Shown here one piece after another: positions 1-64,000 of a DNA stretch of 64,000 nt. The notes beneath the pieces are model-generated. The model searched no databases. It was given only the letters and a program-made list of their open reading frames with translations, and had not been told where the DNA came from. The translations under genes were made by a program, and so were the position numbers. Source of the DNA: Streptomyces asoensis (GTDB lineage Bacteria; Actinomycetota; Actinomycetes; Streptomycetales; Streptomycetaceae); NCBI RefSeq assembly GCF_013085465.1, contig NZ_CP049838.1, forward strand, positions 8,494,001 through 8,558,000, in the 5' to 3' direction. The stretch's first letter is position 1. Each line of letters opens with the position of its first letter.

Positions 1-1
1 G

Positions 2-928
2 GGCGGGCCCTCTGTGTCGTCCCCGGGGCGGGACACCGACGGCGCCGGGCGGTCGTTCGGCCCGGCGCGGGTGCAGGGGGGTGTCGCGGCCTCCGGCTCG
101 CCGGAAGCGTGGGACATGGCGGGTGCGGGTCGGACACCGGCCCCGGTCCCGGCCCCGACGCAGGACACGCCCGGGTCCGGGGTGCCCCTGGTCGCCTCGC
201 CTCCGCAGGGGCACCCGGGTGGCTCCGGCCCGGCCCGGGTCGCGGCGCCGCCCCCGCACCTCGGCCCCGCCGTCGCCGAGCCGATCCCGCAGCGGCCGGG
301 CGCACCCGCGCCCCTGCCCGTCCGGGGCGCCCGCGCGGCACGGCCCAACCCGGCGGAGGCCGTGCCCGGCATCCGGCGCGGCGACCGGCCCGTCGTCGAG
401 GAGCACGCGGGCATCGCGCCCACCCCGCGCGTCGGCACGGTGCGCGGCACCATGGGCAAGCCCCAACTGCCCCGCCGCCGTGCCCAGGAGCACATCGTGC
501 CCCAGCTGCGCGGCGGCCCGGCCCCGCGCCAGGACTCAGAGCAGCCCGTCGGCCACGACCCCAACCTGATGGCGGCCTTCCAGCGCGGCATCGGCCTGGC
601 CGAGGCCCAGCAGAGCCTGGAGGCGAACGTCCTGGACCCGGCGCCGTTCCGCCCGCCCGCCCCCCTCGAAGTCCTGCTCGACCCGGCCGCCCACCCGGCG
701 CCGGACCACGACCGGAGACCCGGAGGCGGCGAGGGCGCGGAAGAGGGCGGGCCTGTGCCGCTCCCCGCCGACGCCGACGTACGGCCGCCGCATCCGTCCC
801 GCATACCGCAGGCGCGCCCCACGCCCGCCGCCGCGCCGCCCGAGGCGTACGGCGCGCGTGACGGGCTGGACCTGCCCGGTCCCGACCGATCCACCGCCCG
901 GCACGACGGGAGCGCACCAGCCGGATGA
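2..928 (+). CDS. cvnA: Conservon sensor histidine kinase CvnA, C-terminal part (5' end outside window)
   Basis: The frame is open from base 2, so only the C-terminal tail of a larger protein is present. CvnA proteins are membrane histidine kinases that head the four-gene conservons of Streptomyces. The kinase domain would lie upstream of the window. What is visible is the long Pro/Ala/Arg-rich cytoplasmic tail with the conserved stretch LPRRRAQEHIVPQL and the following NLMAAFQRGI motif (about nt 466-590), both typical of CvnA ends. The stop overlaps a possible ATG of the next gene, and CvnB, CvnC and CvnD follow in the expected order, which makes the assignment secure despite the missing kinase core. 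Confidence 0.85.
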   Translation, partial: GGPSVSSPGRDTDGAGRSFGPARVQGGVAASGSPEAWDMAGAGRTPAPVPAPTQDTPGSGVPLVASPPQGHPGGSGPARVAAPPPHLGPAVAEPIPQRPGAPAPLPVRGARAARPNPAEAVPGIRRGDRPVVEEHAGIAPTPRVGTVRGTMGKPQLPRRRAQEHIVPQLRGGPAPRQDSEQPVGHDPNLMAAFQRGIGLAEAQQSLEANVLDPAPFRPPAPLEVLLDPAAHPAPDHDRRPGGGEGAEEGGPVPLPADADVRPPHPSRIPQARPTPAAAPPEAYGARDGLDLPGPDRSTARHDGSAPAG

Positions 929-996
929 GCACTGTCACCCCCACCCCTACCCCCAGCGCTCCCGCAGACCTTCGTACCCCAAGGAGTCGATCCACC

Positions 997-1431
997 ATGG
1001 CGAGCGATGCGCCGACCGTCCATGTATCCGATCTCGACTGGCTGATGAGCGGCCTCGTGCAGCGCGTACCGCACACCACGAGCGCGGTGCTGCTCTCCTG
1101 CGACGGGCTGGTCAAGTCGGTCCACGGCCTCGACCCCGACAGCGCCGACCACATGGCCGCCCTGGCCTCCGGCCTGTACTCCCTCGGCCGTAGCGCCGGT
1201 GTCCGGTTCGGCGACGGCGGGGACGTGCGGCAGGTCGTCGTCGAACTCGACTCGACGCTGCTGTTCGTCACCACCGCCGGCTCGGGCGCGTGTCTCGCGG
1301 TGCTCGCCGGCCGGGAGGCCGACGCGGCCGTGCTCGGCTACGAGATGTCGATGCTCGTCAAGAGCGTCCGGCCGTATCTGATGACCGCGCCCCGGCAGCA
1401 CGCCGTCGAACCGTCGGTGATGGGGCCTTGA
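997..1431 (+). CDS. cvnB: Roadblock/LC7-domain protein CvnB
   Basis: A 144-residue protein that is one Roadblock/LC7 domain, the MglB-like fold that acts as partner or GTPase activator of the CvnD G-protein. Typical features are the LDWLMSGLVQRVP start and the VVVELDSTLLFVTTAG core. An in-frame ATG at 925 overlaps the cvnA stop as ATGA. I prefer ATG 997 because AAGGAG at 981-986 is well spaced before it, and because known CvnB proteins begin close to this point. It is second in the conservon and presumably cotranscribed with cvnA and cvnC. Confidence 0.9.
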   Translation: MASDAPTVHVSDLDWLMSGLVQRVPHTTSAVLLSCDGLVKSVHGLDPDSADHMAALASGLYSLGRSAGVRFGDGGDVRQVVVELDSTLLFVTTAGSGACLAVLAGREADAAVLGYEMSMLVKSVRPYLMTAPRQHAVEPSVMGP

Positions 1432-1433
1432 AC

Positions 1434-1805
1434 GTGGCGGCGGCCGGTGACGGGCCCTGGCTCGACGACGCGGCCGGACGGCTGGTGCGCCCGTTCACGG
1501 TCAGCGGCGGCCGGACCAAGCCCAGCGTCGCCCTCGACCTCATGTCGCAGGTGATGGCCACCGGGGCGACCCCCCTCGGCTACCTCGGTCCCGAACACGC
1601 GACCGCGCTCCACCTGACCCGCGCGCCCGTGTCGGTGGCCGAGATCGCGGCCCATCTGAAGCTGCCGGCCGCGGTCACCAAGGTGCTGCTCTCCGACCTC
1701 CTCGACTGCGGGGCGCTGACCACCAAGCCCCCCGAGTACCACCACATCCCCACCGACCGGGCCCTTCTGGAGGCAGTGCTCGATGGACTACGACGACAGC
1801 TCTGA
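1434..1805 (+). CDS. cvnC: DUF742 protein CvnC
   Basis: A 123-residue DUF742 protein, the third member of the conservon. Family marks are WLDDAAGRLVRPFTVSGGRT near the N-terminus, a central winged-helix-like part (APVSVAEIAAHLKLP, about residues 65-80) and the GALTT segment near the end. The start is uncertain: GTG 1434 lies just after the cvnB stop, while TTG 1428 overlaps that stop. GTG gives the usual family length of about 120 residues. The 3' end overlaps the start of cvnD by 23 bases, which suggests translational coupling. CvnC is thought to join CvnA, CvnB and CvnD in a membrane complex. Confidence 0.88.
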   Translation: MAAAGDGPWLDDAAGRLVRPFTVSGGRTKPSVALDLMSQVMATGATPLGYLGPEHATALHLTRAPVSVAEIAAHLKLPAAVTKVLLSDLLDCGALTTKPPEYHHIPTDRALLEAVLDGLRRQL

Positions 1806-2442
1806 GTACGACGAGTACGACGAGCACCGCGAGTACGGCGCCCCCGACGGCGGCGGCTCGGACCCCTTTCCCACGGCGCTGAAGATCCTGGTCGCGGGCG
1901 GTTTCGGGGTCGGCAAGACGACCTTCGTCGGCGCCGTGAGCGAGATCGCGCCGCTCAGCACCGAGGAGCTGCTCACCACGGTCAGTGCCGCGACCGACAA
2001 TCTCGACGGCATCGAGAACAAGGTCGAGACGACCGTGGCCATGGACTTCGGCCGCATCACCCTCGACCCGAGCCACGTCCTCTACCTGTTCGGCACGCCC
2101 GGTCAGGAGAGGTTCTGGTTCATGTGGGACGAACTGTCCGAGGGCGCCCTCGGCGCGGTCATCCTCGCCGACACCCGCCGCCTCGAGGAGTGCTTCGCGG
2201 CCGTCGACTTCTTCGAGGAACGCGGACTCGCCTTCATCATCGCCATCAACGAGTTCGACGGCTCCCACCGCTACAACCCCGAGGAGGTGCGTGCCGCCAT
2301 CGATCTCGCCCCGGACGTCCCCGTCGTGCGCTGCGACGCCCGTATCTCCGCGTCCGGTGTCCAGACCCTGCTCACCCTCGTCAAACACCTCATCGCCCAC
2401 GCACCGGCCGCACCCCAGCCGAGCCGCGGCGCCCACATGTGA
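1783..2442 (+). CDS. cvnD: Conservon small GTPase-like ATP/GTP-binding protein CvnD
   Basis: A 219-residue P-loop protein of the MglA/Ras-like type that ends the conservon. After an acidic, Tyr-rich N-terminus come the Walker A loop GGFGVGKTTF (about residues 39-48), the switch-region sequence AMDFGRI, the second nucleotide-binding element LFGTPGQERFWFMWDEL and the base-recognition-like motif INEFDG. It starts inside the end of cvnC, so translation is probably coupled. It would act as the switch read out by CvnA and CvnB. No prenylation motif is expected in bacteria and none is seen. Confidence 0.93.
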   Translation: MDYDDSSEYDEYDEHREYGAPDGGGSDPFPTALKILVAGGFGVGKTTFVGAVSEIAPLSTEELLTTVSAATDNLDGIENKVETTVAMDFGRITLDPSHVLYLFGTPGQERFWFMWDELSEGALGAVILADTRRLEECFAAVDFFEERGLAFIIAINEFDGSHRYNPEEVRAAIDLAPDVPVVRCDARISASGVQTLLTLVKHLIAHAPAAPQPSRGAHM

Positions 2443-2503
2443 TCCCCGCACCCAACGCCCCGGAGCCGCATATGACGTACGTCCACAGCGACGGAACCCG
2501 GCC

Positions 2504-3076
2504 ATGAGCTACGAGCCGCCGCGCCCGGCCGGTCGTCTGCTGCTCACCCCGGAGGACAGGGAAGCTCCCGCCCGTGCCCGCAGACTGCGCCGACTCGGCC
2601 TCGGGGCGCAGCCGGAGCCCGCCCTGGACGCCTTCGCGGACCGCCTGGCCGAGGTGGCCGGAGCGCCGTACGCCATGGTCAACTTCCTCGACGAGGAACG
2701 GCAGTTCTTCGCCGGACTGCACACCCCGCAGGGCGGCCGCGCCGCGCGTGGCGGCAAGCCCGAGGTGGGCCGCCGGCTGCCCCGCGACTACGGCTACTGC
2801 CCGCATGTCGTCGTGCGGCGCAAGGCGCTGGTCCTGGAGGACGTGGGCGACTACCCGCGCTTCGCGGGCAACCCGGTCGTCGACGAGTACGGAATCCGCT
2901 CCTACCTGGGAGCCCCGCTCATCGACACGAGCGGCATGGTGCTGGGCACGGTGTGCGTCGCCGACCTCACGCCCCGGCCCTGGGGGAAGGCCGGTCTGGA
3001 GACCATCAAGTCGACGGCCGCCGAACTCGCCGGACACCTTCAGCGGCGGGAGATCGACGGGTTCCCGGCGCCGTGA
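2504..3076 (+). CDS. GAF-domain protein associated with the conservon
   Basis: A 190-residue protein that is almost entirely one GAF domain. The family pattern is visible in the stretch from MVNFLDEERQFFAGL (about residue 60) through YCPHVVVRRKALVLEDV to SYLGAPLIDTSGMVLGTVCV. It follows cvnD by 61 bases on the same strand. Some conservons carry a cytochrome P450 (CvnE) or another accessory gene at this place; here it is a GAF protein, which would bind a small ligand or sense redox state. The ligand cannot be told. The start ATG 2504 gives a protein without an extra leader. Confidence 0.85.
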   Translation: MSYEPPRPAGRLLLTPEDREAPARARRLRRLGLGAQPEPALDAFADRLAEVAGAPYAMVNFLDEERQFFAGLHTPQGGRAARGGKPEVGRRLPRDYGYCPHVVVRRKALVLEDVGDYPRFAGNPVVDEYGIRSYLGAPLIDTSGMVLGTVCVADLTPRPWGKAGLETIKSTAAELAGHLQRREIDGFPAP

Positions 3077-3086
3077 GGTGCGCCGG

Positions 3087-3692
3087 TCAGGGTGCCCGCC
3101 AGATGTTGTCGAAGGCCGCGTCCTCGATGGACCGCCGCTGTCGCACGGCCTCGAGTTCCGCCACCGCGTCGCCGACCGATGCCAGGACCGTCACGACCGT
3201 GTCGCCGGGAAGGTCCGGGAAGCCGTCGGCGGGCTCCTCACGCAGACCCACGGCGGCGGCCAGCGCGGCGAGGACCGGCTCGTCCGCCCCCCAGCGCGCG
3301 GTGGCGTGGCGCCGGGCCGGTGAGTCGAGCGGCTCCGTCCCCGCGGACCGGAAGGGGAGCCGGCCGTGACGTGGCCGGCCGAGCAGCCCGTCCGCCTCGA
3401 GCCGGCCGGAATAGGCCGCGGCCAGGCCGCTGCCGCGCCGCCACAGCCAGTCCTCGACCGACTCGTACGGCGCCGCCCGTACGAGTGACGCCGCGGCCTC
3501 GGCCAGGAGGCGGTCGTCCGGTGCCGACGCCGGGCCGGGCACGAGAAGATCGCCGTCGAGGACGACGTCTCCGGTCTCGAGCAGATCGATCACCTCGGCG
3601 CCCGCGAGGGCGAGCGACAGTTCGCCCTGCCCGACGGGGCGCACGGGCGCCACGTCCATCGCGACGAGCAACAGATCCCGTGCTGTGGTCAT
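3087..3692 (-). CDS. GPP34 (GOLPH3/VPS74-like) phosphoprotein
   Basis: A 201-residue protein of the GPP34 family, bacterial relatives of the eukaryotic Golgi lipid-binding adaptor GOLPH3. It begins [12 protein letters not shown], followed by the [21 protein letters not shown] segment typical of the family. ATG 3692 was chosen over an upstream in-frame start because GGAG precedes it by six bases. Streptomyces genomes carry many GPP34 paralogues, often near conservon-like clusters. Their role is poorly known; membrane-lipid (phosphoinositide) binding is inferred from the eukaryotic fold. It converges on the GAF gene with only 10 bases between them. Confidence 0.85.
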
Positions 3693-3946
3693 CGAAGACT
3701 CCACGTCAGTCGGCCGGCCTTGTGAGGGTTGCGGTCCAGGGTGGCACGCCCCACCGTGGTGTGCGGGAAGCCGGTCCGGGCGAGCGGGGCCACCCGTGTG
3801 AAGCAGAGCTGTGGCGGCGCTTAAGAAAAGCTCGATGGACCGGGCCGGGTGAAGTGCGGCAGATTGCTGGGCGAATCCACATGTCTTCCCGGATGCGGGG
3901 CCCTTCGGGCTGCTCGCGCCCGGGCCCTCACCACAGGAGCCGTAGC

Positions 3947-4975
3947 GTGAAGGCGCTGGTCAAGGAGAAGGCGGAGCCCGGGCTGTGGCTCGCGGACGTC
4001 CCCGAGCCGGCCGTCGGGCCCGGCGACGTGCTGATCAGGGTGCTGCGCACCGGTATCTGCGGCACCGATCTGCACATCCGGTCCTGGGACGGCTGGGCGC
4101 AGCAGACGATCCGCACCCCGCTCGTGCTCGGGCACGAGTTCGTCGGCGAGGTCGCCGGCATCGGCCGCGATGTCGCCGACATCCAGGTGGGGGACCGGGT
4201 CAGCGGCGAGGGGCACCTCGTCTGCGGCAAGTGCCGCAACTGTCTCGCCGGGCGACGCCATCTGTGCCGGGCCACCGTGGGGCTCGGCGTCGGCCGTGAC
4301 GGCGCCTTCGCGGAGTACGTCGCCCTGCCCGCAGCCAACGTGTGGGTGCACCGGGTGCCGGTGGACCTCGACGTGGCGGCGATCTTCGACCCGTTCGGCA
4401 ACGCCGTGCACACCGCGCTGTCCTTCCCGCTCGTCGGCGAGGACGTCCTGATCACCGGCGCCGGACCGATCGGGCTGATGGCCGCCGCGGTCGCCCGGCA
4501 CGCGGGTGCCCGCAACGTCGTCGTCACCGACGTCAGCGAGGAGCGGCTGGAGCTGGCCCGCAAGATCGGTGCGAGCCTTGCGCTGAACGTGTCGCGGGCG
4601 TCCATCGCCGACGGGCAGCGTGAGCTGGGGCTGCGCGAGGGCTTCGACATCGGTCTGGAGATGTCCGGCCGGCCCGCGGCGCTGCGCGACATGATCGCCA
4701 ACATGACGCACGGCGGCCGGATCGCAATGCTGGGGCTGCCCGCCGAGGAGTTCCCCGTCGACTGGGCCCGGATCGTCACCTCGATGATCACGATCAAGGG
4801 CATCTACGGCCGCGAGATGTTCGAGACCTGGTACGCGATGTCGGTGCTGCTGGAGGGCGGCCTCGACCTCGCCCCCGTGATCACCGGCCGGTACGGCTAC
4901 CGCGACTTCGAGTCGGCCTTCGCCGACGCGGCGAGCGGCCGCGGCGGCAAGGTCATCCTCGACTGGACCGCGTAA
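3947..4975 (+). CDS. tdh: L-threonine 3-dehydrogenase
   Basis: A zinc-dependent MDR dehydrogenase (342 residues) that oxidises L-threonine to 2-amino-3-ketobutyrate with NAD+. The catalytic zinc ligands Cys38 and His63-Glu64 (GHEF) fall at the same positions as in E. coli Tdh. The structural zinc Cys cluster is in VCGKCRNC...LC (about residues 90-110) and the Rossmann glycines in [14 protein letters not shown] 3947 is preceded by CAGGAG and gives the exact family length. kbl follows 28 bases later, so the two steps threonine to glycine plus acetyl-CoA are encoded together. The 240-base upstream region contains no recognisable riboswitch. Confidence 0.96.
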
Positions 4976-5003
4976 GTCACCCGCATTTCTTAGGAGCTTC
5001 CCC

Positions 5004-6215
5004 ATGTTCGACTCCGTGCGCGACGACGTGCGCGCCACCCTCGACGAGATCCGCGCCGCCGGTCTGCACAAGCCCGAGCGGGTCATCGGCAGCCCGCAGT
5101 CGGCGACGGTCGCCGTCACCGCGGGCGGCCGGCCCGGCGAGGTCCTCAACTTCTGCGCCAACAACTACCTCGGCCTCGCCGACCACCCCGAGGTCGTCGC
5201 CGCCGCCCACGAGGCCCTCGACCGCTGGGGCTACGGCATGGCGTCGGTGCGCTTCATCTGCGGGACGCAGGAGGTGCACAAGGAGCTGGAGGCCAGGCTG
5301 TCGGCCTTCCTCGGCCAGGAGGACACGATCCTGTACTCCTCCTGCTTCGACGCCAACGGTGGGGTCTTCGAGACGCTCCTCGGCCCCGAGGACGCGGTGA
5401 TCTCCGACGCTCTCAACCACGCCTCGATCATCGACGGCATCCGGCTGTCCAAGGCCCGCCGGTTCCGCTACGCCAACCGTGATCTGGCGGACCTGGAGCG
5501 GCAGTTGAAGGACGCCTCCGACGCGCGGCGCCGGCTGGTCGTCACCGACGGCGTCTTCTCGATGGACGGCTATGTGGCGCCCCTCGCCGAGATCTGCGAC
5601 CTCGCCGAGCGCTACGACGCCATGGTCATGGTCGACGACTCGCACGCGGTCGGCTTCGTCGGTCCCGGCGGCCGCGGCACGCCCGAGCTGCACGGGGTGA
5701 TGGACCGCGTCGACATCATCACCGGCACCCTGGGCAAGGCGCTGGGCGGCGCGTCCGGCGGCTATGTGGCGGCCCGGGCGGAGATCGTCGCCCTGCTCCG
5801 CCAGCGCTCCCGCCCGTACCTCTTCTCCAACACCCTCGCCCCGGTCATCGCCGCCGCCTCGCTGAAGGTCCTCGACCTGCTGGAGTCGGCCGACGACCTG
5901 CGGGTGCGGCTCGCCGAGAACACCGCCCTGTTCCGCCGCCGGATGACCGACGAGGGCTTCGACATCCTGCCCGGCGACCACGCCATCGCGCCCGTGATGA
6001 TCGGCGACGCGGCGAAGGCGGGCCGGATGGCCGAACTGCTGCTGGAGCGCGGGGTGTACGTGATCGGTTTCTCCTACCCGGTGGTCCCGCAGGACCGGGC
6101 CCGTATCCGGGTCCAGCTGTCCGCCGCGCACTCCACGGACGACGTCCACCGCGCGGTCGACGCCTTCGTCGCGGCGCGGTCGGAACTGGAAGCGTCCGAG
6201 CCGCAGGCGGTCTGA
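5004..6215 (+). CDS. kbl: Glycine C-acetyltransferase (2-amino-3-ketobutyrate CoA ligase)
   Basis: A PLP enzyme of the alpha-oxoamine synthase family (403 residues; the E. coli enzyme has 398) that cleaves 2-amino-3-ketobutyrate with CoA into glycine and acetyl-CoA. The PLP lysine is Lys245 in [10 protein letters not shown], matching Lys244 in E. coli. The cofactor-binding [11 protein letters not shown] and the N-terminal [14 protein letters not shown] are clear. TTAGGAG lies before ATG 5004. It is the second gene of the tdh-kbl operon and is followed by a long non-coding GC-rich repeat tract. Confidence 0.97.
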
Positions 6216-6235
6216 ACACAGCGGGACCGGGGCCG

Positions 6236-6586
6236 ACGGCGGTCTCGGCCAGTGGCCGCCCGGGTCGGTGGCCGCCCGGGTCGGTGGTGGCCCGGGTCGG
6301 TGGTGGCCCGGGCCGAGTGGCCGTCCCGGTCGTCCTGGCGGTGGCCGTCCTGGCGGTGGCCGTCCTGGCCGGTGGCCGTCCTGCGTCCTGGCCGGTGGCC
6401 GTCCTGGCCGGTGGCCGTCCTGCGTCCTGGCCGGTGGCCGTCCTGGCTGGAGGCTGTCTGTGCCGGTGCCGGTGCCGGTCTCGGATGGTGGCCGTCCGGG
6501 TCGGTGGTGGCCCGAGCCGGTGGCTGTCCAACCTTGTGACGGTCTCGGACGGTGGCCGCCGGGCCGGGAGGCGGTCTGAGCGGCCC
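6236..6586 (+). repeat. GC-rich degenerate tandem repeat tract after kbl
   Basis: The 394-base gap between kbl and the LysR gene is filled with tandem and nested repeats built on GGTGGCCGTCCTGG and GGTCGGTGGTGGCCC units. A longer unit containing CCGTCCTGCGTCCTGG occurs twice in the middle (about 6365-6445). Long open frames cross it on both strands, but they reflect the absence of AT-rich stops and show no domain. I see no gene here. The tract lies downstream of the tdh-kbl operon and may vary in length between strains. Confidence 0.8.
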
Positions 6587-6590
6587 GGAC

Positions 6591-6609
6591 ATATTGCGAT
6601 AATCGATCC
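6591..6609 (+). promoter_or_regulatory. Predicted -10 element and possible LysR self-operator of the leaderless lysR gene
   Basis: GATAAT at 6598-6603 lies six bases before ATG 6610, so transcription should begin at or next to the start codon. The imperfect inverted repeat ATTGCGATAAT (6593-6603) has the AT-rich dyad form of LysR boxes and overlaps the -10, as expected for autorepression. No convincing -35 is visible. Confidence 0.5.
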
Positions 6610-7512
6610 ATGATCGAAGCGCGGCGGCTCCATATCCTCCGTGCGGTGGCCGACCACCGCACGGTGACCGCGGCAGCCGCCGCGCTGTATCTCACCCCGT
6701 CCGCCGTCTCCCAGCAGCTGACGGCCCTGGAGCAGGAGACCGGCCACCGGCTGGTCGAGCGGAGCGCCAAGGGCGTACGGCTCACCCCGGCCGGCGAGAT
6801 CCTGCTCGCCCACACCAACGCCGTCCTCGCCCAGCTGGAGCGGGCCGAGGCGGAACTGGCCGCCTACAGCTCCGGAGCGGCCGGCACGGTCACGGTCGCC
6901 GCCTTCGCGACGGGCATCGCCCTGGTCGTGGCGCCCGCGGTGGCCCGGCTGGCCGGTACCGCCCCGGGGATCCGGATCCGGGTCCAGGACGCCGAGGGCG
7001 ACGCCAGTCTGCCGATGGTGCTCGACCGGCAGGTCGATGTCGCGGTGGCCGTCGAGTACCGCGGGGCCCCGGCCGCCGACGATCCGAGGCTCGCGCACGT
7101 CCCGCTCTACGCCGAGCCCTTCGACGCGGTCGTCCCGGTCAGCCACCGTCTCGCCGACGCCCCCGAGGTTCCGCTCGCCGAACTGGCCAAGGACCCGTGG
7201 ATCGGCCCCTACCCGGGCAACCCCTGCCATGACGTGGTCGTCCTGGCCTGCGAGAACGCCGGCTTCCAGCCTCGTCTGGAGCACTCCTCGGACGACTTCC
7301 GCGCGGTCGTCGCACTGGCCTCGGCCGACGCGGGCGTGGCGCTCGTCCCGCGTTCGGCGCTGCGCGGCATGGACCTCACGGGGGTGGTCGTACGGCCCGT
7401 CGACGGGGTGGCGCCGACCCGGAGGGTCTTCGCGGCCGTCCGCCGGGGAGCGGAGGGGCATCCGCTGATCCGGCCGGTGCTGGAGGCGCTGGGCGAGGCC
7501 GCCCGGGTGTGA
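6610..7512 (+). CDS. LysR-family transcriptional regulator
   Basis: A 300-residue LysR-type regulator. The N-terminal winged helix-turn-helix spans about residues 3-60 (LHILRAVADHRTVTAAAAAL, then TPSAVSQQLTALEQETGHRLVER). The remainder is the two-lobed effector-binding domain (VTVAAFATGIALVVAP onwards). ATG 6610 is supported by the HTH beginning immediately and by the -10 six bases upstream, so the mRNA is probably leaderless. It lies downstream of tdh-kbl on the same strand, separated by repeats, so control of those genes is possible but not shown. The effector is unknown. Confidence 0.92.
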   Translation: MIEARRLHILRAVADHRTVTAAAAALYLTPSAVSQQLTALEQETGHRLVERSAKGVRLTPAGEILLAHTNAVLAQLERAEAELAAYSSGAAGTVTVAAFATGIALVVAPAVARLAGTAPGIRIRVQDAEGDASLPMVLDRQVDVAVAVEYRGAPAADDPRLAHVPLYAEPFDAVVPVSHRLADAPEVPLAELAKDPWIGPYPGNPCHDVVVLACENAGFQPRLEHSSDDFRAVVALASADAGVALVPRSALRGMDLTGVVVRPVDGVAPTRRVFAAVRRGAEGHPLIRPVLEALGEAARV

Positions 7513-7530
7513 GCCTTCCGTAACAGCGCC

Positions 7531-7565
7531 GTCTCATATCCGGGATAGCGTCCCGGATATGAGAC
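7531..7565 (+). promoter_or_regulatory. Perfect 15-bp inverted repeat over the -10 and start of the XRE-cupin gene
   Basis: The arms GTCTCATATCCGGGA (7531-7545) and its exact reverse complement (7551-7565) are separated by five bases, TAGCG. The spacer plus the next base forms TAGCGT, a plausible -10 seven bases before ATG 7559, so the dyad covers the -10, the start site and the start codon. A repressor bound here would block transcription completely; autorepression by the XRE protein is the simplest reading. There is no T-run, so it does not look like a terminator. Confidence 0.75.
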
Positions 7566-8155
7566 ATGAGACAGGCGGAGCGGAGACGGTCGGGTCGCCG
7601 GACCCCGTCGACGTGCGGATCGCCGGCCGGCTGGCCGAGTTGCGGGCCGAACGCGGTTGGTCGCTGGGGGAGTTGGCGGAACGCAGCGGGGTGAGCCGGT
7701 CCACCCTGTCACGGGCCGAGCGGGCGGAGACCAGTCCGACCGCCGCGCTGCTCAACCGTCTCTGCCATGTCTACGGGCGGACCATGTCCCGGCTGCTGAG
7801 CGAGGTGGAGGCGGAGCCCGCGCCGCTGGTGCGCGCCGACGAGCAGTCCGTCTGGGAGGACCGGGCCTCCGGGTTCGTCCGGCGGTCCGTGTCGCCGCCG
7901 CACCCCGCGCTGCGCGGCGAACTGGTCGAGGGCCGGCTCGCCGTGGGCGCCGACCTCGCCTACGACCGGCCGCCCGTGGCGGGCCTGGAACAGCACATCT
8001 GGGTGCTGGAGGGCGCCCTCGAGGTGACGGCCGAGGGCACCGCGCATCACCTCGGTGCCGGGGACTGTCTGCGCCTGCGGGTGTGGGGGCCGACCCGGTT
8101 CCGGTGCGCGGGCGACGAGGACGTGCGGTACGTGCTCGCGGTGGTGCTGCCATGA
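7559..8155 (+). CDS. XRE-family regulator with C-terminal cupin domain
   Basis: A 198-residue regulator. A helix-turn-helix of the HTH_3/XRE type occupies about residues 20-75 (LAELRAERGWSLGELAERSG, then SRSTLSRAERAETSPTAALL). A cupin domain follows (about residues 120-195: HIWVLEGALEVTAEG, then LGAGDCLRLRVWGP). Such proteins usually repress their own operon and respond to a small ligand bound by the cupin. ATG 7559 lies inside a perfect inverted repeat, suggesting a leaderless, self-regulated transcript. The next gene overlaps by ATGA, so an acetyltransferase is made from the same mRNA and is the likely regulated activity. Confidence 0.92.
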   Translation: MRHETGGAETVGSPDPVDVRIAGRLAELRAERGWSLGELAERSGVSRSTLSRAERAETSPTAALLNRLCHVYGRTMSRLLSEVEAEPAPLVRADEQSVWEDRASGFVRRSVSPPHPALRGELVEGRLAVGADLAYDRPPVAGLEQHIWVLEGALEVTAEGTAHHLGAGDCLRLRVWGPTRFRCAGDEDVRYVLAVVLP

Positions 8156-8673
8156 CCGTGACCCGGCTCGACGCCCCCCGACTGCGCGCCCGCGCGGCGG
8201 AGTTGGCCGACCTGCTGATCGACGCGGTGGACGACGGCGCCTCGCTCGGCTTCCTCGCCCCGCTCGACCGGACGGTGGCCGAGCACTGGTGGAAGGACCG
8301 CGCCGAGGGTGTCGCCGCCGGGCGGCTCGCGGTCTGGGCGGCGCAGGACGGGGACCGTGTCGTCGGCACCGTCGGCCTGGCCTTCCCCGACAAGCCCAAC
8401 AGCCGCCACCGCGCCGAACTCGTCAAGCTGATGGTCCACCGGGACGCCCGCGGGAAGGGCCTCGGCCGCACCCTGCTGACCGCCGCCGAGGAGAGCGCCG
8501 TCGCGGCCGGTGTCACCCTGCTGCACCTGGACACCGAGACCGACAGCCCCGCCGAGCACCTGTACCGCACCGCCGGGTGGACCAGGGCCGGGGTGATCCC
8601 GGACTACGCGGCGAGCCCGGCCGGGGTTCTCCGCCCGACCACCCTGTACTACAAGCACGTCGCCGTCGGGTGA
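8152..8673 (+). CDS. GNAT-family N-acetyltransferase
   Basis: A 173-residue GNAT acetyltransferase. The acetyl-CoA-binding motif A is KLMVHRDARGKGLGRTLLTAAEE (written here only as its key RGKGLGRTLL core, about residues 98-108). The motif B region LHLDTETDSPAEHLYRTAGW is also present. The start ATG overlaps the stop of the XRE-cupin gene, so the two are translationally coupled, and the acetyltransferase is probably controlled by that regulator. The substrate cannot be predicted; small amines, amino acids or antibiotics are all possible for the family. Confidence 0.9.
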   Translation: MTVTRLDAPRLRARAAELADLLIDAVDDGASLGFLAPLDRTVAEHWWKDRAEGVAAGRLAVWAAQDGDRVVGTVGLAFPDKPNSRHRAELVKLMVHRDARGKGLGRTLLTAAEESAVAAGVTLLHLDTETDSPAEHLYRTAGWTRAGVIPDYAASPAGVLRPTTLYYKHVAVG

Positions 8674-8703
8674 CTGTCAGTGGCAGCGGCTACGGTGCGG
8701 AGC

Positions 8704-9063
8704 ATGCCGGACGCCGAAGACGTACGCCGTATCGCCCTGTCCCTGCCGGACACCACGGAGAAGATCTCCTGGAGCATGCCCACCTTCCGGGTCGCGGGGA
8801 AGATGTTCGCCACACTGCCCGAGGAGGAGACCTCCCTCGCCGTGCGCTGCCCCAAGGAGGAGCGCGACGAACTGGTGCTCGCCGAACCCGGGAAGTTCTG
8901 GATCGCCGACCACGAGGCCCAGTTCGCCTGGGTACGGGCCCGCCTCGCCGCGCTGGAGGACGAGGACGAGCTGCGGGACATCCTCGCCGACTCATGGCGC
9001 CAGGCGGCCCCGACGCGACTGCTCGAGGCGTACCCGGAACTGGGGGCGGCCCCGGGGGACTGA
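8704..9063 (+). CDS. MmcQ/YjbR-family protein
   Basis: A 119-residue protein of the MmcQ/YjbR family, which has a CyaY-like DNA-binding fold and an uncertain function. Family features are the N-terminal EDVRRIALSLPDTTEK, the WSMPTFRVAGKMFATL strand pair, and the conserved C-terminal part ending in WRQAAPTRLLEAY. ATG 8704 is chosen because a -10-like TACGGT (8691-8696) lies seven bases upstream, indicating a leaderless transcript. A GTG at 8680 is in frame but would place the -10 inside the gene. Confidence 0.88.
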   Translation: MPDAEDVRRIALSLPDTTEKISWSMPTFRVAGKMFATLPEEETSLAVRCPKEERDELVLAEPGKFWIADHEAQFAWVRARLAALEDEDELRDILADSWRQAAPTRLLEAYPELGAAPGD

Positions 9064-9120
9064 CGGTGCCCGACGGCCGGGGCGCGGGAAACGGGTGCGC
9101 GACCACCGACCCGAGTGCGG

Positions 9121-9126
9121 TATGGT
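9121..9126 (+). promoter_or_regulatory. Predicted -10 (TATGGT) of the first tRNA-Pro gene
   Basis: TATGGT lies 45 bases before the mature tRNA 5' end. The second tRNA-Pro copy has TAAAGT at nearly the same distance (42 bases). The parallel position in two otherwise unlike leaders supports a promoter. No consensus -35 is visible. Confidence 0.45.
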
Positions 9127-9171
9127 TTCCATGCGTGTTCGGCCAGGGGAAACCCCAGGTCAGGCAGGCAA

Positions 9172-9248
<77 letters not shown>

Positions 9249-9264
9249 GCTTCATCGCAGGTCG

Positions 9265-9308
9265 GAAGGTCGTTTCCACGAAAGTGTGGAAGCGGCCTTC
9301 GTTGTTTT
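9265..9308 (+). terminator. Rho-independent-type terminator after tRNA-Pro copy 1
   Basis: GAAGG-TCG-TTTCCAC pairs across a short loop with GTGTGGAAGCGGCCTTC (imperfect stem) and is followed by GTTGTTTT, a rare T-rich run in this GC-rich window. Position directly after the tRNA supports a terminator. Confidence 0.75.
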
Positions 9309-9438
9309 CCACGCGGTGAAGCGCGGCGGGACGCGGTGACGTGTCCGCGCCGTCCCGTGCTGTGAGTCGGCCGGACTACCTGTGGATTCGCCCAACCCCG
9401 AGTGACGCCCCGCGGCCCCGCTGCCAGGATGAGGCGCC

Positions 9439-10185
9439 ATGACCGCAGGGCACGGCAAGGCCGACAAGCACCGCAGGCTCCACGACACCGCCAAGGCCGA
9501 GAAGCACGAGAGGCACCGGACACCGCACGGCCCGGGACGCGCGAAGCGGGCCGGCAAGGCGGCACCGGCCGACGAGTCGACGACCGCGCTGGCGCTGGCC
9601 GCGCGGGCCGGGGACGCGGCGGCCGTCGAGGGGTTCGTGCGGGCCCTGCACCACGACGTGGTGCGGTACGTGGCCCATCTGAGCGCCGACCCGCAGGCGG
9701 CGGACGATCTGGCGCAGGACACGTTCCTGCGGGCGCTGAGCGGTCTGCACCGGTTCGAGGGACGCTCCTCGGCGCGGGCGTGGCTGCTGTCCATCGCGCG
9801 CCGGGCGGTGATGGACAGCTTCCGGTCCGCCGCCGTCCGGCCGCGCCTGTCGGACCAGGCCGACTGGCAGACGGCCGTCGAGCTGGCCCAGCCGCGCGGA
9901 CTGCCCGGCTTCGACGACGGTGTCGTCCTGCTGGATCTGCTGGCCGCGCTGCCGGAGGACCGGCGGGAGGCGTTCGTGCTGACCCAGCTGCTGGGACTGC
10001 CCTACGCGGAGGCGGCCGAGGTGAGCGACTGCCCGGTCGGCACCGTCCGCTCGCGGGTGGCCCGCGCCCGTGCCACACTGGCCGGCCTGCTCACCGAGGC
10101 GGGCGAGCCTACCGCCGGCGCAGCCCCCGCAGCTCATCGACCTTCGTCAGCCGGGCCAGAGCGAGGTAGACCAGGACGAGGGTGA
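9439..10185 (+). CDS. ECF-type RNA polymerase sigma factor
   Basis: A 248-residue extracytoplasmic-function sigma factor. Region 2 spans about residues 65-130 (LSADPQAADDLAQDTFLRAL, then RFEGRSSARAWLLSIARRAV). Region 4 covers about residues 165-215, with the recognition helix in CPVGTVRSRVARARA. A basic, His/Lys-rich N-terminal extension of about 50 residues is unusual for the family, and a short Ala/Pro-rich tail follows region 4. No anti-sigma factor lies beside it. Its 3' end overlaps the convergent murJ-like gene by 77 bases. The regulon is unknown. Confidence 0.92.
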   Translation: MTAGHGKADKHRRLHDTAKAEKHERHRTPHGPGRAKRAGKAAPADESTTALALAARAGDAAAVEGFVRALHHDVVRYVAHLSADPQAADDLAQDTFLRALSGLHRFEGRSSARAWLLSIARRAVMDSFRSAAVRPRLSDQADWQTAVELAQPRGLPGFDDGVVLLDLLAALPEDRREAFVLTQLLGLPYAEAAEVSDCPVGTVRSRVARARATLAGLLTEAGEPTAGAAPAAHRPSSAGPERGRPGRG

Positions 10186-11746
10186 GGGAGCCGGCCGCGA
10201 GGGCGGTCGCGGTCGACAGGGTGCCGCCGCCCAGCGAGGCCGCGCACGCGGCGGCGGCCCGGCCCGCGGCGGCGGCGAGGCCCGCCGCCACCAGCAGCTT
10301 GGTGTACGTGCGCCGCAGCGCGCCGTCGTCCAGGCGACCGCCGGTCCGGCCGCGCAGCCGGCGCGCCGTGAGGGCCAGCCCCGCCAGGTAGGACAGCGTG
10401 CAGGCCCCGGCCATGCCGGTCACCGCCCAGCGGTCGGGCAGCAGCAGATGGCAGGCGGTGGCCAGCGCGATGTTCACCGCCGCGATCCACAGCGCCATGA
10501 AGAACGGCGTACGGGTGTCCTCGAACGCGTAGAAGCCACGCAGGAGGACGTACTGCGCGGAGAACGGGATCAGGCCGAGACCGAACGCCTGGAGCATGTG
10601 GCCGAGCGGCTGCGCGGAGGCCGCGTCGGCCGCGCCGTGCGCGAACAGCAGGGTGGCGATCCGCGGGCCGAGGGCCAGGAACAGGAACGCGGCCGGGACG
10701 ATGACGACCCCGCTCACCCGCAGCCCGCGCGACAGATCGGCGCGCACGTCCGCGATCCGGCCCTGCGCCACGGCCCGGCTCATACGGGGCAGCAGCGCGG
10801 TCACCAGGGAGACGGTGACCACCGACTGCGGCAGCATCCAGATGGTCTGCGCGTACGTGTACGCCGTGTAGCCCGCGCCGGCGTCCGGCAGCCTCTGATC
10901 GACGGTGTTGGCGTAGTTGGTCACCACCGTCAGCGAGACGAGGTTCGTCAGGACGAGCAGCAGCGTCCACTTGGCGGCGTGCACACCGGAACCCAGGCCG
11001 GAGCCGCGCCAGTCGAACCGCGGGCGGAAGCGGAACCCGGCGGCCCGCGCGAACGGGACCAGCGCGAGGGCCTGCACCGCGATGCCGACGGTCGTCCCGA
11101 CGCCCAGCAGCCGGACCTGGGCGTCGGTGATGTCCGCGACCTCCGTCGGCACGGTCATGAGGCCGAGGTAGGCGCCGAACATGCCCAGCAGGACGACGTT
11201 GTTGAGGACCGGCGTCCACATCATCGCGCCGAACCGCTCCCGGGCGTTGAGGACTTGGCCGTAGATGTTGAACAGGCCGTAGAAGAAGATCTGCGGGAGC
11301 AGGAACCGGGCGAAGACCACGGTGAGCCGGTAGGCCTCGTGGTTGTCCGGGCTGTCGCGCATGTACAGCGAGACGATCTGCGGGGCCGCCCACACCGCCA
11401 GCGCCGTCCCCACGGCGAGGACCGACACGACCAGGGTGACGAGCCGCTGCTCGTAGGCCCGCCCGCCGTCCGGGTGGGTCGCCCTCGCCCGCACCAGCTG
11501 CGGCACCAGCACGGCGTTCAGCGCGCCGCCGATCAGCAGGGTGTAGAGGCTGGTCGGCACCGTGTTCGCGGTGTTGTACGTACTGGCCAGCAGACCGGTG
11601 CCCAGGGCGGCGGCCTGGAGGACCTGGCGGATCAGCCCGGTCGCCCGGGACGCGATGGTGCCCAGCGCCATCAGCAGCGACGAACGGGCCGCCCCGCCCT
11701 TGCGGACCTCGTGTTCCTCGACCTGCCGCCGTGCCGTCGCCCCCAT
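10109..11746 (-). CDS. murJ: MurJ/MviN-family lipid II flippase-like membrane protein
   Basis: A 545-residue polytopic membrane protein of the MurJ/MviN family, which flips lipid-linked peptidoglycan precursors across the membrane. About 14 hydrophobic segments run through the protein. The N-terminal TIASRATGLIRQVLQAAALG is the MurJ signature, and the conserved PQIFFYGLFNIYGQVLNARERFGAMMWTPVLNN region holds the family core (only key words quoted). Streptomyces usually has several MurJ paralogues, and this one lacks the long kinase-like tail of the essential actinobacterial MviN, so it may be a secondary copy. TAGGTT (11753-11758) six bases before the start suggests a leaderless mRNA. It overlaps the convergent sigma gene. 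Confidence 0.88.
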   Translation of the reverse strand: MGATARRQVEEHEVRKGGAARSSLLMALGTIASRATGLIRQVLQAAALGTGLLASTYNTANTVPTSLYTLLIGGALNAVLVPQLVRARATHPDGGRAYEQRLVTLVVSVLAVGTALAVWAAPQIVSLYMRDSPDNHEAYRLTVVFARFLLPQIFFYGLFNIYGQVLNARERFGAMMWTPVLNNVVLLGMFGAYLGLMTVPTEVADITDAQVRLLGVGTTVGIAVQALALVPFARAAGFRFRPRFDWRGSGLGSGVHAAKWTLLLVLTNLVSLTVVTNYANTVDQRLPDAGAGYTAYTYAQTIWMLPQSVVTVSLVTALLPRMSRAVAQGRIADVRADLSRGLRVSGVVIVPAAFLFLALGPRIATLLFAHGAADAASAQPLGHMLQAFGLGLIPFSAQYVLLRGFYAFEDTRTPFFMALWIAAVNIALATACHLLLPDRWAVTGMAGACTLSYLAGLALTARRLRGRTGGRLDDGALRRTYTKLLVAAGLAAAAGRAAAACAASLGGGTLSTATALAAGSLTLVLVYLALARLTKVDELRGLRRR

Positions 11747-11820
11747 CCGGCCAACCTACGCCATCAAGATCCGAGAGCCCCAACCGCCTTGCTCACAGCG
11801 GCGGTTGGTCCACAGCGGAG

Positions 11821-12246
11821 TCAGCGGCGACTGCGCACCCGCCCCGCGCGCGGTGGGCTGATGAACTGGAGCTCCAGCGTGACCGGCGGCGCCGCGACCC
11901 CCGGGCCGCCGGCCGCCGCCCAGGTCAGGATCTCCTCCGTGCAGTCGTCGTCCATGGCGAAGCCGACCCAGGTGGCCCGGCCGCCGGCCCGGCGTCCGCC
12001 GGCCGAGGGCTGGACCACGATCACGTTGGCCTGGTCGCAGGGGCCCAGGCACTCCGTCGTACGGACCTCGAAGGCGCCGGCGGAGTCGGCGGCGGCCGCC
12101 CGCAGCCGCTCCAGCTGCCAGTCGTGGTCGTAGCCGGGGTGTTTGCCGGCGTCGCCGCAGCAGCAGCCCCTGCACACCACGAGGGTGCAGGGACGACTGC
12201 GGGCGGCGCCCACCAGGGCGCGCGGGCCGGACGGCGCGGGGATCAC
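11821..12246 (-). CDS. Thioredoxin-like [2Fe-2S] ferredoxin-domain protein
   Basis: A 141-residue protein with the Cys pattern of thioredoxin-like 2Fe-2S ferredoxins: the CRGCCCG stretch near residue 25 and the later TECLGPCDQANVIVV segment, where two cysteines are separated by three residues. It probably binds a cluster and transfers electrons, but no partner oxidoreductase is nearby. GTG 12246 is two bases after the stop of the NUDIX-like gene, indicating an operon. A downstream start before the first Cys motif is possible. The Arg-rich tail ends close to a divergent region shared with the murJ-like gene. Confidence 0.82.
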   Translation of the reverse strand: MIPAPSGPRALVGAARSRPCTLVVCRGCCCGDAGKHPGYDHDWQLERLRAAAADSAGAFEVRTTECLGPCDQANVIVVQPSAGGRRAGGRATWVGFAMDDDCTEEILTWAAAGGPGVAAPPVTLELQFISPPRAGRVRSRR

Positions 12247-12248
12247 GC

Positions 12249-12788
12249 TCAGGAGGCCGAGAGGCCGACGTGGGCCAGGGCCTGCCGCAGCAGGAACCCG
12301 TGCCCGCCCGGCATCTCGCTCTGCACCGCGAGCGACGCGGCCTCCTGCGGGCTGAACCACACCAGGTCCAGCGCGTCCTGGCGGGGACGGCAGTCGCCGG
12401 TCACCGGCACGATGTAGGCCAGCGACACCGCGTGCTGACGGGGGTCGTGGTACGGGGTGACGCCCTGCGTGGGGAAGTACTCGGCCACCGTGAACGGCTG
12501 GAGCGAGGTCGGTACCCGGGGCAGCGCCACCGGACCGAGGTCCTTCTCCAGGTGGCGCAGCAGGGCGTCGCGGACGCGCTCGTGGTGCAGGACCCGGCCG
12601 GAGACCAGGGTGCGGCTGACCGTGCCCTCCGGTCCCATCCGCAGCAGCAGGCCGACGCTGGTGACTTCGCCGCTGTCGTCGACGCGCACGGGCACGGCCT
12701 CGACGTACAGGATCGGCATACGGGCGCGTGCCATCTCGAGCTCGTCGGAGCTCAGCCAACCCGGCGTGGTTTCGGTCAAGTCAGACAT
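12249..12788 (-). CDS. NUDIX-like protein of the DUF4916 type
   Basis: A 179-residue protein resembling the DUF4916/NUDIX-hydrolase-like family common in actinobacteria. It starts WLSSDELEMARARMPILYVEAVPVRV, with GLLLRMGPEGTVSRTLVSGRVLHHER as the core. The typical NUDIX box with repeated glutamates is not clear, so activity on nucleoside diphosphate derivatives is uncertain. A perfect-looking -10, TATGAT (12795-12800), lies six bases before the ATG, which predicts a leaderless mRNA. The ferredoxin-like gene follows two bases after the stop. Confidence 0.85.
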   Translation of the reverse strand: MSDLTETTPGWLSSDELEMARARMPILYVEAVPVRVDDSGEVTSVGLLLRMGPEGTVSRTLVSGRVLHHERVRDALLRHLEKDLGPVALPRVPTSLQPFTVAEYFPTQGVTPYHDPRQHAVSLAYIVPVTGDCRPRQDALDLVWFSPQEAASLAVQSEMPGGHGFLLRQALAHVGLSAS

Positions 12789-12794
12789 TGCTTG

Positions 12795-12800
12795 ATCATA
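12795..12800 (-). promoter_or_regulatory. -10 element (TATGAT) for leaderless transcription of the NUDIX-like gene
   Basis: Read on the minus strand, TATGAT is followed by six bases and ATG 12788, the spacing of a transcript beginning at the start codon. No clear -35 is present at 17-18 bases. Confidence 0.6.
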
Positions 12801-12803
12801 CTT

Positions 12804-13949
12804 TCAGTGTCCGTCGGGAAGCCGGTAGACCCGGCGGGCGTTGTCGGCTCCGGCCCAGCGTGCCAGGCGCAGCGCGTCGGGCAGGCCCAGTTCGTCGGCG
12901 TCCACCCGGTCCTGGAGCAGTTCCCCCAGTCCCCTGCGGAACGCCAGCGCGCCGAGCCCGTAGAACTCCGCCACACCATAGGCGTCCGAGCTGTACAGCA
13001 GTTTGCGGAACGGTGTGATCTCCAACGCCTCCTCCAGGACCGCCCGCGCTCGTGGGGGACCCACATGATGCAGGGTGAGCCCCACATCCAGGTAGACCTG
13101 CTCGAACACCGCGGCCAGATAGGCGGCCTGCCGCTGGTACGGCCAGCAGTGCAGCAGCAGTACCGGGATGGCGCCCGCCGTCAGGTGCAGCCAGTCCGTG
13201 AGACGGCTCGGGTCCACCCGGTGCAGCCGGATGTCGTTGTCGCCGAAGCCGGTGTGCAGTTGGAGGGGGAGCCCCAGGTCGACGGCCGTCCACAGCAGGT
13301 GCCGGACCAGCACCGGGTCCGCCAGCCGGCCGCCGCCCGCCAGCCAGCGCCGGGCGGCCCGGGTGACCTCGGCGTCCGGGGGCCGGGCCGGGTCGAGGTC
13401 GAAGCCGGTCCGGTAGGCGGCCACCGACTTGACCGCCACCACCCCCGGCCGGCGTACCGCGTCCAGGGCGGCCGCCCGGAACGCGTCGGCGTACCCGTCG
13501 GCCTCGACACCCCGCGTGGCCACGGCCTCCGCGACGGACTCCAGCCGGACGACCTCGTGGGCGACCGCCGGTCCACCGGCTCCGGCCGCCCCGGCCAGCT
13601 CGGCGGGCGTGGTGATGCGCTGCGGGGCGAACCCGGTGTCGACACAGAACACGCCGGTCCGGGCGGCGGCGAGGAACCGCCGGTTCACCTCCCGCGGACC
13701 CAGTTCGGCGCGCCGGGCCAGGTAGACGTCGGCCGGGGCGTGCCGCTCCAGGTCGAGCACCGGCGCGCAGTGGCGGCGTACGGCCACCCCGGCGGGTGTG
13801 TCGAAGGCCGAGTGGCCGGGCCACCGGTCGCCCTCGGTGAGCAACGCCTCGAAGCCCGGCCGGTCCAGGGGGTCGGTGACGACGCCGTGGCAGTGGTGGT
13901 CCACCAGCTCCAGCTCGGCGAGGGCCTCGTGGACCGGTCCGCCGGTCAT
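12804..13949 (-). CDS. Amidohydrolase-family protein (FluG N-terminal type)
   Basis: A 381-residue TIM-barrel amidohydrolase. The metal-binding H-x-H is His19-Cys-His21 in VDHHCHG. Further conserved points are the QLHTGFGDND loop, LLLHCWPYQRQAAYL, and the late YSSDAYG with the metal Asp. Proteins of this type form the N-terminal half of fungal FluG, whose C-terminal half is a glutamine-synthetase-like domain. Here the two halves are separate genes, the ligase gene ending one base before this start, so they very likely work together. A gamma-glutamyl amide or related small amide is a reasonable guess for the substrate. Confidence 0.88.
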   Translation of the reverse strand: MTGGPVHEALAELELVDHHCHGVVTDPLDRPGFEALLTEGDRWPGHSAFDTPAGVAVRRHCAPVLDLERHAPADVYLARRAELGPREVNRRFLAAARTGVFCVDTGFAPQRITTPAELAGAAGAGGPAVAHEVVRLESVAEAVATRGVEADGYADAFRAAALDAVRRPGVVAVKSVAAYRTGFDLDPARPPDAEVTRAARRWLAGGGRLADPVLVRHLLWTAVDLGLPLQLHTGFGDNDIRLHRVDPSRLTDWLHLTAGAIPVLLLHCWPYQRQAAYLAAVFEQVYLDVGLTLHHVGPPRARAVLEEALEITPFRKLLYSSDAYGVAEFYGLGALAFRRGLGELLQDRVDADELGLPDALRLARWAGADNARRVYRLPDGH

Positions 13950-13950
13950 G

Positions 13951-15354
13951 TCAGTACTTCCAGCGGTAGGCCGCGGCCACCCGCTCGTCGTCGAGCCCGT
14001 CGACGGCGTCGATCTCGCCCTGTCGTACGGCGCTCACCGCGTCGGCGAGGACCGGGCCGAGCGCGGTCCGCAGCACCTCGTCCCGGCGGAACTCGGCGAG
14101 CGCCTCGGCGAGCGAGGTCGGCAGCCGGCGCACGCCCCGGGCGGCGGCCTCCCCGGCGCCGAGCCGGGCCGGATCCCCGTCCGTCTCCTCGGGCAGGACG
14201 GCGCCCGACGCGAGCCCGGCCAGCCCGGCGGCGATCAGACAGCCGAGGGCGAGGTACGGGTTGGCGGCCAGATCGACCGGCTTGACCTCCAGATTCGCCT
14301 GCTCCGCGCGCCGGCCGGCGGTACCGCGCACCAGACGCAGCGCGCACTCGCGGGTCTCCAGGCCCCAGGCGGTGAACACCCCGGCCCACTGGGACGGCTT
14401 GAGGCGCAGATGGCTCGCCGGGCTGGGCGCGGTCACCGCCGTGAGGGCCGGGAGCCGGGCCAGCACTCCGGCCGCGAACGCCTCCGCGTCGGCCGTCATG
14501 CCGTGCCGCCGCACTCCGCCCGCGTGCAGGTTCGCGCCGTCCCGCCAGGCGGAGAGATGGACGTGCCCGCCGTTGCCGACGCCTTCCGCCCCGACGGCGG
14601 GGGAGAAGGACACCCGCAGGCCGTGGCGCCGGGCCAGCGCGCGGATCGTCTGGCGGACGAGGACGCTGCGGTCGGCCGCCGCCACCGGGTCGAGCGCGCC
14701 CACGGAGATCTCGAACTGACCGGGCGCGTACTCCGGATGGATCTGGTCGACGTCCACGCCCTGCGCCGCGCACGCGGCCAGCAGCTCGGCGGTGTACTCG
14801 CTCAGCTCGATCTGCCGGGTCGCGCCGTACGCCGGTCCCGTGGCCGCCGGGACGAACTCCCCCGCGGGCGCCGAGTCCAGGCCGACCGCCCACTCGATCT
14901 CGATGGCCGCCTTGAAGACGAGACCGTGCTCGCGGGCCGCGTCCGCGACGACGCGGCGGAGGAAGGTGCGGGAGCAGCCGGGGTGCCGCTCCCCGTCCTG
15001 GGTGACGCGGTCGACCGGCGCCCAGGCCCAGCCGGGCTGCCCTGCCAGGGCCACCAGCCGGTCGAGGTCCGGGTACAGACGCAGGTCGCCGTCCGGGCCG
15101 CCCAGCACATCGGTCGCGACGATGTGGTCGTTCGCCAGGAACGTGTCGAACACCGGCGACATCCCGACCCCCCAGGCCGCCGCCGAGGCCAGCCCGGCCG
15201 TGGGGATCGTCTTCACCCGGGCGACACCCGCCGTGTCGACGTAGGCCAGGACGATCCCGTGCACGCCTCTCGCCGAGAGTTCGCCGGCGAGCGCGCCGGC
15301 CCGCTCGACCTCTCCGGGACGCCCACCGGGGACGGGATCGGCAAGGGTGGTCAT
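13951..15354 (-). CDS. Glutamine-synthetase-family ligase (GlnA-like, probably not glutamine-forming)
   Basis: A 467-residue member of the glutamine synthetase superfamily. Typical metal and ATP-binding parts are AIEIEWA (about residue 165), NGGHVHLSAW (about residue 280), the Arg-rich ETRECALRLVRG, and VKPVDLAANPYLALG. Streptomyces has several GlnA-like enzymes that gamma-glutamylate polyamines or ethanolamine; this one resembles that broader group. The acceptor amine cannot be determined here. GGAGG precedes ATG 15354. It is the first gene of a two-gene operon with the amidohydrolase, giving a split FluG arrangement. Confidence 0.88.
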   Translation of the reverse strand: MTTLADPVPGGRPGEVERAGALAGELSARGVHGIVLAYVDTAGVARVKTIPTAGLASAAAWGVGMSPVFDTFLANDHIVATDVLGGPDGDLRLYPDLDRLVALAGQPGWAWAPVDRVTQDGERHPGCSRTFLRRVVADAAREHGLVFKAAIEIEWAVGLDSAPAGEFVPAATGPAYGATRQIELSEYTAELLAACAAQGVDVDQIHPEYAPGQFEISVGALDPVAAADRSVLVRQTIRALARRHGLRVSFSPAVGAEGVGNGGHVHLSAWRDGANLHAGGVRRHGMTADAEAFAAGVLARLPALTAVTAPSPASHLRLKPSQWAGVFTAWGLETRECALRLVRGTAGRRAEQANLEVKPVDLAANPYLALGCLIAAGLAGLASGAVLPEETDGDPARLGAGEAAARGVRRLPTSLAEALAEFRRDEVLRTALGPVLADAVSAVRQGEIDAVDGLDDERVAAAYRWKY

Positions 15355-15397
15355 ACGTCCTCCACGGTCGGTACGTCCGTTGCGTGCCGTACGTCCG

Positions 15398-16189
15398 TCA
15401 GGGTTTCACGGCCACCGCGCCGTACTGCGGCACCACCGCGAGGGAGTCGGCCTCGCCGCGCCAGCGCGAGCAGGAGACCAGGCCCGGCTCCAGCAGGTCC
15501 AGGCCCTCGAAGAACGCGGCGATCTCCTCGCCACCGCGTGCGGTGATCGGCGGGGTGGCGTTCTCGTTCCAGAACTTCATCGCCGGGATCTGGCCCTCAC
15601 CGCCCACCGCGCTGTCGTGGGTGGGGTGCGTCAGCACCAGGAAGCTGCCGGAGGGGACGTCGGCCATGACCTCGCGGACGATGTCCCGGGCCGCCTCGAA
15701 GTCCAGGACGAAGTTCAGGATGCCCAGCATCATCACCGCGACCGGGCGGGTGAAGTCCAGGGTGCCCGCCGCGCGTTCGAGGATCCCGGCCGGGTCGTGC
15801 ACATCGGCGTCGATGTAGTCGGTGACGCCCTCGGCGGTGCCGGTCAGCAGCGTACGGGCGTGCGCCAGCACGATGGGGTCGTTGTCGACGTACACGATCC
15901 GCGACTCGGGCGCGACGCGCTGCGCGATCTCGTGGGTGTTGTCGGCCGTCGGCAGTCCGGTGCCGATGTCGAGGAACTGCCGCACCCCGCGCTCCTCGGC
16001 CAGGAACCGCACCGCCTGCCCCAGGAACCAGCGGTCCGCGCGCGCGATCTCCCGGATGAGCGGGAACATCCCGGCGACATGCTCGCCGACCCGCTGGTCG
16101 ACCTCGTAGTTGTCCTTGCCGCCGATCCAGTAGTTCCACACCCGCGCGTTGTGCGCCACGCTGGTGTTCAGCCGTGCCGACCCGCTCAC
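15398..16189 (-). CDS. SAM-dependent methyltransferase of the DUF574 family
   Basis: A 263-residue S-adenosylmethionine methyltransferase of the DUF574 (Methyltransf_19) family, which is greatly expanded in Streptomyces. It opens with the family signature HNARVWNYWIGGKDNYEVD. The SAM-binding loop is FLDIGTGLPTADNTHEIA, with the acidic residue in IVYVDNDPIVLAHARTLL. Substrates of this family are unknown. GTG 16189 has AAGGAG ten bases upstream. It lies 43 bases upstream of the ligase gene on the same strand, but a strong RBS in between and the unrelated function suggest it need not share that operon. Confidence 0.93.
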   Translation of the reverse strand: MSGSARLNTSVAHNARVWNYWIGGKDNYEVDQRVGEHVAGMFPLIREIARADRWFLGQAVRFLAEERGVRQFLDIGTGLPTADNTHEIAQRVAPESRIVYVDNDPIVLAHARTLLTGTAEGVTDYIDADVHDPAGILERAAGTLDFTRPVAVMMLGILNFVLDFEAARDIVREVMADVPSGSFLVLTHPTHDSAVGGEGQIPAMKFWNENATPPITARGGEEIAAFFEGLDLLEPGLVSCSRWRGEADSLAVVPQYGAVAVKP

Positions 16190-16310
16190 CTGACCGCTCC
16201 TTCTCGCGTCCTGCCCGCGTCACGGGCCTCCGTCCGCCATTGTGCCGCCGGATGATCACCGTTGTCCCCGGTAGGGTGAAAATCCGGTGATCCCGTACAG
16301 GAAGCAGGCC

Positions 16311-17165
16311 ATGCCCTACTCGCACGCCCCCCGCCCGTCCGCGTCCGCGTCCCCGGCGGGTCCCGTCGACATCCGGCTGGTCGTCACCGACATGGACGGG
16401 ACGCTGCTCGACGACGACAAGAAGGTGCCCGAGGGCCTCTGGGAGACGCTGGCGCTGCTGCGGGAGCGCGGGGTGCTGTTCACCCCGGCGAGCGGGCGCC
16501 AGTACGCCACCCTGGCCGCGGAGTTCGCCGAGGTCGCCGACGGGATGGTGTTCATAGCGGAGAACGGCACCTACGTGGTGCGCGACGGGGAGGAGCTGAG
16601 CTCCGATCCGCTGGCGCCGGGCGTGGTCGCGCGGGTGACGGAGGCCGTACGCCGGCTCACGTCCGACGGCGTCGACGTGGGCGCCGTCGTCTGCGGGAAG
16701 CGGTCCGCCTACGTCGAGCGGGCCGACGAGGCGTTCCTGGCCGAGGTGGGCCGGTACTACGTGCGGCACCGGGTCGTCGAGGACGTCACCGCCGTCGACG
16801 ACGACATCATCAAGGTCGCCCTCTTCGACTTCGGGTCCGCCGAGAAGACCACCGCACCGGCTCTCGCGCCCTTCGCGCGGACCCACCAGGTCGTCGTCTC
16901 CGGTGAGCACTGGGTCGACGTCATGAACCGCACGGCCAACAAGGGCGCCGCACTGCGCGCCCTCCAGCGGGAGCTGGGCATCACGCCCGCCCAGACCATG
17001 GTGTTCGGCGACTACCTCAACGACCTGGAGATGCTGGACGCCGCCGACTGGTCGTTCGCCATGGCCAACGCCCACCCGGAGGTCGTCCGCCGGGCCCGCC
17101 ACCTCGCGCCCTCCAACAACGACAACGGCGTACTGCGTACCGTCACGCGCCTGCTGGACCTCTGA
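16311..17165 (+). CDS. HAD-superfamily (Cof-type, class IIB) hydrolase
   Basis: A 284-residue Cof-type phosphatase. HAD motif 1 is LVVTDMDGTLLDD (nucleophile Asp and acid/base Asp, about residues 24-36). Motif 2 Thr/Ser lies in FTPASGR, Lys in TANKGAAL and motif 4 acid residues in VFGDYLNDLEML, followed by the family NAHPEV segment. Substrates for this group are sugar phosphates or pyridoxal phosphate. ATG 16311 was chosen because AGGA precedes it; a GTG at 16287 is in frame. TAGGGT (16272-16277) is a possible -10. It is divergent from the methyltransferase gene. Confidence 0.92.
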   Translation: MPYSHAPRPSASASPAGPVDIRLVVTDMDGTLLDDDKKVPEGLWETLALLRERGVLFTPASGRQYATLAAEFAEVADGMVFIAENGTYVVRDGEELSSDPLAPGVVARVTEAVRRLTSDGVDVGAVVCGKRSAYVERADEAFLAEVGRYYVRHRVVEDVTAVDDDIIKVALFDFGSAEKTTAPALAPFARTHQVVVSGEHWVDVMNRTANKGAALRALQRELGITPAQTMVFGDYLNDLEMLDAADWSFAMANAHPEVVRRARHLAPSNNDNGVLRTVTRLLDL

Positions 17166-17204
17166 CGCTCCGGGCGGTCCCGGGCCACGGGCGGGGCCGC
17201 GCGT

Positions 17205-17375
17205 GCCCGTGCTGCCAGGCCCAGGCCGCGATCTCGACGCGGTTGCGCGCGCCCAGCAACCGGAAGCCGGTGCGCCGGCCACGGTCTTCAGGCCGGTCGG
17301 GCAGGACACGGAAACCTTCTTCCCCACCCACGGCAGCGGGTGGTACTTGCTCTCGATGCGGCCCGTGACGATGTT
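17205..17375 (-). pseudogene. Fused remnants: LuxR-type HTH C-terminus and DUF4333-like fragment
   Basis: This 339-base gap has no intact gene. Read on the minus strand, the part at about 17278-17375 encodes VGKKVSVSCPTGLK, resembling DUF4333 proteins. The part at about 17205-17280, in another frame, encodes GFRLLGARNRVEIAAWAW, resembling the end of a LuxR-type helix-turn-helix. The two frames do not join, no start or RBS is apparent and neither domain is complete. I read it as the scar of deletions that fused the ends of two lost genes. The rest of the gap holds the -10 of the next gene (17492-17497). Confidence 0.4.
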
Positions 17376-17504
17376 CGGGGCGCCCGCCCGGGCCCGCGCG
17401 CACCTCGGCCGAACGGCCAGGCTTCACACGCCGGTTCCTCGACCGTTCGGCCGATCGCGCCCGTCGGCTGCGGCCGGCGGGACCGCTCTCCTAGGCTGCG
17501 CGGT

Positions 17505-18749
17505 ATGACCGAACCGGCCGTTGTCGCCCGCCTGACCCGCGAGATCACCTCGGAACTCGAACCCGGCCGGTTGGCGGGTTTCTACCAGGACCTGCACCGC
17601 CACCCCGAGCTGTCCTTCCAGGAACACCGCACCGCCGCGAAGCTGGCCCTGCGGCTGCGCGCGGCCGGGTACGAGGTGACGGAGGGGGTGGCCCGCACCG
17701 GCGTCGTCGGGGTGCTCGCGAACGGTGACGGGCCGGTGGTGTGGCTGCGCGGCGACATGGACGCGCTGCCCGTGCGGGAGGCGACCGGGCTGCCGTACGC
17801 CTCGACCGTCGACGGGCTGATGCACGCCTGTGGCCACGACCTGCACGTCACCTGGCTGGCGGCCGCCGCCGAGGCTCTCGCCGCCGCCCGCGAGGCCTGG
17901 TCCGGGACTCTGGTCGTGGTCGGGCAGCCCGCGGAGGAGGCCGGGGGTGGCGCGCGGGCGATGGTCGCGGACGGGATCCACGCCCGTTTCCCGCGCCCGG
18001 ACGTGCTGTTCGGCCAGCATGCGGCGCCGGGGCTCGCCGGGTTCTACCCGCACACGCCCGGCCTGACGCTGTCGGCCTCGGACGACGTCGACGTCGTCGT
18101 GCACGGTGTCGGCGGGCACGGTTCGCGGCCCGAGTCGACGGTCGACCCGGTCGTCACGGCCTCGTACATCGTGACCAGGCTCCAGACCGTGGTCGCGCGC
18201 GAGGTGGCGGCGAGCGAGTCGGTGGTGCTGACGGTGGGGAGTTTCCACGCCGGTACGAATGCCAACATCATCCCCGCCGAGGCACGGCTCGCGCTGAACG
18301 TGCGCACCCAGGACACCCGGGTGCGCGAACGGGTCTTCGCCGCGATCCGGCGGGTCGTCGAGGGGGAGTGCGCCGCCGCGGGCTGCCCGGTCCCGCCCGA
18401 GGTCACGGTCCACCCCGGCTGCCCGAACACCGTCAACGACGCCGCGCTGGACGGGGAGATCGCCGCCGTGCACCGTGAACTCTTCGGCGAGCACACGGTG
18501 TTCGACTTCGGGCAGGCGCTGGGCAGCGAGGACTTCTCGCTGCTCGCCCCGGCGGGCGTGCCGTACGACTTCTGGTACGTGACCTCGACCCCGGCGGCCG
18601 TGTGGGAGACGGCGCCGGGGGAGGAGTTGCGGGAGAAGTTCGCGGGCGTGCCGGGAAACCACAGCCCGTTGTTCGCGCCGGACCTGTCCGTGCTGGTGCC
18701 GGGAGTGCGCACGCTGGTGTCGGCGGCGCTCTCCCGGCTCACCGGCTGA
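17505..18749 (+). CDS. M20-family amidohydrolase/peptidase
   Basis: A 414-residue M20D-type metal-dependent amidohydrolase, related to N-acyl-amino-acid and hippurate hydrolases. Conserved metal-binding parts are LRGDMDALPV and MHACGHDLHVTWL (about residues 85-115), the Glu pair in GQPAEEAGGGA, and the His of FGQHAAPG. The lid-domain region GGHGSRPESTVDPV is present, as is the late Asp/Glu in LGSEDFSLL. ATG 17505 has TAGGCT (17492-17497) seven bases upstream, predicting a leaderless transcript. The acyl substrate is unknown. Confidence 0.92.
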   Translation: MTEPAVVARLTREITSELEPGRLAGFYQDLHRHPELSFQEHRTAAKLALRLRAAGYEVTEGVARTGVVGVLANGDGPVVWLRGDMDALPVREATGLPYASTVDGLMHACGHDLHVTWLAAAAEALAAAREAWSGTLVVVGQPAEEAGGGARAMVADGIHARFPRPDVLFGQHAAPGLAGFYPHTPGLTLSASDDVDVVVHGVGGHGSRPESTVDPVVTASYIVTRLQTVVAREVAASESVVLTVGSFHAGTNANIIPAEARLALNVRTQDTRVRERVFAAIRRVVEGECAAAGCPVPPEVTVHPGCPNTVNDAALDGEIAAVHRELFGEHTVFDFGQALGSEDFSLLAPAGVPYDFWYVTSTPAAVWETAPGEELREKFAGVPGNHSPLFAPDLSVLVPGVRTLVSAALSRLTG

Positions 18750-18771
18750 GGCGCGGGCAGCCCCGCGGGGT

Positions 18772-19104
18772 CTACGGCTTGAGCGGATCGTGGCCGATCG
18801 TCATCAGACGGTGGCGTCCGCGGGTGTCCTCGGCCCTGGGTTCGTTCTCCAGGTCCGCCTGCGCGGTGACCGTGTCCACGACCCTGTACATCACGCGGAC
18901 GTCGTCGTCGGTCAGGTCGGTGCGCCGCTTCTGGAGGATCGCCAGCACATGCTGCCCGGTGGGCGTTCCCGCCTCCTCGGGCAGGGGCTCGGCGTTCTCG
19001 TCGGCGTCGCGCACCCGGAGCCAGGCGGCCAGCTCCTGCGAGGTCATGTTCACCACGCGGTGGAAGTCCTCCCACAGCGCGTCGAGTTCGAGTGCGTCGG
19101 TCAT
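18772..19104 (-). CDS. DUF3140 protein
   Basis: A 110-residue DUF3140 protein. The family pattern is LWEDFHRVVNMTSQELAAWL followed by GQHVLAILQKRRTDLTDDDVRVMYRVVDTV. The family contains histone-like or DNA-binding candidates of unproved function and is frequently near stress genes. It stands 26 bases downstream of dps on the same strand, so it may be cotranscribed with whiB and dps, which would fit a role in DNA protection. That is inference from position. Confidence 0.88.
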   Translation of the reverse strand: MTDALELDALWEDFHRVVNMTSQELAAWLRVRDADENAEPLPEEAGTPTGQHVLAILQKRRTDLTDDDVRVMYRVVDTVTAQADLENEPRAEDTRGRHRLMTIGHDPLKP

Positions 19105-19130
19105 GACGGGTTGTTCGCTCCTTCCGTGGA

Positions 19131-19613
19131 TCAGTGCTCGCGCGGCCAGTTCTCCGCCTCGAACATCCACCGCTGCTTCTCCAGCTCGGCGGTGATGCCG
19201 ATGAGCAGGTCCTGGGTGACCGGGTCCGCCTCCGCGGTCGTGGTGATCCGCTCCCGCAGTCGTGCGATGGCCGCCCCCAGCGTCTCCGCGATCACCTGGA
19301 CGACGTCCTCGTCGCGCAGCCAGCCGTCCTTCGGCGACGGCAGGGTGAACGCCGAGGCGATCGTCTCCGGGCGCCCGTCGGGCGGCAGGCCCAGCGCCGC
19401 CGCGCGCTCCGCGACCGTGTCGGCGTACGAACGGGCCGTCGAGACCACCTCGTCGAGCTGGAGGTGGATCGAACGGAACCGGGGCCCCACGATGTTCCAG
19501 TGCGCCTGCTTCCCGATCAGGGACAGGCCCAGAAGATCCACGAGGGTGGTCTGCAACGCGTCGAAGGTGACCTGGCGGGCCGGTTCGGGCAGGGGGCTCT
19601 TCACGACAGTCAT
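19131..19613 (-). CDS. dps: Dps-family ferritin-like DNA-protection protein
   Basis: A 160-residue Dps protein, which forms 12-mers that oxidise and store iron and protect DNA. The ferroxidase residues His38, His50, Asp54, Asp65 and Glu69 have exactly the spacing known for Listeria Dps (12, 4, 11, 4). The family start IGKQAHWNIVGPRF and the late WMFEAENW are clear. AAGGAG lies upstream of ATG 19613. The start overlaps the WhiB gene stop as ATGA, so Dps synthesis is coupled to a redox-sensitive WhiB regulator. Confidence 0.95.
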   Translation of the reverse strand: MTVVKSPLPEPARQVTFDALQTTLVDLLGLSLIGKQAHWNIVGPRFRSIHLQLDEVVSTARSYADTVAERAAALGLPPDGRPETIASAFTLPSPKDGWLRDEDVVQVIAETLGAAIARLRERITTTAEADPVTQDLLIGITAELEKQRWMFEAENWPREH

Positions 19614-19867
19614 ACGGTGCTCCTTGTCGTCGCGTCGGGTCTGGCGGTACGGAGCAGTTCCGCGCGTTCCTCCTCGCCGGTCCCGCCCCACACGCCCGAG
19701 GTCCGTCCGATCGCGAACGCGTAGGACAGACACTCGGCACACACCGTGCAGCGGGCGCAGACGCGTTTGGCCGCCGCGGCGTCGCGCAGGGCGGGTCCGC
19801 TCGTGCCCACGGGGAAGAACAGCTCAGGGTCCTCGCCCACACAGGCGGCACTGCGCAACCACTCCAT
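19610..19867 (-). CDS. WhiB-family iron-sulfur transcription factor
   Basis: An 85-residue WhiB-like protein. The four cluster cysteines are Cys9, Cys37, Cys40 and Cys46 (C-x2-C-x5-C), with an extra Cys43. The turn GVWGG is at residues 58-62, followed by the basic C-terminus. ATG 19867 gives the ordinary family start (MEWLRSAACVGEDPELFFP); longer in-frame starts reach into the region before the lipase stop and have no family support. It is the first gene of a coupled pair with dps. WhiB proteins sense oxygen, NO or redox stress and bind sigma factor region 4, so control of the dps operon is a natural hypothesis. Confidence 0.93.
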   Translation of the reverse strand: MEWLRSAACVGEDPELFFPVGTSGPALRDAAAAKRVCARCTVCAECLSYAFAIGRTSGVWGGTGEEERAELLRTARPDATTRSTV

Positions 19868-19922
19868 GCAGGCGCGGGTGCCCCGGTCACACCACCGCAA
19901 ACAGCCGCATCTCCGTTCCGTC

Positions 19923-20723
19923 TCAGGGAGCGAGCACACCGTCCAGGAAGCGCGTCACGTCCGCGAACACCTCGGCGCGGTTCGTCTCGTTGAAGACCTC
20001 GTGCCGGGCTCCCGGGTAGATCCGCTCGGCCGGCGCGCCGCCGCTCAGTCGCTCGACGCCGGTCCGGCTGCCGGGCAGCGGGACCAGCCGGTCGTCGTCC
20101 CCGTGCAGCCAGAGCAGGGGCAGCGGGCCGAGGTCGCCGCCCTCGGCCACGGTCTCCAGGGTCCGTACGAACGCCTCGAGCGTCGGCCGCTTCATCGGCC
20201 CGTGCCAGACCAGCTCGTCCGCCGCGTAGGCCGCGCCCACCGCGGGGTCGCGGGAGAGGGCGGCGGGCGAGACGGGGAGGTCGGGGATCTCCTCGTGCGC
20301 CAGCAGCCGGCCGGGCAGCTCCCAGCCGCCGATCACCGGGCCGGACAGCACCAGCGCGGCGAGTGTGTCGCCGTACCGCTGGGCGTACCGGGCCGCGATC
20401 AGGCCGCCCATGGAGTGCCCGATCACGATCAAGGGGAGGTCCGGGTGCGTGGCCCGGGCGAGCCGTGCCACGGCGTGCACATCGGTGACCACGTCCTCGA
20501 AGTCCTCGATCACCACGCGCTCGCCCGCCGACCTTCCGTGCCCCATGTGGTCGGGGGCGAAGACGGCCGCGCCGTGCCCGGTCAGGACGTCCGCGAGTTC
20601 CCCGTAGCGGCCGGCGTGCTCGCCGTAGCCGTGCACCAGAAGGGCGAGCCGGCGGGGCCGCGGTGGGGACCACTCGTGTACGGCGATCGTGCCGCGGGTC
20701 CCGGTGAGGACGTGTTCGGTCAT
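19923..20723 (-). CDS. Alpha/beta hydrolase (monoacylglycerol-lipase-like)
   Basis: A 266-residue serine hydrolase of the alpha/beta fold, most like bacterial monoacylglycerol lipases and lysophospholipases. The oxyanion part is LLVHGYGEHAGRY, the nucleophile elbow GHSMGG (about residues 100-105), the Asp is in LHGDDDRLVP and the His in YPGARHEVFNE. GGAGGAG lies before ATG 20723. It is upstream of the whiB-dps pair with a 55-base gap, so partial cotranscription is possible, and it is divergent from the thiolase gene. Confidence 0.92.
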   Translation of the reverse strand: MTEHVLTGTRGTIAVHEWSPPRPRRLALLVHGYGEHAGRYGELADVLTGHGAAVFAPDHMGHGRSAGERVVIEDFEDVVTDVHAVARLARATHPDLPLIVIGHSMGGLIAARYAQRYGDTLAALVLSGPVIGGWELPGRLLAHEEIPDLPVSPAALSRDPAVGAAYAADELVWHGPMKRPTLEAFVRTLETVAEGGDLGPLPLLWLHGDDDRLVPLPGSRTGVERLSGGAPAERIYPGARHEVFNETNRAEVFADVTRFLDGVLAP

Positions 20724-20799
20724 CTCTCCTCCAGCTGCGTCGGTGAAGGCTTCCGGGGATCTTCCCAGGGGGTCGGACCGGGGTCTACAGTCGAAAAAC

Positions 20800-20810
20800 T
20801 AGCAGTGCTA
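20800..20810 (+). promoter_or_regulatory. Perfect palindrome TAGCAGTGCTA, probable operator of the thiolase gene
   Basis: TAGCA-G-TGCTA is a perfect dyad centred on one base. It lies four bases before the RBS AAGGAG (20814-20819) of the thiolase. Palindromes of this form upstream of fatty-acid or ketone genes are usual binding sites for TetR-type repressors. The cognate regulator is not next to it. Confidence 0.5.
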
Positions 20811-20826
20811 ATCAAGGAGTCCTGAC

Positions 20827-22014
20827 GTGCGTCCCGTCCACTTCGCGGCCGCCCGCCGCACCCCCGTCGGCAGACTGCGCGGAGCCCTGTCCTCCGTACG
20901 GCCCGACGATCTCGCCGCGACCGTCATCCGCGGTCTGGTCGCCGAGGTGCCCGCGCTCGACCCGGCCCGTATCGACGACGTCTACTGGGGCGCCGCCAAC
21001 CAGGCGGGCGAGGACAACCGCAACGTCGCCCGGATGGCCGCCCTGCTCGCCGGCCTCCCCGAGACCGTGCCCGGCGCCACGGTGAACCGGCTGTGCGCCT
21101 CCGGGCTCGAGGCCGTCACGACCGCGGCCCGCACGATCGCCGCGGGCGAGGCCGACATCGTGCTGGCCGGCGGTTCCGAGTCGATGAGCCGCGCCCCCTT
21201 CGTGCTGGCCCGCCCCGACGAGGCCCTTCCGCACCGCGTCGAGACCGTCGACACCCGGCTCGGCTGGCGCCTGGTCAACCCCGCCATGAAGGACCTGCAC
21301 GGCCTGCTCGCCATGGGAGAGACCGCCGAGGAGGTCGCCACGCGGTACGGCATCACGCGCGAGCGCCAGGACGCGTTCGCCCTGCGCAGCCACCGACTGG
21401 CGGCGCTGGCCCGGGGGGACGGCCACTTCGACGACGAACTCCTGCCCGTACGGCGCCCGGACGGCGTGGTCGTCGACGCCGACGAGGGCATCCGCGAGGA
21501 CACCTCGCCGGAGAAGCTCGCGCAGCTGAAGCCCGTGTTCCGCGAGGGCGGCACGGTCACCGCGGGCAATGCCTCACCCATGAACGACGGCGCCGCCGCA
21601 CTCCTCCTCGTCAGCGAGGAGGCACTCGACGAACTGGGGCTGGAGTCCCTCGGCCGGTATGTCGCCGGCGCCTCCGCCGGCGTCCACCCCGACGTGATGG
21701 GCATCGGCCCGGTCCCCGCCACCCGCAAGGCGCTGGCCCGGGCCGACTGGAGCGTCGACGACGTCCAGGAGGCCGAGTTCAACGAGGCGTTCGCCGCCCA
21801 GGTGCTCGCCTGCGTCGACCAGCTCGGCATCGACCCCGGCCTGGTCAACCCCAGCGGCGGTGCGATCGCCCTCGGCCACCCGCTCGGCTGCTCGGGCGCC
21901 CGCATCCTCACCACCCTGCTGCACCGCATGCGCCGCACGGGAGCGGAGCGCGGGCTGGCCACGATGTGCGTGGGCGTCGGACAGGGCAGCGCGGTACTGG
22001 TCGAGAGGCACTGA
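20827..22014 (+). CDS. Acetyl-CoA acyltransferase (thiolase)
   Basis: A 395-residue thiolase. The nucleophilic Cys is in NRLCASGLEAV (about residue 90), the catalytic His in GGAIALGHPLGCSGARI, and the second Cys in MCVGVGQGSAVLVE. The family can form or cleave acetoacetyl-CoA, 3-ketoacyl-CoA or beta-ketoadipyl-CoA; sequence alone does not decide. GTG 20827 follows AAGGAG. The gene stands alone, with a probable TetR-type operator just before it, which favours induction by acyl-CoA or aromatic degradation rather than constitutive use. Confidence 0.93.
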   Translation: MRPVHFAAARRTPVGRLRGALSSVRPDDLAATVIRGLVAEVPALDPARIDDVYWGAANQAGEDNRNVARMAALLAGLPETVPGATVNRLCASGLEAVTTAARTIAAGEADIVLAGGSESMSRAPFVLARPDEALPHRVETVDTRLGWRLVNPAMKDLHGLLAMGETAEEVATRYGITRERQDAFALRSHRLAALARGDGHFDDELLPVRRPDGVVVDADEGIREDTSPEKLAQLKPVFREGGTVTAGNASPMNDGAAALLLVSEEALDELGLESLGRYVAGASAGVHPDVMGIGPVPATRKALARADWSVDDVQEAEFNEAFAAQVLACVDQLGIDPGLVNPSGGAIALGHPLGCSGARILTTLLHRMRRTGAERGLATMCVGVGQGSAVLVERH

Positions 22015-22119
22015 CACCGCCGGCCCGGGCCGCCGGGCAGGAGGCCACCGGGCGGGAACAACCACCAGGCGAGACGGCTTTCAGGCCCTCCGGTAGGTGT
22101 GCGTAGCATCGGTCTCCGC

Positions 22120-22893
22120 ATGAACACGATGAACTTGTGGCACATCACGGGCTGGGAGTTCGTGGCGCTGGCCCTCGCGGCCCTGCTCGTCGGCTTCTCC
22201 AAGACGGCCGTCAGCGGGGCCAACACGGTCAGCCTCGCGATCTTCGCGGCGATCCTGCCCGCCCGCGCCTCCACGGGCGTCCTGCTGCCGATCCTGATCG
22301 CCGGCGACGTCCTCGCCGTCCTCACCTACCGGCGGCACGCCCACTGGCCCACGCTGTGGCGGCTGTTCCCGGCGGTCGCGGCCGGCGTGGTCTTCGGGAC
22401 GGTGTTCCTGGTGTGGGCCGACGACGGGACGGTGCGCACCTCGATCGGCGCGATCCTGCTGCTGATGGCGGGCGTCACGCTGTGGCGGCGCCGCACGGCC
22501 GACGCGGGCGACGAACCCGACGCCGTGGTCACCCGGTCCGGCCGCGTCAAGGCCCGCTCCTACGGTGTCCTCGGCGGCTTCACCACCATGGTCGCCAACG
22601 CCGGCGGCCCGGTGATGTCGATGTACCTGCTCTCGGCCGGCTTCCGTAAACTCGGCTTCCTCGGCACCTCCGCGTTCTTCTTCCTGATCGTCAACGTCTC
22701 TAAGGTGCCGTTCAGCGCGAGCCTCGGACTCATCGACGGCGAATCGCTTCTCCTGGACGCGGCACTCGTCGCGTTCGTCGTCCCCGGAGCGCTGCTCGGC
22801 AAGTGGGCCGTGCCCCGGATCAACCAGCGGCTCTTCGAGCGACTGGTGATCGCGGCGACCGTGGTGGGCGGCCTCCAACTCCTGCTGCGCTAG
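22120..22893 (+). CDS. TauE/SafE-family sulfite/anion exporter
   Basis: A 257-residue membrane protein of the TauE/SafE (DUF81) family with about eight hydrophobic segments. Family points are GFSKTAVSGANTVSL in the first helix pair and the corresponding repeat TMVANAGGPVMSMYLLSAGF near the middle. Members move sulfite, sulfoacetate or related organic anions. ATG 22120 (or 22129) starts the conserved part; TAGCAT (22104-22109) is a possible -10 with a very short leader. It converges on the DHA2 efflux gene, leaving 23 bases. Confidence 0.9.
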   Translation: MNTMNLWHITGWEFVALALAALLVGFSKTAVSGANTVSLAIFAAILPARASTGVLLPILIAGDVLAVLTYRRHAHWPTLWRLFPAVAAGVVFGTVFLVWADDGTVRTSIGAILLLMAGVTLWRRRTADAGDEPDAVVTRSGRVKARSYGVLGGFTTMVANAGGPVMSMYLLSAGFRKLGFLGTSAFFFLIVNVSKVPFSASLGLIDGESLLLDAALVAFVVPGALLGKWAVPRINQRLFERLVIAATVVGGLQLLLR

Positions 22894-22916
22894 CCGTACG
22901 GTCCGGCGGCCGGTCC

Positions 22917-25004
22917 TCAAGGCGCCGCGACGGCCGCCGGCTCCGGCTCCGGCCGGTGTCGGGGCAGGCCCTCGTTGAGATCCTCGACCAGGAGCCGCTT
23001 GGCGATGGTGTCCACCGCCGCCCGCAGATCGCCGCCCGCCGGGCGGCCGATGTCCTGCGCCACCCGCTCCTCCAGCCACTCGCCCCACGCCTGGGTGATC
23101 ACCCCGGCCTCGCGCGTGCCCGCCTCCGTGTGGGACAGCAGGGAACCGTGGCGGGTCAGATAGCCCTCGTCGACCATGCGGTCGAACACCGGCAGCAGCA
23201 CCTCCGGCGGCAGATGCCGACGGGCGGCGACGAGCCCGAGGCTCGTGTGGCCGACCATCCGGGTGAACAGCTCGACCTGCATCACCGCCCAGGCCCCGGC
23301 GACGTCGAGGCGGGTGTCGGAGCCCTCGACGATCCGGCGCGCGGTGTCCGCGTCGGTACCGCCGATGATCTTCGCGACGGATGCCTCCAGCACCCGCCGG
23401 GAGTCCGCGCCGGACGGCTGGCCGAACCCCTCTCCCATGTCGGTGGAGCTCATGCGCGCGCTGTCGCGCAGCTCGACCTGCTTCAGGAACAGGGCGACGA
23501 CGAAACCGACGGCCGCGACCGGCACCGTCCACAGGAACACCGTCTGGATGGTGTCCGCGTAGGCGTGGACGATCGGCTCGGCGACGGCCGAGGGCAGTCG
23601 GTGCAGGCCCTCCGGGCTGGTCGCCGCCCTGGCGATGGTCGCCGTGTCGACGCTGCCCCCCGCCGCCGACGTGGCGGCCCCGATGCCGTCCTTCAGGTTC
23701 GGGGTGAGGGAGTTGGTGTACAGGGTGCCGAAGACGGCCGTGCCGAAAGAGCTGCCGAGCGTGCGGAAGAAGGTGACACCGGAGGTGGCGGTGCCCAGGT
23801 CGGCGTACTCGACGGTGTTCTGCACGGCGATCGTGAGCACCTGCATGCACAGGCCGATGCCGGTGCCGAGCACGAACATGTACAGCGATTCCAGCCACGC
23901 GCCCGTGCCGGGGCCCATGCGGGACATCAGATACAGGCCGACGCCCATCACCAGCGAGCCGATGATCGGGAAGAGGCGGTACTGCCCGGTCTTGCTGACC
24001 ACGTTGCCGCTGAAGACCGACGCGATGAGCAGCCCGAGCACCATGGGCAGCGTGCGTACCCCGGAGACGGTGGCCGAGTCGCCGTCGACGTACTGGAGGT
24101 AGGTCGGCAGGTAGGTCAACGCGCCGAGCATCGCGAAGCCGACGATGAAGCTGAGGATCGAGCACACGGAGAAGACCGGGTTGCCGAACAGCCGCATGGG
24201 AAGCATGGGTTGCTGCGCCCGCGTCTCGACCAGGCAGAACAGGGCGAGCGCGACGGCACCGCCGACGAACAGGCCGATGATGACGCCCGAACCCCACGCG
24301 TACTCGTTGCCGCCCCAGCTCGTCGCCAGGATCAGCGCGCTCGCGCCGACCGCGACCAGCGCGATGCCCAGGTAGTCGATGACCGGCCGGACCGCCGACT
24401 TCACCACCGGGATGGTGCGGGCGGCCGCGAAGACGACGACGATCGCGATGGGCACGTTGACGTAGAACGCCCACCGCCAGGACAGATGGTCGGTGAACAG
24501 CCCGCCCAGCAGCGGTCCGATGACGGTGGCCACGCCGAACACGGCCCCGATCGCGCCCTGGTACTTGCCCCGCTCCCGCAGCGGGATGACGTCGGCGATC
24601 AACGCCATCGCCGTCACCATCAGGCCGCCCGCGCCGACGCCCTGCATGGCCCGCCAGGCGATCAGCAGCGACATGTTGGTCGCCAGGCCGCACAGGAACG
24701 ATCCGGTGATGAACACGATCGCCGAGACCTGGAAGACCACCTTGCGACCGAACAGGTCACCGAACTTGCCGACCAGCACGGTCGCGACGGTTTCCGCGAG
24801 GAGGTACGACGTGACCACCCACGACATGTGCGCGGCCCCGCCGAGGTCCGACACGATCGTCGGCAACGCCGTGCCCACGATCGTCTGGTCCAGGGCCGCC
24901 AGCAGCATCCCCAGCACGATCGTCCCGAAGACGATGTTCCGTCGGCGCGAGTCCAGGACGGGAGGCTGGGCGGCGGCCGGAGCGATTTCCTCGGAGACGG
25001 TCAC
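22917..25004 (-). CDS. DHA2-type MFS drug efflux transporter with C-terminal extension
   Basis: A 695-residue, 14-helix DHA2 (EmrB/QacA) proton-drug antiporter. Motif D1 [13 protein letters not shown] and the [15 protein letters not shown] loop (motif A-like) are clear in the first 130 residues. About residues 520-690 lie beyond the last helix. They contain winged-helix-like, MarR-resembling sequence ([20 protein letters not shown], then [18 protein letters not shown]). Such tails occur in some actinobacterial efflux pumps. Start is GTG 25004. No regulator gene is adjacent, which makes the tail interesting as a built-in regulatory domain. Confidence 0.93.
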
Positions 25005-25064
25005 GAGGTCACGATCACACCGGCACCCCCGCCACGCACGCGGGGACGGGCCGCCCGGGGGAGG

Positions 25065-25838
25065 CTACTCCCGCCCCGGGTTGCGGCGCAGCAGATAGGT
25101 GTCCATGATCCAGCCCTTGCGTTCGCGTGCCTCGGCGCGCAGCCGCTCGATACGGGGGCCGGCCTCGGCGATCGGACCGGAGACGAGGATCTCGTCCGGG
25201 GTCCCTATGTAGGCGCCCCAGTAGATGTCGACGTCCTCCTCGGCGTACTGCCGGAAGGCCTGGTGGGCGTCCAGCATCACCACCACGTCGTCGACCCCCT
25301 CCGGGAAGCCCTCGGCGAGCCGCCGGCCCGTCGTGATCTGCACCGGACGCGCCACCCGGTTCAGGCCCGTGCGGTGCCGGGCGACGAGCGCCGAGACGCT
25401 GCTGATGCCGGGGACGACGTCGTACTCGAAGGTCACCGCGCCCCGGGCCAGCACCTCCTGGAGGATGGCCAGCGTGCTGTCGTAGAGCGCCGGGTCGCCC
25501 CAGACCAGGAACGCGCCGCTCTGCTCCTCGCCGAGTTCCTCGGTGATCAACCGCTCGTAGATCTCGGCGCGGGCACTGCGCCAGTCGCCGACGGCGGGGG
25601 AGTAGGCCGCGCCCCCTGCCCCGCGGTCCCGCTCCGGATCGCGGGCCTCGACCACCCGGTACGCACCGTCCGGCAGGTGCGTGTCGAGCATGTCGTGGCG
25701 CAACCGCGTCAGGTCGCTCTTCACCTCGCCCTTGTCCAGGACGAAGAACACGTCCGTGCCGCGCAGCGCCCGGACCGCCTGGAGGGTCAGCTGGTCGGGG
25801 TCGCCCGCGCCGATACCGATGACATGAATCTTTCGCAC
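25065..25838 (-). CDS. cobF: Precorrin-6A synthase (deacetylating)
   Basis: A 257-residue tetrapyrrole methylase family protein, CobF. It methylates precorrin-5 at C-1 with loss of acetate in aerobic cobalamin synthesis. The SAM-binding N-terminus IHVIGIGAGDPDQLTLQAV, the LVWGDPALYDSTLAIL region and the VPGISSVSALVARH loop are typical. The start is GTG 25838. No cobalamin riboswitch was seen in the short upstream region, and no other cob gene is nearby, so it is an isolated cobalamin gene, as in many Streptomyces. Confidence 0.94.
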   Translation of the reverse strand: MRKIHVIGIGAGDPDQLTLQAVRALRGTDVFFVLDKGEVKSDLTRLRHDMLDTHLPDGAYRVVEARDPERDRGAGGAAYSPAVGDWRSARAEIYERLITEELGEEQSGAFLVWGDPALYDSTLAILQEVLARGAVTFEYDVVPGISSVSALVARHRTGLNRVARPVQITTGRRLAEGFPEGVDDVVVMLDAHQAFRQYAEEDVDIYWGAYIGTPDEILVSGPIAEAGPRIERLRAEARERKGWIMDTYLLRRNPGRE

Positions 25839-25880
25839 ATCACGAGTCTGCCGTACGCCACCGACAGTGACCGGGCCGGG

Positions 25881-26411
25881 TCAGCGCAGCCGGGGCGCCC
25901 GGGTGCTCGCGTCCACGGCGGTGCCGGTCCGCTCCACGGTGTCCGCCAGCTCCCGTGCCCAGCGGGCCAGGCCGGCGAGATCCATTCCGTACGGCCGGGC
26001 CTGCCCGGCGCCGGCCGCCCACTCCTGCACCGCTCCGGCACCGCGCCGCAGCAGCCGCGCCCCGCCCGTGAGGTTCCCCCGGGCGGCGTGCGTCAGACCC
26101 ACCGCGAGCTGCGCGAGCCCGCGCCACAGGGTGCGCTCCGAATCGGGGCCCGCCTTCCAGGCGTCCTCGAAGACCTCGTGCGCGTGGAAGGGCTTCCCGG
26201 CGTCCAGCAGGGTCTGCGCCTCGGTGACGGTCGCCTCCGGGGTGCGGACGACCCCCTCGGCCTGCCGCTCCACACCGGGCGTGCCGTACGGCAGGGGCCT
26301 GCCGAGTCCGTCCCGCGGCCGGGCGTTGCGCGCCCGCCCCTCGCCGTCCCGGTCCCGGGGACCGGCGGGCCGGCCGCCGCTCGTACCTCCTGCGCTGTCC
26401 AAACCGTCCAT
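25881..26411 (-). CDS. DUF309 protein
   Basis: A 176-residue protein whose C-terminal two thirds is a DUF309 helical domain. The family signature FHAHEVFEDAWK is at about residues 74-85, followed by LAQLAVGLTHAARGN. The N-terminal 50 residues are Gly/Arg-rich and low in complexity. Function is unknown. GACAAT (26418-26423) six bases before the ATG suggests a leaderless transcript. cobF starts 42 bases downstream, so the two may share an mRNA, but no functional link is known. Confidence 0.87.
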   Translation of the reverse strand: MDGLDSAGGTSGGRPAGPRDRDGEGRARNARPRDGLGRPLPYGTPGVERQAEGVVRTPEATVTEAQTLLDAGKPFHAHEVFEDAWKAGPDSERTLWRGLAQLAVGLTHAARGNLTGGARLLRRGAGAVQEWAAGAGQARPYGMDLAGLARWARELADTVERTGTAVDASTRAPRLR

Positions 26412-26463
26412 ACGACGATTGTCCCGCTCCCGGGCCTGCTACGGCGCACCGCCCGGTGTGGGG

Positions 26464-26469
26464 TAAAGT
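26464..26469 (+). promoter_or_regulatory. Predicted -10 (TAAAGT) of the second tRNA-Pro gene
   Basis: TAAAGT lies 42 bases before the tRNA 5' end, the same relative place as TATGGT before copy 1. Confidence 0.5.
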
Positions 26470-26511
26470 GCTGTTCGCGCGATCACACGGCGAACACCGT
26501 GCGAAGCGCAC

Positions 26512-26588
<77 letters not shown>

Positions 26589-26603
26589 GCTTCACGGCAG
26601 GTC

Positions 26604-26640
26604 GGAAGCCGCTTTCTCGTCATCGAGAAGGCGGCTTCGG
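26604..26640 (+). terminator. Hairpin terminator after tRNA-Pro copy 2
   Basis: GAAGCCGCTTTCTCG pairs with CGAGAAGGCGGCTTC across TCAT, with one mismatch. It occupies the same place as the terminator after copy 1 but has a different stem sequence, so the hairpin is conserved while the bases are not. Confidence 0.75.
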
Positions 26641-26769
26641 TGCGTTCGGGGCAGGTTGCCGGTCCCGCCGCCTCTCCCCGGCTCGGGGAAAGCCCTTGCC
26701 CTGAAGCGCACTTCAAGCGGAAGACTCCCGTTCGAGCCGGAGGACACCGGCCGAACGGGAGGATCCAGC

Positions 26770-27756
26770 ATGAAGTACCGCACCATAGGCACCGACCCGG
26801 CCACCCGTCGCGAGGTCAGCGTGCTCGCGCTCGGGGCGATGCTCTTCGGGTCGGTGACGGACGAGGAGACGTCCTTCGCGATTCTCGACCGGTACGTGGA
26901 GGCCGGCGGGAACTTCGTCGACACCTCCGACAACTACGCCTTCTGGGTCGACGGCGGCCAGGGCGGCCAGAGCGAGGAACTGATCGGCCGGTGGCGGCGC
27001 AGCCGGGGCGTCGGCCACGAGATCGTCGTCGCGACCAAGCTCGGCGCCCGACCGCTGGCGCCCGGCACCGGCTACACGGACAACGCGGAGGGCCTCTCCG
27101 CGAAGGTGATCCGCGAGTCCGCCGAACGCAGCCGGGAGCGGCTCGGTGTCGAGAAGCTGGACCTGCTCTACGCCCACATCGACGACCACGCCGTCCCGCA
27201 GCGCGAGACCGTCGAGGGCTTCGCGGAACTCGTCGCGGAGGGCACGGTCGGCCTGCTCGGGGTGAGCAACCAGGCCATGTGGCGGGTGGAGCGGGCCCGC
27301 GCCCTCGCCGCCGCGGCGGGACTGCCCGGCTACGAGGTGCTCCAGTACCAGCACAGTCATCTGCGCCCGCGGTTCGACGTCCCCAGCGAGCTCTTCCCCG
27401 ACGGCAGCCTCGGGCACGCCGGCGCCGAACTCCTCGGCTGTCTGCGGGCCGAGCCCGACCTCACCCTGGTCGCCTACTCGCCGCTGCTCGCCGGCGCCTA
27501 CGTACGGCGGGACAAGCCCCTGCCGCCGGACTACGACCACCCGGGCACCCCGGCCCGGCTCGCCGTGCTGCGCGAGGTCGCCCGGGAGACCGACGCGAGT
27601 GTCAACCAGGTCGTGCTGGCTTGGCAGTTGGGCGGGGAACTGCCGATCGTCCCGCTGGCCGGGGCGTCGTCGGTGGCGCAACTGGAGGAGAATCTCGCAG
27701 CCGTCGACCTGGAGCTGACCGTGGACCAGCGCTCCCGGCTGGACGCCGCGCACTGA
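26770..27756 (+). CDS. Aldo/keto reductase
   Basis: A 328-residue NADPH-dependent aldo/keto reductase. The tetrad is visible: Asp and Tyr in FVDTSDNYAFW (about residues 48-58), Lys in VVATKLG and His in LYAHIDDHAVP. The cofactor region is the late VPLAGASSVAQLEENLAAVDLELT. GGGAGG stands before ATG 26770. It is close to YajO/general-stress type AKRs; the substrate is unknown. A minisatellite begins eight bases after its stop. Confidence 0.93.
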   Translation: MKYRTIGTDPATRREVSVLALGAMLFGSVTDEETSFAILDRYVEAGGNFVDTSDNYAFWVDGGQGGQSEELIGRWRRSRGVGHEIVVATKLGARPLAPGTGYTDNAEGLSAKVIRESAERSRERLGVEKLDLLYAHIDDHAVPQRETVEGFAELVAEGTVGLLGVSNQAMWRVERARALAAAAGLPGYEVLQYQHSHLRPRFDVPSELFPDGSLGHAGAELLGCLRAEPDLTLVAYSPLLAGAYVRRDKPLPPDYDHPGTPARLAVLREVARETDASVNQVVLAWQLGGELPIVPLAGASSVAQLEENLAAVDLELTVDQRSRLDAAH

Positions 27757-27763
27757 CGACCGG

Positions 27764-27928
27764 GCGCCGTCCGGGCGCCGGCGGGGCACCGACCGGGCAC
27801 CGACCGGGCGCCGGCGGGGCATCGACCGGGCGCCGGCGGGGCATCGACCGGGCATCGACCGGGCACCGACCGGGCACCGACCGGGCACCGACCGGGCACC
27901 GACCGGGCGCCGGCGGGGCGCCGTCCGG
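27764..27928 (+). repeat. Minisatellite: 15 exact-length copies of an 11-bp unit
   Basis: Four unit variants, A GCGCCGTCCGG, B GCGCCGGCGGG, C GCACCGACCGG and D GCATCGACCGG, follow one another with no slippage in the order A B C C B D B D D C C C C B A, filling 165 bases. The first and last units are both A. As 11 is not a multiple of three it cannot encode a repeat peptide. It fills most of the gap between the reductase and tetR. Confidence 0.95.
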
Positions 27929-27967
27929 GGACAACCCGGGAGCAACCGGGGAGGCTACGCTGGGATC

Positions 27968-28540
27968 ATGCCGTCCACCCGCCGCACCGCCAGACAGGCC
28001 GACCTGCTGGAACGCCTCGTCGCGCTACTGACGGCGGAGGGGTTCTCGGACCTCACCCTGGACGACCTCGCCGAGCGGCTGCGCTGCTCCAAGACGACCC
28101 TGTACCAGCTCGCCCGCAGCAAGCAGGGGCTGGTGGTGGAGGCGGTCAAGCACTACTTCCGCGGGGCCACCGAGGCGGTCGAGAAGCGGGTGGCGCAGAC
28201 CGTCGACCCCTCGGACCGCGTCCGCGCGTACCTGACCGCCGTGGCCGAACAGTTGCGCCCGCTCTCACGCCGGTTCCTCGACGACGTGGCGGACTTCCCG
28301 CCCGCCCGCGAGGTGTACGAGGCGAACACGCGGATGGCCGCGGAGCGGGTGCGCCGGCTGATCGCCGAGGGCGTCTCGGACGGCGCCTTCCGCGAGGTGC
28401 ACACCGCGTTCGTCGGCGAGGTCGCCGCCGCGACCATGCGCCAGATCCAGCAGGGTGAGCTCAAGACCCGCACCGGGCTGACCGACGCGGAGGCGTACGA
28501 ACAGCTCGCGTCGCTCATCGTGCACGCCGTCTCCTCCTGA
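27968..28540 (+). CDS. TetR-family transcriptional regulator
   Basis: A 190-residue TetR-type repressor. The helix-turn-helix is at about residues 10-55 (LLERLVALLTAEGFSDLTLD, then LAERLRCSKTTLYQLARSK). The C-terminal part is the ligand pocket and dimer face. TACGCT (27956-27961) six bases before ATG 27968 predicts a leaderless mRNA. Downstream, two dyads lie before the acyl-CoA dehydrogenase gene, so this protein probably represses that operon and responds to an acyl-CoA. Confidence 0.93.
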   Translation: MPSTRRTARQADLLERLVALLTAEGFSDLTLDDLAERLRCSKTTLYQLARSKQGLVVEAVKHYFRGATEAVEKRVAQTVDPSDRVRAYLTAVAEQLRPLSRRFLDDVADFPPAREVYEANTRMAAERVRRLIAEGVSDGAFREVHTAFVGEVAAATMRQIQQGELKTRTGLTDAEAYEQLASLIVHAVSS

Positions 28541-28551
28541 AGCGGACACTT

Positions 28552-28567
28552 TCCGACCGCGGTCGGA
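28552..28567 (+). promoter_or_regulatory. Perfect 16-bp palindrome TCCGACCGCGGTCGGA, probable TetR operator
   Basis: TCCGACCG and its exact complement meet with no spacer, 12 bases after the tetR stop and about 100 bases before the acyl-CoA dehydrogenase start. Symmetry and place fit a TetR-family site. No T-run follows, so it is not a terminator. Confidence 0.65.
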
Positions 28568-28599
28568 TGCCACGGACCGCCCCCGTGCCGTACTGTGAA

Positions 28600-28627
28600 T
28601 GATACGTTCGTACGCACTCCAGTATCA
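28600..28627 (+). promoter_or_regulatory. Second dyad TGATAC...GTATCA before the acyl-CoA dehydrogenase
   Basis: TGATAC (28600-28605) is mirrored by GTATCA (28622-28627) across 16 bases, which themselves contain the small palindrome CGTACG. It sits between the first palindrome and the RBS, in the probable promoter. It could be a second operator. Confidence 0.4.
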
Positions 28628-28665
28628 CTTCCAGTACTCACCGGTACTCCTACGTGGAGGTCACC

Positions 28666-29844
28666 ATGCCTGCCACTCGTGCCCTGCCGACCGAGGAAGC
28701 CGTCGAGCTCATCCAGCTCACGCGCACCCTCGCCGCCAAGGAACTCGCCCCCCGGGTCGCCGACGCGGAGGCGGACGGGGCGTTCCCCCGGGACGTCTTC
28801 CGCACCCTCGGGCGCAGCGGCCTGCTCGGGCTGCCCTTCGCCGAGGAGGACGGCGGGGCGGACCAGCCGTACGAGGTCTACCTCCAGGTGCTGGAGGAGG
28901 TCGCCGCGGTCTGGTCGAGCGTCGCCGTGGGCATCTCCGTGCACGCCCTGTCCTGCTTCCCGCTGGCCCGCTTCGGTACCGAGGAGCAGCGGCGCAGGTG
29001 GCTGCCGGACATGCTGGGCGGTGAGCTGCTCGGCGCGTACTGCCTGTCGGAGCCGCACGCCGGCTCCGACCCGGCGGCCATGCTCACCAGCGCGGTCCGC
29101 GACGGCGACCACTATGTGCTCAACGGCACCAAAGCCTGGACCACGCACGGCGGATACGCGGACTTCTACACGGTCATGGCCCGCACCTCCGACGACCGCG
29201 CGCGCGGCATCTCCTGCTTCCTGATCCCGGCCGGCACCCCGGGGCTCAGTGCCGACCCGCCGGAGCGGAAGATGGGCCTGACGGGCTCGGCGACCGCGAC
29301 CATGCGGCTGGAGAACGTCCGGGTGCCCGTCGAACGCCGGATCGGGCAGGAGGGGCAGGGGCTGAAGATCGCGCTCGCCTCCCTCGACTGCGGCCGGCTG
29401 GGCATCTCGGCCGTCGCCACCGGCCTCGCCCAGGGAGCCCTCGACCACGCGGTGCGCTACGCGCGGGAGCGGGAGACCTTCGGCAAGCCGATCATCGAGC
29501 ACCAGGGACTGGCGTTCGTGCTCGCCGACATGGGCGCCGCGATCGAGTCGGCACGGGCCACCGCGCTGTCCGCCGCCCGGTTGAAGGATCTCGGCCTGCC
29601 CTTCACACGGGAGGCGTCGATCGCCAAACTCGTGGCCACGGACAACGCCATGAAGGTGACCACGGACGCCGTGCAGGTCCTCGGGGGGTACGGATACACC
29701 CGCGACTTCCCCGTGGAGCGCTATATGCGCGAGGCCAAGGTCATGCAGATCTTCGAAGGAACCAACCAGATCCAGCGCATGATCATCTCCCGTGCGCTGG
29801 ACCGTGACGAGGGCGGTGTGCTCACCGTCCTCGGCAAGGAGTGA
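28666..29844 (+). CDS. Acyl-CoA dehydrogenase
   Basis: A 392-residue FAD-dependent acyl-CoA dehydrogenase that oxidises acyl-CoA to 2-enoyl-CoA. Family parts are AYCLSEPHAGSDPAAM (about residues 125-140), LNGTKAWTTHGG, and the C-terminal VLGGYGYTRDFPVERYMREAKVMQIFEGTNQIQ region (key GGYGY and FEGTNQIQ). The catalytic Glu is in the YEGT-like FEGTNQ motif. GGAGG precedes ATG 28666. The SDR gene follows with a one-to-three base overlap, giving a two-step oxidation module under the upstream TetR regulator. Confidence 0.95.
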   Translation: MPATRALPTEEAVELIQLTRTLAAKELAPRVADAEADGAFPRDVFRTLGRSGLLGLPFAEEDGGADQPYEVYLQVLEEVAAVWSSVAVGISVHALSCFPLARFGTEEQRRRWLPDMLGGELLGAYCLSEPHAGSDPAAMLTSAVRDGDHYVLNGTKAWTTHGGYADFYTVMARTSDDRARGISCFLIPAGTPGLSADPPERKMGLTGSATATMRLENVRVPVERRIGQEGQGLKIALASLDCGRLGISAVATGLAQGALDHAVRYARERETFGKPIIEHQGLAFVLADMGAAIESARATALSAARLKDLGLPFTREASIAKLVATDNAMKVTTDAVQVLGGYGYTRDFPVERYMREAKVMQIFEGTNQIQRMIISRALDRDEGGVLTVLGKE

Positions 29845-29846
29845 TG

Positions 29847-30605
29847 ATGCAGCTCGAGAACACCGCCGCCCTTGTCACCGGCGGTGCGTCCGGCCTCGGC
29901 GCGGCCACCGCGAAGGCCCTCGCCGAGGGCGGCGCCCAGGTCTTCGCCCTCGACCTCAAGGACGGCATCGACAAGGCACCCGAGGTGCCCGGTGTGACCT
30001 ATGTGCCCACCGACGTCACCGACCCCGAGCAGGTCGGCGCCGCCGTCGCCACCGCGGCGGGCTCCGGTGTCCCGCTGCGCACGGTCGTCAACTGCGCCGG
30101 TATCGGCCCGTCCGCGCGGATCCTCGGCAAGAAGGGCGTCCACGACCTCGGCCTGTACGCCAAGGTGATCCAGATCAACCTGATCGGCACCTTCAACGTG
30201 CTCGCGCTCGCCTCGGAGGCCATCGCCGCGACCGAGGCCGACGAGAACGGCCAGCGGGGCGTCATCGTCAACACCGCCTCCATCGCCGCGTACGACGGGC
30301 AGATCGGCCAGGCCGCCTACGCGTCCTCCAAGGGCGGGGTAGTCGGTCTGACCCTGCCCGCCGCCCGCGACCTCGCGCAGTACGGGATCCGGGTGTGCAC
30401 CATCGCCCCGGGGATCGTGGAGACGCCGATGCTGGCCACGGTGTCGGAGGAGTTCCGCGCCTCGCTCGCCGAGGGCGTGCCCTTCCCGCGCCGCCTGGCC
30501 CGGCCCGAGGAGTACGCCCGGCTGGCCCTGGCGATCGTCGACCACGACTACCTCAACGGCGAGACCATCCGCATGGACGGCGCGCTGCGGATGGCCCCGA
30601 GGTAG
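29847..30605 (+). CDS. SDR-family 3-hydroxyacyl-CoA dehydrogenase-like protein
   Basis: A 252-residue short-chain dehydrogenase close to type 2 3-hydroxyacyl-CoA dehydrogenases (HSD10-like). The NAD-binding GGASGLGAATAKAL is at about residues 12-25, followed by NCAG, the catalytic Ser in VNTASIAAYDG, and YASSKGG with Tyr and Lys. ATG 29847 is five bases after AAGGAG; ATG 29844 overlaps the previous stop and is also possible. It would act two steps after the acyl-CoA dehydrogenase on a branched or short acyl-CoA. An enoyl-CoA hydratase is not present in the window. Confidence 0.92.
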   Translation: MQLENTAALVTGGASGLGAATAKALAEGGAQVFALDLKDGIDKAPEVPGVTYVPTDVTDPEQVGAAVATAAGSGVPLRTVVNCAGIGPSARILGKKGVHDLGLYAKVIQINLIGTFNVLALASEAIAATEADENGQRGVIVNTASIAAYDGQIGQAAYASSKGGVVGLTLPAARDLAQYGIRVCTIAPGIVETPMLATVSEEFRASLAEGVPFPRRLARPEEYARLALAIVDHDYLNGETIRMDGALRMAPR

Positions 30606-30651
30606 GTCGGAGGCAGGTCGGAGGCAGGCCACCGGGAGTTCTCGGCGGCCC

Positions 30652-31437
30652 TCAGGGTCTGACCAGCAGCTGGAAGTCGAACGCGTACCGGGACGCGCGG
30701 TAGATGTGCGTCCCGTACTCGACCGGCCGGCCGGTGTCGTCGTACGCCGTGCGCTGCATGGTCAGCAGGGCCGCCCCCTCCTTCTCGGCGAGGAGGTCGG
30801 CCTCCTCGGCGGTGGCGGAGCGGGCGCCGATGGTCTGGCGGGCGCTGTGCAGGGTGATGCCCGCCGAACGCAGCAGCCGGTACAGGCCCGTCGACTCCAG
30901 GCGTTCCGTGTCGAGGTCCAGGAGGGCCGGGGGCAGGTAGTTGCACAGGAACGCCACCGGCTGTCCGTGCGTGGCGCGCAGCCGCTCCAGAAGGGTGACC
31001 TCGCTGCCCTCCGGGACACCGAGCGCGGCGGCCACGTCGGCGGTCGCCGGCACGTGTTCGTTGCGTACGACATGGGTGGTGGGTCCCTGTCCGGCCGCCT
31101 CCAGGTCGTCGTAGAGGCTGCTCAGTTCCAGCGGCCGCTTCACCTGGCTGTGCACGACCTGGGTGCCGACTCCCCGCCGTCGCACCAGGAGTCCCTTGTC
31201 GACCAGGGACTGGATGGCCTGGCGGACCGTAGGGCGGGACAGCCCGAGGCGGGTCGACAGGTCGATCTCGTTGCCGAGGAGGTTGCCCGGGGCGAGCGCT
31301 CCCTGTTCGATCGCCGCCTCCAACTGCTGGGCGAGCTGGTAGTAGAGCGGCACGGGGCTGGTGCGGTCCAGGGCGAAATGCAGCAGGTCGAGCGCGGAGC
31401 CGGGCACGGCACGGGATCGGTCGCCGGTCTTCGCCAT
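30652..31437 (-). CDS. GntR/HutC-family regulator (inositol-locus type)
   Basis: A 261-residue GntR regulator with an N-terminal winged helix (about residues 28-95: LYYQLAQQLEAAIEQGALAP, then LSTRLGLSRPTVRQAIQSLV) and a C-terminal UTRA ligand domain ending YASRYAFDFQLLV-like. GAGGAGG stands before ATG 31437. Its position beside an iolC remnant and opposite a sugar ABC operon suits the regulator of inositol genes known in Streptomyces. The divergent control region 90 bases beyond the remnant is its probable target. Confidence 0.92.
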   Translation of the reverse strand: MAKTGDRSRAVPGSALDLLHFALDRTSPVPLYYQLAQQLEAAIEQGALAPGNLLGNEIDLSTRLGLSRPTVRQAIQSLVDKGLLVRRRGVGTQVVHSQVKRPLELSSLYDDLEAAGQGPTTHVVRNEHVPATADVAAALGVPEGSEVTLLERLRATHGQPVAFLCNYLPPALLDLDTERLESTGLYRLLRSAGITLHSARQTIGARSATAEEADLLAEKEGAALLTMQRTAYDDTGRPVEYGTHIYRASRYAFDFQLLVRP

Positions 31438-31500
31438 CGGGGCACCTCCTCGGGTCGATGGGGTCGGGTGGGAGAGCGGCTGGGGAGCGGGCGGACCGGA

Positions 31501-31713
31501 TCAGCCGGATGCGAGGAGCCTCCCGGTCTCGGTTTCGGCCTCGGTTTCGGCCTCGGCCTCGTCCAGCAGGGTCAACTCCCGCCGGGCGAGGGCGACACGG
31601 TCCTTTTCGAACGTCTCCGGCCGTGTGAGGGGTACGTCCGGTCGCAAGGGGTAGAGATCGATCCCGGTACGACCCATCGTGATCACGTCCCGTGGCTGGG
31701 CCGACTCGGCCAT
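31501..31713 (-). pseudogene. Truncated iolC (5-dehydro-2-deoxygluconokinase) N-terminal remnant
   Basis: A 70-codon frame beginning with the IolC signature DVITMGRTGIDLYPL and continuing to about ETFEK. IolC proteins would go on with the substrate-binding FGKFLGGSPTNVA, but here the frame turns into an acidic Glu/Ala/Thr repeat (EAEAETEAETETG) and stops. Roughly 37 of about 320 residues remain, so no kinase can be made. Promoter, RBS (GAGGAG) and start codon are intact. The frame precedes gntR in the same orientation, so it now works at most as a leader ORF for that regulator. Confidence 0.75.
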
Positions 31714-31756
31714 GTGCGACGCTCCTCACGGTGATCGGGAGCCTGGCGTCTCCCAG

Positions 31757-31866
31757 GTGTAGGTCCCGGGGACCCGCACTGTCAAGAGTTTGTGCTTACA
31801 TTCGGACCTGCTTGTGAAATGATGTCTTAACAAAGTATTGACAGTGAGCCCGTCAAGGGATTGGAT
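31757..31866. promoter_or_regulatory. Divergent promoter pair inside a large inverted repeat
   Basis: The 307-base gap carries two consensus promoters. Rightwards: TTGACA 31838-31843, 17 bases, TTGGAT 31861-31866. Leftwards: TTGACA (complement of 31780-31785), 17 bases, CTACAC (complement of 31757-31762). Both -35 boxes lie in an imperfect inverted repeat: ACTGTCAAGAGTTTGT (31778-31793) against the complement of ACAAAGTATTGACAGT (31830-31845), 14 of 16 pairs. The symmetry suggests that one regulator, probably the GntR protein, binds both ends and controls both directions. Confidence 0.7.
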
Positions 31867-32020
31867 CCGGTCCCAAGCAGCGCACGCCGGGTCCGAGACA
31901 CCTGAACAGTCGCGGACCCGGCCCCATGGCCCCAATCTGAGTAGAAACGGGCCCCGGATCCTCGCGATCGCCTCCCCTTTTCCCGTCGTTTTCTCCGTCG
32001 CACAGTGAGGTGCAGGAAAG

Positions 32021-33040
32021 ATGGACAGCTCTTCTCCCTTCCGCTCGAGCAGAATCGCCCCGGTCGTGGCCATGGCCGCGGCGGTGGCCCTGACCCTCGC
32101 AGGCTGCTCCAGCAGCTCCGGCGGCAAGAAGTCCGAGGAGAGCGCGGACGGCGCTTCCGCGGGCAAGGCGAGCACTCCGCAGATGACGGTCGCCCTGGTG
32201 ACCCACCAGTCGCCCGGCGACACCTTCTGGGACATCGTCCGCAAGGGCGCCGAGGCCGCCGCCGCCAAGGACAACGTCAAGCTGGTCTACTCCGCCGACC
32301 CGAACGCCGGAAACCAGGCCAACCTGATCCAGAACGCGATCGACCAGAAGGTCGACGGCATCGCGGTCACCCTCGCCAAGCCGGACGCGCTGAAGGACGT
32401 CATAGCCAAGGCGAAGACCGCGAAGATACCCGTGGTCGGCCTCAACTCCGGTGTCAGCGAGTGGAAGAACCTCGGCCTGATGGAGTTCTTCGGCCAGGAC
32501 GAGACCGTGGCCGGTGAGGCGCTCGGCAACAGGCTCAACTCCGAGGGCGCCAAGAAGGCCGTCTGTGTCATCCAGGAACAGGGCAACATCGGCCTCACCC
32601 AGCGCTGTGCCGGTGTGAAGAAGACGTTCTCGGGCACGACGGAGACCCTGTACGTCAACGGCACGGACATGCCGTCCGTGAAGTCGACGATCACCGCCAA
32701 GCTGAGCCAGGACAAGGCCATCGACTACGTCGTCACCCTCGGCGCCCCGTTCGCGCTGACGGCGGTGCAGTCGAAGTCCGACGCGGGCAGCAAGGCCAAG
32801 ATCGCCACCTTCGACCTCAACAAGGACCTGACGAGCGCCATCGACAAGGGCACGATCGAGTTCGCCGTCGACCAGCAGCCCTACCTCCAGGGCTACCTGG
32901 CGATCGACTCGCTGTGGCTCTACAAGAACAACGGCAACTACATGGGCGGCGGCGAGCAGCCGGTGCTGACCGGTCCGGCCTTCGTGGACAAGACCAACGT
33001 CGACGCGGTCGCCTCGTTCGCCGCGAAGGGCACCCGGTGA
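32021..33040 (+). CDS. Sugar ABC transporter substrate-binding lipoprotein
   Basis: A 339-residue periplasmic-binding-protein-type lipoprotein (Peripla_BP_4). The signal peptide ends in the lipobox LAGC at about residue 30, followed by a Ser/Gly linker. The mature domain begins MTVALVTHQSPGDTFWDIVRKG and includes IDQKVDGIAVTLAKPDALKD. Ribose, inositol and related sugars are typical ligands of this class. It is the first gene of the importer operon, 148 bases after the predicted start site, and its TGA overlaps the ATG of the permease. Confidence 0.95.
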   Translation: MDSSSPFRSSRIAPVVAMAAAVALTLAGCSSSSGGKKSEESADGASAGKASTPQMTVALVTHQSPGDTFWDIVRKGAEAAAAKDNVKLVYSADPNAGNQANLIQNAIDQKVDGIAVTLAKPDALKDVIAKAKTAKIPVVGLNSGVSEWKNLGLMEFFGQDETVAGEALGNRLNSEGAKKAVCVIQEQGNIGLTQRCAGVKKTFSGTTETLYVNGTDMPSVKSTITAKLSQDKAIDYVVTLGAPFALTAVQSKSDAGSKAKIATFDLNKDLTSAIDKGTIEFAVDQQPYLQGYLAIDSLWLYKNNGNYMGGGEQPVLTGPAFVDKTNVDAVASFAAKGTR

Positions 33041-34116
33041 TGAGCATGACCCATCACGCCGAGCCGGCGGTGTCCACACCGCCGGCCCCCGGCCGTAAGG
33101 AGAGCGACGGCCGGACCAAGCAACGCCCCCTGGCTCTGCGGCTGTTGGCGCGTCCCGAGGTGGGTGTGTTCCTCGGCGCGGTCGCGGTGTACGTGTTCTT
33201 CCTGATCGCGGCGCCGCCGGTGCGTGACGGCAGTTCGATGGCCAACATCCTGTACCAGTCGTCGACGATCGGGATCATGGCGCTGCCGGTGGCGCTGCTG
33301 ATGATCGGCGGCGAGTTCGACCTGTCGGCGGGTGTCGCCGTCATCACCTCGGCGCTCACCGCGTCCATGCTGAGCTACCAACTCACCATGAACGTGTGGC
33401 TCGGTGTGATCGTCGCCCTCCTGGTGTCCCTCGGGATCGGCTTCCTCAACGGCTGGATGGTGGTCAGGACCGGGCTGCCGAGCTTCCTGATCACCCTGGG
33501 CACGTTCCTGATCCTCCAGGGTGTCAACCTCGCGGTGACCAAGCTGGTCACCACGAACGTGGCCACCGACGACATCAGTGACATGGACGGCTTCGGCCAG
33601 GCGAAGAAGATCTTCGCCTCGTCCTTCGACGTCGGCGGCGTCCAGGTCAAGATCACTATCGTGTACTGGCTGGTCTTCGCGGCCATCGCCACCTGGGTGC
33701 TGCTGCGGACGAAGTACGGCAACTGGATCTTTGCGGTGGGCGGTAACAAGGAGAGCGCCCGGGCGGTCGGCGTGCCCGTGACGTTCACGAAGATCTCGCT
33801 GTTCATGCTGGTCGGTTTCGGTGCCTGGTTCGTCGGGATGCACCAGCTGTTCACGTTCAACACGGTGCAGTCGGGCGAGGGTGTCGGGCAGGAGCTGATC
33901 TACATCTCCGCGGCCGTCATCGGCGGCTGTCTGCTGACCGGCGGCGCCGGCTCGGCGATCGGCCCGGTCTTCGGGGCGTTCATGTTCGGGATGGTGCAGC
34001 AGGGCATCGTCTACGCGGGCTGGAACCCCGACTGGTTCAAGGCCTTCCTCGGCGTCATGCTCCTGGGCGCCGTCCTGATCAATCTGTGGGTCCAGCGCAC
34101 GGCCACCCGGAGGTGA
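33040..34116 (+). CDS. Sugar ABC transporter permease (RbsC type)
   Basis: A 358-residue membrane permease of the RbsC/XylH family with about ten helices. Typical parts are [20 protein letters not shown] (about residues 88-107), [20 protein letters not shown], and the cytoplasmic EAA-like loop [22 protein letters not shown] 33040 overlaps the stop of the binding-protein gene. The ATPase gene follows five bases after the stop. This is a normal membrane half of the importer. Confidence 0.95.
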
Positions 34117-34121
34117 CCCGA

Positions 34122-35036
34122 ATGACCACCAACGGAACCGGCACGCACGGCGCCATCCTCGCGGACACCGCCCCCGAGAGCGGTGACAGTCCACTCGTCG
34201 AACTGCGCAACGCGGGCAAGTCCTACGGCAACATCCGTGCCCTGCACGGCGTCGACCTCGCCGTCCGTCCCGGCCAGGTGACCTGTGTCCTCGGCGACAA
34301 CGGCGCCGGCAAGTCGACGCTCATCAAGATCGTCTCGGGACTGCACCAGCACACCGAGGGCGAGTTCCTCGTCGACGGCACCCCGGTGCGCTTCAGCACC
34401 CCGCGCGAGGCTCTCGACAAGGGCATCGCCACCGTCTACCAGGACCTGGCGACGGTCCCGCTGATGCCGGTGTGGCGCAACTTCTTCCTCGGCTCCGAAC
34501 TCACCAAGGGCCCCTGGCCCGTGCGCCGGCTCGACATCGAGAAGATGAAGAAGACCGCCGACGAGGAACTGCGCAACATGGGCATCGTCCTCGACGACCT
34601 CGAACAGCCCATCGGCACCCTCTCCGGCGGCCAGCGCCAGTGCGTCGCCATCGCCCGCGCCGTCCACTTCGGCGCCCGCGTCCTCATCCTGGACGAGCCC
34701 ACCGCCGCCCTCGGCGTCAAGCAGTCCGGCGTGGTCCTGAAGTACATCGCCGCCGCCCGCGACCGCGGCCTCGGCGTCATCTTCATCACCCACAACCCCC
34801 ACCACGCCTACATGGTCGGCGACCACTTCAGCGTCCTGCGCCTGGGCACCATGGAACTCAGCGCCGAACGCAGTCAGGTCAGCCTCGAAGAACTCACCAA
34901 CCACATGGCCGGCGGCACCGAACTCGCCGCCCTCAAACACGAGTTGGCCCAGGTGCGTGGCGTGGACGTCGAGGAGCTCCCGGAGGAGAAGGACCTCACC
35001 GCGCCCGTGGCGGGTCCCGGGGAGAGGACGCCCTGA
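34122..35036 (+). CDS. Sugar ABC transporter ATPase, single-domain
   Basis: A 304-residue ATPase with one nucleotide-binding domain. Walker [12 protein letters not shown] is at about residues 63-73, Q-loop VYQDLA, signature [15 protein letters not shown], Walker [13 protein letters not shown] and switch His in [10 protein letters not shown]. Most ribose-type ATPases carry two such domains; here there is one, so a homodimer is expected. A charged tail of about 30 residues follows. The isomerase gene starts one base after the stop, so the catabolic enzyme is coupled to transport. Confidence 0.94.
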
Positions 35037-35037
35037 C

Positions 35038-35940
35038 ATGGTGAACGCCCTCGACCGCATCCGGGTCGGCTCGGCCCCCGACTCCTGGGGCGTGTGGTTC
35101 CCGGACGACCCCGGGCAGGTGCCCTGGGAGCGGTTCCTGGACGAGGTCGCCGAGGCCGGCTACTCCTGGATCGAACTCGGTCCCTACGGCTATCTGCCGA
35201 CCGACCCGGCCCGTCTCACCGACGAGGTGGCCCGGCGGGGGCTGCGGGTCTCGGCCGGGACGGTCTTCACGGGCATGCACCGCGGCCCGTCGATCTGGGA
35301 GTCCACCTGGGCGCACGTGAGCCAAGTGGCCGCGCTCACCCAGGCGATGGGCGCACGGCACCTCGTCGTCATCCCGTCCTTCTGGCGGGACGACAAGACG
35401 GCCGAGATCCTGGAGCCGCCGGAGCTGACGGGCGAACAGTGGGCCCATCTCACCAAGGGCATGGAGCGGCTGGGCCACGAGGTGAAGGAGACGTACGGCC
35501 TGGACCTCGTCGTCCATCCGCACGCCGACACGCACATCGACACCGAGGACCACGTCGAGCGCTTCCTGGACTCCACCGACGGCGAACTGGTCAACCTCTG
35601 CCTGGACACCGGTCACTACGCCTACTGCGGTGGCGACAGCGTCGAGCTGATCGAGGGCTACGGCGAACGCATCGGCTACCTCCACCTCAAGCAGGTCGAC
35701 CCGGCGGTCCTCGCCGACGTGGTCAAGAACGAGGTGCCGTTCGGCCCGGCCGTGCAGCGCGGGGTGATGTGCGAACCACCTTCCGGTGTACCGGAGTTGG
35801 AGCCGATCCTGATCGCGGCGCAGCGGCTCGGCGTCGAGCTGTTCGCGATCGTGGAGCAGGACATGTACCCGTGCGAGCCGGACCGGCCGTTGCCCATCGC
35901 GGTGCGCACCCGGAAGTTCCTGCGCTCCTGCGGGGCCTGA
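35038..35940 (+). CDS. IolE-like sugar-phosphate isomerase/epimerase (probable inosose dehydratase type)
   Basis: A 300-residue TIM-barrel protein of the AP-endonuclease 2/IolE family. It opens IRVGSAPDSWGVWFPDDPGQ, which is very close to the start of myo-inosose-2 dehydratase. Metal-site candidates are Glu in YSWIELGPYG, His in VVHPHADTHI, Asp/His in CLDTGHYAYCGGD and the late Glu in FAIVEQDMYP. Position after the importer and near two Gfo/Idh dehydrogenases supports a role in inositol or related polyol breakdown. Its own step could also be an isomerisation of a keto-inositol. Confidence 0.88.
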   Translation: MVNALDRIRVGSAPDSWGVWFPDDPGQVPWERFLDEVAEAGYSWIELGPYGYLPTDPARLTDEVARRGLRVSAGTVFTGMHRGPSIWESTWAHVSQVAALTQAMGARHLVVIPSFWRDDKTAEILEPPELTGEQWAHLTKGMERLGHEVKETYGLDLVVHPHADTHIDTEDHVERFLDSTDGELVNLCLDTGHYAYCGGDSVELIEGYGERIGYLHLKQVDPAVLADVVKNEVPFGPAVQRGVMCEPPSGVPELEPILIAAQRLGVELFAIVEQDMYPCEPDRPLPIAVRTRKFLRSCGA

Positions 35941-36094
35941 ACCGGGGACCGGGTCACCAGGCGCGTCGCGCCGTCGCCGACAGGCGGCGGCGCGCCCGCG
36001 CTCTTATGGTGGTGGTGATGGGCCGCATGCGGCCCGTGCCCCCTGGTGCGGCTGTGGCCTGCGGCGGAAAACCTCCTCATACGGGAGCGAGCCC

Positions 36095-37348
36095 ATGACA
36101 CACCCGTGTATTCGACTGCGCAGGGGGATCGTCGTCGCCGCCACGGTGGGGGCGCTGGTGGTGCCGACCGCGGGCGGGGCGGCGATGGCCATGCCGCCCT
36201 CGGCCGCCACGGCCGCGACCGGCACCGAACCACCTTCGCCGTCCTCGTCCGGGGACGGCGTCGTCGAACTCACCCCGGCCGTACGCCAGCAGGTCGACGA
36301 CGCCGTACAGAAGGTCATGAAGCAGGCGAGCATCCCCGGCGTGTCCGTCGGCATCTGGACGCCCGGCAAGGGCGAGTACGTGAAGTCCTTCGGCGTCGCC
36401 GACAAGAGCACGGGCCGGGAGATGGACCCCGGCCTCTACATGCGCATCGGCAGCGAGACCAAGACGTTCACCGTCACCGCGGTCCTCCAGCTGGTCGACG
36501 AGGGGAAGATCGGCCTCGACGACACCATCGGCGAGTACATCGACGGCGTACCGAACGGCGACAAGATCACCCTGCGTCAGCTGGCCGGGATGCGCAGCGG
36601 ACTGTTCAACTACTCGGCGGACGAGGACTTCTTCAAGGCGCTGACCTCCGATCCGCAGCGGCCGTTCACCCCGCAGCAGCTGCTCGACTACGCGTTCAAG
36701 CACCCCGTGCTGTTCCCGCCGGGTGAGCAGTTCTACTACTGCAACACCAACCTGATTCTGCTCGGCCTGGTCGTCGAGCAGATGAGCGGGCAGCATCTCA
36801 ACGACTACATCCAGGACCACATCCTGGACCCGGCAGACCTGGACCACACCCTGTTCCCGACCGGCAACGAGTTCCCGACCCCGCACTCCCAGGGCTACAC
36901 GAACCAGACCGCGACCGGGAAGGTCGAGGACTCCGCCGACTGGAACCCGTCCTGGGGCTGGGCGGCCGGCGCGATGATCTCCCAGCTGGAGGACCTGCGG
37001 GTCTGGGCACGCACCGTGGCCACGGGCGTGCTGCCCGACGGCGAGCGGATGGTCGGCCCCGCCACCCAGAAGCAGCGCCTGATCACCCCGCCGACCCCCA
37101 TTCCGGGTGCCGGCTACGGTCTCGGCATCTTCAATGTGCAGGGCTGGATCGGCCACAACGGCTCGCTGCCCGGCTACGAGTCCCTGACCATCTATCTGCC
37201 GTCGGCCCGGACGACCCTCGTCGTCGTGCTCAACACCGACATCAACTACAAGAACGAGGAGCCCAGCACCCTGTTCGGCGACGCGATCACCACGATCATC
37301 TCCCCGGACCACGTCTTCAACCTGCCGGCGGAACCAGCGGCGAGGTGA
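36095..37348 (+). CDS. Secreted serine hydrolase (class C beta-lactamase / D-Ala-D-Ala carboxypeptidase family)
   Basis: A 417-residue exported protein. The first about 42 residues form a signal peptide with a hydrophobic core after CIRLRR. The three active-site motifs of the family are intact: Ser120-E-T-Lys123, Tyr215-C-Asn217, and His354-N-Gly356. The nearest relatives are Streptomyces R61-type D-alanyl-D-alanine carboxypeptidases and beta-lactamase-like esterases. It has no obvious link with the sugar genes on both sides and may have been inserted among them. The upstream 154 bases contain the perfect palindrome GGGCCGCATGCGGCCC (36019-36034) and a possible TTATGGT -10. Confidence 0.93.
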   Translation: MTHPCIRLRRGIVVAATVGALVVPTAGGAAMAMPPSAATAATGTEPPSPSSSGDGVVELTPAVRQQVDDAVQKVMKQASIPGVSVGIWTPGKGEYVKSFGVADKSTGREMDPGLYMRIGSETKTFTVTAVLQLVDEGKIGLDDTIGEYIDGVPNGDKITLRQLAGMRSGLFNYSADEDFFKALTSDPQRPFTPQQLLDYAFKHPVLFPPGEQFYYCNTNLILLGLVVEQMSGQHLNDYIQDHILDPADLDHTLFPTGNEFPTPHSQGYTNQTATGKVEDSADWNPSWGWAAGAMISQLEDLRVWARTVATGVLPDGERMVGPATQKQRLITPPTPIPGAGYGLGIFNVQGWIGHNGSLPGYESLTIYLPSARTTLVVVLNTDINYKNEEPSTLFGDAITTIISPDHVFNLPAEPAAR

Positions 37349-37399
37349 GGACGTTCAGACAGGTACCAGGTGTGTGCAGTCGAGGACGGGGAGGGTGAG

Positions 37400-37573
37400 A
37401 TGCAGGAGGAAGAGCAGGCCGGCACCGCGGAGGTCCGGCGCCAGGACCGGTTCGGCGCGCTGCCCGAGCGAGTGCGCCCGCAGGACATGGTCGAGGAGCG
37501 GCCGGCCACCCCGCGTGACCCGGACCGGGACGCCTACGACCCGGACGAGTTCGCGGTCCGCTACGGCCTGTGA
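37400..37573 (+). CDS. Small conserved Streptomyces protein
   Basis: A 57-residue acidic protein, rich in Glu and Arg, ending DPDRDAYDPDEFAVRYGL. Similar short proteins with ERPATPRDPDRDAYDPD are frequent in Streptomyces; no function is known to me. ATG 37400 is preceded by the good RBS GGGAGG; an upstream GTG at 37370 is in frame but weaker. It follows the serine hydrolase by 51 bases and may be cotranscribed. A strong bidirectional terminator closes it. Confidence 0.75.
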   Translation: MQEEEQAGTAEVRRQDRFGALPERVRPQDMVEERPATPRDPDRDAYDPDEFAVRYGL

Positions 37574-37577
37574 GCAG

Positions 37578-37618
37578 GTGAGGGCGGCCGGGGAACACCT
37601 CTCCCCGGCCGCCCTCAC
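37578..37618. terminator. Strong 17-bp perfect hairpin, bidirectional terminator
   Basis: GTGAGGGCGGCCGGGGA (37578-37594) and its exact complement (37602-37618) enclose a seven-base loop, ACACCTC. It lies between two converging genes, so it can stop transcription from both. No T-run is present, as is common in Streptomyces. Confidence 0.85.
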
Positions 37619-37643
37619 ACGCGGGACGCGTCAGGCCGCAGAC

Positions 37644-38648
37644 TCAGGAGCCGCGGACCTCCGCGATCGTCACCGGCCGGTGCTCGTGCAGGGACAGCGT
37701 GCACGCCTCCGCGATCCAGCCCGCCTCCAGGGCGTCCTCGATCGTGCAGGGCGAGGTACGGGTGCCGGCCACGACCTCGGTGAACGCGGTGAGTTCGGCG
37801 CGGTAGGCGGCGGTGAAGCGGTCCATGAAGAAGTCGTGCGGGGTACCGGCCGGGAAGGTGACCCCGGGCTCCACCGACCGCAGCGGCAGCTTGTCCTCCA
37901 GTCCGACGGCGATGGAGTCCGTGAAGCCGTGGATCTCCATCCGGACGTCGTAACCCCGGGCGTTGTGACGGGAGTTGGAGACCACCGCGATCGTGCCGTC
38001 GTCGAGGGTGAGGATCGCGCCGGTGGTGTCGGCGTCGCCCGCCGCCTTGATGTAGTCGGCGCCCCGGTTGCCGCCCACCGCGTACACCTCCGTCACCTCG
38101 CGGCCGGTGACCCAGCGGATGATGTCGAAGTCGTGCACGGAACAGTCACGGAAGATGCCCCCGGAGGCGGCGACGTACGCGGCCGGCGGCGGGGCCGGGT
38201 CGAGCGTGGTCGAGCGGACCGTGTGCAGCTTGCCCAGCTCGCCCGCCGTCACGGCCGCCCGCGCGGCGACGAAGCCCGCGTCGAAGCGGCGGTTGTAGCC
38301 GATCTGGATGGGGACGGCACTGCCCCGGACGGCCTCGAGCACCTCGACGCCCTCGCTCATGGTCCTGGCGACGGGCTTCTCGCAGAAGACCGGGATGCCC
38401 GCCTCGACGGCGGCCAGGATCAGGCCCGGGTGGGCGTCCGTCGCCGCCGCGACCACGACACCGTCCACCCCGGCGGCCAGCACGGCCTCGGGGGAGTCCG
38501 CGACCTCGGCGCCGAACCGCTCGGCGGCGTTCTTGGCGGCCTCCGCGAACGGGTCGGCCACGACGAGCGACGCGACGGCGTCGAGTCCGGAGAGGGTTTC
38601 GGCGTGGAAGGCGCCGATGCGGCCGAGGCCGAGGATTCCGATGCGCAT
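37644..38648 (-). CDS. Gfo/Idh/MocA oxidoreductase, inositol 2-dehydrogenase-like
   Basis: A 334-residue NAD(P)-dependent dehydrogenase of the Gfo/Idh/MocA family. The Rossmann start is IGILGLGRIGAFHAETL; the conserved Glu-Lys-Pro is in VFCEKPVAR (about residue 95). The catalytic-side HDFDIIRWVTG segment is at about residue 172. The order and length resemble myo-inositol 2-dehydrogenase (IolG). It probably feeds the IolE-like enzyme encoded on the other strand. Confidence 0.9.
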   Translation of the reverse strand: MRIGILGLGRIGAFHAETLSGLDAVASLVVADPFAEAAKNAAERFGAEVADSPEAVLAAGVDGVVVAAATDAHPGLILAAVEAGIPVFCEKPVARTMSEGVEVLEAVRGSAVPIQIGYNRRFDAGFVAARAAVTAGELGKLHTVRSTTLDPAPPPAAYVAASGGIFRDCSVHDFDIIRWVTGREVTEVYAVGGNRGADYIKAAGDADTTGAILTLDDGTIAVVSNSRHNARGYDVRMEIHGFTDSIAVGLEDKLPLRSVEPGVTFPAGTPHDFFMDRFTAAYRAELTAFTEVVAGTRTSPCTIEDALEAGWIAEACTLSLHEHRPVTIAEVRGS

Positions 38649-38693
38649 GCGCTCCGCTGCTTTCCTGGTGGTGGGTGGTTGCTGTCTGTCGCT

Positions 38694-38755
38694 GGGGCTC
38701 TGCCCCAGGCCCCGTCGCCCTTCGGGCTCGTCCTCAATCGCCGGACGGGCTCAAA
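38694..38755. repeat. Streptomyces interspersed repeat (CTCAATCGCCGGACGGGCT type)
   Basis: GGGGCTCTGCCCC, then CCCTTCGGG, then TCCTCAATCGCCGGACGGGCT form a compact, self-pairing intergenic block between two genes. I recognise this block as a recurring element in many Streptomyces intergenic regions, though I cannot count it here. It may fold into hairpins and act as terminator. Confidence 0.6.
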
Positions 38756-38791
38756 ACGCGGGCTCCAGATGCCTGGGTGGGGTTGATGTGT

Positions 38792-39568
38792 TCAGTCCAG
38801 GCCGCCCAGGACGTTCTGGTCCCAGTCGATCACTGATCCGGTGACCACGCCCGACCGCTCGGACAGCAGGAACACCACGAAGTCGGCGATCTCGTCCGGC
38901 TGGCCCAGCTTGCCCATCGGCAGTCGTGCGGCGGCCTGCTCGCGCCAGTCGTCCCCGGCGTCGTGGAAGGCCTTCTGCGTCGCGTCCTCGCCCTCCGTGG
39001 CCGTCCAGCCGATGTTGAGGCCGTTGATCCGGACCCGGTCGAAGCGGTGCGCGTGCGCCGCGTTGCGGGTCAGGCCGACCAGGCCGGCCTTCGCGGCGAC
39101 GTACGGCGCGAGAAACGGCTGACCGCCGTGGGCCGAAGAGGTGATGATGTTGACGACCGTGCCGGACGCCTCGCGGGCCAGCATGTCCGCGACGGCCGCC
39201 TGCATGGCGAAGAACGGCGCCTTGAGGTTGATCGCGATGTGCTGGTCGAACAGCTCGGGCGTGGTGTCGAGCAGCGTGCCCCGGGAGGTCAGCCCCGCCG
39301 AGTTCACCAGGCAGTCGACGCGGCCGTAGGAGGCCACCGTCTCGGCCACCGCCCCCTTCGCCTGCCCGGCGTCGGAGAGGTCGGCCCGGACGAAGAGCGC
39401 CTTGCCGCCCGCGGCGGTCAGCTCCGCCACCAGCGCCTCGCCCGGCTCCGGCCGCCGCCCGGTGACGGCGACCAGGGCGCCCTCGCGGACCGCGGCCCGT
39501 GCGATGGCCGCGCCGACGCCCTGGCTTCCGCCGTTGACGAGGACGACCTTGTCGTCGAGAAGTCCCAT
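38792..39568 (-). CDS. SDR-family oxidoreductase
   Basis: A 258-residue short-chain dehydrogenase. NAD(P)-binding is in VNGGSQGVGAAIARA (about residues 11-25), then VNSAGLTSRGT. The catalytic Ser is in TSSAHGG and Tyr-x3-Lys in YVAAKAG. Members of this type reduce or oxidise ketoses, inositol or cyclic polyols. AAAGGA lies before ATG 39568. It follows the phytanoyl-CoA-type dioxygenase gene by 15 bases and is part of the same unit. Confidence 0.92.
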   Translation of the reverse strand: MGLLDDKVVLVNGGSQGVGAAIARAAVREGALVAVTGRRPEPGEALVAELTAAGGKALFVRADLSDAGQAKGAVAETVASYGRVDCLVNSAGLTSRGTLLDTTPELFDQHIAINLKAPFFAMQAAVADMLAREASGTVVNIITSSAHGGQPFLAPYVAAKAGLVGLTRNAAHAHRFDRVRINGLNIGWTATEGEDATQKAFHDAGDDWREQAAARLPMGKLGQPDEIADFVVFLLSERSGVVTGSVIDWDQNVLGGLD

Positions 39569-39583
39569 GGAGGGGAGGTCCTT

Positions 39584-40750
39584 TCAGCTCGTGCGCCGCA
39601 TGGCGCCGGCCCGCAGCTCGTCCCGGAGTGCCTGCGGGGTCCACTCCTCGTGCAGCGCCCGCCGTACGACGTCCGCCTGCGCGGGCGGGGCGAGGCCGTC
39701 GACGGGCGGGTCGCTGTCGAGGTTGGTGGGGAAGGGGTAGCCCTCGGCGCTCGCGGCGACGACACGCTCCAGCCACTCCTCGCCCACGCCCTGCGCCCGG
39801 CGCTTCAGCAGCACGGGGTAGACCGCGTTCGCCACCGCCTCCCGGTCCACGGTCTCCATCGCGCGCCCGAAGGCCGAGGACACCTGGAGCAGGTTGGCCG
39901 TCCGGCGGACGCCGGTGGTGCGGTTGGTGCCGGCGGCGTGGAAGACGGCCGGGTTGAAGAACGCGGCGTCGCCCTTCGCCAGCGGCAGTTGGACCCGGTG
40001 CTTCTCGAAGTACTCCTGGAACTCGGGCCGTCGCCACGCCAGGTAGCCGGGCTCGTACGTCTGCGAGTACGGCAGGTACAGCGTGGGCCCGGACTCCACG
40101 GGCATGTCGCAGTGCGCGACCGCGCCCTGGAGCGTGAGCACGGGGGAGAGCCGGTGGACGTGCGCCGGGTACGCGGCGGCCCTCTCGTCGGAGAGGAAAC
40201 CGAGGTGGTAGTCGCGGTGCACGCGCTGTGCCTGGCCGCCCGGGTTGACCACGTTGACCTGGGACGTCATCTGGTAGCCCGGGCCGAGCCAGGCCCGCGA
40301 GACCAGCGCGAGGATGTCGTTGGCGTAGTAGTCGGCGAACGCCTCCGGGTCACGCAGGGCGGCCTTCTCCAGGGCGTTCCAGACGCGGTCGTTGGCGCCG
40401 GGCCTCGCGAAGTGGTCACCGGCGCTCGCGCCCGAGGCGTGCTGCTCGGCGATGAGCGCGTCGAAGACGGCGGTGGCCCGGTCGACGACCGTCGGATCGG
40501 GGAAGGCGTCCCGGAAGACGACGACTCCGGGGCCGTCGCTCAGGGCCCGCACCAGCTCGGCGCGGACCGCGCGGCCGGTTCCGGGGGCCCGCAGGCGCTC
40601 ACTGTCGTAGACGAGGACGTTCCCCTGCACCGCCGAGGCGTGCGGGAAGTCGGCGAGGTCGGTGGTGCGCTCGACGAGCGGGCGGAAGGTGCCGAGGTCG
40701 CAGTCCTGCTCGGTCAGCCAGGTGTGGCCTCGCTCGGAGGTGAAGGACAT
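39584..40750 (-). CDS. Phytanoyl-CoA dioxygenase (PhyH)-family protein
   Basis: A 388-residue non-haem iron, 2-oxoglutarate-dependent oxygenase-like protein. The probable iron ligands are His-x-Asp in QRVHRDYHLGF (about residue 175) and the distal His in VFHAAGTNRT, followed by Arg for 2-oxoglutarate. The family hydroxylates or cleaves small hydrophobic, amino-acid or sugar-like substrates. The start is ATG 40750. It is the first gene of the leftward unit that includes the SDR, opposite a LacI gene with an operator-rich gap. The substrate is unknown. Confidence 0.88.
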   Translation of the reverse strand: MSFTSERGHTWLTEQDCDLGTFRPLVERTTDLADFPHASAVQGNVLVYDSERLRAPGTGRAVRAELVRALSDGPGVVVFRDAFPDPTVVDRATAVFDALIAEQHASGASAGDHFARPGANDRVWNALEKAALRDPEAFADYYANDILALVSRAWLGPGYQMTSQVNVVNPGGQAQRVHRDYHLGFLSDERAAAYPAHVHRLSPVLTLQGAVAHCDMPVESGPTLYLPYSQTYEPGYLAWRRPEFQEYFEKHRVQLPLAKGDAAFFNPAVFHAAGTNRTTGVRRTANLLQVSSAFGRAMETVDREAVANAVYPVLLKRRAQGVGEEWLERVVAASAEGYPFPTNLDSDPPVDGLAPPAQADVVRRALHEEWTPQALRDELRAGAMRRTS

Positions 40751-40768
40751 CGTCGTCCCTTCGATGGC

Positions 40769-40804
40769 AATGGCGGCTCAGTGCTGCCATTCTTGTCATG
40801 ACAA
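40769..40804. promoter_or_regulatory. Two dyads in the divergent PhyH/LacI region
   Basis: TTGTCATGACAA (40793-40804) is a perfect 12-bp palindrome. Beside it AATGGCGGC (40769-40777) and GCTGCCATT (40783-40791) form an inverted repeat with one mismatch. Both lie between the divergent starts, 40750 and 40869. LacI-type regulators bind such sites, so the divergent LacI protein is the obvious candidate for both directions. Confidence 0.6.
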
Positions 40805-40868
40805 ACCCGTCGAACAACCAGCAGGTGGCCATCAAAAACCCCTCAAGCAGATCCCCTGGGAGCGTTCC

Positions 40869-41903
40869 GTGGGCCACCCCTTCCCCATCCGGGAGATCGC
40901 ACGTCAGGCGGGTCTGAGCGAGGCCACCGTCGACCGGGTGCTCAACGGCAGGGGAGGGGTGCGGGAGTCCACCGTGCAGGAGGTCCAGCGGGCCATCGCC
41001 GATCTGGACCGCCAGCGCACCCAGGTCAGGCTCGTCGGGCGCACCTTCATGGTCGACATCGTGATGCAGGCGCCGGAACGGTTCAGCACCGCCGTCCGGG
41101 CCGCCCTGGAGGCCGAGCTGCCGTCCCTGCACCCGGCCGTGCTGCGCTCCCGCTTCCACTTCCGGGAGACCGGACCGGTCCAGGAGCAGGTCGCCACCCT
41201 CGACCGGATAGCCCGGCGCGGCTCGCAGGGGGTCATCCTCAAGGCGCCGGACGTCCCCGAGATCAATGCCGCAGTCGGCCGGCTGGTCGCCGCCGGGATC
41301 CCGGTCGTCACCCTGGTCACGGATCTGCCGGCCAGCGCCCGCCTCGCCTACGTCGGTATCGACGACCGGGCCGCCGGCGCCACCGCCGCCTACCTCATGG
41401 GCCAGTGGCTCGGCGACCGCCCGGGCAATGTGCTCACCAGCCTGAGCAGCGGCTTCTTCCGCAACGAGGAGGAGCGCGAGATGGGTTTCCGCAGTGTGAT
41501 GCGGGCCCGCCATCCCGAGCGCACGCTGGTCGAGATCGCCGAGGGGCAGGGGCTGGACGCCACGCAGTACGAGCTCGTCCGGGCCGCGCTGGAACGCGAC
41601 CCGGACATCCACGCCGTCTACTCCATCGGCGGCGGCAACGACGCCACCCTGCGCGCCTTCGCCGACCTCGGCCGTGAGTGCGCCGTGTTCGTCGCGCACG
41701 ACCTCGACCACGACAACACCCGGCTGCTGCGCGGGCACCGGCTGTCCGCCGTCCTCCACCACGACCTGCGCCACGACGTGCGCGAGGCCTGCCACACCGT
41801 GATGCGGGCGCACGGCGCGCTGCCGCCGGCCGGTCCCACGCTGCCGTCGGCGATCCAGGTGGTCACCCCGTACAACATGCCGCCCCCGCCTGCGGCCGGC
41901 TGA
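40869..41903 (+). CDS. LacI-family transcriptional regulator
   Basis: A 344-residue LacI/PurR-type regulator. The DNA-binding part is at about residues 3-50: IREIARQAGLSEATVDRVLN. The rest is a periplasmic-binding-like sugar domain with AYVGIDDRAAGATAAYLMG and YSIGGGNDATLRAF. GTG 40869 follows GGGAG by seven bases. It is divergent from the PhyH-SDR unit and probably represses it. The hairpin at 41882-41923 holds its stop codon. Confidence 0.93.
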   Translation: MGHPFPIREIARQAGLSEATVDRVLNGRGGVRESTVQEVQRAIADLDRQRTQVRLVGRTFMVDIVMQAPERFSTAVRAALEAELPSLHPAVLRSRFHFRETGPVQEQVATLDRIARRGSQGVILKAPDVPEINAAVGRLVAAGIPVVTLVTDLPASARLAYVGIDDRAAGATAAYLMGQWLGDRPGNVLTSLSSGFFRNEEEREMGFRSVMRARHPERTLVEIAEGQGLDATQYELVRAALERDPDIHAVYSIGGGNDATLRAFADLGRECAVFVAHDLDHDNTRLLRGHRLSAVLHHDLRHDVREACHTVMRAHGALPPAGPTLPSAIQVVTPYNMPPPPAAG

Positions 41904-41923
41904 CACCGGCCGCAGGCGGGGGC
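41882..41923. terminator. 18-bp perfect hairpin overlapping the LacI stop codon
   Basis: GCCCCCGCCTGCGGCCGG (41882-41899) pairs completely with its complement (41906-41923). The six-base loop CTGACA includes the TGA stop of the LacI gene. It lies between converging genes and is likely a terminator for both; the stem also encodes the last residues of LacI. Confidence 0.8.
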
Positions 41924-41965
41924 GGGGGCGGGGGCTGGGGCTGGGGCGCGGGCTTCGCGGGCCGC

Positions 41966-42634
41966 TCAGTGCCGCAGTGCCGGAGTCCCGGCCGCCGGGG
42001 CGAGGCGCGCCGCGCTGCGGTACGTGCAGACGCCCAGGGCCAGCAGCCAGTAGCTGAGGACGGCGCCCATCAGGGCGGTCGTTCCCCAGCCGTTCGCCGC
42101 GTAGAAGAACGCGGGGTCGTTGCCGAAGAACAGCGACGGCACGAAGGCCAGGTTGATCCCGGCCAGGACGTACGCCGAGCGGCCGGTCCAGCGCGGCAGC
42201 AGACGGGTGCGGGTGACGGCGTGGCCGAGCGCGGTCAGGAAGAGCGCCAGCATCAGACGGGAGATCGACCCGTAGAGGATGTAGGTGCCACTGACGTCGA
42301 TGGTCGGGTCGATCGGGTGGTCGACGGCGATGACCGCGCCGGCCTCGAGGCCCATCGAGACCAGGGTGACCGTGGCGTAGACGAGGCCCGCGGCGAAGGC
42401 GATCGAGCCGACCCACCTGCTTTCCGGGGCGACGCGTTCGACCAGCTCCCGGAACGCCGTCACGAACACGACCAGGGAGGCGAGTGCGACGATCCCGACG
42501 AGCAGCCGGGACAGCACGTTGGCGTCCGGCGGCGGGCCCGAGTAGAGGAAGTACAGCGGCACTTGGACGATGAGGGCGAGCGCGGCGACGACGGCGGCGA
42601 GGCCGGTCAGGCGACGGGCGACGGCTTCGGACAT
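41966..42634 (-). CDS. DUF4386-family membrane protein
   Basis: A 222-residue integral membrane protein with six or seven hydrophobic segments, resembling the DUF4386 family of unknown function. The start LTGLAAVVAALALIVQVPLYF, the loop SRLLVGIVALASLVVFV and the late LFFGNDPAFFYAANGW are the clearest parts. ATG 42634 follows a G-rich RBS; an upstream in-frame start exists but would add an unconserved leader. No relation to its neighbours is seen. Confidence 0.82.
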   Translation of the reverse strand: MSEAVARRLTGLAAVVAALALIVQVPLYFLYSGPPPDANVLSRLLVGIVALASLVVFVTAFRELVERVAPESRWVGSIAFAAGLVYATVTLVSMGLEAGAVIAVDHPIDPTIDVSGTYILYGSISRLMLALFLTALGHAVTRTRLLPRWTGRSAYVLAGINLAFVPSLFFGNDPAFFYAANGWGTTALMGAVLSYWLLALGVCTYRSAARLAPAAGTPALRH

Positions 42635-42782
42635 GGGGATCCCCCGAGTTCTCCGTGTGGCGGGTTCGGTGCCGGCGGCCGCGTGCTCGTGCACGTGCTC
42701 GCCGACACCTGAAGCCTGCCGTTCCCGGGGCGCGCGGTCGCTGGGCCTGAGAACCGGATCGGGGGTGGTCCTGTCGCCACCC

Positions 42783-43949
42783 CTACGGGTGCACCTCCAC
42801 CCAGGAGCCGCTCTCCGCGGAGCGGGTCATCGCCTCCAGCACGGTCGCGCTGTGCACCGCGTCCGCGAGTGTCGCCCCGTAGGGAGTGCCCTCGGCGACC
42901 GAGCGCAGGAAGCGGTAGGCCTCCACCACCTTCAGGTCGTCGTACCCCATGGCGTTCGCCGCGCCCGGCTGGAAGGCGGCGAACTCGCCGTCGCCCGGGC
43001 CGACGTACACCGTGCTGACGGGCTGGTCCTGATACGTGGTGCCGCGGCTGACGCCGAGCTCGTTCATCCGCCGGAAGTCCCAGAACACGGCGCCCTTGGT
43101 GCCGTGCACCTCGAAGCCGTAGTTGTTCTGCTCGCCGACGGAGACCCGGCAGGCCTCCAGCACGCCCCGGGCGCCGGAGGCGAAGCGCAGCAGGCAGTTG
43201 ACGTAGTCCTCGTTCTCGACCGGGCCGAGTTCACCGCCGACGGCAAGGCTGTGGCCGGCCGTCGCTCCCGTCGGGCGGGCCCGCTCGGGGACGAAGACCG
43301 CCGTGTCGGCCGTCAGGGACGTGATGTCGCCGAGCAGGAAACGGGCCAGGTCGACGCCGTGCGAGGCCAGGTCGCCCAGCACGCCGCTGCCGCCCCGCTC
43401 CCGCTCGTACCGCCAGGTCAGGGCGCCGTCGGGGTGGGCCGCGTAGTCGCTGAAGAGGCGGATGCGGACGTGGGTGACCGTGCCGAGCTCACCCGAGGCG
43501 ATCAGGTCGCGGGCGGCTTCCACGGCGGGCGCGTTGCGGTAGTTGAAGCCGACCGCGCCCTGCACGCCCGCCTTGGCCACCGCGTCCGCCACCGCCCGGG
43601 CGTCCTGGGGAGCGAGGCCCACCGGCTTCTCGATCCAGATGTGCTTGCCGGCCTCGGCCATCGCGACACCGATCTCGCGGTGCAGGAAGTTCGGCGCGGT
43701 GATGCTGACGGCCCGCACGCGCGGGTCGGCGGCCACCTCGCGCCAGTCCCGCGTGGCGGAGGCGAAGCCGAACTGCTCCGCGGCCTCGTCGGCCCGGCCG
43801 GGCACCTCCTCGGCGACGGCCACCAGCTCCGGCCGCAGGGCCAGCCGCGGGTAGTGGTGCCGTACGCGCGCGTACGCCTGGGTGTGCACCCGGCCCATCC
43901 AGCCGAACCCGACGACGGCCACTCCCAGTGCATCCACCATGGCAGTCAC
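42783..43949 (-). CDS. Gfo/Idh/MocA oxidoreductase, second copy
   Basis: A 388-residue member of the Gfo/Idh/MocA family. The Rossmann start is VAVVGFGWMGRVHTQAY, the Glu-Lys-Pro is in IWIEKPVGLAPQD (about residue 105) and SHGVDLARFLLGD holds the probable catalytic site. It is longer than the other copy at 37644-38648 and not closely alike, so it probably acts on a different cyclic polyol or sugar. GTG 43949 is chosen because AAGGAAGG lies five to six bases upstream; ATG 43940 is in frame. It is divergent from a LacI gene. Confidence 0.9.
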   Translation of the reverse strand: MTAMVDALGVAVVGFGWMGRVHTQAYARVRHHYPRLALRPELVAVAEEVPGRADEAAEQFGFASATRDWREVAADPRVRAVSITAPNFLHREIGVAMAEAGKHIWIEKPVGLAPQDARAVADAVAKAGVQGAVGFNYRNAPAVEAARDLIASGELGTVTHVRIRLFSDYAAHPDGALTWRYERERGGSGVLGDLASHGVDLARFLLGDITSLTADTAVFVPERARPTGATAGHSLAVGGELGPVENEDYVNCLLRFASGARGVLEACRVSVGEQNNYGFEVHGTKGAVFWDFRRMNELGVSRGTTYQDQPVSTVYVGPGDGEFAAFQPGAANAMGYDDLKVVEAYRFLRSVAEGTPYGATLADAVHSATVLEAMTRSAESGSWVEVHP

Positions 43950-44013
43950 CACAGCCCTTCCTTGGACCGCTCCATCCACTGACCAGGCCACCCTGCGGGC
44001 CGTTTCCCCAGGG

Positions 44014-44063
44014 TGTCAAGGGTTTCAAGGCCCTTTGACAACCGGTGCGCCACATGGAACGGT
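44014..44063. promoter_or_regulatory. Divergent promoters with inverted TGTCAA/TTGACA motif (LacI / Gfo-Idh)
   Basis: Rightwards TTGACA 44035-44040, 17 bases, AACGGT 44058-44063, and six bases later ATG 44070, so the LacI mRNA is probably leaderless. Leftwards TTGACA (complement of 44014-44019) with a CAGGGT-like -10 after 18 bases. The two -35 boxes face each other as TGTCAAGGG...CCCTTTGACA. The motif TGTCAAGGGTTT resembles TGTCAAGAGTTT at 31780-31791. Confidence 0.6.
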
Positions 44064-44069
44064 CCAATC

Positions 44070-45116
44070 ATGAGACCACCGACCATCCGTGACGTCGCCG
44101 ACCGGGCCGGAGTGTCCAAGTCACTGGTCTCCCTGGTGCTGCGCGGCTCCGACCAGGTGCGGGCCGAGAAGCGGGAGGCCGTCCTGCGGGCCGTGCGCGA
44201 GCTGGGCTACCGGCCCAACGCGGCCGCGCGCAGCCTCAGCGAGCAGCGCACCCTGTCCGACTCCCGGCCGGGCCCGGGCGGCGGGACCCCCATGGTCGGC
44301 GTCCTGCTGCACGACCTGCGCAACCCCTGGTACGTGGACCTCCTGGACGGCCTCAACTCCCTGCTGCACGCGAGCGGACTGCACATGCTGCTGGCCGACG
44401 CCCGGCTGCACCGGCGCGTCGGCCAGGACCCGGCCGGGCCCTTCCTGGACCTGGGGGCGGACGGGCTGGTCGTGGTCGGCACGCTGCCCGACCCGGCGGC
44501 GCTCGAGACCTTCGCCGCCCGGATGCCCGTCGTCGTCGCGGCGGCCCGCGAGCCGGTGCCGGCCGGAGTGGACCTGGTGGCGAACGACGACGAGCGCGGC
44601 GCCCGCCTGGTCACCGAGCACCTCGTCGGACTCGGCCACCGCCGCATCGCCCACCTGACGGGCTACGGTGCCGTCGCCGACCTGCGCCGGCGGGGCTTCG
44701 AGGCCACCATGCGGGCGGCGGGACCGGACCATGTGGCGCTGGTCGAGGCGGGGGACATGACCGAGGAGGGCGGCTACCGGGCCACGGTGCGGCTGCTCGC
44801 CCGCGCCGACCGGCCCACGGCCGTGTTCGCCGTCAACGACATGACGGCGGTGGGGGCGCTGTCGGCGGCCGAGGAACTGGGCCTGCGCGTGCCGCGCGAC
44901 CTGTCCGTGGTGGGCTACGACAACACCGGCATCTCCCGGCTGCGCCATGTGTGGCTCACGACCGTCGACGGCGCCGGCCACGAGGTCGGCCGCCGAGCCG
45001 CCCGCTGTCTGCTCGACCGCCTCGAACGGCCGGGAGGAGCGGGGCGGCTGCATCTGGCCCCGCCGGTCCTGGAGGTCCGGGGGACGACGGCGCGCCCGCC
45101 CGCGGTCACAGTGTGA
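44070..45116 (+). CDS. LacI-family transcriptional regulator
   Basis: A 348-residue LacI-type regulator. The helix-turn-helix is at residues 3-50 (TIRDVADRAGVSKSLVSLVL), and the sugar domain has MVGVLLHDLRNPWYVDLLDG (about residue 75) and FAVNDMTAVGALSAAEELGL. TTGACA-N17-AACGGT stands directly before it. It is divergent from the long Gfo/Idh gene, which it probably controls. Its 3' end overlaps that of the cupin gene by 11 bases. Confidence 0.93.
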   Translation: MRPPTIRDVADRAGVSKSLVSLVLRGSDQVRAEKREAVLRAVRELGYRPNAAARSLSEQRTLSDSRPGPGGGTPMVGVLLHDLRNPWYVDLLDGLNSLLHASGLHMLLADARLHRRVGQDPAGPFLDLGADGLVVVGTLPDPAALETFAARMPVVVAAAREPVPAGVDLVANDDERGARLVTEHLVGLGHRRIAHLTGYGAVADLRRRGFEATMRAAGPDHVALVEAGDMTEEGGYRATVRLLARADRPTAVFAVNDMTAVGALSAAEELGLRVPRDLSVVGYDNTGISRLRHVWLTTVDGAGHEVGRRAARCLLDRLERPGGAGRLHLAPPVLEVRGTTARPPAVTV

Positions 45117-45480
45117 TCGCGTAGGCCTTCCGCAGCGTCTCGTGAACCGTCCAGGTCGTCCGGTCGCCCTCGCGCAGCACCGCCATGTCCCCGGGGCCGA
45201 CCGTCAGCGTGGGGCCGCCCTCGACCTGGATGGTCGCCGACCCGCTGATCACCACGAACAGCTCGTCCGCCTCGGTGTCGGTGACGACGCCCGGGGTGAT
45301 CTGCCAGATCCCCCTGACCTGCCGGCCGTCCGCCGACTCCCACACCACCTTGCCGGTCACCTCGGGGGTCCCGGCGACGATCTGCCGCGGATCGAGCGGC
45401 TCCGGCTCGAGGCCGGCGTCGGGGATGTGGACGACGAAGCTGTGGGGCGGGGGGCTGTCGGGGCTGCTGTCGGTGCTCAT
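45106..45480 (-). CDS. Small cupin-domain protein
   Basis: A 124-residue single-domain cupin, close to the ethanolamine-utilisation or ureidoglycine-aminohydrolase-like cupins (PF05899 type). Visible parts are GIWQITPGVVTDTEADELFVVISGSATI (only a part is quoted) and VGPGDMAVLREGDRTTW. Such proteins are small-molecule binders or enzymes of uncertain role. It is convergent with the LacI gene, and the divergent membrane-protein gene begins 122 bases away. Confidence 0.85.
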   Translation of the reverse strand: MSTDSSPDSPPPHSFVVHIPDAGLEPEPLDPRQIVAGTPEVTGKVVWESADGRQVRGIWQITPGVVTDTEADELFVVISGSATIQVEGGPTLTVGPGDMAVLREGDRTTWTVHETLRKAYAITL

Positions 45481-45602
45481 GGGGCGACCCTAGCGAGGCC
45501 GTACGTCCGCCGGGCGTGGACACTGTGTGGGCTGTCGGCCCAGGTGGGAGGACACTTCGTCACGACTGGCGGCCCGTGCGGGACGGGGTGATCGTGGTGC
45601 CC

Positions 45603-46115
45603 ATGGCGGACGACACCGCGGCGGGGCGCGAGCCGCACCGGCACGACACGCGTGAGGCTCTCCTCTTCGGCGGTGTCTACGGCGCGGTACTGGCGAGTTC
45701 GATGGTCGCCGCGCTCAGCCAGTACGGGCACACCTCCCAGGACAGCCGCCGCTACGACGCCGCCTGGCTGCTGGTGACCGCGTTCGCCTCGGCGCTCGCG
45801 CACGGTTACGCCCACTACATCGCCGAGCGGGGCCCGCACAGCCGAGGGGACGCGCTGCGCACCCTGGTCGAGGAGTGGCCCCTGGTCGCGGCCGTGCTGC
45901 CCACCGTCCTGATCCTCGCGGGCGCCGGCTGGGGCTGGTGGCCGGCGAGCGGGGTGGAGTACGCCGCGTTCACCCTGAACATCGCCCTGCTGTTCGCCCT
46001 CGGCCTGGTCACGGCCCGCTGGTCGCGCCGCCCGTGGGCCGTCGCGGTGCTGATCGGCGCGGTGGACGCGCTGCTCGGCGTGATCGTGGTCGTGGCGAAC
46101 GCGTTGATCAAGTAA
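45603..46115 (+). CDS. Small integral membrane protein of unknown function
   Basis: A 170-residue protein with four or five hydrophobic segments: LLFGGVYGAVLASSMVAAL, AAWLLVTAFASALAHGYAHY, VAAVLPTVLILAGAGWGWW, FTLNIALLFALGLV, and a last C-terminal segment. I do not recognise the family. The start is uncertain (ATG 45603, or GTG further upstream). It precedes the aromatic operon but is separated from it by a strong promoter and shows no catabolic link. Confidence 0.7.
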   Translation: MADDTAAGREPHRHDTREALLFGGVYGAVLASSMVAALSQYGHTSQDSRRYDAAWLLVTAFASALAHGYAHYIAERGPHSRGDALRTLVEEWPLVAAVLPTVLILAGAGWGWWPASGVEYAAFTLNIALLFALGLVTARWSRRPWAVAVLIGAVDALLGVIVVVANALIK

Positions 46116-46191
46116 CCCGCACCGTCCCGCGCCGTACCCGTCCAGTGGGAACATGGCGCGGCGGTAGCACGCGCGCAATACGGCGGACAAA

Positions 46192-46224
46192 ATTGTTGAC
46201 AATCTTGTTTCGCTAGATTTAGGT
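46192..46224 (+). promoter_or_regulatory. Promoter and operator of the GntR/gal-like operon
   Basis: TTGACA (46196-46201), 17 bases, TTAGGT (46219-46224). The -35 lies inside ATTGTTGACAAT (46192-46203), a dyad with arms ATTGT/ACAAT, the form typical of FCD-type GntR operators. The same ATTGTTGACAA occurs before the transporter gene at 50522. Confidence 0.7.
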
Positions 46225-46254
46225 TCGACAGGCACTCACTCAGGGAGGGCAACC

Positions 46255-46905
46255 ATGCCGAAAGAAGCCCGTCCGAGCACCGGGGAGCAGGCCAAACAGC
46301 ATGCGCTCGCGCAACTGCGGCAGGCGATCCTGCACGGCGAGATGGCACCGGCCCAGCGGCTGGTGGAGAACGAGCTCGCCGAGCAGTTCGGTGTGACGCG
46401 GGCCAGCATCCGCGCGGCACTCATCGATCTGGAGTCCCAGGGACTCGTCGAACGGATCCGCAACCGCGGTTCGCGGGTGCGGGTGGTGACCGTGGACGAA
46501 GCGGTCGCCATCACCGAGTGCCGCATGGTCCTCGAAGGACTGTGCGCGGCGAAGGCGGCCGTCGCGGCCAGCGACGACCAGCTGATCGAGCTGACCGACC
46601 TCGGCACGGCCATGACCAAGGCCGTGGCCGACGGCGAGCCGGTCACCTACTCCGACCTGAACCACGAACTGCACGTCCGCATCCGGGAGTTCTCCGGACA
46701 GCAGACCGCGCAGGAGCTGCTGGAGCGGCTCAACGCCCAACTGGTGCGCCACCGCTTCCAGTTGGCGCTGAGGCCGGGGAGGCCGCAGCAATCCCTGAAC
46801 GAGCACCTGACCATGATCGAAGCGATCCGGGCCAGGGACCCCCAGGCGGCCGAGACGGCCGTCCGCGCCCACCTCACCAGCGTGATCGAGGCGCTGCGCG
46901 ACTGA
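46255..46905 (+). CDS. GntR-family (FCD) regulator of the aromatic operon
   Basis: A 216-residue GntR regulator. The winged helix spans about residues 15-75 (RQAILHGEMAPAQRLVENEL, then FGVTRASIRAALIDLESQGL), and the helical FCD domain follows with metal-site His/Asp/Glu residues in TECRMVLEG and SDLNHELHVRI. GGGAGG stands before ATG 46255. It is the first gene of the operon and the promoter contains its probable operator, so it is likely self-regulating and lifts repression when an aromatic ring-cleavage product or substrate binds. Confidence 0.94.
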   Translation: MPKEARPSTGEQAKQHALAQLRQAILHGEMAPAQRLVENELAEQFGVTRASIRAALIDLESQGLVERIRNRGSRVRVVTVDEAVAITECRMVLEGLCAAKAAVAASDDQLIELTDLGTAMTKAVADGEPVTYSDLNHELHVRIREFSGQQTAQELLERLNAQLVRHRFQLALRPGRPQQSLNEHLTMIEAIRARDPQAAETAVRAHLTSVIEALRD

Positions 46906-46954
46906 TCACGACTGCGCGGGGCGGGCGCCCACCTGTCATCAAGGAGATCTGAGA

Positions 46955-47707
46955 ATGACCCAGGCCAACGCGCCCGCCAGCCCACCACGATCGACCCTCG
47001 TCGTCACCGCGCACGCCGGCGACTTCGTGTGGCGGGCGGGGGGCGCCATCGCCCTGGCCGCCTCCCGCGGGGAGAAGGTCACCATCGCGTGCCTGACCTT
47101 CGGCGAGCGCGGTGAGTCCGCCAAGGCGTGGCGCGAGGGCAAGAAGCTCGACGAGATCAAGGCGATACGCAGGGACGAGGCCGAGCGCGCCGCCGCCACC
47201 CTGGGCGCCGAGGTCCGCTTCTTCGACGCCGGCGACTATCCGCTCGTGGTCACCGCCGAGCTGACCGACCGGCTCGTCGCCGTCTACCGGGACACCCAGC
47301 CGGACGTGGTGCTGACCCACCCCACCGAGGACCCGTACAACGGCGACCACCCGGCCGCCAACCGCATGGCGCTGGAGGCCAGGGTCCTCGCGCAGGCCAT
47401 CGGCTACCCGGGCGAGGGCGAGATCATCGGCGCGCCGCCGGTCTTCTACTTCGAGCCGCACCAGCCGGAGATGAGCGGCTTCAGGCCCGAGGTCCTGCTC
47501 GACATCACCGAGGTGTGGGAGACCAAGCGCAAGGCCATGGAGTGCCTCGGCGCCCAGCGGCACCTGTGGGACTACTACACCGACCTCGCCGTGCGCCGGG
47601 GCGTCCAGCTCAAGCGCAACGCCGGCCCGAACCTGGGCCTGGCGCACAAGACCATGGCCGAGGCGTACATGCGTCCCTACCCGCAGATCGCGAAGGAGCT
47701 GTCATGA
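46955..47707 (+). CDS. galB: PIG-L-family 4-oxalomesaconate hydratase-like protein (GalB type)
   Basis: A 250-residue PIG-L/LmbE-family zinc protein. The first metal motif is TAHAGDFVWRAGG (about residues 18-30), where GalB of Pseudomonas putida has nearly the same sequence; the second is HPTEDPYNGDHPAAN. GalB hydrates 4-oxalomesaconate to 4-carboxy-4-hydroxy-2-oxoadipate in gallate breakdown. Here the two next enzymes of that same pathway, GalC and GalD, follow at once, which makes this assignment strong. The start is ATG 46955 after AAGGAGA. Confidence 0.88.
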   Translation: MTQANAPASPPRSTLVVTAHAGDFVWRAGGAIALAASRGEKVTIACLTFGERGESAKAWREGKKLDEIKAIRRDEAERAAATLGAEVRFFDAGDYPLVVTAELTDRLVAVYRDTQPDVVLTHPTEDPYNGDHPAANRMALEARVLAQAIGYPGEGEIIGAPPVFYFEPHQPEMSGFRPEVLLDITEVWETKRKAMECLGAQRHLWDYYTDLAVRRGVQLKRNAGPNLGLAHKTMAEAYMRPYPQIAKELS

Positions 47708-48408
47708 GCGGTGTGATCGTCACCGACCCGCCGAAGGCGGAGCTGAAGGACGTCGACGCGCTGGCCGGCTTCGGCGTGGCCACGGTCGGCGAGGCGCTGG
47801 GCCGGACCGGCCTGCTGAGCCCGGAGATCCGCCCGATCCAGCAGGGCGTACGGGTCGCCGGCACCGCCGTGACCGTACTCAGCTGGCCCGGCGACAACCT
47901 CATGATCCACGCGGCCGTCGAGCAGTGCGGCGAGGGCGACATCCTGGTCGTCACCACCACCTCCCCGTCCACCGACGGCATGTTCGGCGAGCTGTTCGCG
48001 ACCGCGCTCCAGCGGCGCGGAGTGCGGGGCGTGATCACCAACGCGGGCATCCGCGACACCCAGGAGCTGCGGGACATGGGCTTCGCGGCCTGGTCGCGGG
48101 CCGTCTCCTCGCAGGGCACCGTGAAGGCAACCGGCGGCTCGGTCAATGTACCGATCGCGATCGACGGCCAGGTGATCCGTCCGGGCGATGTGATCCTCGC
48201 CGACGACGACGGTGTCGTGGTCGTCCCGCGCGAGCGTGCCCGCGCCACCGCGGAGGCGTCCGAGGCCCGCGAGGCCAAGGAGGCCCGCTCCCGCGCCGCC
48301 TTCCTCGACGGCGAACTCGGCCTGGACCGCTACGGGTTGAGGGAGACCCTGAAGCGGCTCGGCGTCGAGTACAAGACGTACGACGCGTACGCGGGGGAGT
48401 CGTCGTGA
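47704..48408 (+). CDS. galC: 4-carboxy-4-hydroxy-2-oxoadipate aldolase / oxaloacetate decarboxylase (RraA fold, GalC/LigK type)
   Basis: A 234-residue RraA/DlpA-type class II pyruvate aldolase. The conserved parts are VRVAGTAVTVLSWPGDN, VTTTSPSTDGMFGELFAT, and RGVITNAGIRDTQELRDMGF, with the Arg-Asp of the metal site. The family cleaves 4-carboxy-4-hydroxy-2-oxoadipate to pyruvate and oxaloacetate. Start ATG 47704 overlaps the GalB stop, and GalD overlaps its end, so the three enzymes are translationally coupled. Confidence 0.92.
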   Translation: MSGVIVTDPPKAELKDVDALAGFGVATVGEALGRTGLLSPEIRPIQQGVRVAGTAVTVLSWPGDNLMIHAAVEQCGEGDILVVTTTSPSTDGMFGELFATALQRRGVRGVITNAGIRDTQELRDMGFAAWSRAVSSQGTVKATGGSVNVPIAIDGQVIRPGDVILADDDGVVVVPRERARATAEASEAREAKEARSRAAFLDGELGLDRYGLRETLKRLGVEYKTYDAYAGESS

Positions 48409-49517
48409 GCTCCGGGCCCGAGGAGCTGCCCTGCCTGCTGATGCGGGGCGGCACCTCCAAGGGCGCGTACTTCCTCGCCGAGGATCTCCCCGCCGAACCG
48501 GCCCTGCGCGACGAGCTGTTGCTGCGTGTCATGGGCAGTCCGGACGCACGCCAGATCGACGGCCTGGGTGGCGCGCACCCGCTCGCCAGCAAGGTGGCCG
48601 TGGTGTCGCCGTCGGCCGACCCGCACGCCGACGTCGACTACCTCTTCCTCCAAGTCGCCGTGGAACGGCCGGAGGTGAGTGATCGTCAGAACTGCGGCAA
48701 CATCCTCGCCGGTGTCGGCCCGTTCGCCGTGGAGCGCGGACTCGTCGCCGCGGGGGAGGAGGAGACCGCCGTCCGTATCCGCATGGTGAACTCCGACGAC
48801 TACGCGACGGCGACCTTCCCGACGCCGGGCGGTCGCGTGGACTACACCGGCGCCGCCGAGATCTCCGGGGTGCCGGGGACGGCCGCGCCCGTGGTGATCG
48901 AGTTCCCGCCGGGCACCGGCGCGCTGCTGCCCACGGGCAACGTCCGGGACGAGATCGACGGTGTGGCGGTGACCTGCGTGGACAACGGGATGCCGACGGT
49001 GCTCATCGCGGCCACCTCGCTCAAGGTCACCGGCTACGAGCTGCCCAGGGACCTGGAGGAGGACGTGGCGCTCGCCGACCGCCTCCGGACGATCCGCCTG
49101 GCGGCGGGCCGGCTGATGGGCCTCGGCGACGTCTCGGACGCCACCGTGCCCAAGCTCACGCTGCTCGCCGCGCCCCGTGGCGACGGCGCGGTCACCACCC
49201 GCACCTTCATTCCTGTGCGCTGCCACCCCTCGATCGGGGTGCTCGGCGCGGCCAGCGTCGCGGCAGGCCTTCGGATAGAAGGCAGTGTCGGGGCCGAGCT
49301 GGCGAGGATCGACGCCGACAGTGACCGAATTCGCATAGAACATCCCACCGGATTCCTGGATATCGAAAGTAGCCTCGGGTCGACCCCCGACGGTCTGCCC
49401 TCCGCCCGCCGCACCGCCGTGGTGCGCACGGCCCGAAAGATCTTCGACGGCACCGTCTTCCCCAGGTCCGCCGAGACGGCTCCCCTCTCTCCCCGCTCCC
49501 TTGGAGGTCAACGATGA
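48405..49517 (+). CDS. galD: PrpF-family 4-oxalomesaconate tautomerase (GalD type)
   Basis: A 370-residue PrpF-family isomerase. It begins CLLMRGGTSKGAYFLAEDLP, the GalD signature, followed by GGAHPLASKVAVVSPSA and the Cys-containing RQNCGNILAGVGPFAVERGL; TCVDNGMPTVLIAA holds the second half-site. It interconverts the keto and enol forms of 4-oxalomesaconate. The start is GTG 48405, overlapping the GalC stop, with GGGGGAG upstream. The last 20 residues after the PrpF core are not conserved. Confidence 0.93.
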   Translation: MSSGPEELPCLLMRGGTSKGAYFLAEDLPAEPALRDELLLRVMGSPDARQIDGLGGAHPLASKVAVVSPSADPHADVDYLFLQVAVERPEVSDRQNCGNILAGVGPFAVERGLVAAGEEETAVRIRMVNSDDYATATFPTPGGRVDYTGAAEISGVPGTAAPVVIEFPPGTGALLPTGNVRDEIDGVAVTCVDNGMPTVLIAATSLKVTGYELPRDLEEDVALADRLRTIRLAAGRLMGLGDVSDATVPKLTLLAAPRGDGAVTTRTFIPVRCHPSIGVLGAASVAAGLRIEGSVGAELARIDADSDRIRIEHPTGFLDIESSLGSTPDGLPSARRTAVVRTARKIFDGTVFPRSAETAPLSPRSLGGQR

Positions 49518-50464
49518 CTCCGCCGCTCGGCGACATCGCCCACATCGGCCATGCCCAGCTCTTCACCCCGGACCTGGACGCCAGTGTCGGCTTCTTCACG
49601 GACTACCTGGGGCTCACCGTCAACGGGCAGGACGGCGACACGGTCTACTTGCGGACCTTCGACGACTACGAGCACCACAGCCTGGTGCTCACCGCCCGCG
49701 AGCAGCCCGGTCTCGGCCGGCTGGCCCTGCGCACCTCCAGCGAGGAGGCGCTACAGCGCCGGGTCGCGGCGGTCGAGGCGGCGGGCGGCGCCGGCCACTG
49801 GGTCGAGGACGAACCCGGCCTCGGCAAGTTGTACGTCACCACCGACCCGGACGGCCACGAGCACGCCCTGTACTGGGAGAGCGAGCACTACCGGGCCCCC
49901 GACGAGCTGAAGCCGGCCCTGAAGAACCAGCCGCAGGCCAAGCCCAACCGGGGGGTGGGCGTACGGCGCCTGGACCACATCAACTTCCTCGCCGCCGACG
50001 TGCTGGCCAACTCCGAGTTCCAGCAGAACCTGCTGGGCGCCCGCCCCACCGAGCAGATCCGTCTCGACACGGGGAAGATCGCGGCGCGCTGGCTGACGTA
50101 CACGAACAAGTCGTACGACGTCGTCTACACCTCGGACTGGACCGGCAGCTCCGGGCGGCTGCACCACATCGCGTTCGCGACGGACACCCGTGAGGACATC
50201 CTGCGCGCCGCCGATCTCGCGATCGACTCGGGCGTGTTCATCGAGACGGGCCCGCACAAGCACGCCATCCAGCAGACGTTCTTCCTGTACGTCTACGAGC
50301 CCGGCGGCAACCGCATCGAGCTGTGCAACCCGCTCACGCGCCTCGTCCTGGCCCCCGACTGGCCGCTCGTCACCTGGACCGAGGAAGAGCGCAAGAAGGG
50401 GCAGGCCTGGGGTCTGCGGACGATCGAGTCGTTCCACACGCACGGCACACCGCCCGTGAGCTGA
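49514..50464 (+). CDS. Type I extradiol dioxygenase (VOC fold, catechol 2,3-dioxygenase-like)
   Basis: A 316-residue two-domain VOC protein that should open an aromatic diol between carbon atoms next to a hydroxyl. The iron ligands are His155 (LDHINF), His217 or His218 (LHHIAF) and Glu269 (NRIEL), nearly the positions of XylE (153, 214, 265). The late GPHKH...YVYEPGGNRIE is the extradiol signature. It follows GalD with ATGA overlap and so should supply 4-oxalomesaconate, the product of gallate cleavage. The known gallate dioxygenases are of the unrelated LigB type, which makes this enzyme the unusual part. The substrate is inference. Confidence 0.93.
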   Translation: MTPPLGDIAHIGHAQLFTPDLDASVGFFTDYLGLTVNGQDGDTVYLRTFDDYEHHSLVLTAREQPGLGRLALRTSSEEALQRRVAAVEAAGGAGHWVEDEPGLGKLYVTTDPDGHEHALYWESEHYRAPDELKPALKNQPQAKPNRGVGVRRLDHINFLAADVLANSEFQQNLLGARPTEQIRLDTGKIAARWLTYTNKSYDVVYTSDWTGSSGRLHHIAFATDTREDILRAADLAIDSGVFIETGPHKHAIQQTFFLYVYEPGGNRIELCNPLTRLVLAPDWPLVTWTEEERKKGQAWGLRTIESFHTHGTPPVS

Positions 50465-50509
50465 GCCTGTTTTTCGGGTGCGCAGGGCGTCGGACCAGCG
50501 GATCTCTGG

Positions 50510-50566
50510 ATTGTCGATGAGATTGTTGACAAAACTGTTGACTCTCCCCGGGCTGATCCTTAGCGT
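50510..50566 (+). promoter_or_regulatory. Promoter with three 12-bp direct repeats before the transporter
   Basis: ATTGTCGATGAG (50510-50521), ATTGTTGACAAA (50522-50533) and ACTGTTGACTCT (50534-50545) follow at exact 12-base steps. The promoter is TTGACT 50538-50543, 17 bases, TAGCGT 50561-50566. The central repeat equals the operator core at 46192. The GntR regulator probably binds here too, giving the transporter its own control. Confidence 0.65.
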
Positions 50567-50657
50567 CTTGCGCACACCGGGTCAGCCGCACGAGCCGCGC
50601 CGGCCCTCTTCACTCGTCCCCTCCAGGGATTGCCTCCTGGACGAGAGGAAAACAACG

Positions 50658-51983
50658 ATGTCCTCCTCCCCCGCGCTGTCCGCCCGCGGCAGCAGACTGG
50701 CCCTCCTGGTCGTCGGTCTGTGCTGGCTGGCCGTGCTCTTCGACGGCCTCGACATGTTCATCTACGGCTCGGTGCTGCCGCACCTGCTGGAGACGAAGAC
50801 CTTCGGCCTCACCCCGGACACGGCCGGTGACCTCGGCAGCTACGCCACCTTCGGCATGCTGATCGGCGCCCTGACGGCGGGCACCGTCGCCGACCGGATC
50901 GGGCGCAAGAAGCTGATGGTCGGCTGCGTGACCCTCTTCTCGCTGGCCTCCGGCGTGTGCGCGATGGCGGGCAGCGTCGAGGTCTTCGGCCTCGGCCGGA
51001 CCCTGGCGGGCGTCGGCCTCGGCGGCCTGCTGCCCACCGCGATCAGCATGGTCTCCGACTACGCCCCGCGCGGCCGCGGCGCCCTCGTCATCGGCCTGCT
51101 GATGACCGCCCACCACGCCGGCGGCATCCTCTCCGCCTACGTCGCCAAGTGGCTCATCGACCCGGTCGGCTGGCGCGCCGCGTTCTGGGTGTGCGTGCTC
51201 CCGCTGCTCTTCGCCCCGGTGCTCGCCAAGCTGCTGCCCGAGTCGCTGAGCTTCCTCGTCGCCAAGGGCCGTGCCGACGAGGCCCGCGAGCTGGCCACCC
51301 GCTACGACGTCGAGCTGCCCGCCGACAAGTCCGGCAAGCAGGGCGCGGCCGACCGCTGGAACGCGCTGAAGAACCTCTTCCGCGGCGGCGAGTGGACCCA
51401 GACGCTGCTGTACTGGCTGGCCTCCTTCGGCGGTCTCCTCCTCGTCTACGGCGTCGCCACCTGGCTGCCCACCCTGATGCGCGCCGAGGGCTACGAGCTG
51501 GGCTCGGCCCTGTCCTTCGTGGTCGTCTTCAACCTCGGCGGCATCGTGGGCATGCTGGTCGCCGGACGCGCCGCCGACCGGTTCGGCGCCCCGCGCATCT
51601 CCGCGATCTGGTTCGGGCTGACCGCCGCCGGCGTGTTCCTGCTCAGCGTCCACATGCCGATGAGCGTGACGATGATCGTCGTCTTCTTCACCGGAGTCTT
51701 CCTCAACAGCGCCCAAACGATGATCTACGCGACGGTCTCCATCCGCTCCCACGCGGACAACCGGGCCACCGCCGTCGGCTGGACCTCCGGCATGGGCCGC
51801 TTCGGCGCCGTCTTCGGCCCGTGGCTGGGCGGCCAGCTGCTCGCCTCGAACCAGGGCGACCGGGGCTTCACCGCGTTCGCGATCGCCGGCCTGTCGTCCA
51901 TGGTCTTCATCGGCATCGCCGCGCTGCGCAGCTCCCGGCAGACTCCGCGCGGCGCCGACCAGGAGCTGGTGGGCGCCCACTGA
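50658..51983 (+). CDS. MFS aromatic acid:H+ symporter (AAHS family, BenK/PcaK/GalT-like)
   Basis: A 441-residue major-facilitator transporter with 12 helices. The AAHS mark DGLDMFIYGSVLP is in helix 1, with the loop motif GTVADRIGRKKLMVG and the corresponding AGRAADRFGAPRIS in the second half. Relatives import benzoate, protocatechuate, 4-hydroxybenzoate, gallate or vanillate. ATG 50658 follows AGAGGA. It is the last gene of the aromatic block but has its own promoter and operator repeats, which supports uptake of the cluster's substrate. Confidence 0.94.
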   Translation: MSSSPALSARGSRLALLVVGLCWLAVLFDGLDMFIYGSVLPHLLETKTFGLTPDTAGDLGSYATFGMLIGALTAGTVADRIGRKKLMVGCVTLFSLASGVCAMAGSVEVFGLGRTLAGVGLGGLLPTAISMVSDYAPRGRGALVIGLLMTAHHAGGILSAYVAKWLIDPVGWRAAFWVCVLPLLFAPVLAKLLPESLSFLVAKGRADEARELATRYDVELPADKSGKQGAADRWNALKNLFRGGEWTQTLLYWLASFGGLLLVYGVATWLPTLMRAEGYELGSALSFVVVFNLGGIVGMLVAGRAADRFGAPRISAIWFGLTAAGVFLLSVHMPMSVTMIVVFFTGVFLNSAQTMIYATVSIRSHADNRATAVGWTSGMGRFGAVFGPWLGGQLLASNQGDRGFTAFAIAGLSSMVFIGIAALRSSRQTPRGADQELVGAH

Positions 51984-52053
51984 GCGAGCGCACGGCGCAC
52001 GGCTGACACCGGGGGCGACGCGGGCGCCGGCCACCGCACGGGGTGCGGGGGCC

Positions 52054-52124
52054 GGCGCCCTGCGCGTTCGGCGCCCTGCGCGTTCGGCGCCCTGCGCGTT
52101 CGGCGCCCTGCGCGTTCGGCGCCC
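52054..52124 (+). repeat. Tandem repeat, 4 x 16 bp
   Basis: GGCGCCCTGCGCGTTC is repeated four times without change (52054-52117), then seven bases of a fifth copy. It lies in the 292-base gap after the transporter, which otherwise shows nothing but the interspersed element at 52166. Confidence 0.95.
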
Positions 52125-52165
52125 GCCCCTGCCGGTGGCGCGGGAGTTCGTCGGCCGCGGGCGGG

Positions 52166-52200
52166 TGGGGGCTGGTCGCGCAGTTCCCCGCGCCCCTGGG
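52166..52200. repeat. Streptomyces interspersed repeat (GGTCGCGCAGTTCCCCGCGCCCC type)
   Basis: The block GCTGGTCGCGCAGTTCC and then CCGCGCCCCTGGGG is a short element I recognise from intergenic regions of many Streptomyces genomes. It is GC-rich and partly self-complementary. No mobile-element gene accompanies it. Confidence 0.6.
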
Positions 52201-52275
52201 GGTTGTGGTCACCTGTGCCTGCGGGCGCCGTTCGTCCGGGGTGCGGAGAGGGGCGTCGGGCCGCACGCTCGAGGT

Positions 52276-53064
52276 ATGGGTGAGCGGTGGGAGGTCCGCC
52301 GGGCGGGCGCGACGAACGCCCCGCACCGGGTGCTGATGATTCCGGGCGGGCTGTGCACGACCGAGTTCTACGCGGACGTCATGGCCGAGCCGGCGGTGGC
52401 GGGGCTGGGCATGGTCGCGGCGACCCAGCCGGGCTTCGGCCGCACCGAGGCGCCCGAGGACGTGTCCATGGAGCACTACGCCCGGCTGATGGCCGACTTC
52501 GCCGCCGACGCCGGCTGCGACGCGGTCGTCGGGCACAGCCTCGGCGCGAACGTGGCGCTGGAGATGGCCGCGCAGGGCCTGTTCAAGGGCCCGTTGGTGC
52601 TGCTGTCGCCGACCTTCTCCCGGGGCGACGAGGCGAGGTTCCTGACCGTGCTGAACGCTCTGGGCCGGGTGCCCGGGATCGGTGCAGCGGCCTGGACTGC
52701 CATGATCGCGCTGCTGCCGCGGTCCGTGAAACGCGAAATGCCGCCGCACCGTGCCGAAGCGCTGGCGGCGGTCATGGGCGGCAACGATCCGGCGGTCTGT
52801 CGCCGGATCGTCCGGGGCTACTACGCGTACCTGGACCGGTATCCGTCGCTCGTACCGAGACTGTGCGGGTCCGGGGTGCCCGCCTGGGTGGTGCGCGGCG
52901 ACCGTGACGGGATCGGCCTGACGGCCGAGGAGCGGCAGGGCCTCGGGGCCTGCCCGCGCGTGCGCATGGTCACCGTGCCCGACGCGGGGCACCTCCTCCT
53001 CGTCGAGCAGCCGGCCGCGGTCGCCGAGATCATCGCGGAGGCGGCCACGGCGTCGGTGCGCTGA
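52276..53064 (+). CDS. Alpha/beta hydrolase
   Basis: A 262-residue alpha/beta hydrolase. Nucleophile elbow VGHSLGANVALEMA (Ser about residue 86), oxyanion start MIPGGLCTTEFY, Asp in WVVRGDRDGIG and His in DAGHLLLVEQPAAV. The family includes esterases, haloalkane and meta-cleavage hydrolases. It lies between the two aromatic blocks on the same strand but no promoter or overlap ties it to either. ATG 52276 is the first good start; the RBS is only GAGG. Confidence 0.88.
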   Translation: MGERWEVRRAGATNAPHRVLMIPGGLCTTEFYADVMAEPAVAGLGMVAATQPGFGRTEAPEDVSMEHYARLMADFAADAGCDAVVGHSLGANVALEMAAQGLFKGPLVLLSPTFSRGDEARFLTVLNALGRVPGIGAAAWTAMIALLPRSVKREMPPHRAEALAAVMGGNDPAVCRRIVRGYYAYLDRYPSLVPRLCGSGVPAWVVRGDRDGIGLTAEERQGLGACPRVRMVTVPDAGHLLLVEQPAAVAEIIAEAATASVR

Positions 53065-53114
53065 CGGCCGTCCTCGGCCGTTCTCGGTCGTTCTCGGCCG
53101 TTCTCGGTCGTCCT
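53065..53114. repeat. Tandem repeat, 5 x 10 bp, filling a convergent gap
   Basis: Five units of the form CGG(C/T)CGT(C/T)CT run from the hydrolase stop to the stop of the converging cupin gene, so the repeat exactly fills the 49-base gap. A sixth partial unit reaches into the cupin gene end. Confidence 0.85.
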
Positions 53115-53527
53115 CAGTCGTCGGAGCCCATCTGGTCCTGTGCCGACAGGTGTTCCACCGTCCGGCCGGTCTCGGTGAACGTGCGCGTCACATGGCCCGA
53201 GGAGTACACCCACAGGATCCGCAGCGGGCGGTCGCCGATGTTGCGGAACAGGTGGGGGATCGGGGACGGCACGTACGTGGTGTCGAACCGCTCCAGCTTC
53301 GTCACCTCGCCGTCCACCCACACCTCCGCCTCGCCCTCGAGGATCGTCACGTGCTCGTCGCAGTTGTGCGAGTGCAGCGGGGCCCCGGAGCCGACGGGGT
53401 AGACGCTCATCCCGCTGGTGATCCGGTTCTCCCCGTTCGCCGCCGCGGTGGTGACGAGCGGTGTCGTCACGACCGCGCCGCCGCGGTCGAGCAGCGGGAC
53501 GGACGCGGCCTTGATGATGGTGGTCAT
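53114..53527 (-). CDS. Cupin-domain protein
   Basis: A 137-residue cupin. The metal-type motif is [20 protein letters not shown] (about residues 51-70) and the second motif [14 protein letters not shown]. Such proteins in aromatic clusters are often small dioxygenases or ligand sensors. It is divergent from the carboxymuconolactone-decarboxylase-like gene, 171 bases apart. That gap carries no clear promoter pair. The function is not assigned. Confidence 0.87.
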
Positions 53528-53698
53528 GTCGGACGACGTTAGGTCGCCGCCCGGCGAATGGGGGGCCTCCGGCGTGCAGTTTTACGTTGCGCTCCGAGGT
53601 GGGTGAGCTTCTCGGACACGGCTGTACCTTCACCTGGCACCGCACGGATTCACGACCCGTGCCCGTAATGCGCCGGAAAGAAAAGGCAGGTAACGGCC

Positions 53699-54286
53699 GT
53701 GAGGCTCCCCGTTCTCGACGAAGAGGAAATGGATGCGCGGCAGCAGGAGCTGGCCGCGCGGATCGCCGGCCGCCGTGGCGCGGTGCGCGGTCCCTTCCGG
53801 GTCTGGCTGCACAGCCCGGAGATGTGCGAACGGGCCGAGTCGCTCGGCGCGTTCGCCCGCTTCGACTGCTCGCTGCCGAAGCACCTGCGCGAGCTGACCC
53901 TGCTGATGGCCGCCCGCAACTGGGACGCCCAGTACTCCTGGAACGCCCATGTGCACCAGGCGATCGAGGCCGGCATTCCGGAGGCCGCCGTGAAGGCGAT
54001 CGCCGAGAAGCGCGAGGCGGTCTTCGACAACGAGGCGGACCAGGTCTTCTACCGGTTCTGCCGGGAGATCCTCGACGAGCACTTCGTCACCGACGCCACC
54101 TTCGCGGCGGCACTGGCGCACTTCGGCTCCAAGGGCCTGGTGGACACCATCGGCGCGCTCGGCAACTTCACCATGCTCGGCATGTGCCTGAACACCTTCC
54201 AGGTGGACCTCCAGGCCGACAAGGAGCCCCCCTTCCCGGACATCCGCGGCTACGGACGTGTGGCCCCCGAGGGCGACCGGCCATGA
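53699..54286 (+). CDS. Carboxymuconolactone decarboxylase-family protein
   Basis: A 195-residue CMD/AhpD-like helical protein. The core is LRELTLLMAARNWDAQYSWNAHVHQAIEAG (only the ELTLLMAARNW and WNAHVHQA parts matter), where other family members have the catalytic Glu/Cys/His. No C-x2-C peroxidase motif is seen, so it is closer to the decarboxylase side than to AhpD. GTG 53699 is the likely start. It overlaps the ABC ATPase gene by ATGA, an unexpected link between a ring-product enzyme and a sugar-type importer. Confidence 0.85.
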   Translation: MRLPVLDEEEMDARQQELAARIAGRRGAVRGPFRVWLHSPEMCERAESLGAFARFDCSLPKHLRELTLLMAARNWDAQYSWNAHVHQAIEAGIPEAAVKAIAEKREAVFDNEADQVFYRFCREILDEHFVTDATFAAALAHFGSKGLVDTIGALGNFTMLGMCLNTFQVDLQADKEPPFPDIRGYGRVAPEGDRP

Positions 54287-55770
54287 CCGCCGTACTGCGC
54301 GCCCGGGGCGTCACCAAGAGCTTCGGCGGGGCGGCCGCGCTGAAAGGCGTCGACCTCGACCTGTACCCCGGCGAGGTCCACGCCCTGATGGGCATGAACG
54401 GCGCCGGCAAGTCGACCCTCGTGCAGGTGCTGTCCGGCGTGCACCAGGCAGACGCCGGCACGATCGAGGTCGACGGGCAGGAGCAGCACGGGCTGAGTGT
54501 GCGCAGGGCGCGCAGGCTGGGCATCTCCTCGGTGCCGCAGCGCCGCGAGCTGGCGATGGGCCTGAGCGTCGCCGAGAACATCCTGCTCGGCGACCTGCCC
54601 ACACGAGGGCGCGCCGTGCGGTGGAGGGCCGTCAGGGAAGAGGCCCGCACGGCCCTCGCCGCCCTGGGGATCGCCATCGACGTGGAACGCGCCGCCGGTT
54701 CGCTCACCGTCGCCGAGCAGACCATGGTGGAGGTGGCCCGCGAGGTCCGGCGCGGCGGCCGCGTGCTGATCCTGGACGAGCCGACCGCGTGTCTGAGCGC
54801 CAAGGACGCCCACCGGATCCGCGCCCTGGTGCGCACCCTGCGCGACGAGGGCGTCGCCGTCGTCTACATCTCGCACTACATCGACGAGGTCATGGCCGTC
54901 GCCGACCGCCTCACGGTGCTGCGGGACGGGGCCGTCGTGACGAGCGCGCCCGCCGCCGAGCTGGACGACGCGGGACTGGTGCGCGCCATGGTCGGCCGGG
55001 ACGTCGTCTCCACCCGCCCCGAACGTCCCACGCCGAAGGACGAAGTCGGCCTCGCGGTAAGGGGGTTGAGTCAGGGGCGGGCCATCCGGGACTTCACCGT
55101 CGAGGTGCGCAGGGGCGAGATCGTCGCCGTCCTCGGGCCCGCCGGGGACGCCCAGTCCCGGCTGTTCGACCTGCTGTCCGGACGGCAGCGCCCGGAGAGC
55201 GGCGATCTGCATGTCGACGGCAGGGCCGTGCCCTTCGGCCGGGTCCCGGCCTCGCTCGCCAGCGGGCTGCGCTGTGTCACCGGCGACCGCCGCGCCCTGG
55301 GTCTGGTCCCGGGCATGTCGCTGGACGAGAACCTGATGCTCGCCGACGACCGGTTCGCGCGCCGGCGTCTGCACCGGCGCGGCCAACTGGCCCGCCGGGC
55401 CGCCCCGTTGCGCCACAGCTACGGAGTCAGGGCGCTGGCCGGGAACCCGCCGGTGAGCGCGCTGTCGGGCGGCAACCAGCAGAAGGTGCTGCTCGGGAAG
55501 TGGCTGGAGACCTCACCGGCCGCGTGCTTCCTGGAGGACCCCACCAACGGCGTGGACATCGCGGCCATGGCCGACATCCACACCCTCCTCGACGACCTCG
55601 CCTCCCGGGGAGTGGCCGTACTGCTCGCCTCCTCCTCCGCCGAGGAGGTCATGCGGCTGGCCGACCGGGTCGTCGTCGTGAGCGCCGGCCGCACGGTCGC
55701 CGAACACGACATCACCGCCATCACCCGCGACGAACTCGTCGCCACGGCCCTCGGAGGACAAGCGCAGTGA
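54283..55770 (+). CDS. Ribose-type ABC transporter ATPase (two-domain, RbsA-like)
   Basis: A 495-residue protein with two nucleotide-binding domains. Domain 1: Walker [12 protein letters not shown] (about residue 38), signature-like LTVAEQTMVEVA, Walker [12 protein letters not shown]. Domain 2: a changed Walker A, GPAGDAQSRLF, without Lys, LSGGNQQKVLL and FLEDPTNGVD. This is the normal RbsA/XylG pattern, where the second site is degenerate. The gene overlaps the CMD gene and the permease gene at both ends, so the importer is translationally linked with the enzyme. Confidence 0.94.
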   Translation: MTAVLRARGVTKSFGGAAALKGVDLDLYPGEVHALMGMNGAGKSTLVQVLSGVHQADAGTIEVDGQEQHGLSVRRARRLGISSVPQRRELAMGLSVAENILLGDLPTRGRAVRWRAVREEARTALAALGIAIDVERAAGSLTVAEQTMVEVAREVRRGGRVLILDEPTACLSAKDAHRIRALVRTLRDEGVAVVYISHYIDEVMAVADRLTVLRDGAVVTSAPAAELDDAGLVRAMVGRDVVSTRPERPTPKDEVGLAVRGLSQGRAIRDFTVEVRRGEIVAVLGPAGDAQSRLFDLLSGRQRPESGDLHVDGRAVPFGRVPASLASGLRCVTGDRRALGLVPGMSLDENLMLADDRFARRRLHRRGQLARRAAPLRHSYGVRALAGNPPVSALSGGNQQKVLLGKWLETSPAACFLEDPTNGVDIAAMADIHTLLDDLASRGVAVLLASSSAEEVMRLADRVVVVSAGRTVAEHDITAITRDELVATALGGQAQ

Positions 55771-56789
55771 GCGTCAAGACACTTTCCGATGCCCCTGGTG
55801 TGTCCGTCCCGCCCGAGGCGCCCAAGTCCCGTTTCACCCTGGGCAAGGTGCGCGATGTGCCGCACGCCGGGCTGATCGCCGTGCTCGTCCTCGTCGTGGT
55901 GTTCACCGCCGCGCAGAGCGAGACGTTCGCCACCGACCGCAACATCGTCAACATCCTCAGCCAGGTGAGCGTCAACGCCGTACTCGCCGCGGGGCTCACC
56001 CTGTTGATGACCGCGGGCGGCATGGACTTCTCCATGGGCAGCAACGTCGCCGTCACGGCAGCCGTGTCGGCGAAACTGCTCGCCGACGGCCAGCCCACCG
56101 GCTACGCCGTCGTCGTCGCGCTGCTGCTCGGCACCGCCATCGGACTCGTCAACGGGCTGGTGGTGACCTTCACCAATGTGGCGCCGTTCGTCGTGACGCT
56201 GGCCTCGGCCACCCTGCTCGACGGCGTCGCGCTCCTGGTCCACGACGGCTCCACCATCTCCATCGGCACCCGGATGTCCGCCCTCGGCAACGACAAGGTG
56301 CTCGGCGTGCCGTATCTGCTGATCGTCGCCGTCCTGGTGCTGATCGTGACGGCGCTCGTCATGCGGTTCACGGTGTTCGGCCGGGACGCCTTCGCCATCG
56401 GCGGCAACGAGCACGTGGCCCGCCTCAGCGGCATCAACGTCACCGCCCGCAAGCTCACCCTGTACGGCCTCACCGGCACCCTCTCCGGACTCGCCGGCCT
56501 GATGCTGCTGTCCCGCCTCGGCTCCTCCAGCCCCGGCGGCACCGCCGGCCTCTCGCTTCAACTGGCCGTGGTCGCCGCGGTGGTGATCGGCGGCACCTCG
56601 CTGGCCGGCGGGCACGGCACCGTCATCGGCACCGCTCTCGGCCTGGTGCTGCTCGGTGTGGTGGCCAACGCGCTGAACCTCCTGGACTTCTCCAGCAACT
56701 ACCAGCCGGTCTCCGTCGGCGCCGTGCTGCTCGTCGCGGCCATCGCCAACGAGATGCACAAGGCCCGCTCGGGCTCGGCGCGTCACTGA
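55767..56789 (+). CDS. Ribose-type ABC transporter permease
   Basis: A 340-residue RbsC-type permease with about ten helices. Family parts are LLMTAGGMDFSMGSNVAV (about residues 78-95), VTFTNVAPFVVTLASATLLDG, and the loop AIGGNEHVARLSGINVTARK. GTG 55767 overlaps the ATPase stop, and GGAGGA lies before it. It makes the membrane channel of the importer and is normal in length. Confidence 0.95.
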   Translation: MSVKTLSDAPGVSVPPEAPKSRFTLGKVRDVPHAGLIAVLVLVVVFTAAQSETFATDRNIVNILSQVSVNAVLAAGLTLLMTAGGMDFSMGSNVAVTAAVSAKLLADGQPTGYAVVVALLLGTAIGLVNGLVVTFTNVAPFVVTLASATLLDGVALLVHDGSTISIGTRMSALGNDKVLGVPYLLIVAVLVLIVTALVMRFTVFGRDAFAIGGNEHVARLSGINVTARKLTLYGLTGTLSGLAGLMLLSRLGSSSPGGTAGLSLQLAVVAAVVIGGTSLAGGHGTVIGTALGLVLLGVVANALNLLDFSSNYQPVSVGAVLLVAAIANEMHKARSGSARH

Positions 56790-56829
56790 CCTTCCCTCTC
56801 GTTCCTGCCTCGTCCTGAAAGGCGTCACC

Positions 56830-57783
56830 ATGAGACTCTCCGCCCGTTCGCGCAGGGCACTGTTCGCCACCGTCACCGGCTCCACCCTGGTGCTGACCGG
56901 CTGCGGCAACGGCGACAGCGGCAGCGGCAGTGCCGACAGCGTCTCCCTCGGCTTCGTCAACGGTGGCGACACCAACTTCCACAGCTGTCTCCAGAAAGCC
57001 GTCGAGGGCCAGGCGAAGACCGCGGGAGCGAAGGTCTACACGGCCAACTCCCACCAGAACGCCGGGACCGAGCTGTCCAACATCGAGGACATGATCTCCC
57101 GCAACGTGAGCGCGCTGATCGTGCAGACGGTCAACGTCGACGCGCTCAAGGGTGACATCGCCAAGGCGAAGGCCTCGGGCATACCGATCTATCTGACCTC
57201 CGTGTCCACCGGTGACGCCGACGACATCCTCGGCGCGGCCGTCGTCGACCTCAAGAAGGTCGGCAGCCTCGACGCGGGCTGGATCGCCCAGGACGCGGGC
57301 ACCGAGCAGGTGCAGGTCGGCATCGTGGCCGGGGCTCCGGGCGCGGCCTCGGACCTGCTGGTGGGCGGCTTCAAGAGCGCCCTCCCGGCCACGGCGAAGG
57401 TCGTCGCCAACCAGCCGGGCATGTTCAATCCCGCGAAGGCCCAGGACGTGGCGGAGAACATGATCCAGGCCCATCCCGACCTGGACTACGCGTTCGTCGC
57501 CAACGAGGAGATGGCCTTCGCCGTGCGCAAGGCGTTCGACGCCGCCGGCGCGAAGGACGTCAAGATCGTCACCGCGAACGGGACCGACGAGGGCCTGGCC
57601 GCCGTCAAGAACGGCGAGTTCTCGGCCACCGTCGCGAACTCGGCGAAGACGATCGGCGAGACGGCCGTGAAGAACGCCGTCGGGCTCCTGAACAAAGAAA
57701 AGGTTGACAAGATTGCCAACATTCCTCTTCTGTTGGTGACCGAGGACAACCTGAGCGAGGCACCCCAGTACTGCCCGAAGTGA
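56830..57783 (+). CDS. ABC transporter substrate-binding lipoprotein
   Basis: A 317-residue lipoprotein of the Peripla_BP_4 class. The lipobox LTGC is at about residue 24 (VLTGCGNGD). The domain starts VSLGFVNGGDTNFHSCLQKAVEG and includes IEDMISRNVSALIVQTVNVDALK. A rather acidic C-terminus ends APQYCPK. It follows the permease by 40 bases and completes an importer of ribose type. Its neighbours suggest that the ligand may be an aromatic or cyclic compound, but the sequence alone would say sugar. Confidence 0.94.
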   Translation: MRLSARSRRALFATVTGSTLVLTGCGNGDSGSGSADSVSLGFVNGGDTNFHSCLQKAVEGQAKTAGAKVYTANSHQNAGTELSNIEDMISRNVSALIVQTVNVDALKGDIAKAKASGIPIYLTSVSTGDADDILGAAVVDLKKVGSLDAGWIAQDAGTEQVQVGIVAGAPGAASDLLVGGFKSALPATAKVVANQPGMFNPAKAQDVAENMIQAHPDLDYAFVANEEMAFAVRKAFDAAGAKDVKIVTANGTDEGLAAVKNGEFSATVANSAKTIGETAVKNAVGLLNKEKVDKIANIPLLLVTEDNLSEAPQYCPK

Positions 57784-57885
57784 GGGCCCCACCGGGAAGC
57801 GGTGCCTGCCGGCGCCCGGTTGTCCCGAGCCGCAGGAATGCTCCCGTTCTCGACGCCGCGGGCGGGAGCCGCAATCGGAGGAAAC

Positions 57886-58794
57886 ATGGACCGCTTGCTG
57901 CTGATGCACAGTTTCGTCACTGTCGCTCAGGCCGGAAGCTTCAACGGAGCCGCCAAGAAACTGGGCTCCTCCGGGTCACTGGTCTCACGGCATGTGGCCG
58001 AGCTGGAACGACAGGTGGGGGTCCGCCTGGTCAACCGCACCGCCCGCTCGGTGAGCCTCACCGAGCCGGGGCTGAGGTACGCGGAATTCGCCGCCCGCAT
58101 CCTCGACGAGATCGACGCGCAGGACGCGGCACTCGCCGACTCGCACGACCGGGCCGAAGGCACCCTCAGCATCATCTGTCCGAAATGGATAGGCAGCCTG
58201 GACCTGGGCGACGCGATCGCCGCATTTTCAGCGGCCCATCCGAAGATTCAGGTCCGTTTCGAACTCGGCGGCATGTCCGACCGTACCTACGATTTCCTGG
58301 ACAGTGGATTCGACGTCGCTTTCCACACCCGCGATCTCCGCGATTCCAGCGTCCGCCTGAAGAAGATCTCCTCCCTGCCGTTCGTGCTGTGCGGCTCGGC
58401 GGAATACATCGAACGCCGGGGCGGTCTCGCGCATCCCAACGACATCGCGGGCCACGACTGCCTGGTGCACGTCAACGACCCGGTCTGGCGCATCGGCCAC
58501 GGCCACGCGAGCACCCTGCACAAGATCCGCAACATCGCCTTCTCGTCCAACTCCTACCTGGCCCTTCAGAAGGCCGCCGTGCACGGCCGGGGCATCGCCC
58601 TGCTCCCGCAGCGCCCGGCCTACGACGACCTCGTCTCCGGTGCCCTGAAGGTGCTGCTGCCGGAACTCGCCGTACCCGACCGTCCGCTGTACGCCATCTA
58701 CGGCCCCGGACAGGACACCCCGCGCAAGATCAGCGTGTTCCTGGACTTTCTCTCCGAATGGTTCTCGCAGAACCCGATTCCCGCGATCCGGTAG
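57886..58794 (+). CDS. LysR-family regulator of the second aromatic block
   Basis: A 302-residue LysR-type regulator. The winged helix is at about residues 4-62 (LLMHSFVTVAQAGSFNGAAK, then SGSLVSRHVAELERQVGVRL), then the effector domain with GTLSIICPKWIGSLD. GGAGGA stands before ATG 57886. The gene is followed at once by a region with a LysR-box at the classical -65 distance from the promoter of the ring-cleavage gene, so it probably activates that operon and may lie in an unusual same-strand arrangement, since most LysR genes are divergent from their targets. Confidence 0.93.
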   Translation: MDRLLLMHSFVTVAQAGSFNGAAKKLGSSGSLVSRHVAELERQVGVRLVNRTARSVSLTEPGLRYAEFAARILDEIDAQDAALADSHDRAEGTLSIICPKWIGSLDLGDAIAAFSAAHPKIQVRFELGGMSDRTYDFLDSGFDVAFHTRDLRDSSVRLKKISSLPFVLCGSAEYIERRGGLAHPNDIAGHDCLVHVNDPVWRIGHGHASTLHKIRNIAFSSNSYLALQKAAVHGRGIALLPQRPAYDDLVSGALKVLLPELAVPDRPLYAIYGPGQDTPRKISVFLDFLSEWFSQNPIPAIR

Positions 58795-58806
58795 CCCCAA
58801 CGGCAG

Positions 58807-58875
58807 GCGCAACCAAGAGTTGCGCATTTGGTGGAGGCGGGGCCATTGAGACCCCGGCCACCCCAAACCTACGCT
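58807..58875 (+). promoter_or_regulatory. LysR operator and promoter of the dioxygenase operon
   Basis: The dyad GCGCAAC-CAAGA-GTTGCGC (58807-58825) has perfect seven-base arms. The promoter is TTGAGA 58846-58851, 18 bases, TACGCT 58870-58875, with the start at about 58882. The dyad centre is then near -66, the standard recognition site of LysR activators. Confidence 0.65.
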
Positions 58876-58903
58876 CACCAGGCGACCCGGAAACGAGGAA
58901 TCC

Positions 58904-59824
58904 ATGGGAATCCAGAGAATCGAATCGGTCACCTACGGCATCGACGACCTCGACGAATGCGTCAGGTTCTTCGAGGACTTCGGCCTGTTCCTGGTGGAGC
59001 GGACCGAAGAACACGCCGTGTTCGAGACCCTCACCGGGCAGACACTCCACCTCGACACCGCCCCGAGCCCCCTGCTGCCCCCGCCCGTGGAGGACGGACC
59101 CACCCTGCGCGAGGTCGTCTGGGGCGTCGACACCCGGGAGGAGCTGACCCGCCTGGCCGCGGCCGCCGGCCGACGGCGCACGGTGCGCGAGAGCGCCGAC
59201 GGCGTCTTCCACACCGTCGACCTCAGCGGCTTCGGCGTGGGCCTCACCCTCGCCCGGCCGAAGCCGGTCACCGTCGATCCCCGTCCCGTCAACGTGACGG
59301 GCGGCGTCAACCGGTGGAACACCGCTCTGGAGCCGCTCACGCGCGCGTACCCGCTGCGCATGTGCCATGTGGCGCTGAACATCGCCAAGGCGGGCAAGGA
59401 CGAGGCCGTCGCCTTCTACACCGACGTCCTCGAATTCCGGCCGACCGACATCGTGGAGCCGATGGGCGTCTTCATGCAGGCCCCGGGCGACGACGACCAG
59501 CACACCATGCTGCTGTGCCATCGCCCGGACCGGGCGGGCGTCAACCACATCGCCTACGAGGTGCCCGGCTTCGACGACGTCATCGAGGGCGGCAACCACA
59601 TGATCGAGAGGGGCTGGCGGGAGGCCCGCCGGCTCGGCCGCCACACCGTCGGCTCGAACGTCTTCCGCTTCCTGCACGCCCCGTGCGGGGGCCGCGTCGA
59701 GTACGCCGCCGACATGGACCGCGTCGACGACACCTACGAGACCCGCGTCCACGAGACCACCCCGCCGCACCACATCTGGGCGCTGCGCACGAACCGCGAC
59801 CAGGACGCCACCACCGCTTCCTGA
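58904..59824 (+). CDS. Type I extradiol dioxygenase (VOC fold), second block
   Basis: A 306-residue two-domain VOC protein. The predicted iron ligands are His155 (MCHVALN), His215 (VNHIAYEV) and Glu266 (GRVEYAAD), with spacing like that of known type I extradiol dioxygenases. It is not closely alike to the enzyme at 49514. GAGGA precedes ATG 58904. It starts the operon that carries aldehyde dehydrogenase, FAH, a further VOC protein and a hydrolase, which fits meta-cleavage of a catechol to a semialdehyde. The substrate is unknown. Confidence 0.9.
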   Translation: MGIQRIESVTYGIDDLDECVRFFEDFGLFLVERTEEHAVFETLTGQTLHLDTAPSPLLPPPVEDGPTLREVVWGVDTREELTRLAAAAGRRRTVRESADGVFHTVDLSGFGVGLTLARPKPVTVDPRPVNVTGGVNRWNTALEPLTRAYPLRMCHVALNIAKAGKDEAVAFYTDVLEFRPTDIVEPMGVFMQAPGDDDQHTMLLCHRPDRAGVNHIAYEVPGFDDVIEGGNHMIERGWREARRLGRHTVGSNVFRFLHAPCGGRVEYAADMDRVDDTYETRVHETTPPHHIWALRTNRDQDATTAS

Positions 59825-59870
59825 GCCGTTCCCGCCTCATCGACTCTCCAGCCTGAGAGGGCACCCACCC

Positions 59871-61319
59871 ATGACCACCGACCACGGCTACCCCGCCGTC
59901 CGCCTCCACATCGCGGGCGAGTGGTGCCAGGGCGGCACCGGACGTACCGCCCCGATCGTGAACCCGGCCACCGAGGAGGTGATCGGGGAAGTTCCCCTGG
60001 CCGCCCCCGCCGACCTGGACCGCGCGCTCGAAGCCGCCGCGGCGGGCTTCAAGGTGTGGCGCGCGACGCCCGTGGCCGAGCGCACCGACATCCTGCACAC
60101 CGCCGCCGACCTGCTGACCGAGCGGGCCGCCGAGGTCGGGCGGATCATGACCCTGGAGCAGGGCAAGCCGCTCGCGGAGGCGACCGGCGAGGCCCGCCGG
60201 GTGGCCGGCACCCTGCGCTGGCACGCCGACGACGCCCGCCGCGCCTACGGCCGGATCATCCCGGCCGAGCCCGGCACGGTGCTGACCGTCCGCCGTGAGC
60301 CGATCGGCCCGGTCGCCGCCTTCGTGCCGTGGAACTTCCCGGCGGGCGGCCCGATGCGCAAGATCTCCGCCGCGCTCGCCGCCGGCTGCTCGATCGTCAT
60401 CAAGGCCTCCGAGGAGACCCCGGCGACCGCCATGGAACTGGTGCGCTGCTTCACCGACGCGGGGCTCCCGGCCGGAGCGCTGAACCTCGTCTTCGGTGAG
60501 CCCGCCGAGGTCTCCGCCCACCTGATCGCCTCCCCGGTGGTCCGGCTGGTCGCCTTCACCGGCTCGGTGCCGGTCGGCAAGCTGCTGGCCGCGCAGGCGG
60601 GCCAGGTCATGAAGCCGTCGCTGATGGAACTCGGCGGCCATGCCCCGGTGATCGTCTGCGCGGACGCCGACCCGGTGCGGGCGGCCCGCAAGGCCGCCCG
60701 GGCGAAGTTCGTCAACGCCGGCCAGGTCTGCACCTCGCCGAGCCGCTTCCTCGTCCACGAGAGCCTCGTGGCGGAGTTCACCGCCGAGTTCGTGAAGGCC
60801 GCCGAGGCGGTGGTCGTCGGTGACGGTCTCGAGCCGGGCACCACCATGGGCCCGCTGGCCAACGAACGCCGGCTGAAGTCCCTGGAGCGGCTCACCGCCG
60901 ACGCCGTCGCGCGCGGCGCCAAGGTCCTCACCGGCGGTGAGCGGCCCGACCGGCCCGGCTGGTTCTTCGCGCCGACCGTCCTGACCGACGTACCCGAGGA
61001 CGCGGAACTGCTGCACGAGGAGCCGTTCGGGCCGATCGCGCCGATCGTGCCGTTCAGCGACCTCGACGAGGCGCTCGGAGCCGCGAACGCGCTGCCGTAC
61101 GGCCTCGCCGCCTACGGGTTCACCGACTCCGCCGCGACCGCCGAGAAGCTGTCCGCCGAGCTGGAGGCCGGGATCCTCTCCCTCAACCACTGCGGCGGCT
61201 CCGTCCACGAGGCGCCCTCCGGCGGCGTCAAGGACAGCGGTTACGGCCGGGAGGGCGGGCCCGAGGCGCTGGACGCCTACCTGGTCACCAAGCGCGTCTC
61301 CCACCAGCTGGCGCCATGA
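59871..61319 (+). CDS. Aldehyde dehydrogenase (possible hydroxymuconic-semialdehyde type)
   Basis: A 482-residue NAD(P)-dependent aldehyde dehydrogenase. Glu253 (LMELGGHAP) and Cys287 (NAGQVCTSPSRF) form the active site; PWNFPAGGPMRKISAAL and the Rossmann TGSVPVGKLLA are clear. The group resembles succinate-semialdehyde and related dehydrogenases. Position right after the dioxygenase favours oxidation of a ring-cleavage semialdehyde. Its stop overlaps the FAH gene by ATGA. Confidence 0.94.
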   Translation: MTTDHGYPAVRLHIAGEWCQGGTGRTAPIVNPATEEVIGEVPLAAPADLDRALEAAAAGFKVWRATPVAERTDILHTAADLLTERAAEVGRIMTLEQGKPLAEATGEARRVAGTLRWHADDARRAYGRIIPAEPGTVLTVRREPIGPVAAFVPWNFPAGGPMRKISAALAAGCSIVIKASEETPATAMELVRCFTDAGLPAGALNLVFGEPAEVSAHLIASPVVRLVAFTGSVPVGKLLAAQAGQVMKPSLMELGGHAPVIVCADADPVRAARKAARAKFVNAGQVCTSPSRFLVHESLVAEFTAEFVKAAEAVVVGDGLEPGTTMGPLANERRLKSLERLTADAVARGAKVLTGGERPDRPGWFFAPTVLTDVPEDAELLHEEPFGPIAPIVPFSDLDEALGAANALPYGLAAYGFTDSAATAEKLSAELEAGILSLNHCGGSVHEAPSGGVKDSGYGREGGPEALDAYLVTKRVSHQLAP

Positions 61320-62107
61320 GGTACGCACGGCTCTCGGTCGATGGACGGGTGCGGTGGGGCCGGGTGGGGGAGACGGACGTCGAGCTGCTGTCCGGCTCCC
61401 CCCTGGAAGGCGATCCCGAGGTCGTCGCAACCGTCCGCCGCGACACGGCCGACTGGCTGCCGCCCGTCGTCCCGCCCGTGTTCTACGCGGTCGGCCTGAA
61501 CTACCCCCGGCACATCGAGCACGCCGCCCGGCTCGGCAACCCGGCCGCCGTCCTGCCGGACCGCCCGGAGGTCGGCTACCGCGCCAACAACGCGCTCACC
61601 GGTCACCGTTCGCCGATCGTGAAGCCGTTGGAGGTCGAGGGGCGGTTCGAGGCCGAGCCCGAACTGGTCGCCGTCATCGGCCGCACGATCCGGCACGCCT
61701 CCTACGAGGAGGCCCGCGAGTCGGTCTTCGGCTGGACCATCGGCAACGACGTCAGCGCCCGCACCTGGCAGCACCGGGACCGCACCTTCTGGCGCAGCAA
61801 GAACAGCGACACCTTCAAGCCGATGGGGCCCTGGATCGAGACCGACGTCGACGCCCTGGCACAGACGACCACCCTGCGGGTCAACGGCGCGGAGCGGGCC
61901 TCGTTCCCCACCGGCGACATGGTCTTCGACCCCTTCGACTTCATCGTCGAGATCACCAAGCACATCACCATGCGGCCCGGGGACGTGCTGTGGATGGGCG
62001 CCGAGTCGACCTGCCGGATCGAGCCCGGGGACACCGTGGAGATCGAGATCAGCGGCATCGGTGTGCTGTCCAACCCCGTTCACCTCGAAGGGAACCACCA
62101 GTCATGA
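61316..62107 (+). CDS. Fumarylacetoacetate hydrolase-family enzyme
   Basis: A 263-residue FAH-family protein. The metal-binding acidic residues lie in EAEPELVAVIGR (about residue 115) and TIGNDVSARTWQ, followed by KNSDTFKPMGPWI and PGDVLWMG. Family members hydrolyse C-C bonds, decarboxylate or hydrate 2-oxo acids (for example 2-hydroxymuconate derivatives). Both ends overlap their neighbours by ATGA, so it is firmly part of the operon. It is the candidate for decarboxylation or hydrolysis after the dehydrogenase. Confidence 0.92.
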   Translation: MRYARLSVDGRVRWGRVGETDVELLSGSPLEGDPEVVATVRRDTADWLPPVVPPVFYAVGLNYPRHIEHAARLGNPAAVLPDRPEVGYRANNALTGHRSPIVKPLEVEGRFEAEPELVAVIGRTIRHASYEEARESVFGWTIGNDVSARTWQHRDRTFWRSKNSDTFKPMGPWIETDVDALAQTTTLRVNGAERASFPTGDMVFDPFDFIVEITKHITMRPGDVLWMGAESTCRIEPGDTVEIEISGIGVLSNPVHLEGNHQS

Positions 62108-62475
62108 GCGCGGAACCCCGCTACATCCACCACGTCAACTTCCCCACCACCGACCCCGACCGCACCGCCGAGTGGTACACGAAGGTCTTCGGCATGAAGC
62201 GGATCATGCCCAAGTCCAACACCCGGGTCGTGCTGATGACCCGCGGCAACTTCGACCTGCACTTCACCCCGGTCGAGGAGATGGAGCGCATGGCGCCCTA
62301 TCACTTCGCCGTCGAGGTCGACGACTGGGACGACTTCCTGGCGCACCTCGGTGAGCTGGGCATCCGGCACACCCGGCCCGTCCAGCGCCCCGAGAACCAG
62401 TCGAGGTTCTGCTACATCCACGACCCCGACCACACCATGATCGAGCTCGTGTACCACGCCAAGCGCCCCAACTGA
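62104..62475 (+). CDS. Single-domain VOC protein
   Basis: A 123-residue glyoxalase/extradiol-type (VOC) protein. The parts YIHHVNFPTTDPDRTAEWY, DLHFTPVEEM, YHFAVEVDDWDDFLAHL and the late MIELVY give His/His/Glu metal candidates. It is one third the size of the dioxygenases, so it must dimerise and may be an isomerase or a small dioxygenase. ATG 62104 overlaps the FAH stop. The function in the pathway is open. Confidence 0.88.
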   Translation: MSAEPRYIHHVNFPTTDPDRTAEWYTKVFGMKRIMPKSNTRVVLMTRGNFDLHFTPVEEMERMAPYHFAVEVDDWDDFLAHLGELGIRHTRPVQRPENQSRFCYIHDPDHTMIELVYHAKRPN

Positions 62476-62501
62476 TCGCCCACGCTGAGGAGTTCCCTCC
62501 C

Positions 62502-63287
62502 ATGCCCCTCGCCGACTCCGACGGCACCTCCCTCTACTACGAACGCCACGGCAGCGGTCCGGCGATCCTGTTCGTGCACGGCAGCGGCGGCCACCACGCC
62601 GCCTGGTGGCAGCAGGTCGCCGCGCTGCGCGACGAGTTCACCGTGGTCACCCTCGACCTGCGCGGCTTCGGCAAGTCCGACTCGTCCATGGCGGAGTTCG
62701 ACGGCCAGGACTTCCCCGGTGACGTCGTCGCCGTCCTCGACCAGGAGGACCTGACCGACGTCATGCTGGTCGGCCAGTCCATCGGCTCCGTCGCCGCCCT
62801 GCGCGCCGGCCTGCTGCGCCCCGAGCGCGTCTCCTCCGTGGTCCTCGGCCACTCGCTGGGCGGGATCAGCCACCCGGAGCTGACGGAGCTGGCCGCCGCC
62901 GACCGCGCCGAGGCCGTCAAACTCCCGGTCATCGACCGGCTGTTGACCAAGCCCTTCCAGCGCGAGCGCGCCGATCTCACCTTCCTGTTCCAGCAGATGG
63001 GCACCTTCAACGTCGCCAGGATGCAGGACCTGCGCAACCTCGACACCGACGGCCCCTCCCTGGAGGAGATCGATGCCTCGGGCGTCAAGGTCGCCTTCCT
63101 CGCGGGCGAGAAGGACGCCGTGCTGAGCGTCAAGACGGTGACCCGCGCCCACGAACTGCTCGCCGGATCGCACCTGGAGATCGTCCCGGGCGCCCCGCAC
63201 TCCATGTACTGGGAGACGCCCCAGGCCTACAACGAGGCCGTCGCCCGTCTGCGCCGCACTCTCACCGCACCGAAGGAAGCAGCATGA
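62502..63287 (+). CDS. Alpha/beta hydrolase
   Basis: A 261-residue alpha/beta hydrolase. Oxyanion part LFVHGSGGHHAAWWQQVA, nucleophile elbow VGQSIGSVAALRA (Ser about residue 95), Asp in FLAGEKDAVLS and His in VPGAPHSMYWETP. Meta-cleavage product hydrolases share this pattern. Start ATG 62502 follows TGAGGAG. The stop overlaps the GlcG-like gene. It could cleave the dioxygenase product directly, in parallel to the dehydrogenase route. Confidence 0.92.
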   Translation: MPLADSDGTSLYYERHGSGPAILFVHGSGGHHAAWWQQVAALRDEFTVVTLDLRGFGKSDSSMAEFDGQDFPGDVVAVLDQEDLTDVMLVGQSIGSVAALRAGLLRPERVSSVVLGHSLGGISHPELTELAAADRAEAVKLPVIDRLLTKPFQRERADLTFLFQQMGTFNVARMQDLRNLDTDGPSLEEIDASGVKVAFLAGEKDAVLSVKTVTRAHELLAGSHLEIVPGAPHSMYWETPQAYNEAVARLRRTLTAPKEAA

Positions 63288-63760
63288 GCAGCCTGACCCT
63301 GGCCGCCGCCGAGGAGATCATCGAGGCCGCCACCCAGCGGGCCCGGGCCGTGGGCAAGGCGGTGAGCGTCGCCGTCGTGGACGCCGGCGGCTTCCCCATC
63401 GCCATCCGCCGTCCGGACGGGGCCCGCCCCCTCACCCCGGACATCGCCCGCGCCAAGGCGTACACCGCGGCCGTCATGCAACGGCCCGGCAAGATGCTGA
63501 AGAAGTGGCAGGAGAGCCAGCCCGTCTTCTTCGCCCAGCTCTCCCAGCTGCCGGGCGCGGCGCTGCCGATCATGGCCGCCGAGGGCAGCGTCACCATCAA
63601 GAAGGACGGCGAGATCATCGGCGGCCTCGGCATCGCCGGCGGCACCGCGGACGAGGACCAGACCATCGCCGACGAGGTACTCGCCTCCCTCGGCTACGAG
63701 CTGGAGTTCGCCGCCTGGGGCGTCGCGGGCGGCCCGGCCGGGCCCGGAAAGGACGCGTGA
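63284..63760 (+). CDS. GlcG/HbpS-family protein
   Basis: A 158-residue GlcG/HbpS (DUF336) protein. It begins LTLAAAEEIIEAATQRARAV with VSVAVVDAGGFPIAIRRPDG, and ends IIGGLGIAGGTADEDQTIAD. HbpS of Streptomyces reticuli binds haem extracellularly, but this copy has no signal peptide, and cytoplasmic GlcG-like proteins occur in many aromatic and glycolate clusters with an unclear role. Start ATG 63284 overlaps the hydrolase stop. Confidence 0.9.
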   Translation: MSSLTLAAAEEIIEAATQRARAVGKAVSVAVVDAGGFPIAIRRPDGARPLTPDIARAKAYTAAVMQRPGKMLKKWQESQPVFFAQLSQLPGAALPIMAAEGSVTIKKDGEIIGGLGIAGGTADEDQTIADEVLASLGYELEFAAWGVAGGPAGPGKDA

Positions 63761-63763
63761 CCC

Positions 63764-64000
63764 ATGGCGGACACGTTCAACTACCGCATCGACCACCACG
63801 GCAGCCTGGTCCGCCCCGCCGAGCTGGTCGCCGCCCGCGCGGCCGGCGACCCGGAGGCACGGGAGGCCGCCGAACGCAAGGCGGTCGAGGAGGCGGTCGT
63901 CCTCCAGCGCCGGCTCCGCTCGACCGTCGTCACCGACGGCGACTTCCCCCGCGAGGACTTCCGCGGCGCCGTCCTCGACGCCGTGACCGGTTTCCGTCGT
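63764..64000 (+). CDS. MetE-like (cobalamin-independent methionine synthase superfamily) protein, 5' part
   Basis: The first 79 codons of a gene cut by the window end. The start FNYRIDHHGSLVRPAELVAAR resembles the N-terminus of the MetE C-domain-like proteins (UROD/MetE-like superfamily), which move methyl or alkyl groups using a zinc thiolate site. The zinc ligands would lie beyond the window. It follows the GlcG-like gene by three bases, within the operon. In an aromatic cluster such a protein could serve methyl transfer from a methoxy compound, but this is conjecture. Confidence 0.65.
   Translation, partial: MADTFNYRIDHHGSLVRPAELVAARAAGDPEAREAAERKAVEEAVVLQRRLRSTVVTDGDFPREDFRGAVLDAVTGFRR

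Follow-up and report, generated by a model that had tools for sequence, protein, structure and literature searches.

A six-gene cluster at positions 46,255–51,983 of the window—the whole 64,000-nucleotide stretch of Streptomyces asoensis DNA analyzed here—is very probably a complete gallate catabolic unit in which a type I VOC dioxygenase serves as a non-homologous replacement for GalA/DesB, and a clade of such proteins marked by a tyrosine at position 201 very probably does so in several phyla. Hydrolysable tannins have gallate as their core unit, and the breakdown of syringyl lignin yields it as well. The enzymes known to us to open the gallate ring belong to a protein superfamily other than VOC, and a literature search that had most subscription journals outside its reach turned up no type I enzyme described as a gallate dioxygenase.

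All six genes named in a first-pass annotation of this DNA were found where it had placed them, on the forward strand. The cluster begins with gntR (46,255–46,905; PF07729 and PF00392), encoding an FCD-type GntR regulator and presumed cluster repressor. It is followed by galB (46,955–47,707), encoding a PIG-L-type 4-oxalomesaconate hydratase (PF02585; best solved relative 5cgz, a 4-oxalomesaconate hydratase, E = 7.8e-79), galC (47,704–48,408), encoding a 4-carboxy-4-hydroxy-2-oxoadipate aldolase (NF006731, 325 bits, cut-off 179; TIGR02798, 286.7 bits, under the cut-off of 304.5), and galD (48,405–49,517), encoding, from a GTG start, a 4-oxalomesaconate tautomerase (NF033377, 490.7 bits, cut-off 440), so that hydratase, aldolase, and tautomerase of the lower pathway are all present. 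The fifth gene, voc (49,514–50,464), encodes a two-domain type I extradiol dioxygenase proposed to be a gallate 4,5-dioxygenase, and the four genes from galB to voc are chained by 4-bp stop/start overlaps (ATGA, GTGA, and ATGA). The last gene (50,658–51,983, most likely starting at the ATG at 50,658 rather than the GTG at 50,478) encodes an MFS protein resembling aromatic acid/H+ symporters (AAHS), and TIGR00895 (AAHS) is its best-scoring family, yet at 292.8 bits it stays below the cut-off of 418.55 for assignment to that family.

The VOC protein contains the domains PF00903, PF18029, and PF22677, and matches neither of the type II domains of GalA/DesB, LigB (PF02900) and LigA (PF07746), both of which are matched by a true GalA at another locus (L196). 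The first-pass annotation had described His155, His218, and Glu269 as intact; this holds for these 2-His-1-Glu metal ligands of type I extradiol dioxygenases, and is limited to them because the position of the second-sphere catalytic His (His200 in homoprotocatechuate 2,3-dioxygenase (HPCD), His194 in BphC) is occupied by Tyr201. The two-domain VOC architecture seen by sequence, the metal ligands, Asn157, Trp193, His250, and Tyr259 are shared with the type I enzymes HPCD and AphC. On the other hand, the HPCD Arg243/Arg293 pair, which we take to be the homoprotocatechuate carboxylate clamp, is missing (Thr245 and Gly296 in the alignment), which counts against a gallate substrate, and the HpaD family score is low (TIGR02295, 200.2 bits, cut-off 321.4). 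Position 201 is Tyr in 369, His in 20, and Leu in one of the 390 rows of an alignment that was drawn from best hits and contains many near-duplicates; the homologue lists comprised the best 120 of 7,953 and the best 120 of 5,116 matches. The Tyr members form one group (support 0.966), to which Lys199 and Arg293 are specific.

The first-pass annotation had proposed searching for the gene order in other actinobacteria, and the order galB-galC-galD-voc is kept in 76 of the 78 Streptomyces loci whose upstream sequence exceeds 3.4 kb, out of 80 fetched, indicating that the arrangement is not due to chance. These 80 are the best of 570 confirmed places and therefore close relatives, with strains CB02400 and A108 contributing two loci each. 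The gene gntR was found in 79 of the 80, and an MFS gene clustering with that of the window in 67; no family outside the six cluster genes occurs in more than 30. Counting against a gallate unit, galB is missing from two loci (L042 and L075), the latter also lacking galC. Furthermore, an operator-like site, TTGTTGACAA, is located upstream of gntR (46,193–46,202, forward strand) and again in the gap between voc and the MFS gene (50,523–50,532, forward strand); these two occurrences in the window, with both strands counted, compare with 0.007 expected from base composition. Within 150 bp before gntR, the site is exact in 67 of 78 Streptomyces loci and has one mismatch in the remaining 11, whereas a shuffle control, one per locus, always gave at least two mismatches. 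The voc–MFS gap (20–700 bp) contains it exactly in 49 of 60 loci, with one mismatch in 10 and two in one. GntR is presumed to repress both the operon and the importer through two identical sites.

In the proposed pathway, gallate would enter through the MFS importer and be held by its OH-3 and OH-4 groups on the 2-His-1-Glu iron of the VOC enzyme, and O2-dependent cleavage between C4 and C5 would give 4-oxalomesaconate directly; GalD would then tautomerize this product, GalB hydrate it, and GalC split it into pyruvate and oxaloacetate. The Pseudomonas putida gal cluster shares the GalB, GalC, and GalD families and the proposed chemistry. Its GalA, however, is a LigB/LigA type II enzyme unrelated to the VOC protein, and its regulator is the LysR-type GalR (PMC12314914), whereas the Streptomyces cluster has a GntR-type gene. 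DesB of Sphingobium SYK-6, whose reaction, gallate to 4-oxalomesaconate, is the one proposed for the VOC enzyme, is likewise of type II; its catalytic His192 is said (PMC3962378) to match BphC His194 in position, the residue that is Tyr201 in the Streptomyces protein.

That a type I enzyme stands in for GalA, as the first-pass annotation had proposed, is supported by gene context within the cluster and across taxa. A tautomerase match (4-oxalomesaconate, OMA) of at least 437 bits occurs in 26 of 394 class genomes sampled, and the ring opener beside that gene is voc in 17 (within 160 bp) and a LigB-type gene in four (0.2–3.3 kb); neither lies near it in five, which counts against the reading. 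Two of the four LigB-type neighbors are true GalA (G386 and G422; NF009904, 754 and 765 bits), and one of these occupies the identical slot to voc, the order at L196 being GalB-GalC-GalD-GalA. Three of the 17 voc genomes (G408, G591, and G474) have no LigB match at all; the best match in 15 of the 17 is absent or at most 121 bits, compared with 217–223 for both GalA, and the remaining two have as their best match a protein of protocatechuate-4,5 type that falls short of the gallate cut-off. Absence of galB from the cluster of one genome (G246) is a further point against. A LigB-type supplier elsewhere in the source genome, which the first-pass annotation had named as evidence that would overturn its reading, was sought genome-wide and rejected: the sole LigB-type gene, encoding 269 aa without a LigA part, lies at 4.44 Mb, 4.1 Mb from the cluster, and its product is closest to 4,5-DOPA dioxygenases (NF007914, 176 bits, below the cut-off of 233).

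Beyond Streptomyces, the Tyr clade accompanies galC in alphaproteobacteria, gammaproteobacteria, and Thermus. Since loci L183–L200 were picked for their tautomerase genes, only the 20 Tyr loci from outside Streptomyces that were reached purely by searching with voc, of which at least six are non-independent Rhizobiaceae, count as unselected; galC lies within 8.5 kb in 17 of them, versus none of seven His-type loci. The regions examined include 23 from plasmids, picked for variety among 100 hit ids with repeated records. A tannase-family gene lies within 3 kb of voc in three loci (L184, L198, and L212 (walnut Agrobacterium plasmid)), and a LigM-type O-demethylase above cut-off in L183, with LigM-like genes in L200, L138, and L140. 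Three loci (L184, L192, and L213) have a LigJ-type gene beside voc and no GalB match there; voc thus pairs with either of two unrelated 4-oxalomesaconate hydratases. The LigM, tannase, LigJ, and GalA queries were taken from L183, L198, L184, and L196, respectively, and that for dmpG from L228, so these loci match themselves. Against the reading, Roseomonas L209 has the same VOC gene adjoining LigA-sized and LigB-type genes, with galC not found within 8.5 kb; no gal genes were found near voc in L211 and L224; and galD is missing from L138 and L140. The LigC and LigI labels for genes of L180 and L181 are guesses.

Other substrates would also fit parts of this evidence. It is very unlikely that the main substrate of the enzyme is 3-O-methylgallate or a different O-methylated gallate, with an esterase then yielding 4-oxalomesaconate; the precedent is Pseudomonas sp. 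NGC7, whose linear syringate route uses MgaAB followed by MgaC and MgaD (PMC12314914). LigM/DesA-type demethylases near voc in G408 and G591 and an alpha/beta hydrolase gene downstream of the cluster (52,276–53,064) agree with such a route, but this hydrolase, tried as a CHMOD esterase and rejected, was matched in only nine of the 80 Streptomyces loci, and the tannase neighbors indicate gallate; LigM would be expected to convert 3-O-methylgallate to gallate, which again favors gallate. That the protein is a catechol dioxygenase as annotated, or a protocatechuate one, in a mixed pathway is very unlikely, even though its TIGR03211 (catechol 2,3-dioxygenase) score of 322.9 bits passes the cut-off of 320.2 by 2.7 bits, which counts against gallate, and GalB, GalC, and GalD are the right lower steps after protocatechuate 4,5-cleavage. 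The His-type relatives have different partners, adjoining dmpG and acetaldehyde dehydrogenase genes of the catechol meta-pathway in four of seven loci, one of which supplied the dmpG query, whereas dmpG lies within 8.5 kb of none of the 116 Tyr-type loci, and a LigI candidate was matched in just one (L209). GalB, GalC, and GalD could not use any catechol cleavage product; moreover, the strong dmpG of the source genome is 0.2 Mb off, where a distant VOC protein (25.7 bits to the query) is encoded about 5 kb away from it, and two intradiol dioxygenase genes (PF00775), adjacent as in pcaGH, lie at 8.397 Mb. Another carboxylated polyphenol yielding 4-oxalomesaconate or a close homologue is extremely unlikely: although the lower enzymes fix the product and leave the substrate free, and Lys199 and Arg293 may suggest an acidic substrate, the tannase- and LigM-type neighbors and the identical slot of GalA favor gallate.

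Extending the gallate reading to the whole clade, we lean toward a widespread, unrecognized class of VOC gallate dioxygenases that go under the wrong name of catechol 2,3-dioxygenase, cleave the 4,5 bond distal to the carboxylate, and occur in Actinomycetota, Pseudomonadota, Deinococcota, and probably Bacillota. In this class, Tyr201 would do the job of the His used by type I and type II enzymes, or make it unnecessary, and Lys199 and Arg293 would form a new carboxylate clamp; the class would have a single origin in an alkylcatechol-type ancestor and have taken the place of GalA in gallate clusters, partly by means of plasmids. If true, this would be a clear case, spanning phyla, of an enzyme replaced by a non-homologous one, would require many proteins named catechol 2,3-dioxygenase to be renamed, and would allow the second-sphere His role in extradiol cleavage to be tested in a natural enzyme. 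The genes sought as gallate openers in a recent genome survey were galA, desB, and ligAB (PMC12314914); gallate users of the VOC type would be missed by such a search, their enzyme being taken for a catechol dioxygenase.

Among other neighbors tried, tannase is unsupported as a genus-wide operon marker, and its lack of clear enrichment counts against the gallate reading: full-length hits occur in three of 11 voc-positive Streptomyces and three of 29 others, of which 13 were searched for voc (G641 has a 46% relative) and 16 were counted as negative because a tautomerase match was absent. A tannase match was found in four of the 80 Streptomyces loci, the best of 570, and outside the genus full-length tannase occurs in three of six voc genomes and none of four LigB-type genomes. 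The tannase-family protein of the source genome, encoded 0.8 Mb away and adjoining an intradiol dioxygenase, resembles MHETase and feruloyl esterases, which counts against the gallate reading. A Gfo/Idh gene (42,783–43,940) was rejected as a LigC-like step; its product resembles levoglucosan dehydrogenase (302.7 bits, cut-off 650), and the family occurs in only 30 of the 80 loci. PraA of Paenibacillus, a protocatechuate 2,3-dioxygenase, also performs extradiol cleavage of a carboxylated catechol, and was compared by gene length only (881 bp in PMC13254512, versus 951 bp for voc). Proteins of the VOC clade are named catechol 2,3-dioxygenase in public annotation. PDB entry 9wgj, labelled 'Catechol 1,2-dioxygenase', for which a search by code outside most subscription journals found no paper, comes from Bacillota and falls within the Tyr clade as well (E = 1e-107 across query residues 7–315); the stretch printed for it shows 100% identity with Geobacillus zalihae protein P0121.

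Six genes run in the same (+) direction in the window: gntR (46255–46905), galB (46955–47707), galC (47704–48408), galD (48405–49517), voc (49514–50464), and, after a 193-bp spacing, an MFS gene (50658–51983). The coupling of the middle four, claimed in the first-pass annotation, is borne out by overlaps of ATGA, GTGA, and ATGA along galB-galC-galD-voc, which are therefore probably translated jointly. The enzyme assignments of that annotation also held, with the GalB-like hydratase matching the solved 4-oxalomesaconate hydratase 5cgz (E 7.8e-79), the GalC-like aldolase exceeding the NF006731 cut-off, the GalD-like tautomerase exceeding that of the 4-oxalomesaconate tautomerase model, and the metal ligands H155, H218, and E269 all present in the two-domain VOC protein. 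The public name of the latter, catechol 2,3-dioxygenase, arises because it passes the cut-off of the NCBI model for that enzyme by 2.7 bits. Overall, the locus appears to be a gallate cluster of known kind in which an unrelated ring-opening enzyme occupies the place of GalA, and gallate is very probably the main substrate of this enzyme.

The closest relatives of voc in the contig search are from Streptomyces: of the 80 best among 570 confirmed places, 79 are titled Streptomyces and one "Actinobacteria bacterium." In this sample, the order galB-galC-galD-voc is kept in 76 of the 78 loci having more than 3.4 kb upstream; galB is missing from L042, and both galB and galC from L075. Clustering of genes called by our own script gave family counts over the 80 loci of 80 (voc), 79 (galD), 79 (gntR), 78 (galC), 77 (galB), and 67 (MFS), and since the next most frequent family reaches just 30 loci, the conserved unit comprises these six genes, with no LigC- or LigI-like step among them; a candidate query, tentatively labeled LigI, matched near none of the 80. 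On one flank (42783–45116), a Gfo/Idh gene resembling levoglucosan dehydrogenase is divergent from a LacI-type regulator gene; the other (53114–57783) encodes a cupin, a protein that matches no family, and a sugar-type ABC transporter. These flanking genes occur in a minority of the 80 relatives.

The 10-base site TTGTTGACAA, counted on either strand, has exactly two copies in the 64 kb (0.007 expected from base composition), at 46193 ahead of gntR and at 50523 ahead of the MFS gene. It precedes gntR exactly in 67 of 78 loci, with one mismatch in the remaining 11, and lies exactly in the voc–MFS gap in 49 of 60. This shared putative operator ties the importer gene to the operon, and GntR would repress via the predicted sites.

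A sample of 394 genomes of the class contained 26 in which the OMA tautomerase match scores 437 bits or higher (24 above the curated cut-off of 440). The strong tautomerase gene lies within 160 bp of voc in 17 of them (11 of the window's genus and 6 others) and 0.2–3.3 kb from a LigB-type gene in four; in a further 26 genomes, whose tautomerase matches are weaker, voc never adjoins the match. Of the four, G386 and G422 encode a fused true GalA (NF009904, 754 and 765 bits), and the order GalB-GalC-GalD-GalA in G386 parallels GalB-GalC-GalD-VOC in the window, while in G318 and G558 the LigA-sized and LigB genes are separate and accompanied by further pathway genes. Among the 17 voc genomes, no LigB match was found in G408, G591, and G474, and the best match reaches at most 121 bits in 12; in G479 and G660 it is a protocatechuate-4,5-type protein, which scores 307 and 308 bits in the gallate model against a cut-off of 412 and is encoded in G660 12 kb from galD. 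The proposed type I replacement of GalA thus stands insofar as VOC takes GalA's place in the cluster, but five of the 26 genomes have neither opener beside the strong tautomerase gene. In a phylum sample of 296 genomes, voc adjoins the tautomerase gene in all five genomes above the tautomerase cut-off, all of the window's genus and shared with the class sample; seven more have a voc relative (E 1e-60) but lack such a tautomerase.

Alignment with homoprotocatechuate dioxygenase (HPCD) and AphC places Tyr201 at the position of the second-sphere His (HPCD His200), a catalytic residue described as having the same position in DesB (His192) and BphC (His194) (PMC3962378). Without the usual His, the reaction may be atypical or slow, although the strict conservation argues for function. 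Tyr is found in 239 of 240 homologues from two protein searches (best 120 of 7,953 and best 120 of 5,116), the exception, P0207, being unusually long (384 aa). In a tree of 89 sequences, the 75 Tyr members group together (support 0.966), with P0207 falling within. Lys199 and Arg293 occur in all or almost all of the 360 distinct rows with Tyr, compared with 16% and 5% of the 19 distinct rows with His; the two residues might grip the gallate carboxylate. The Bacillota Tyr members, placed in the clade by sequence, include the solved structure 9wgj. A second HPCD-like VOC protein of S. asoensis (G000:C1:9830424-9831311, L084; 30% identity) has Leu replacing the second-sphere His.

Gene context splits along the same line. 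Outside Streptomyces, galC lies within 8.5 kb in 23 of 26 Tyr loci, or in 17 of 20, several from related Rhizobiaceae, once six fetched for their tautomerase are excluded; it is near none of seven His loci, four of which (one being the source of the dmpG query) carry dmpG and an acetaldehyde dehydrogenase gene, both from the catechol meta pathway. No dmpG was found near any of 116 Tyr loci. The non-Streptomyces Tyr loci without galC in this range are L209, L211, and L224. In L209 (Roseomonas mucosa plasmid p1-AD3), the Tyr-type VOC gene stands beside LigA-sized and LigB-type genes and an alpha/beta hydrolase, so that two unrelated ring openers are adjacent.

No GalB match was found in L184, L192, and L213, where a relative of LigJ, a 4-oxalomesaconate hydratase unrelated to GalB, lies nearby instead (for L184, 6dxq at E 3.9e-164). 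Because two unrelated hydratases for that compound accompany one ring opener, the arrangement points to 4-oxalomesaconate as the VOC product. The cluster of G246 also lacks galB, and galD is absent from L138 and L140, GalB-GalC-VOC operons of a distant family of the phylum, in which tautomerization may be spontaneous or performed by another enzyme. An NAD-binding/DUF1932-type oxidoreductase gene, outside the conserved Streptomyces unit, occurs near voc-gal in L138, L140, L184, L192, and L199 and in the plasmid loci L209, L212–L214, L223, L225, and L231, and could be an overlooked pathway step.

Plasmid pAt of a walnut Agrobacterium has the order PIG-L (GalB), VOC, GalC, 4-oxalomesaconate tautomerase, and tannase; GalB, GalC, tautomerase, and VOC without an annotated tannase occur together on plasmids of Thioclava, Rhizobium, Roseibium, Agrobacterium vitis, and Pantoea piersonii. 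In Thermus oshimai, the run consists of VOC, GntR, one further gene, GalB, and GalC. In G589 and G660, voc and a tannase-family gene are no more than 3 kb apart, and four of the 80 Streptomyces loci have a tannase match near the cluster. Within Streptomyces, a tie of tannase-family genes to the operon is not clear: full-length matches were found in three of 11 voc genomes versus three of 29 others. A LigM-type vanillate/3-O-methylgallate O-demethylase adjoins the cluster in G408 (897 bits; cut-off 580), and G591 encodes a pair of such folate-binding proteins.

AromaDeg assigns gallate dioxygenases to the LigB superfamily (PMC4250580). In the NGC7 syringate study, DesB and GalA are the gallate dioxygenases named, and the genome survey covers desB, ligAB, and galA (PMC12314914). 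VanAB of a Streptomyces sp. has been described, so gallate can arise in this genus, the available part of that report naming no ring opener for it (PMC9867520). No report of a type I gallate dioxygenase was found in the open-access literature searched.

The S. asoensis genome (10.04 Mb, single contig; window at 8,494,001–8,558,000) has an adjacent intradiol dioxygenase pair at 8.397 Mb, arranged as in pcaGH, and, at 8.350 Mb, a strong 4-hydroxy-2-oxovalerate aldolase whose gene is ~5 kb from that of a distant VOC protein, so protocatechuate and catechol may be served by other ring openers. Three 4-hydroxybenzoate 3-monooxygenase-type genes exceed the cut-off. The genome's tannase-family gene at 9.35 Mb (G000:C1:9347747-9350216, L232) adjoins an intradiol dioxygenase-type gene, and its tannase/feruloyl esterase-family product, secreted-looking by eye, resembles MHETase and feruloyl esterases.
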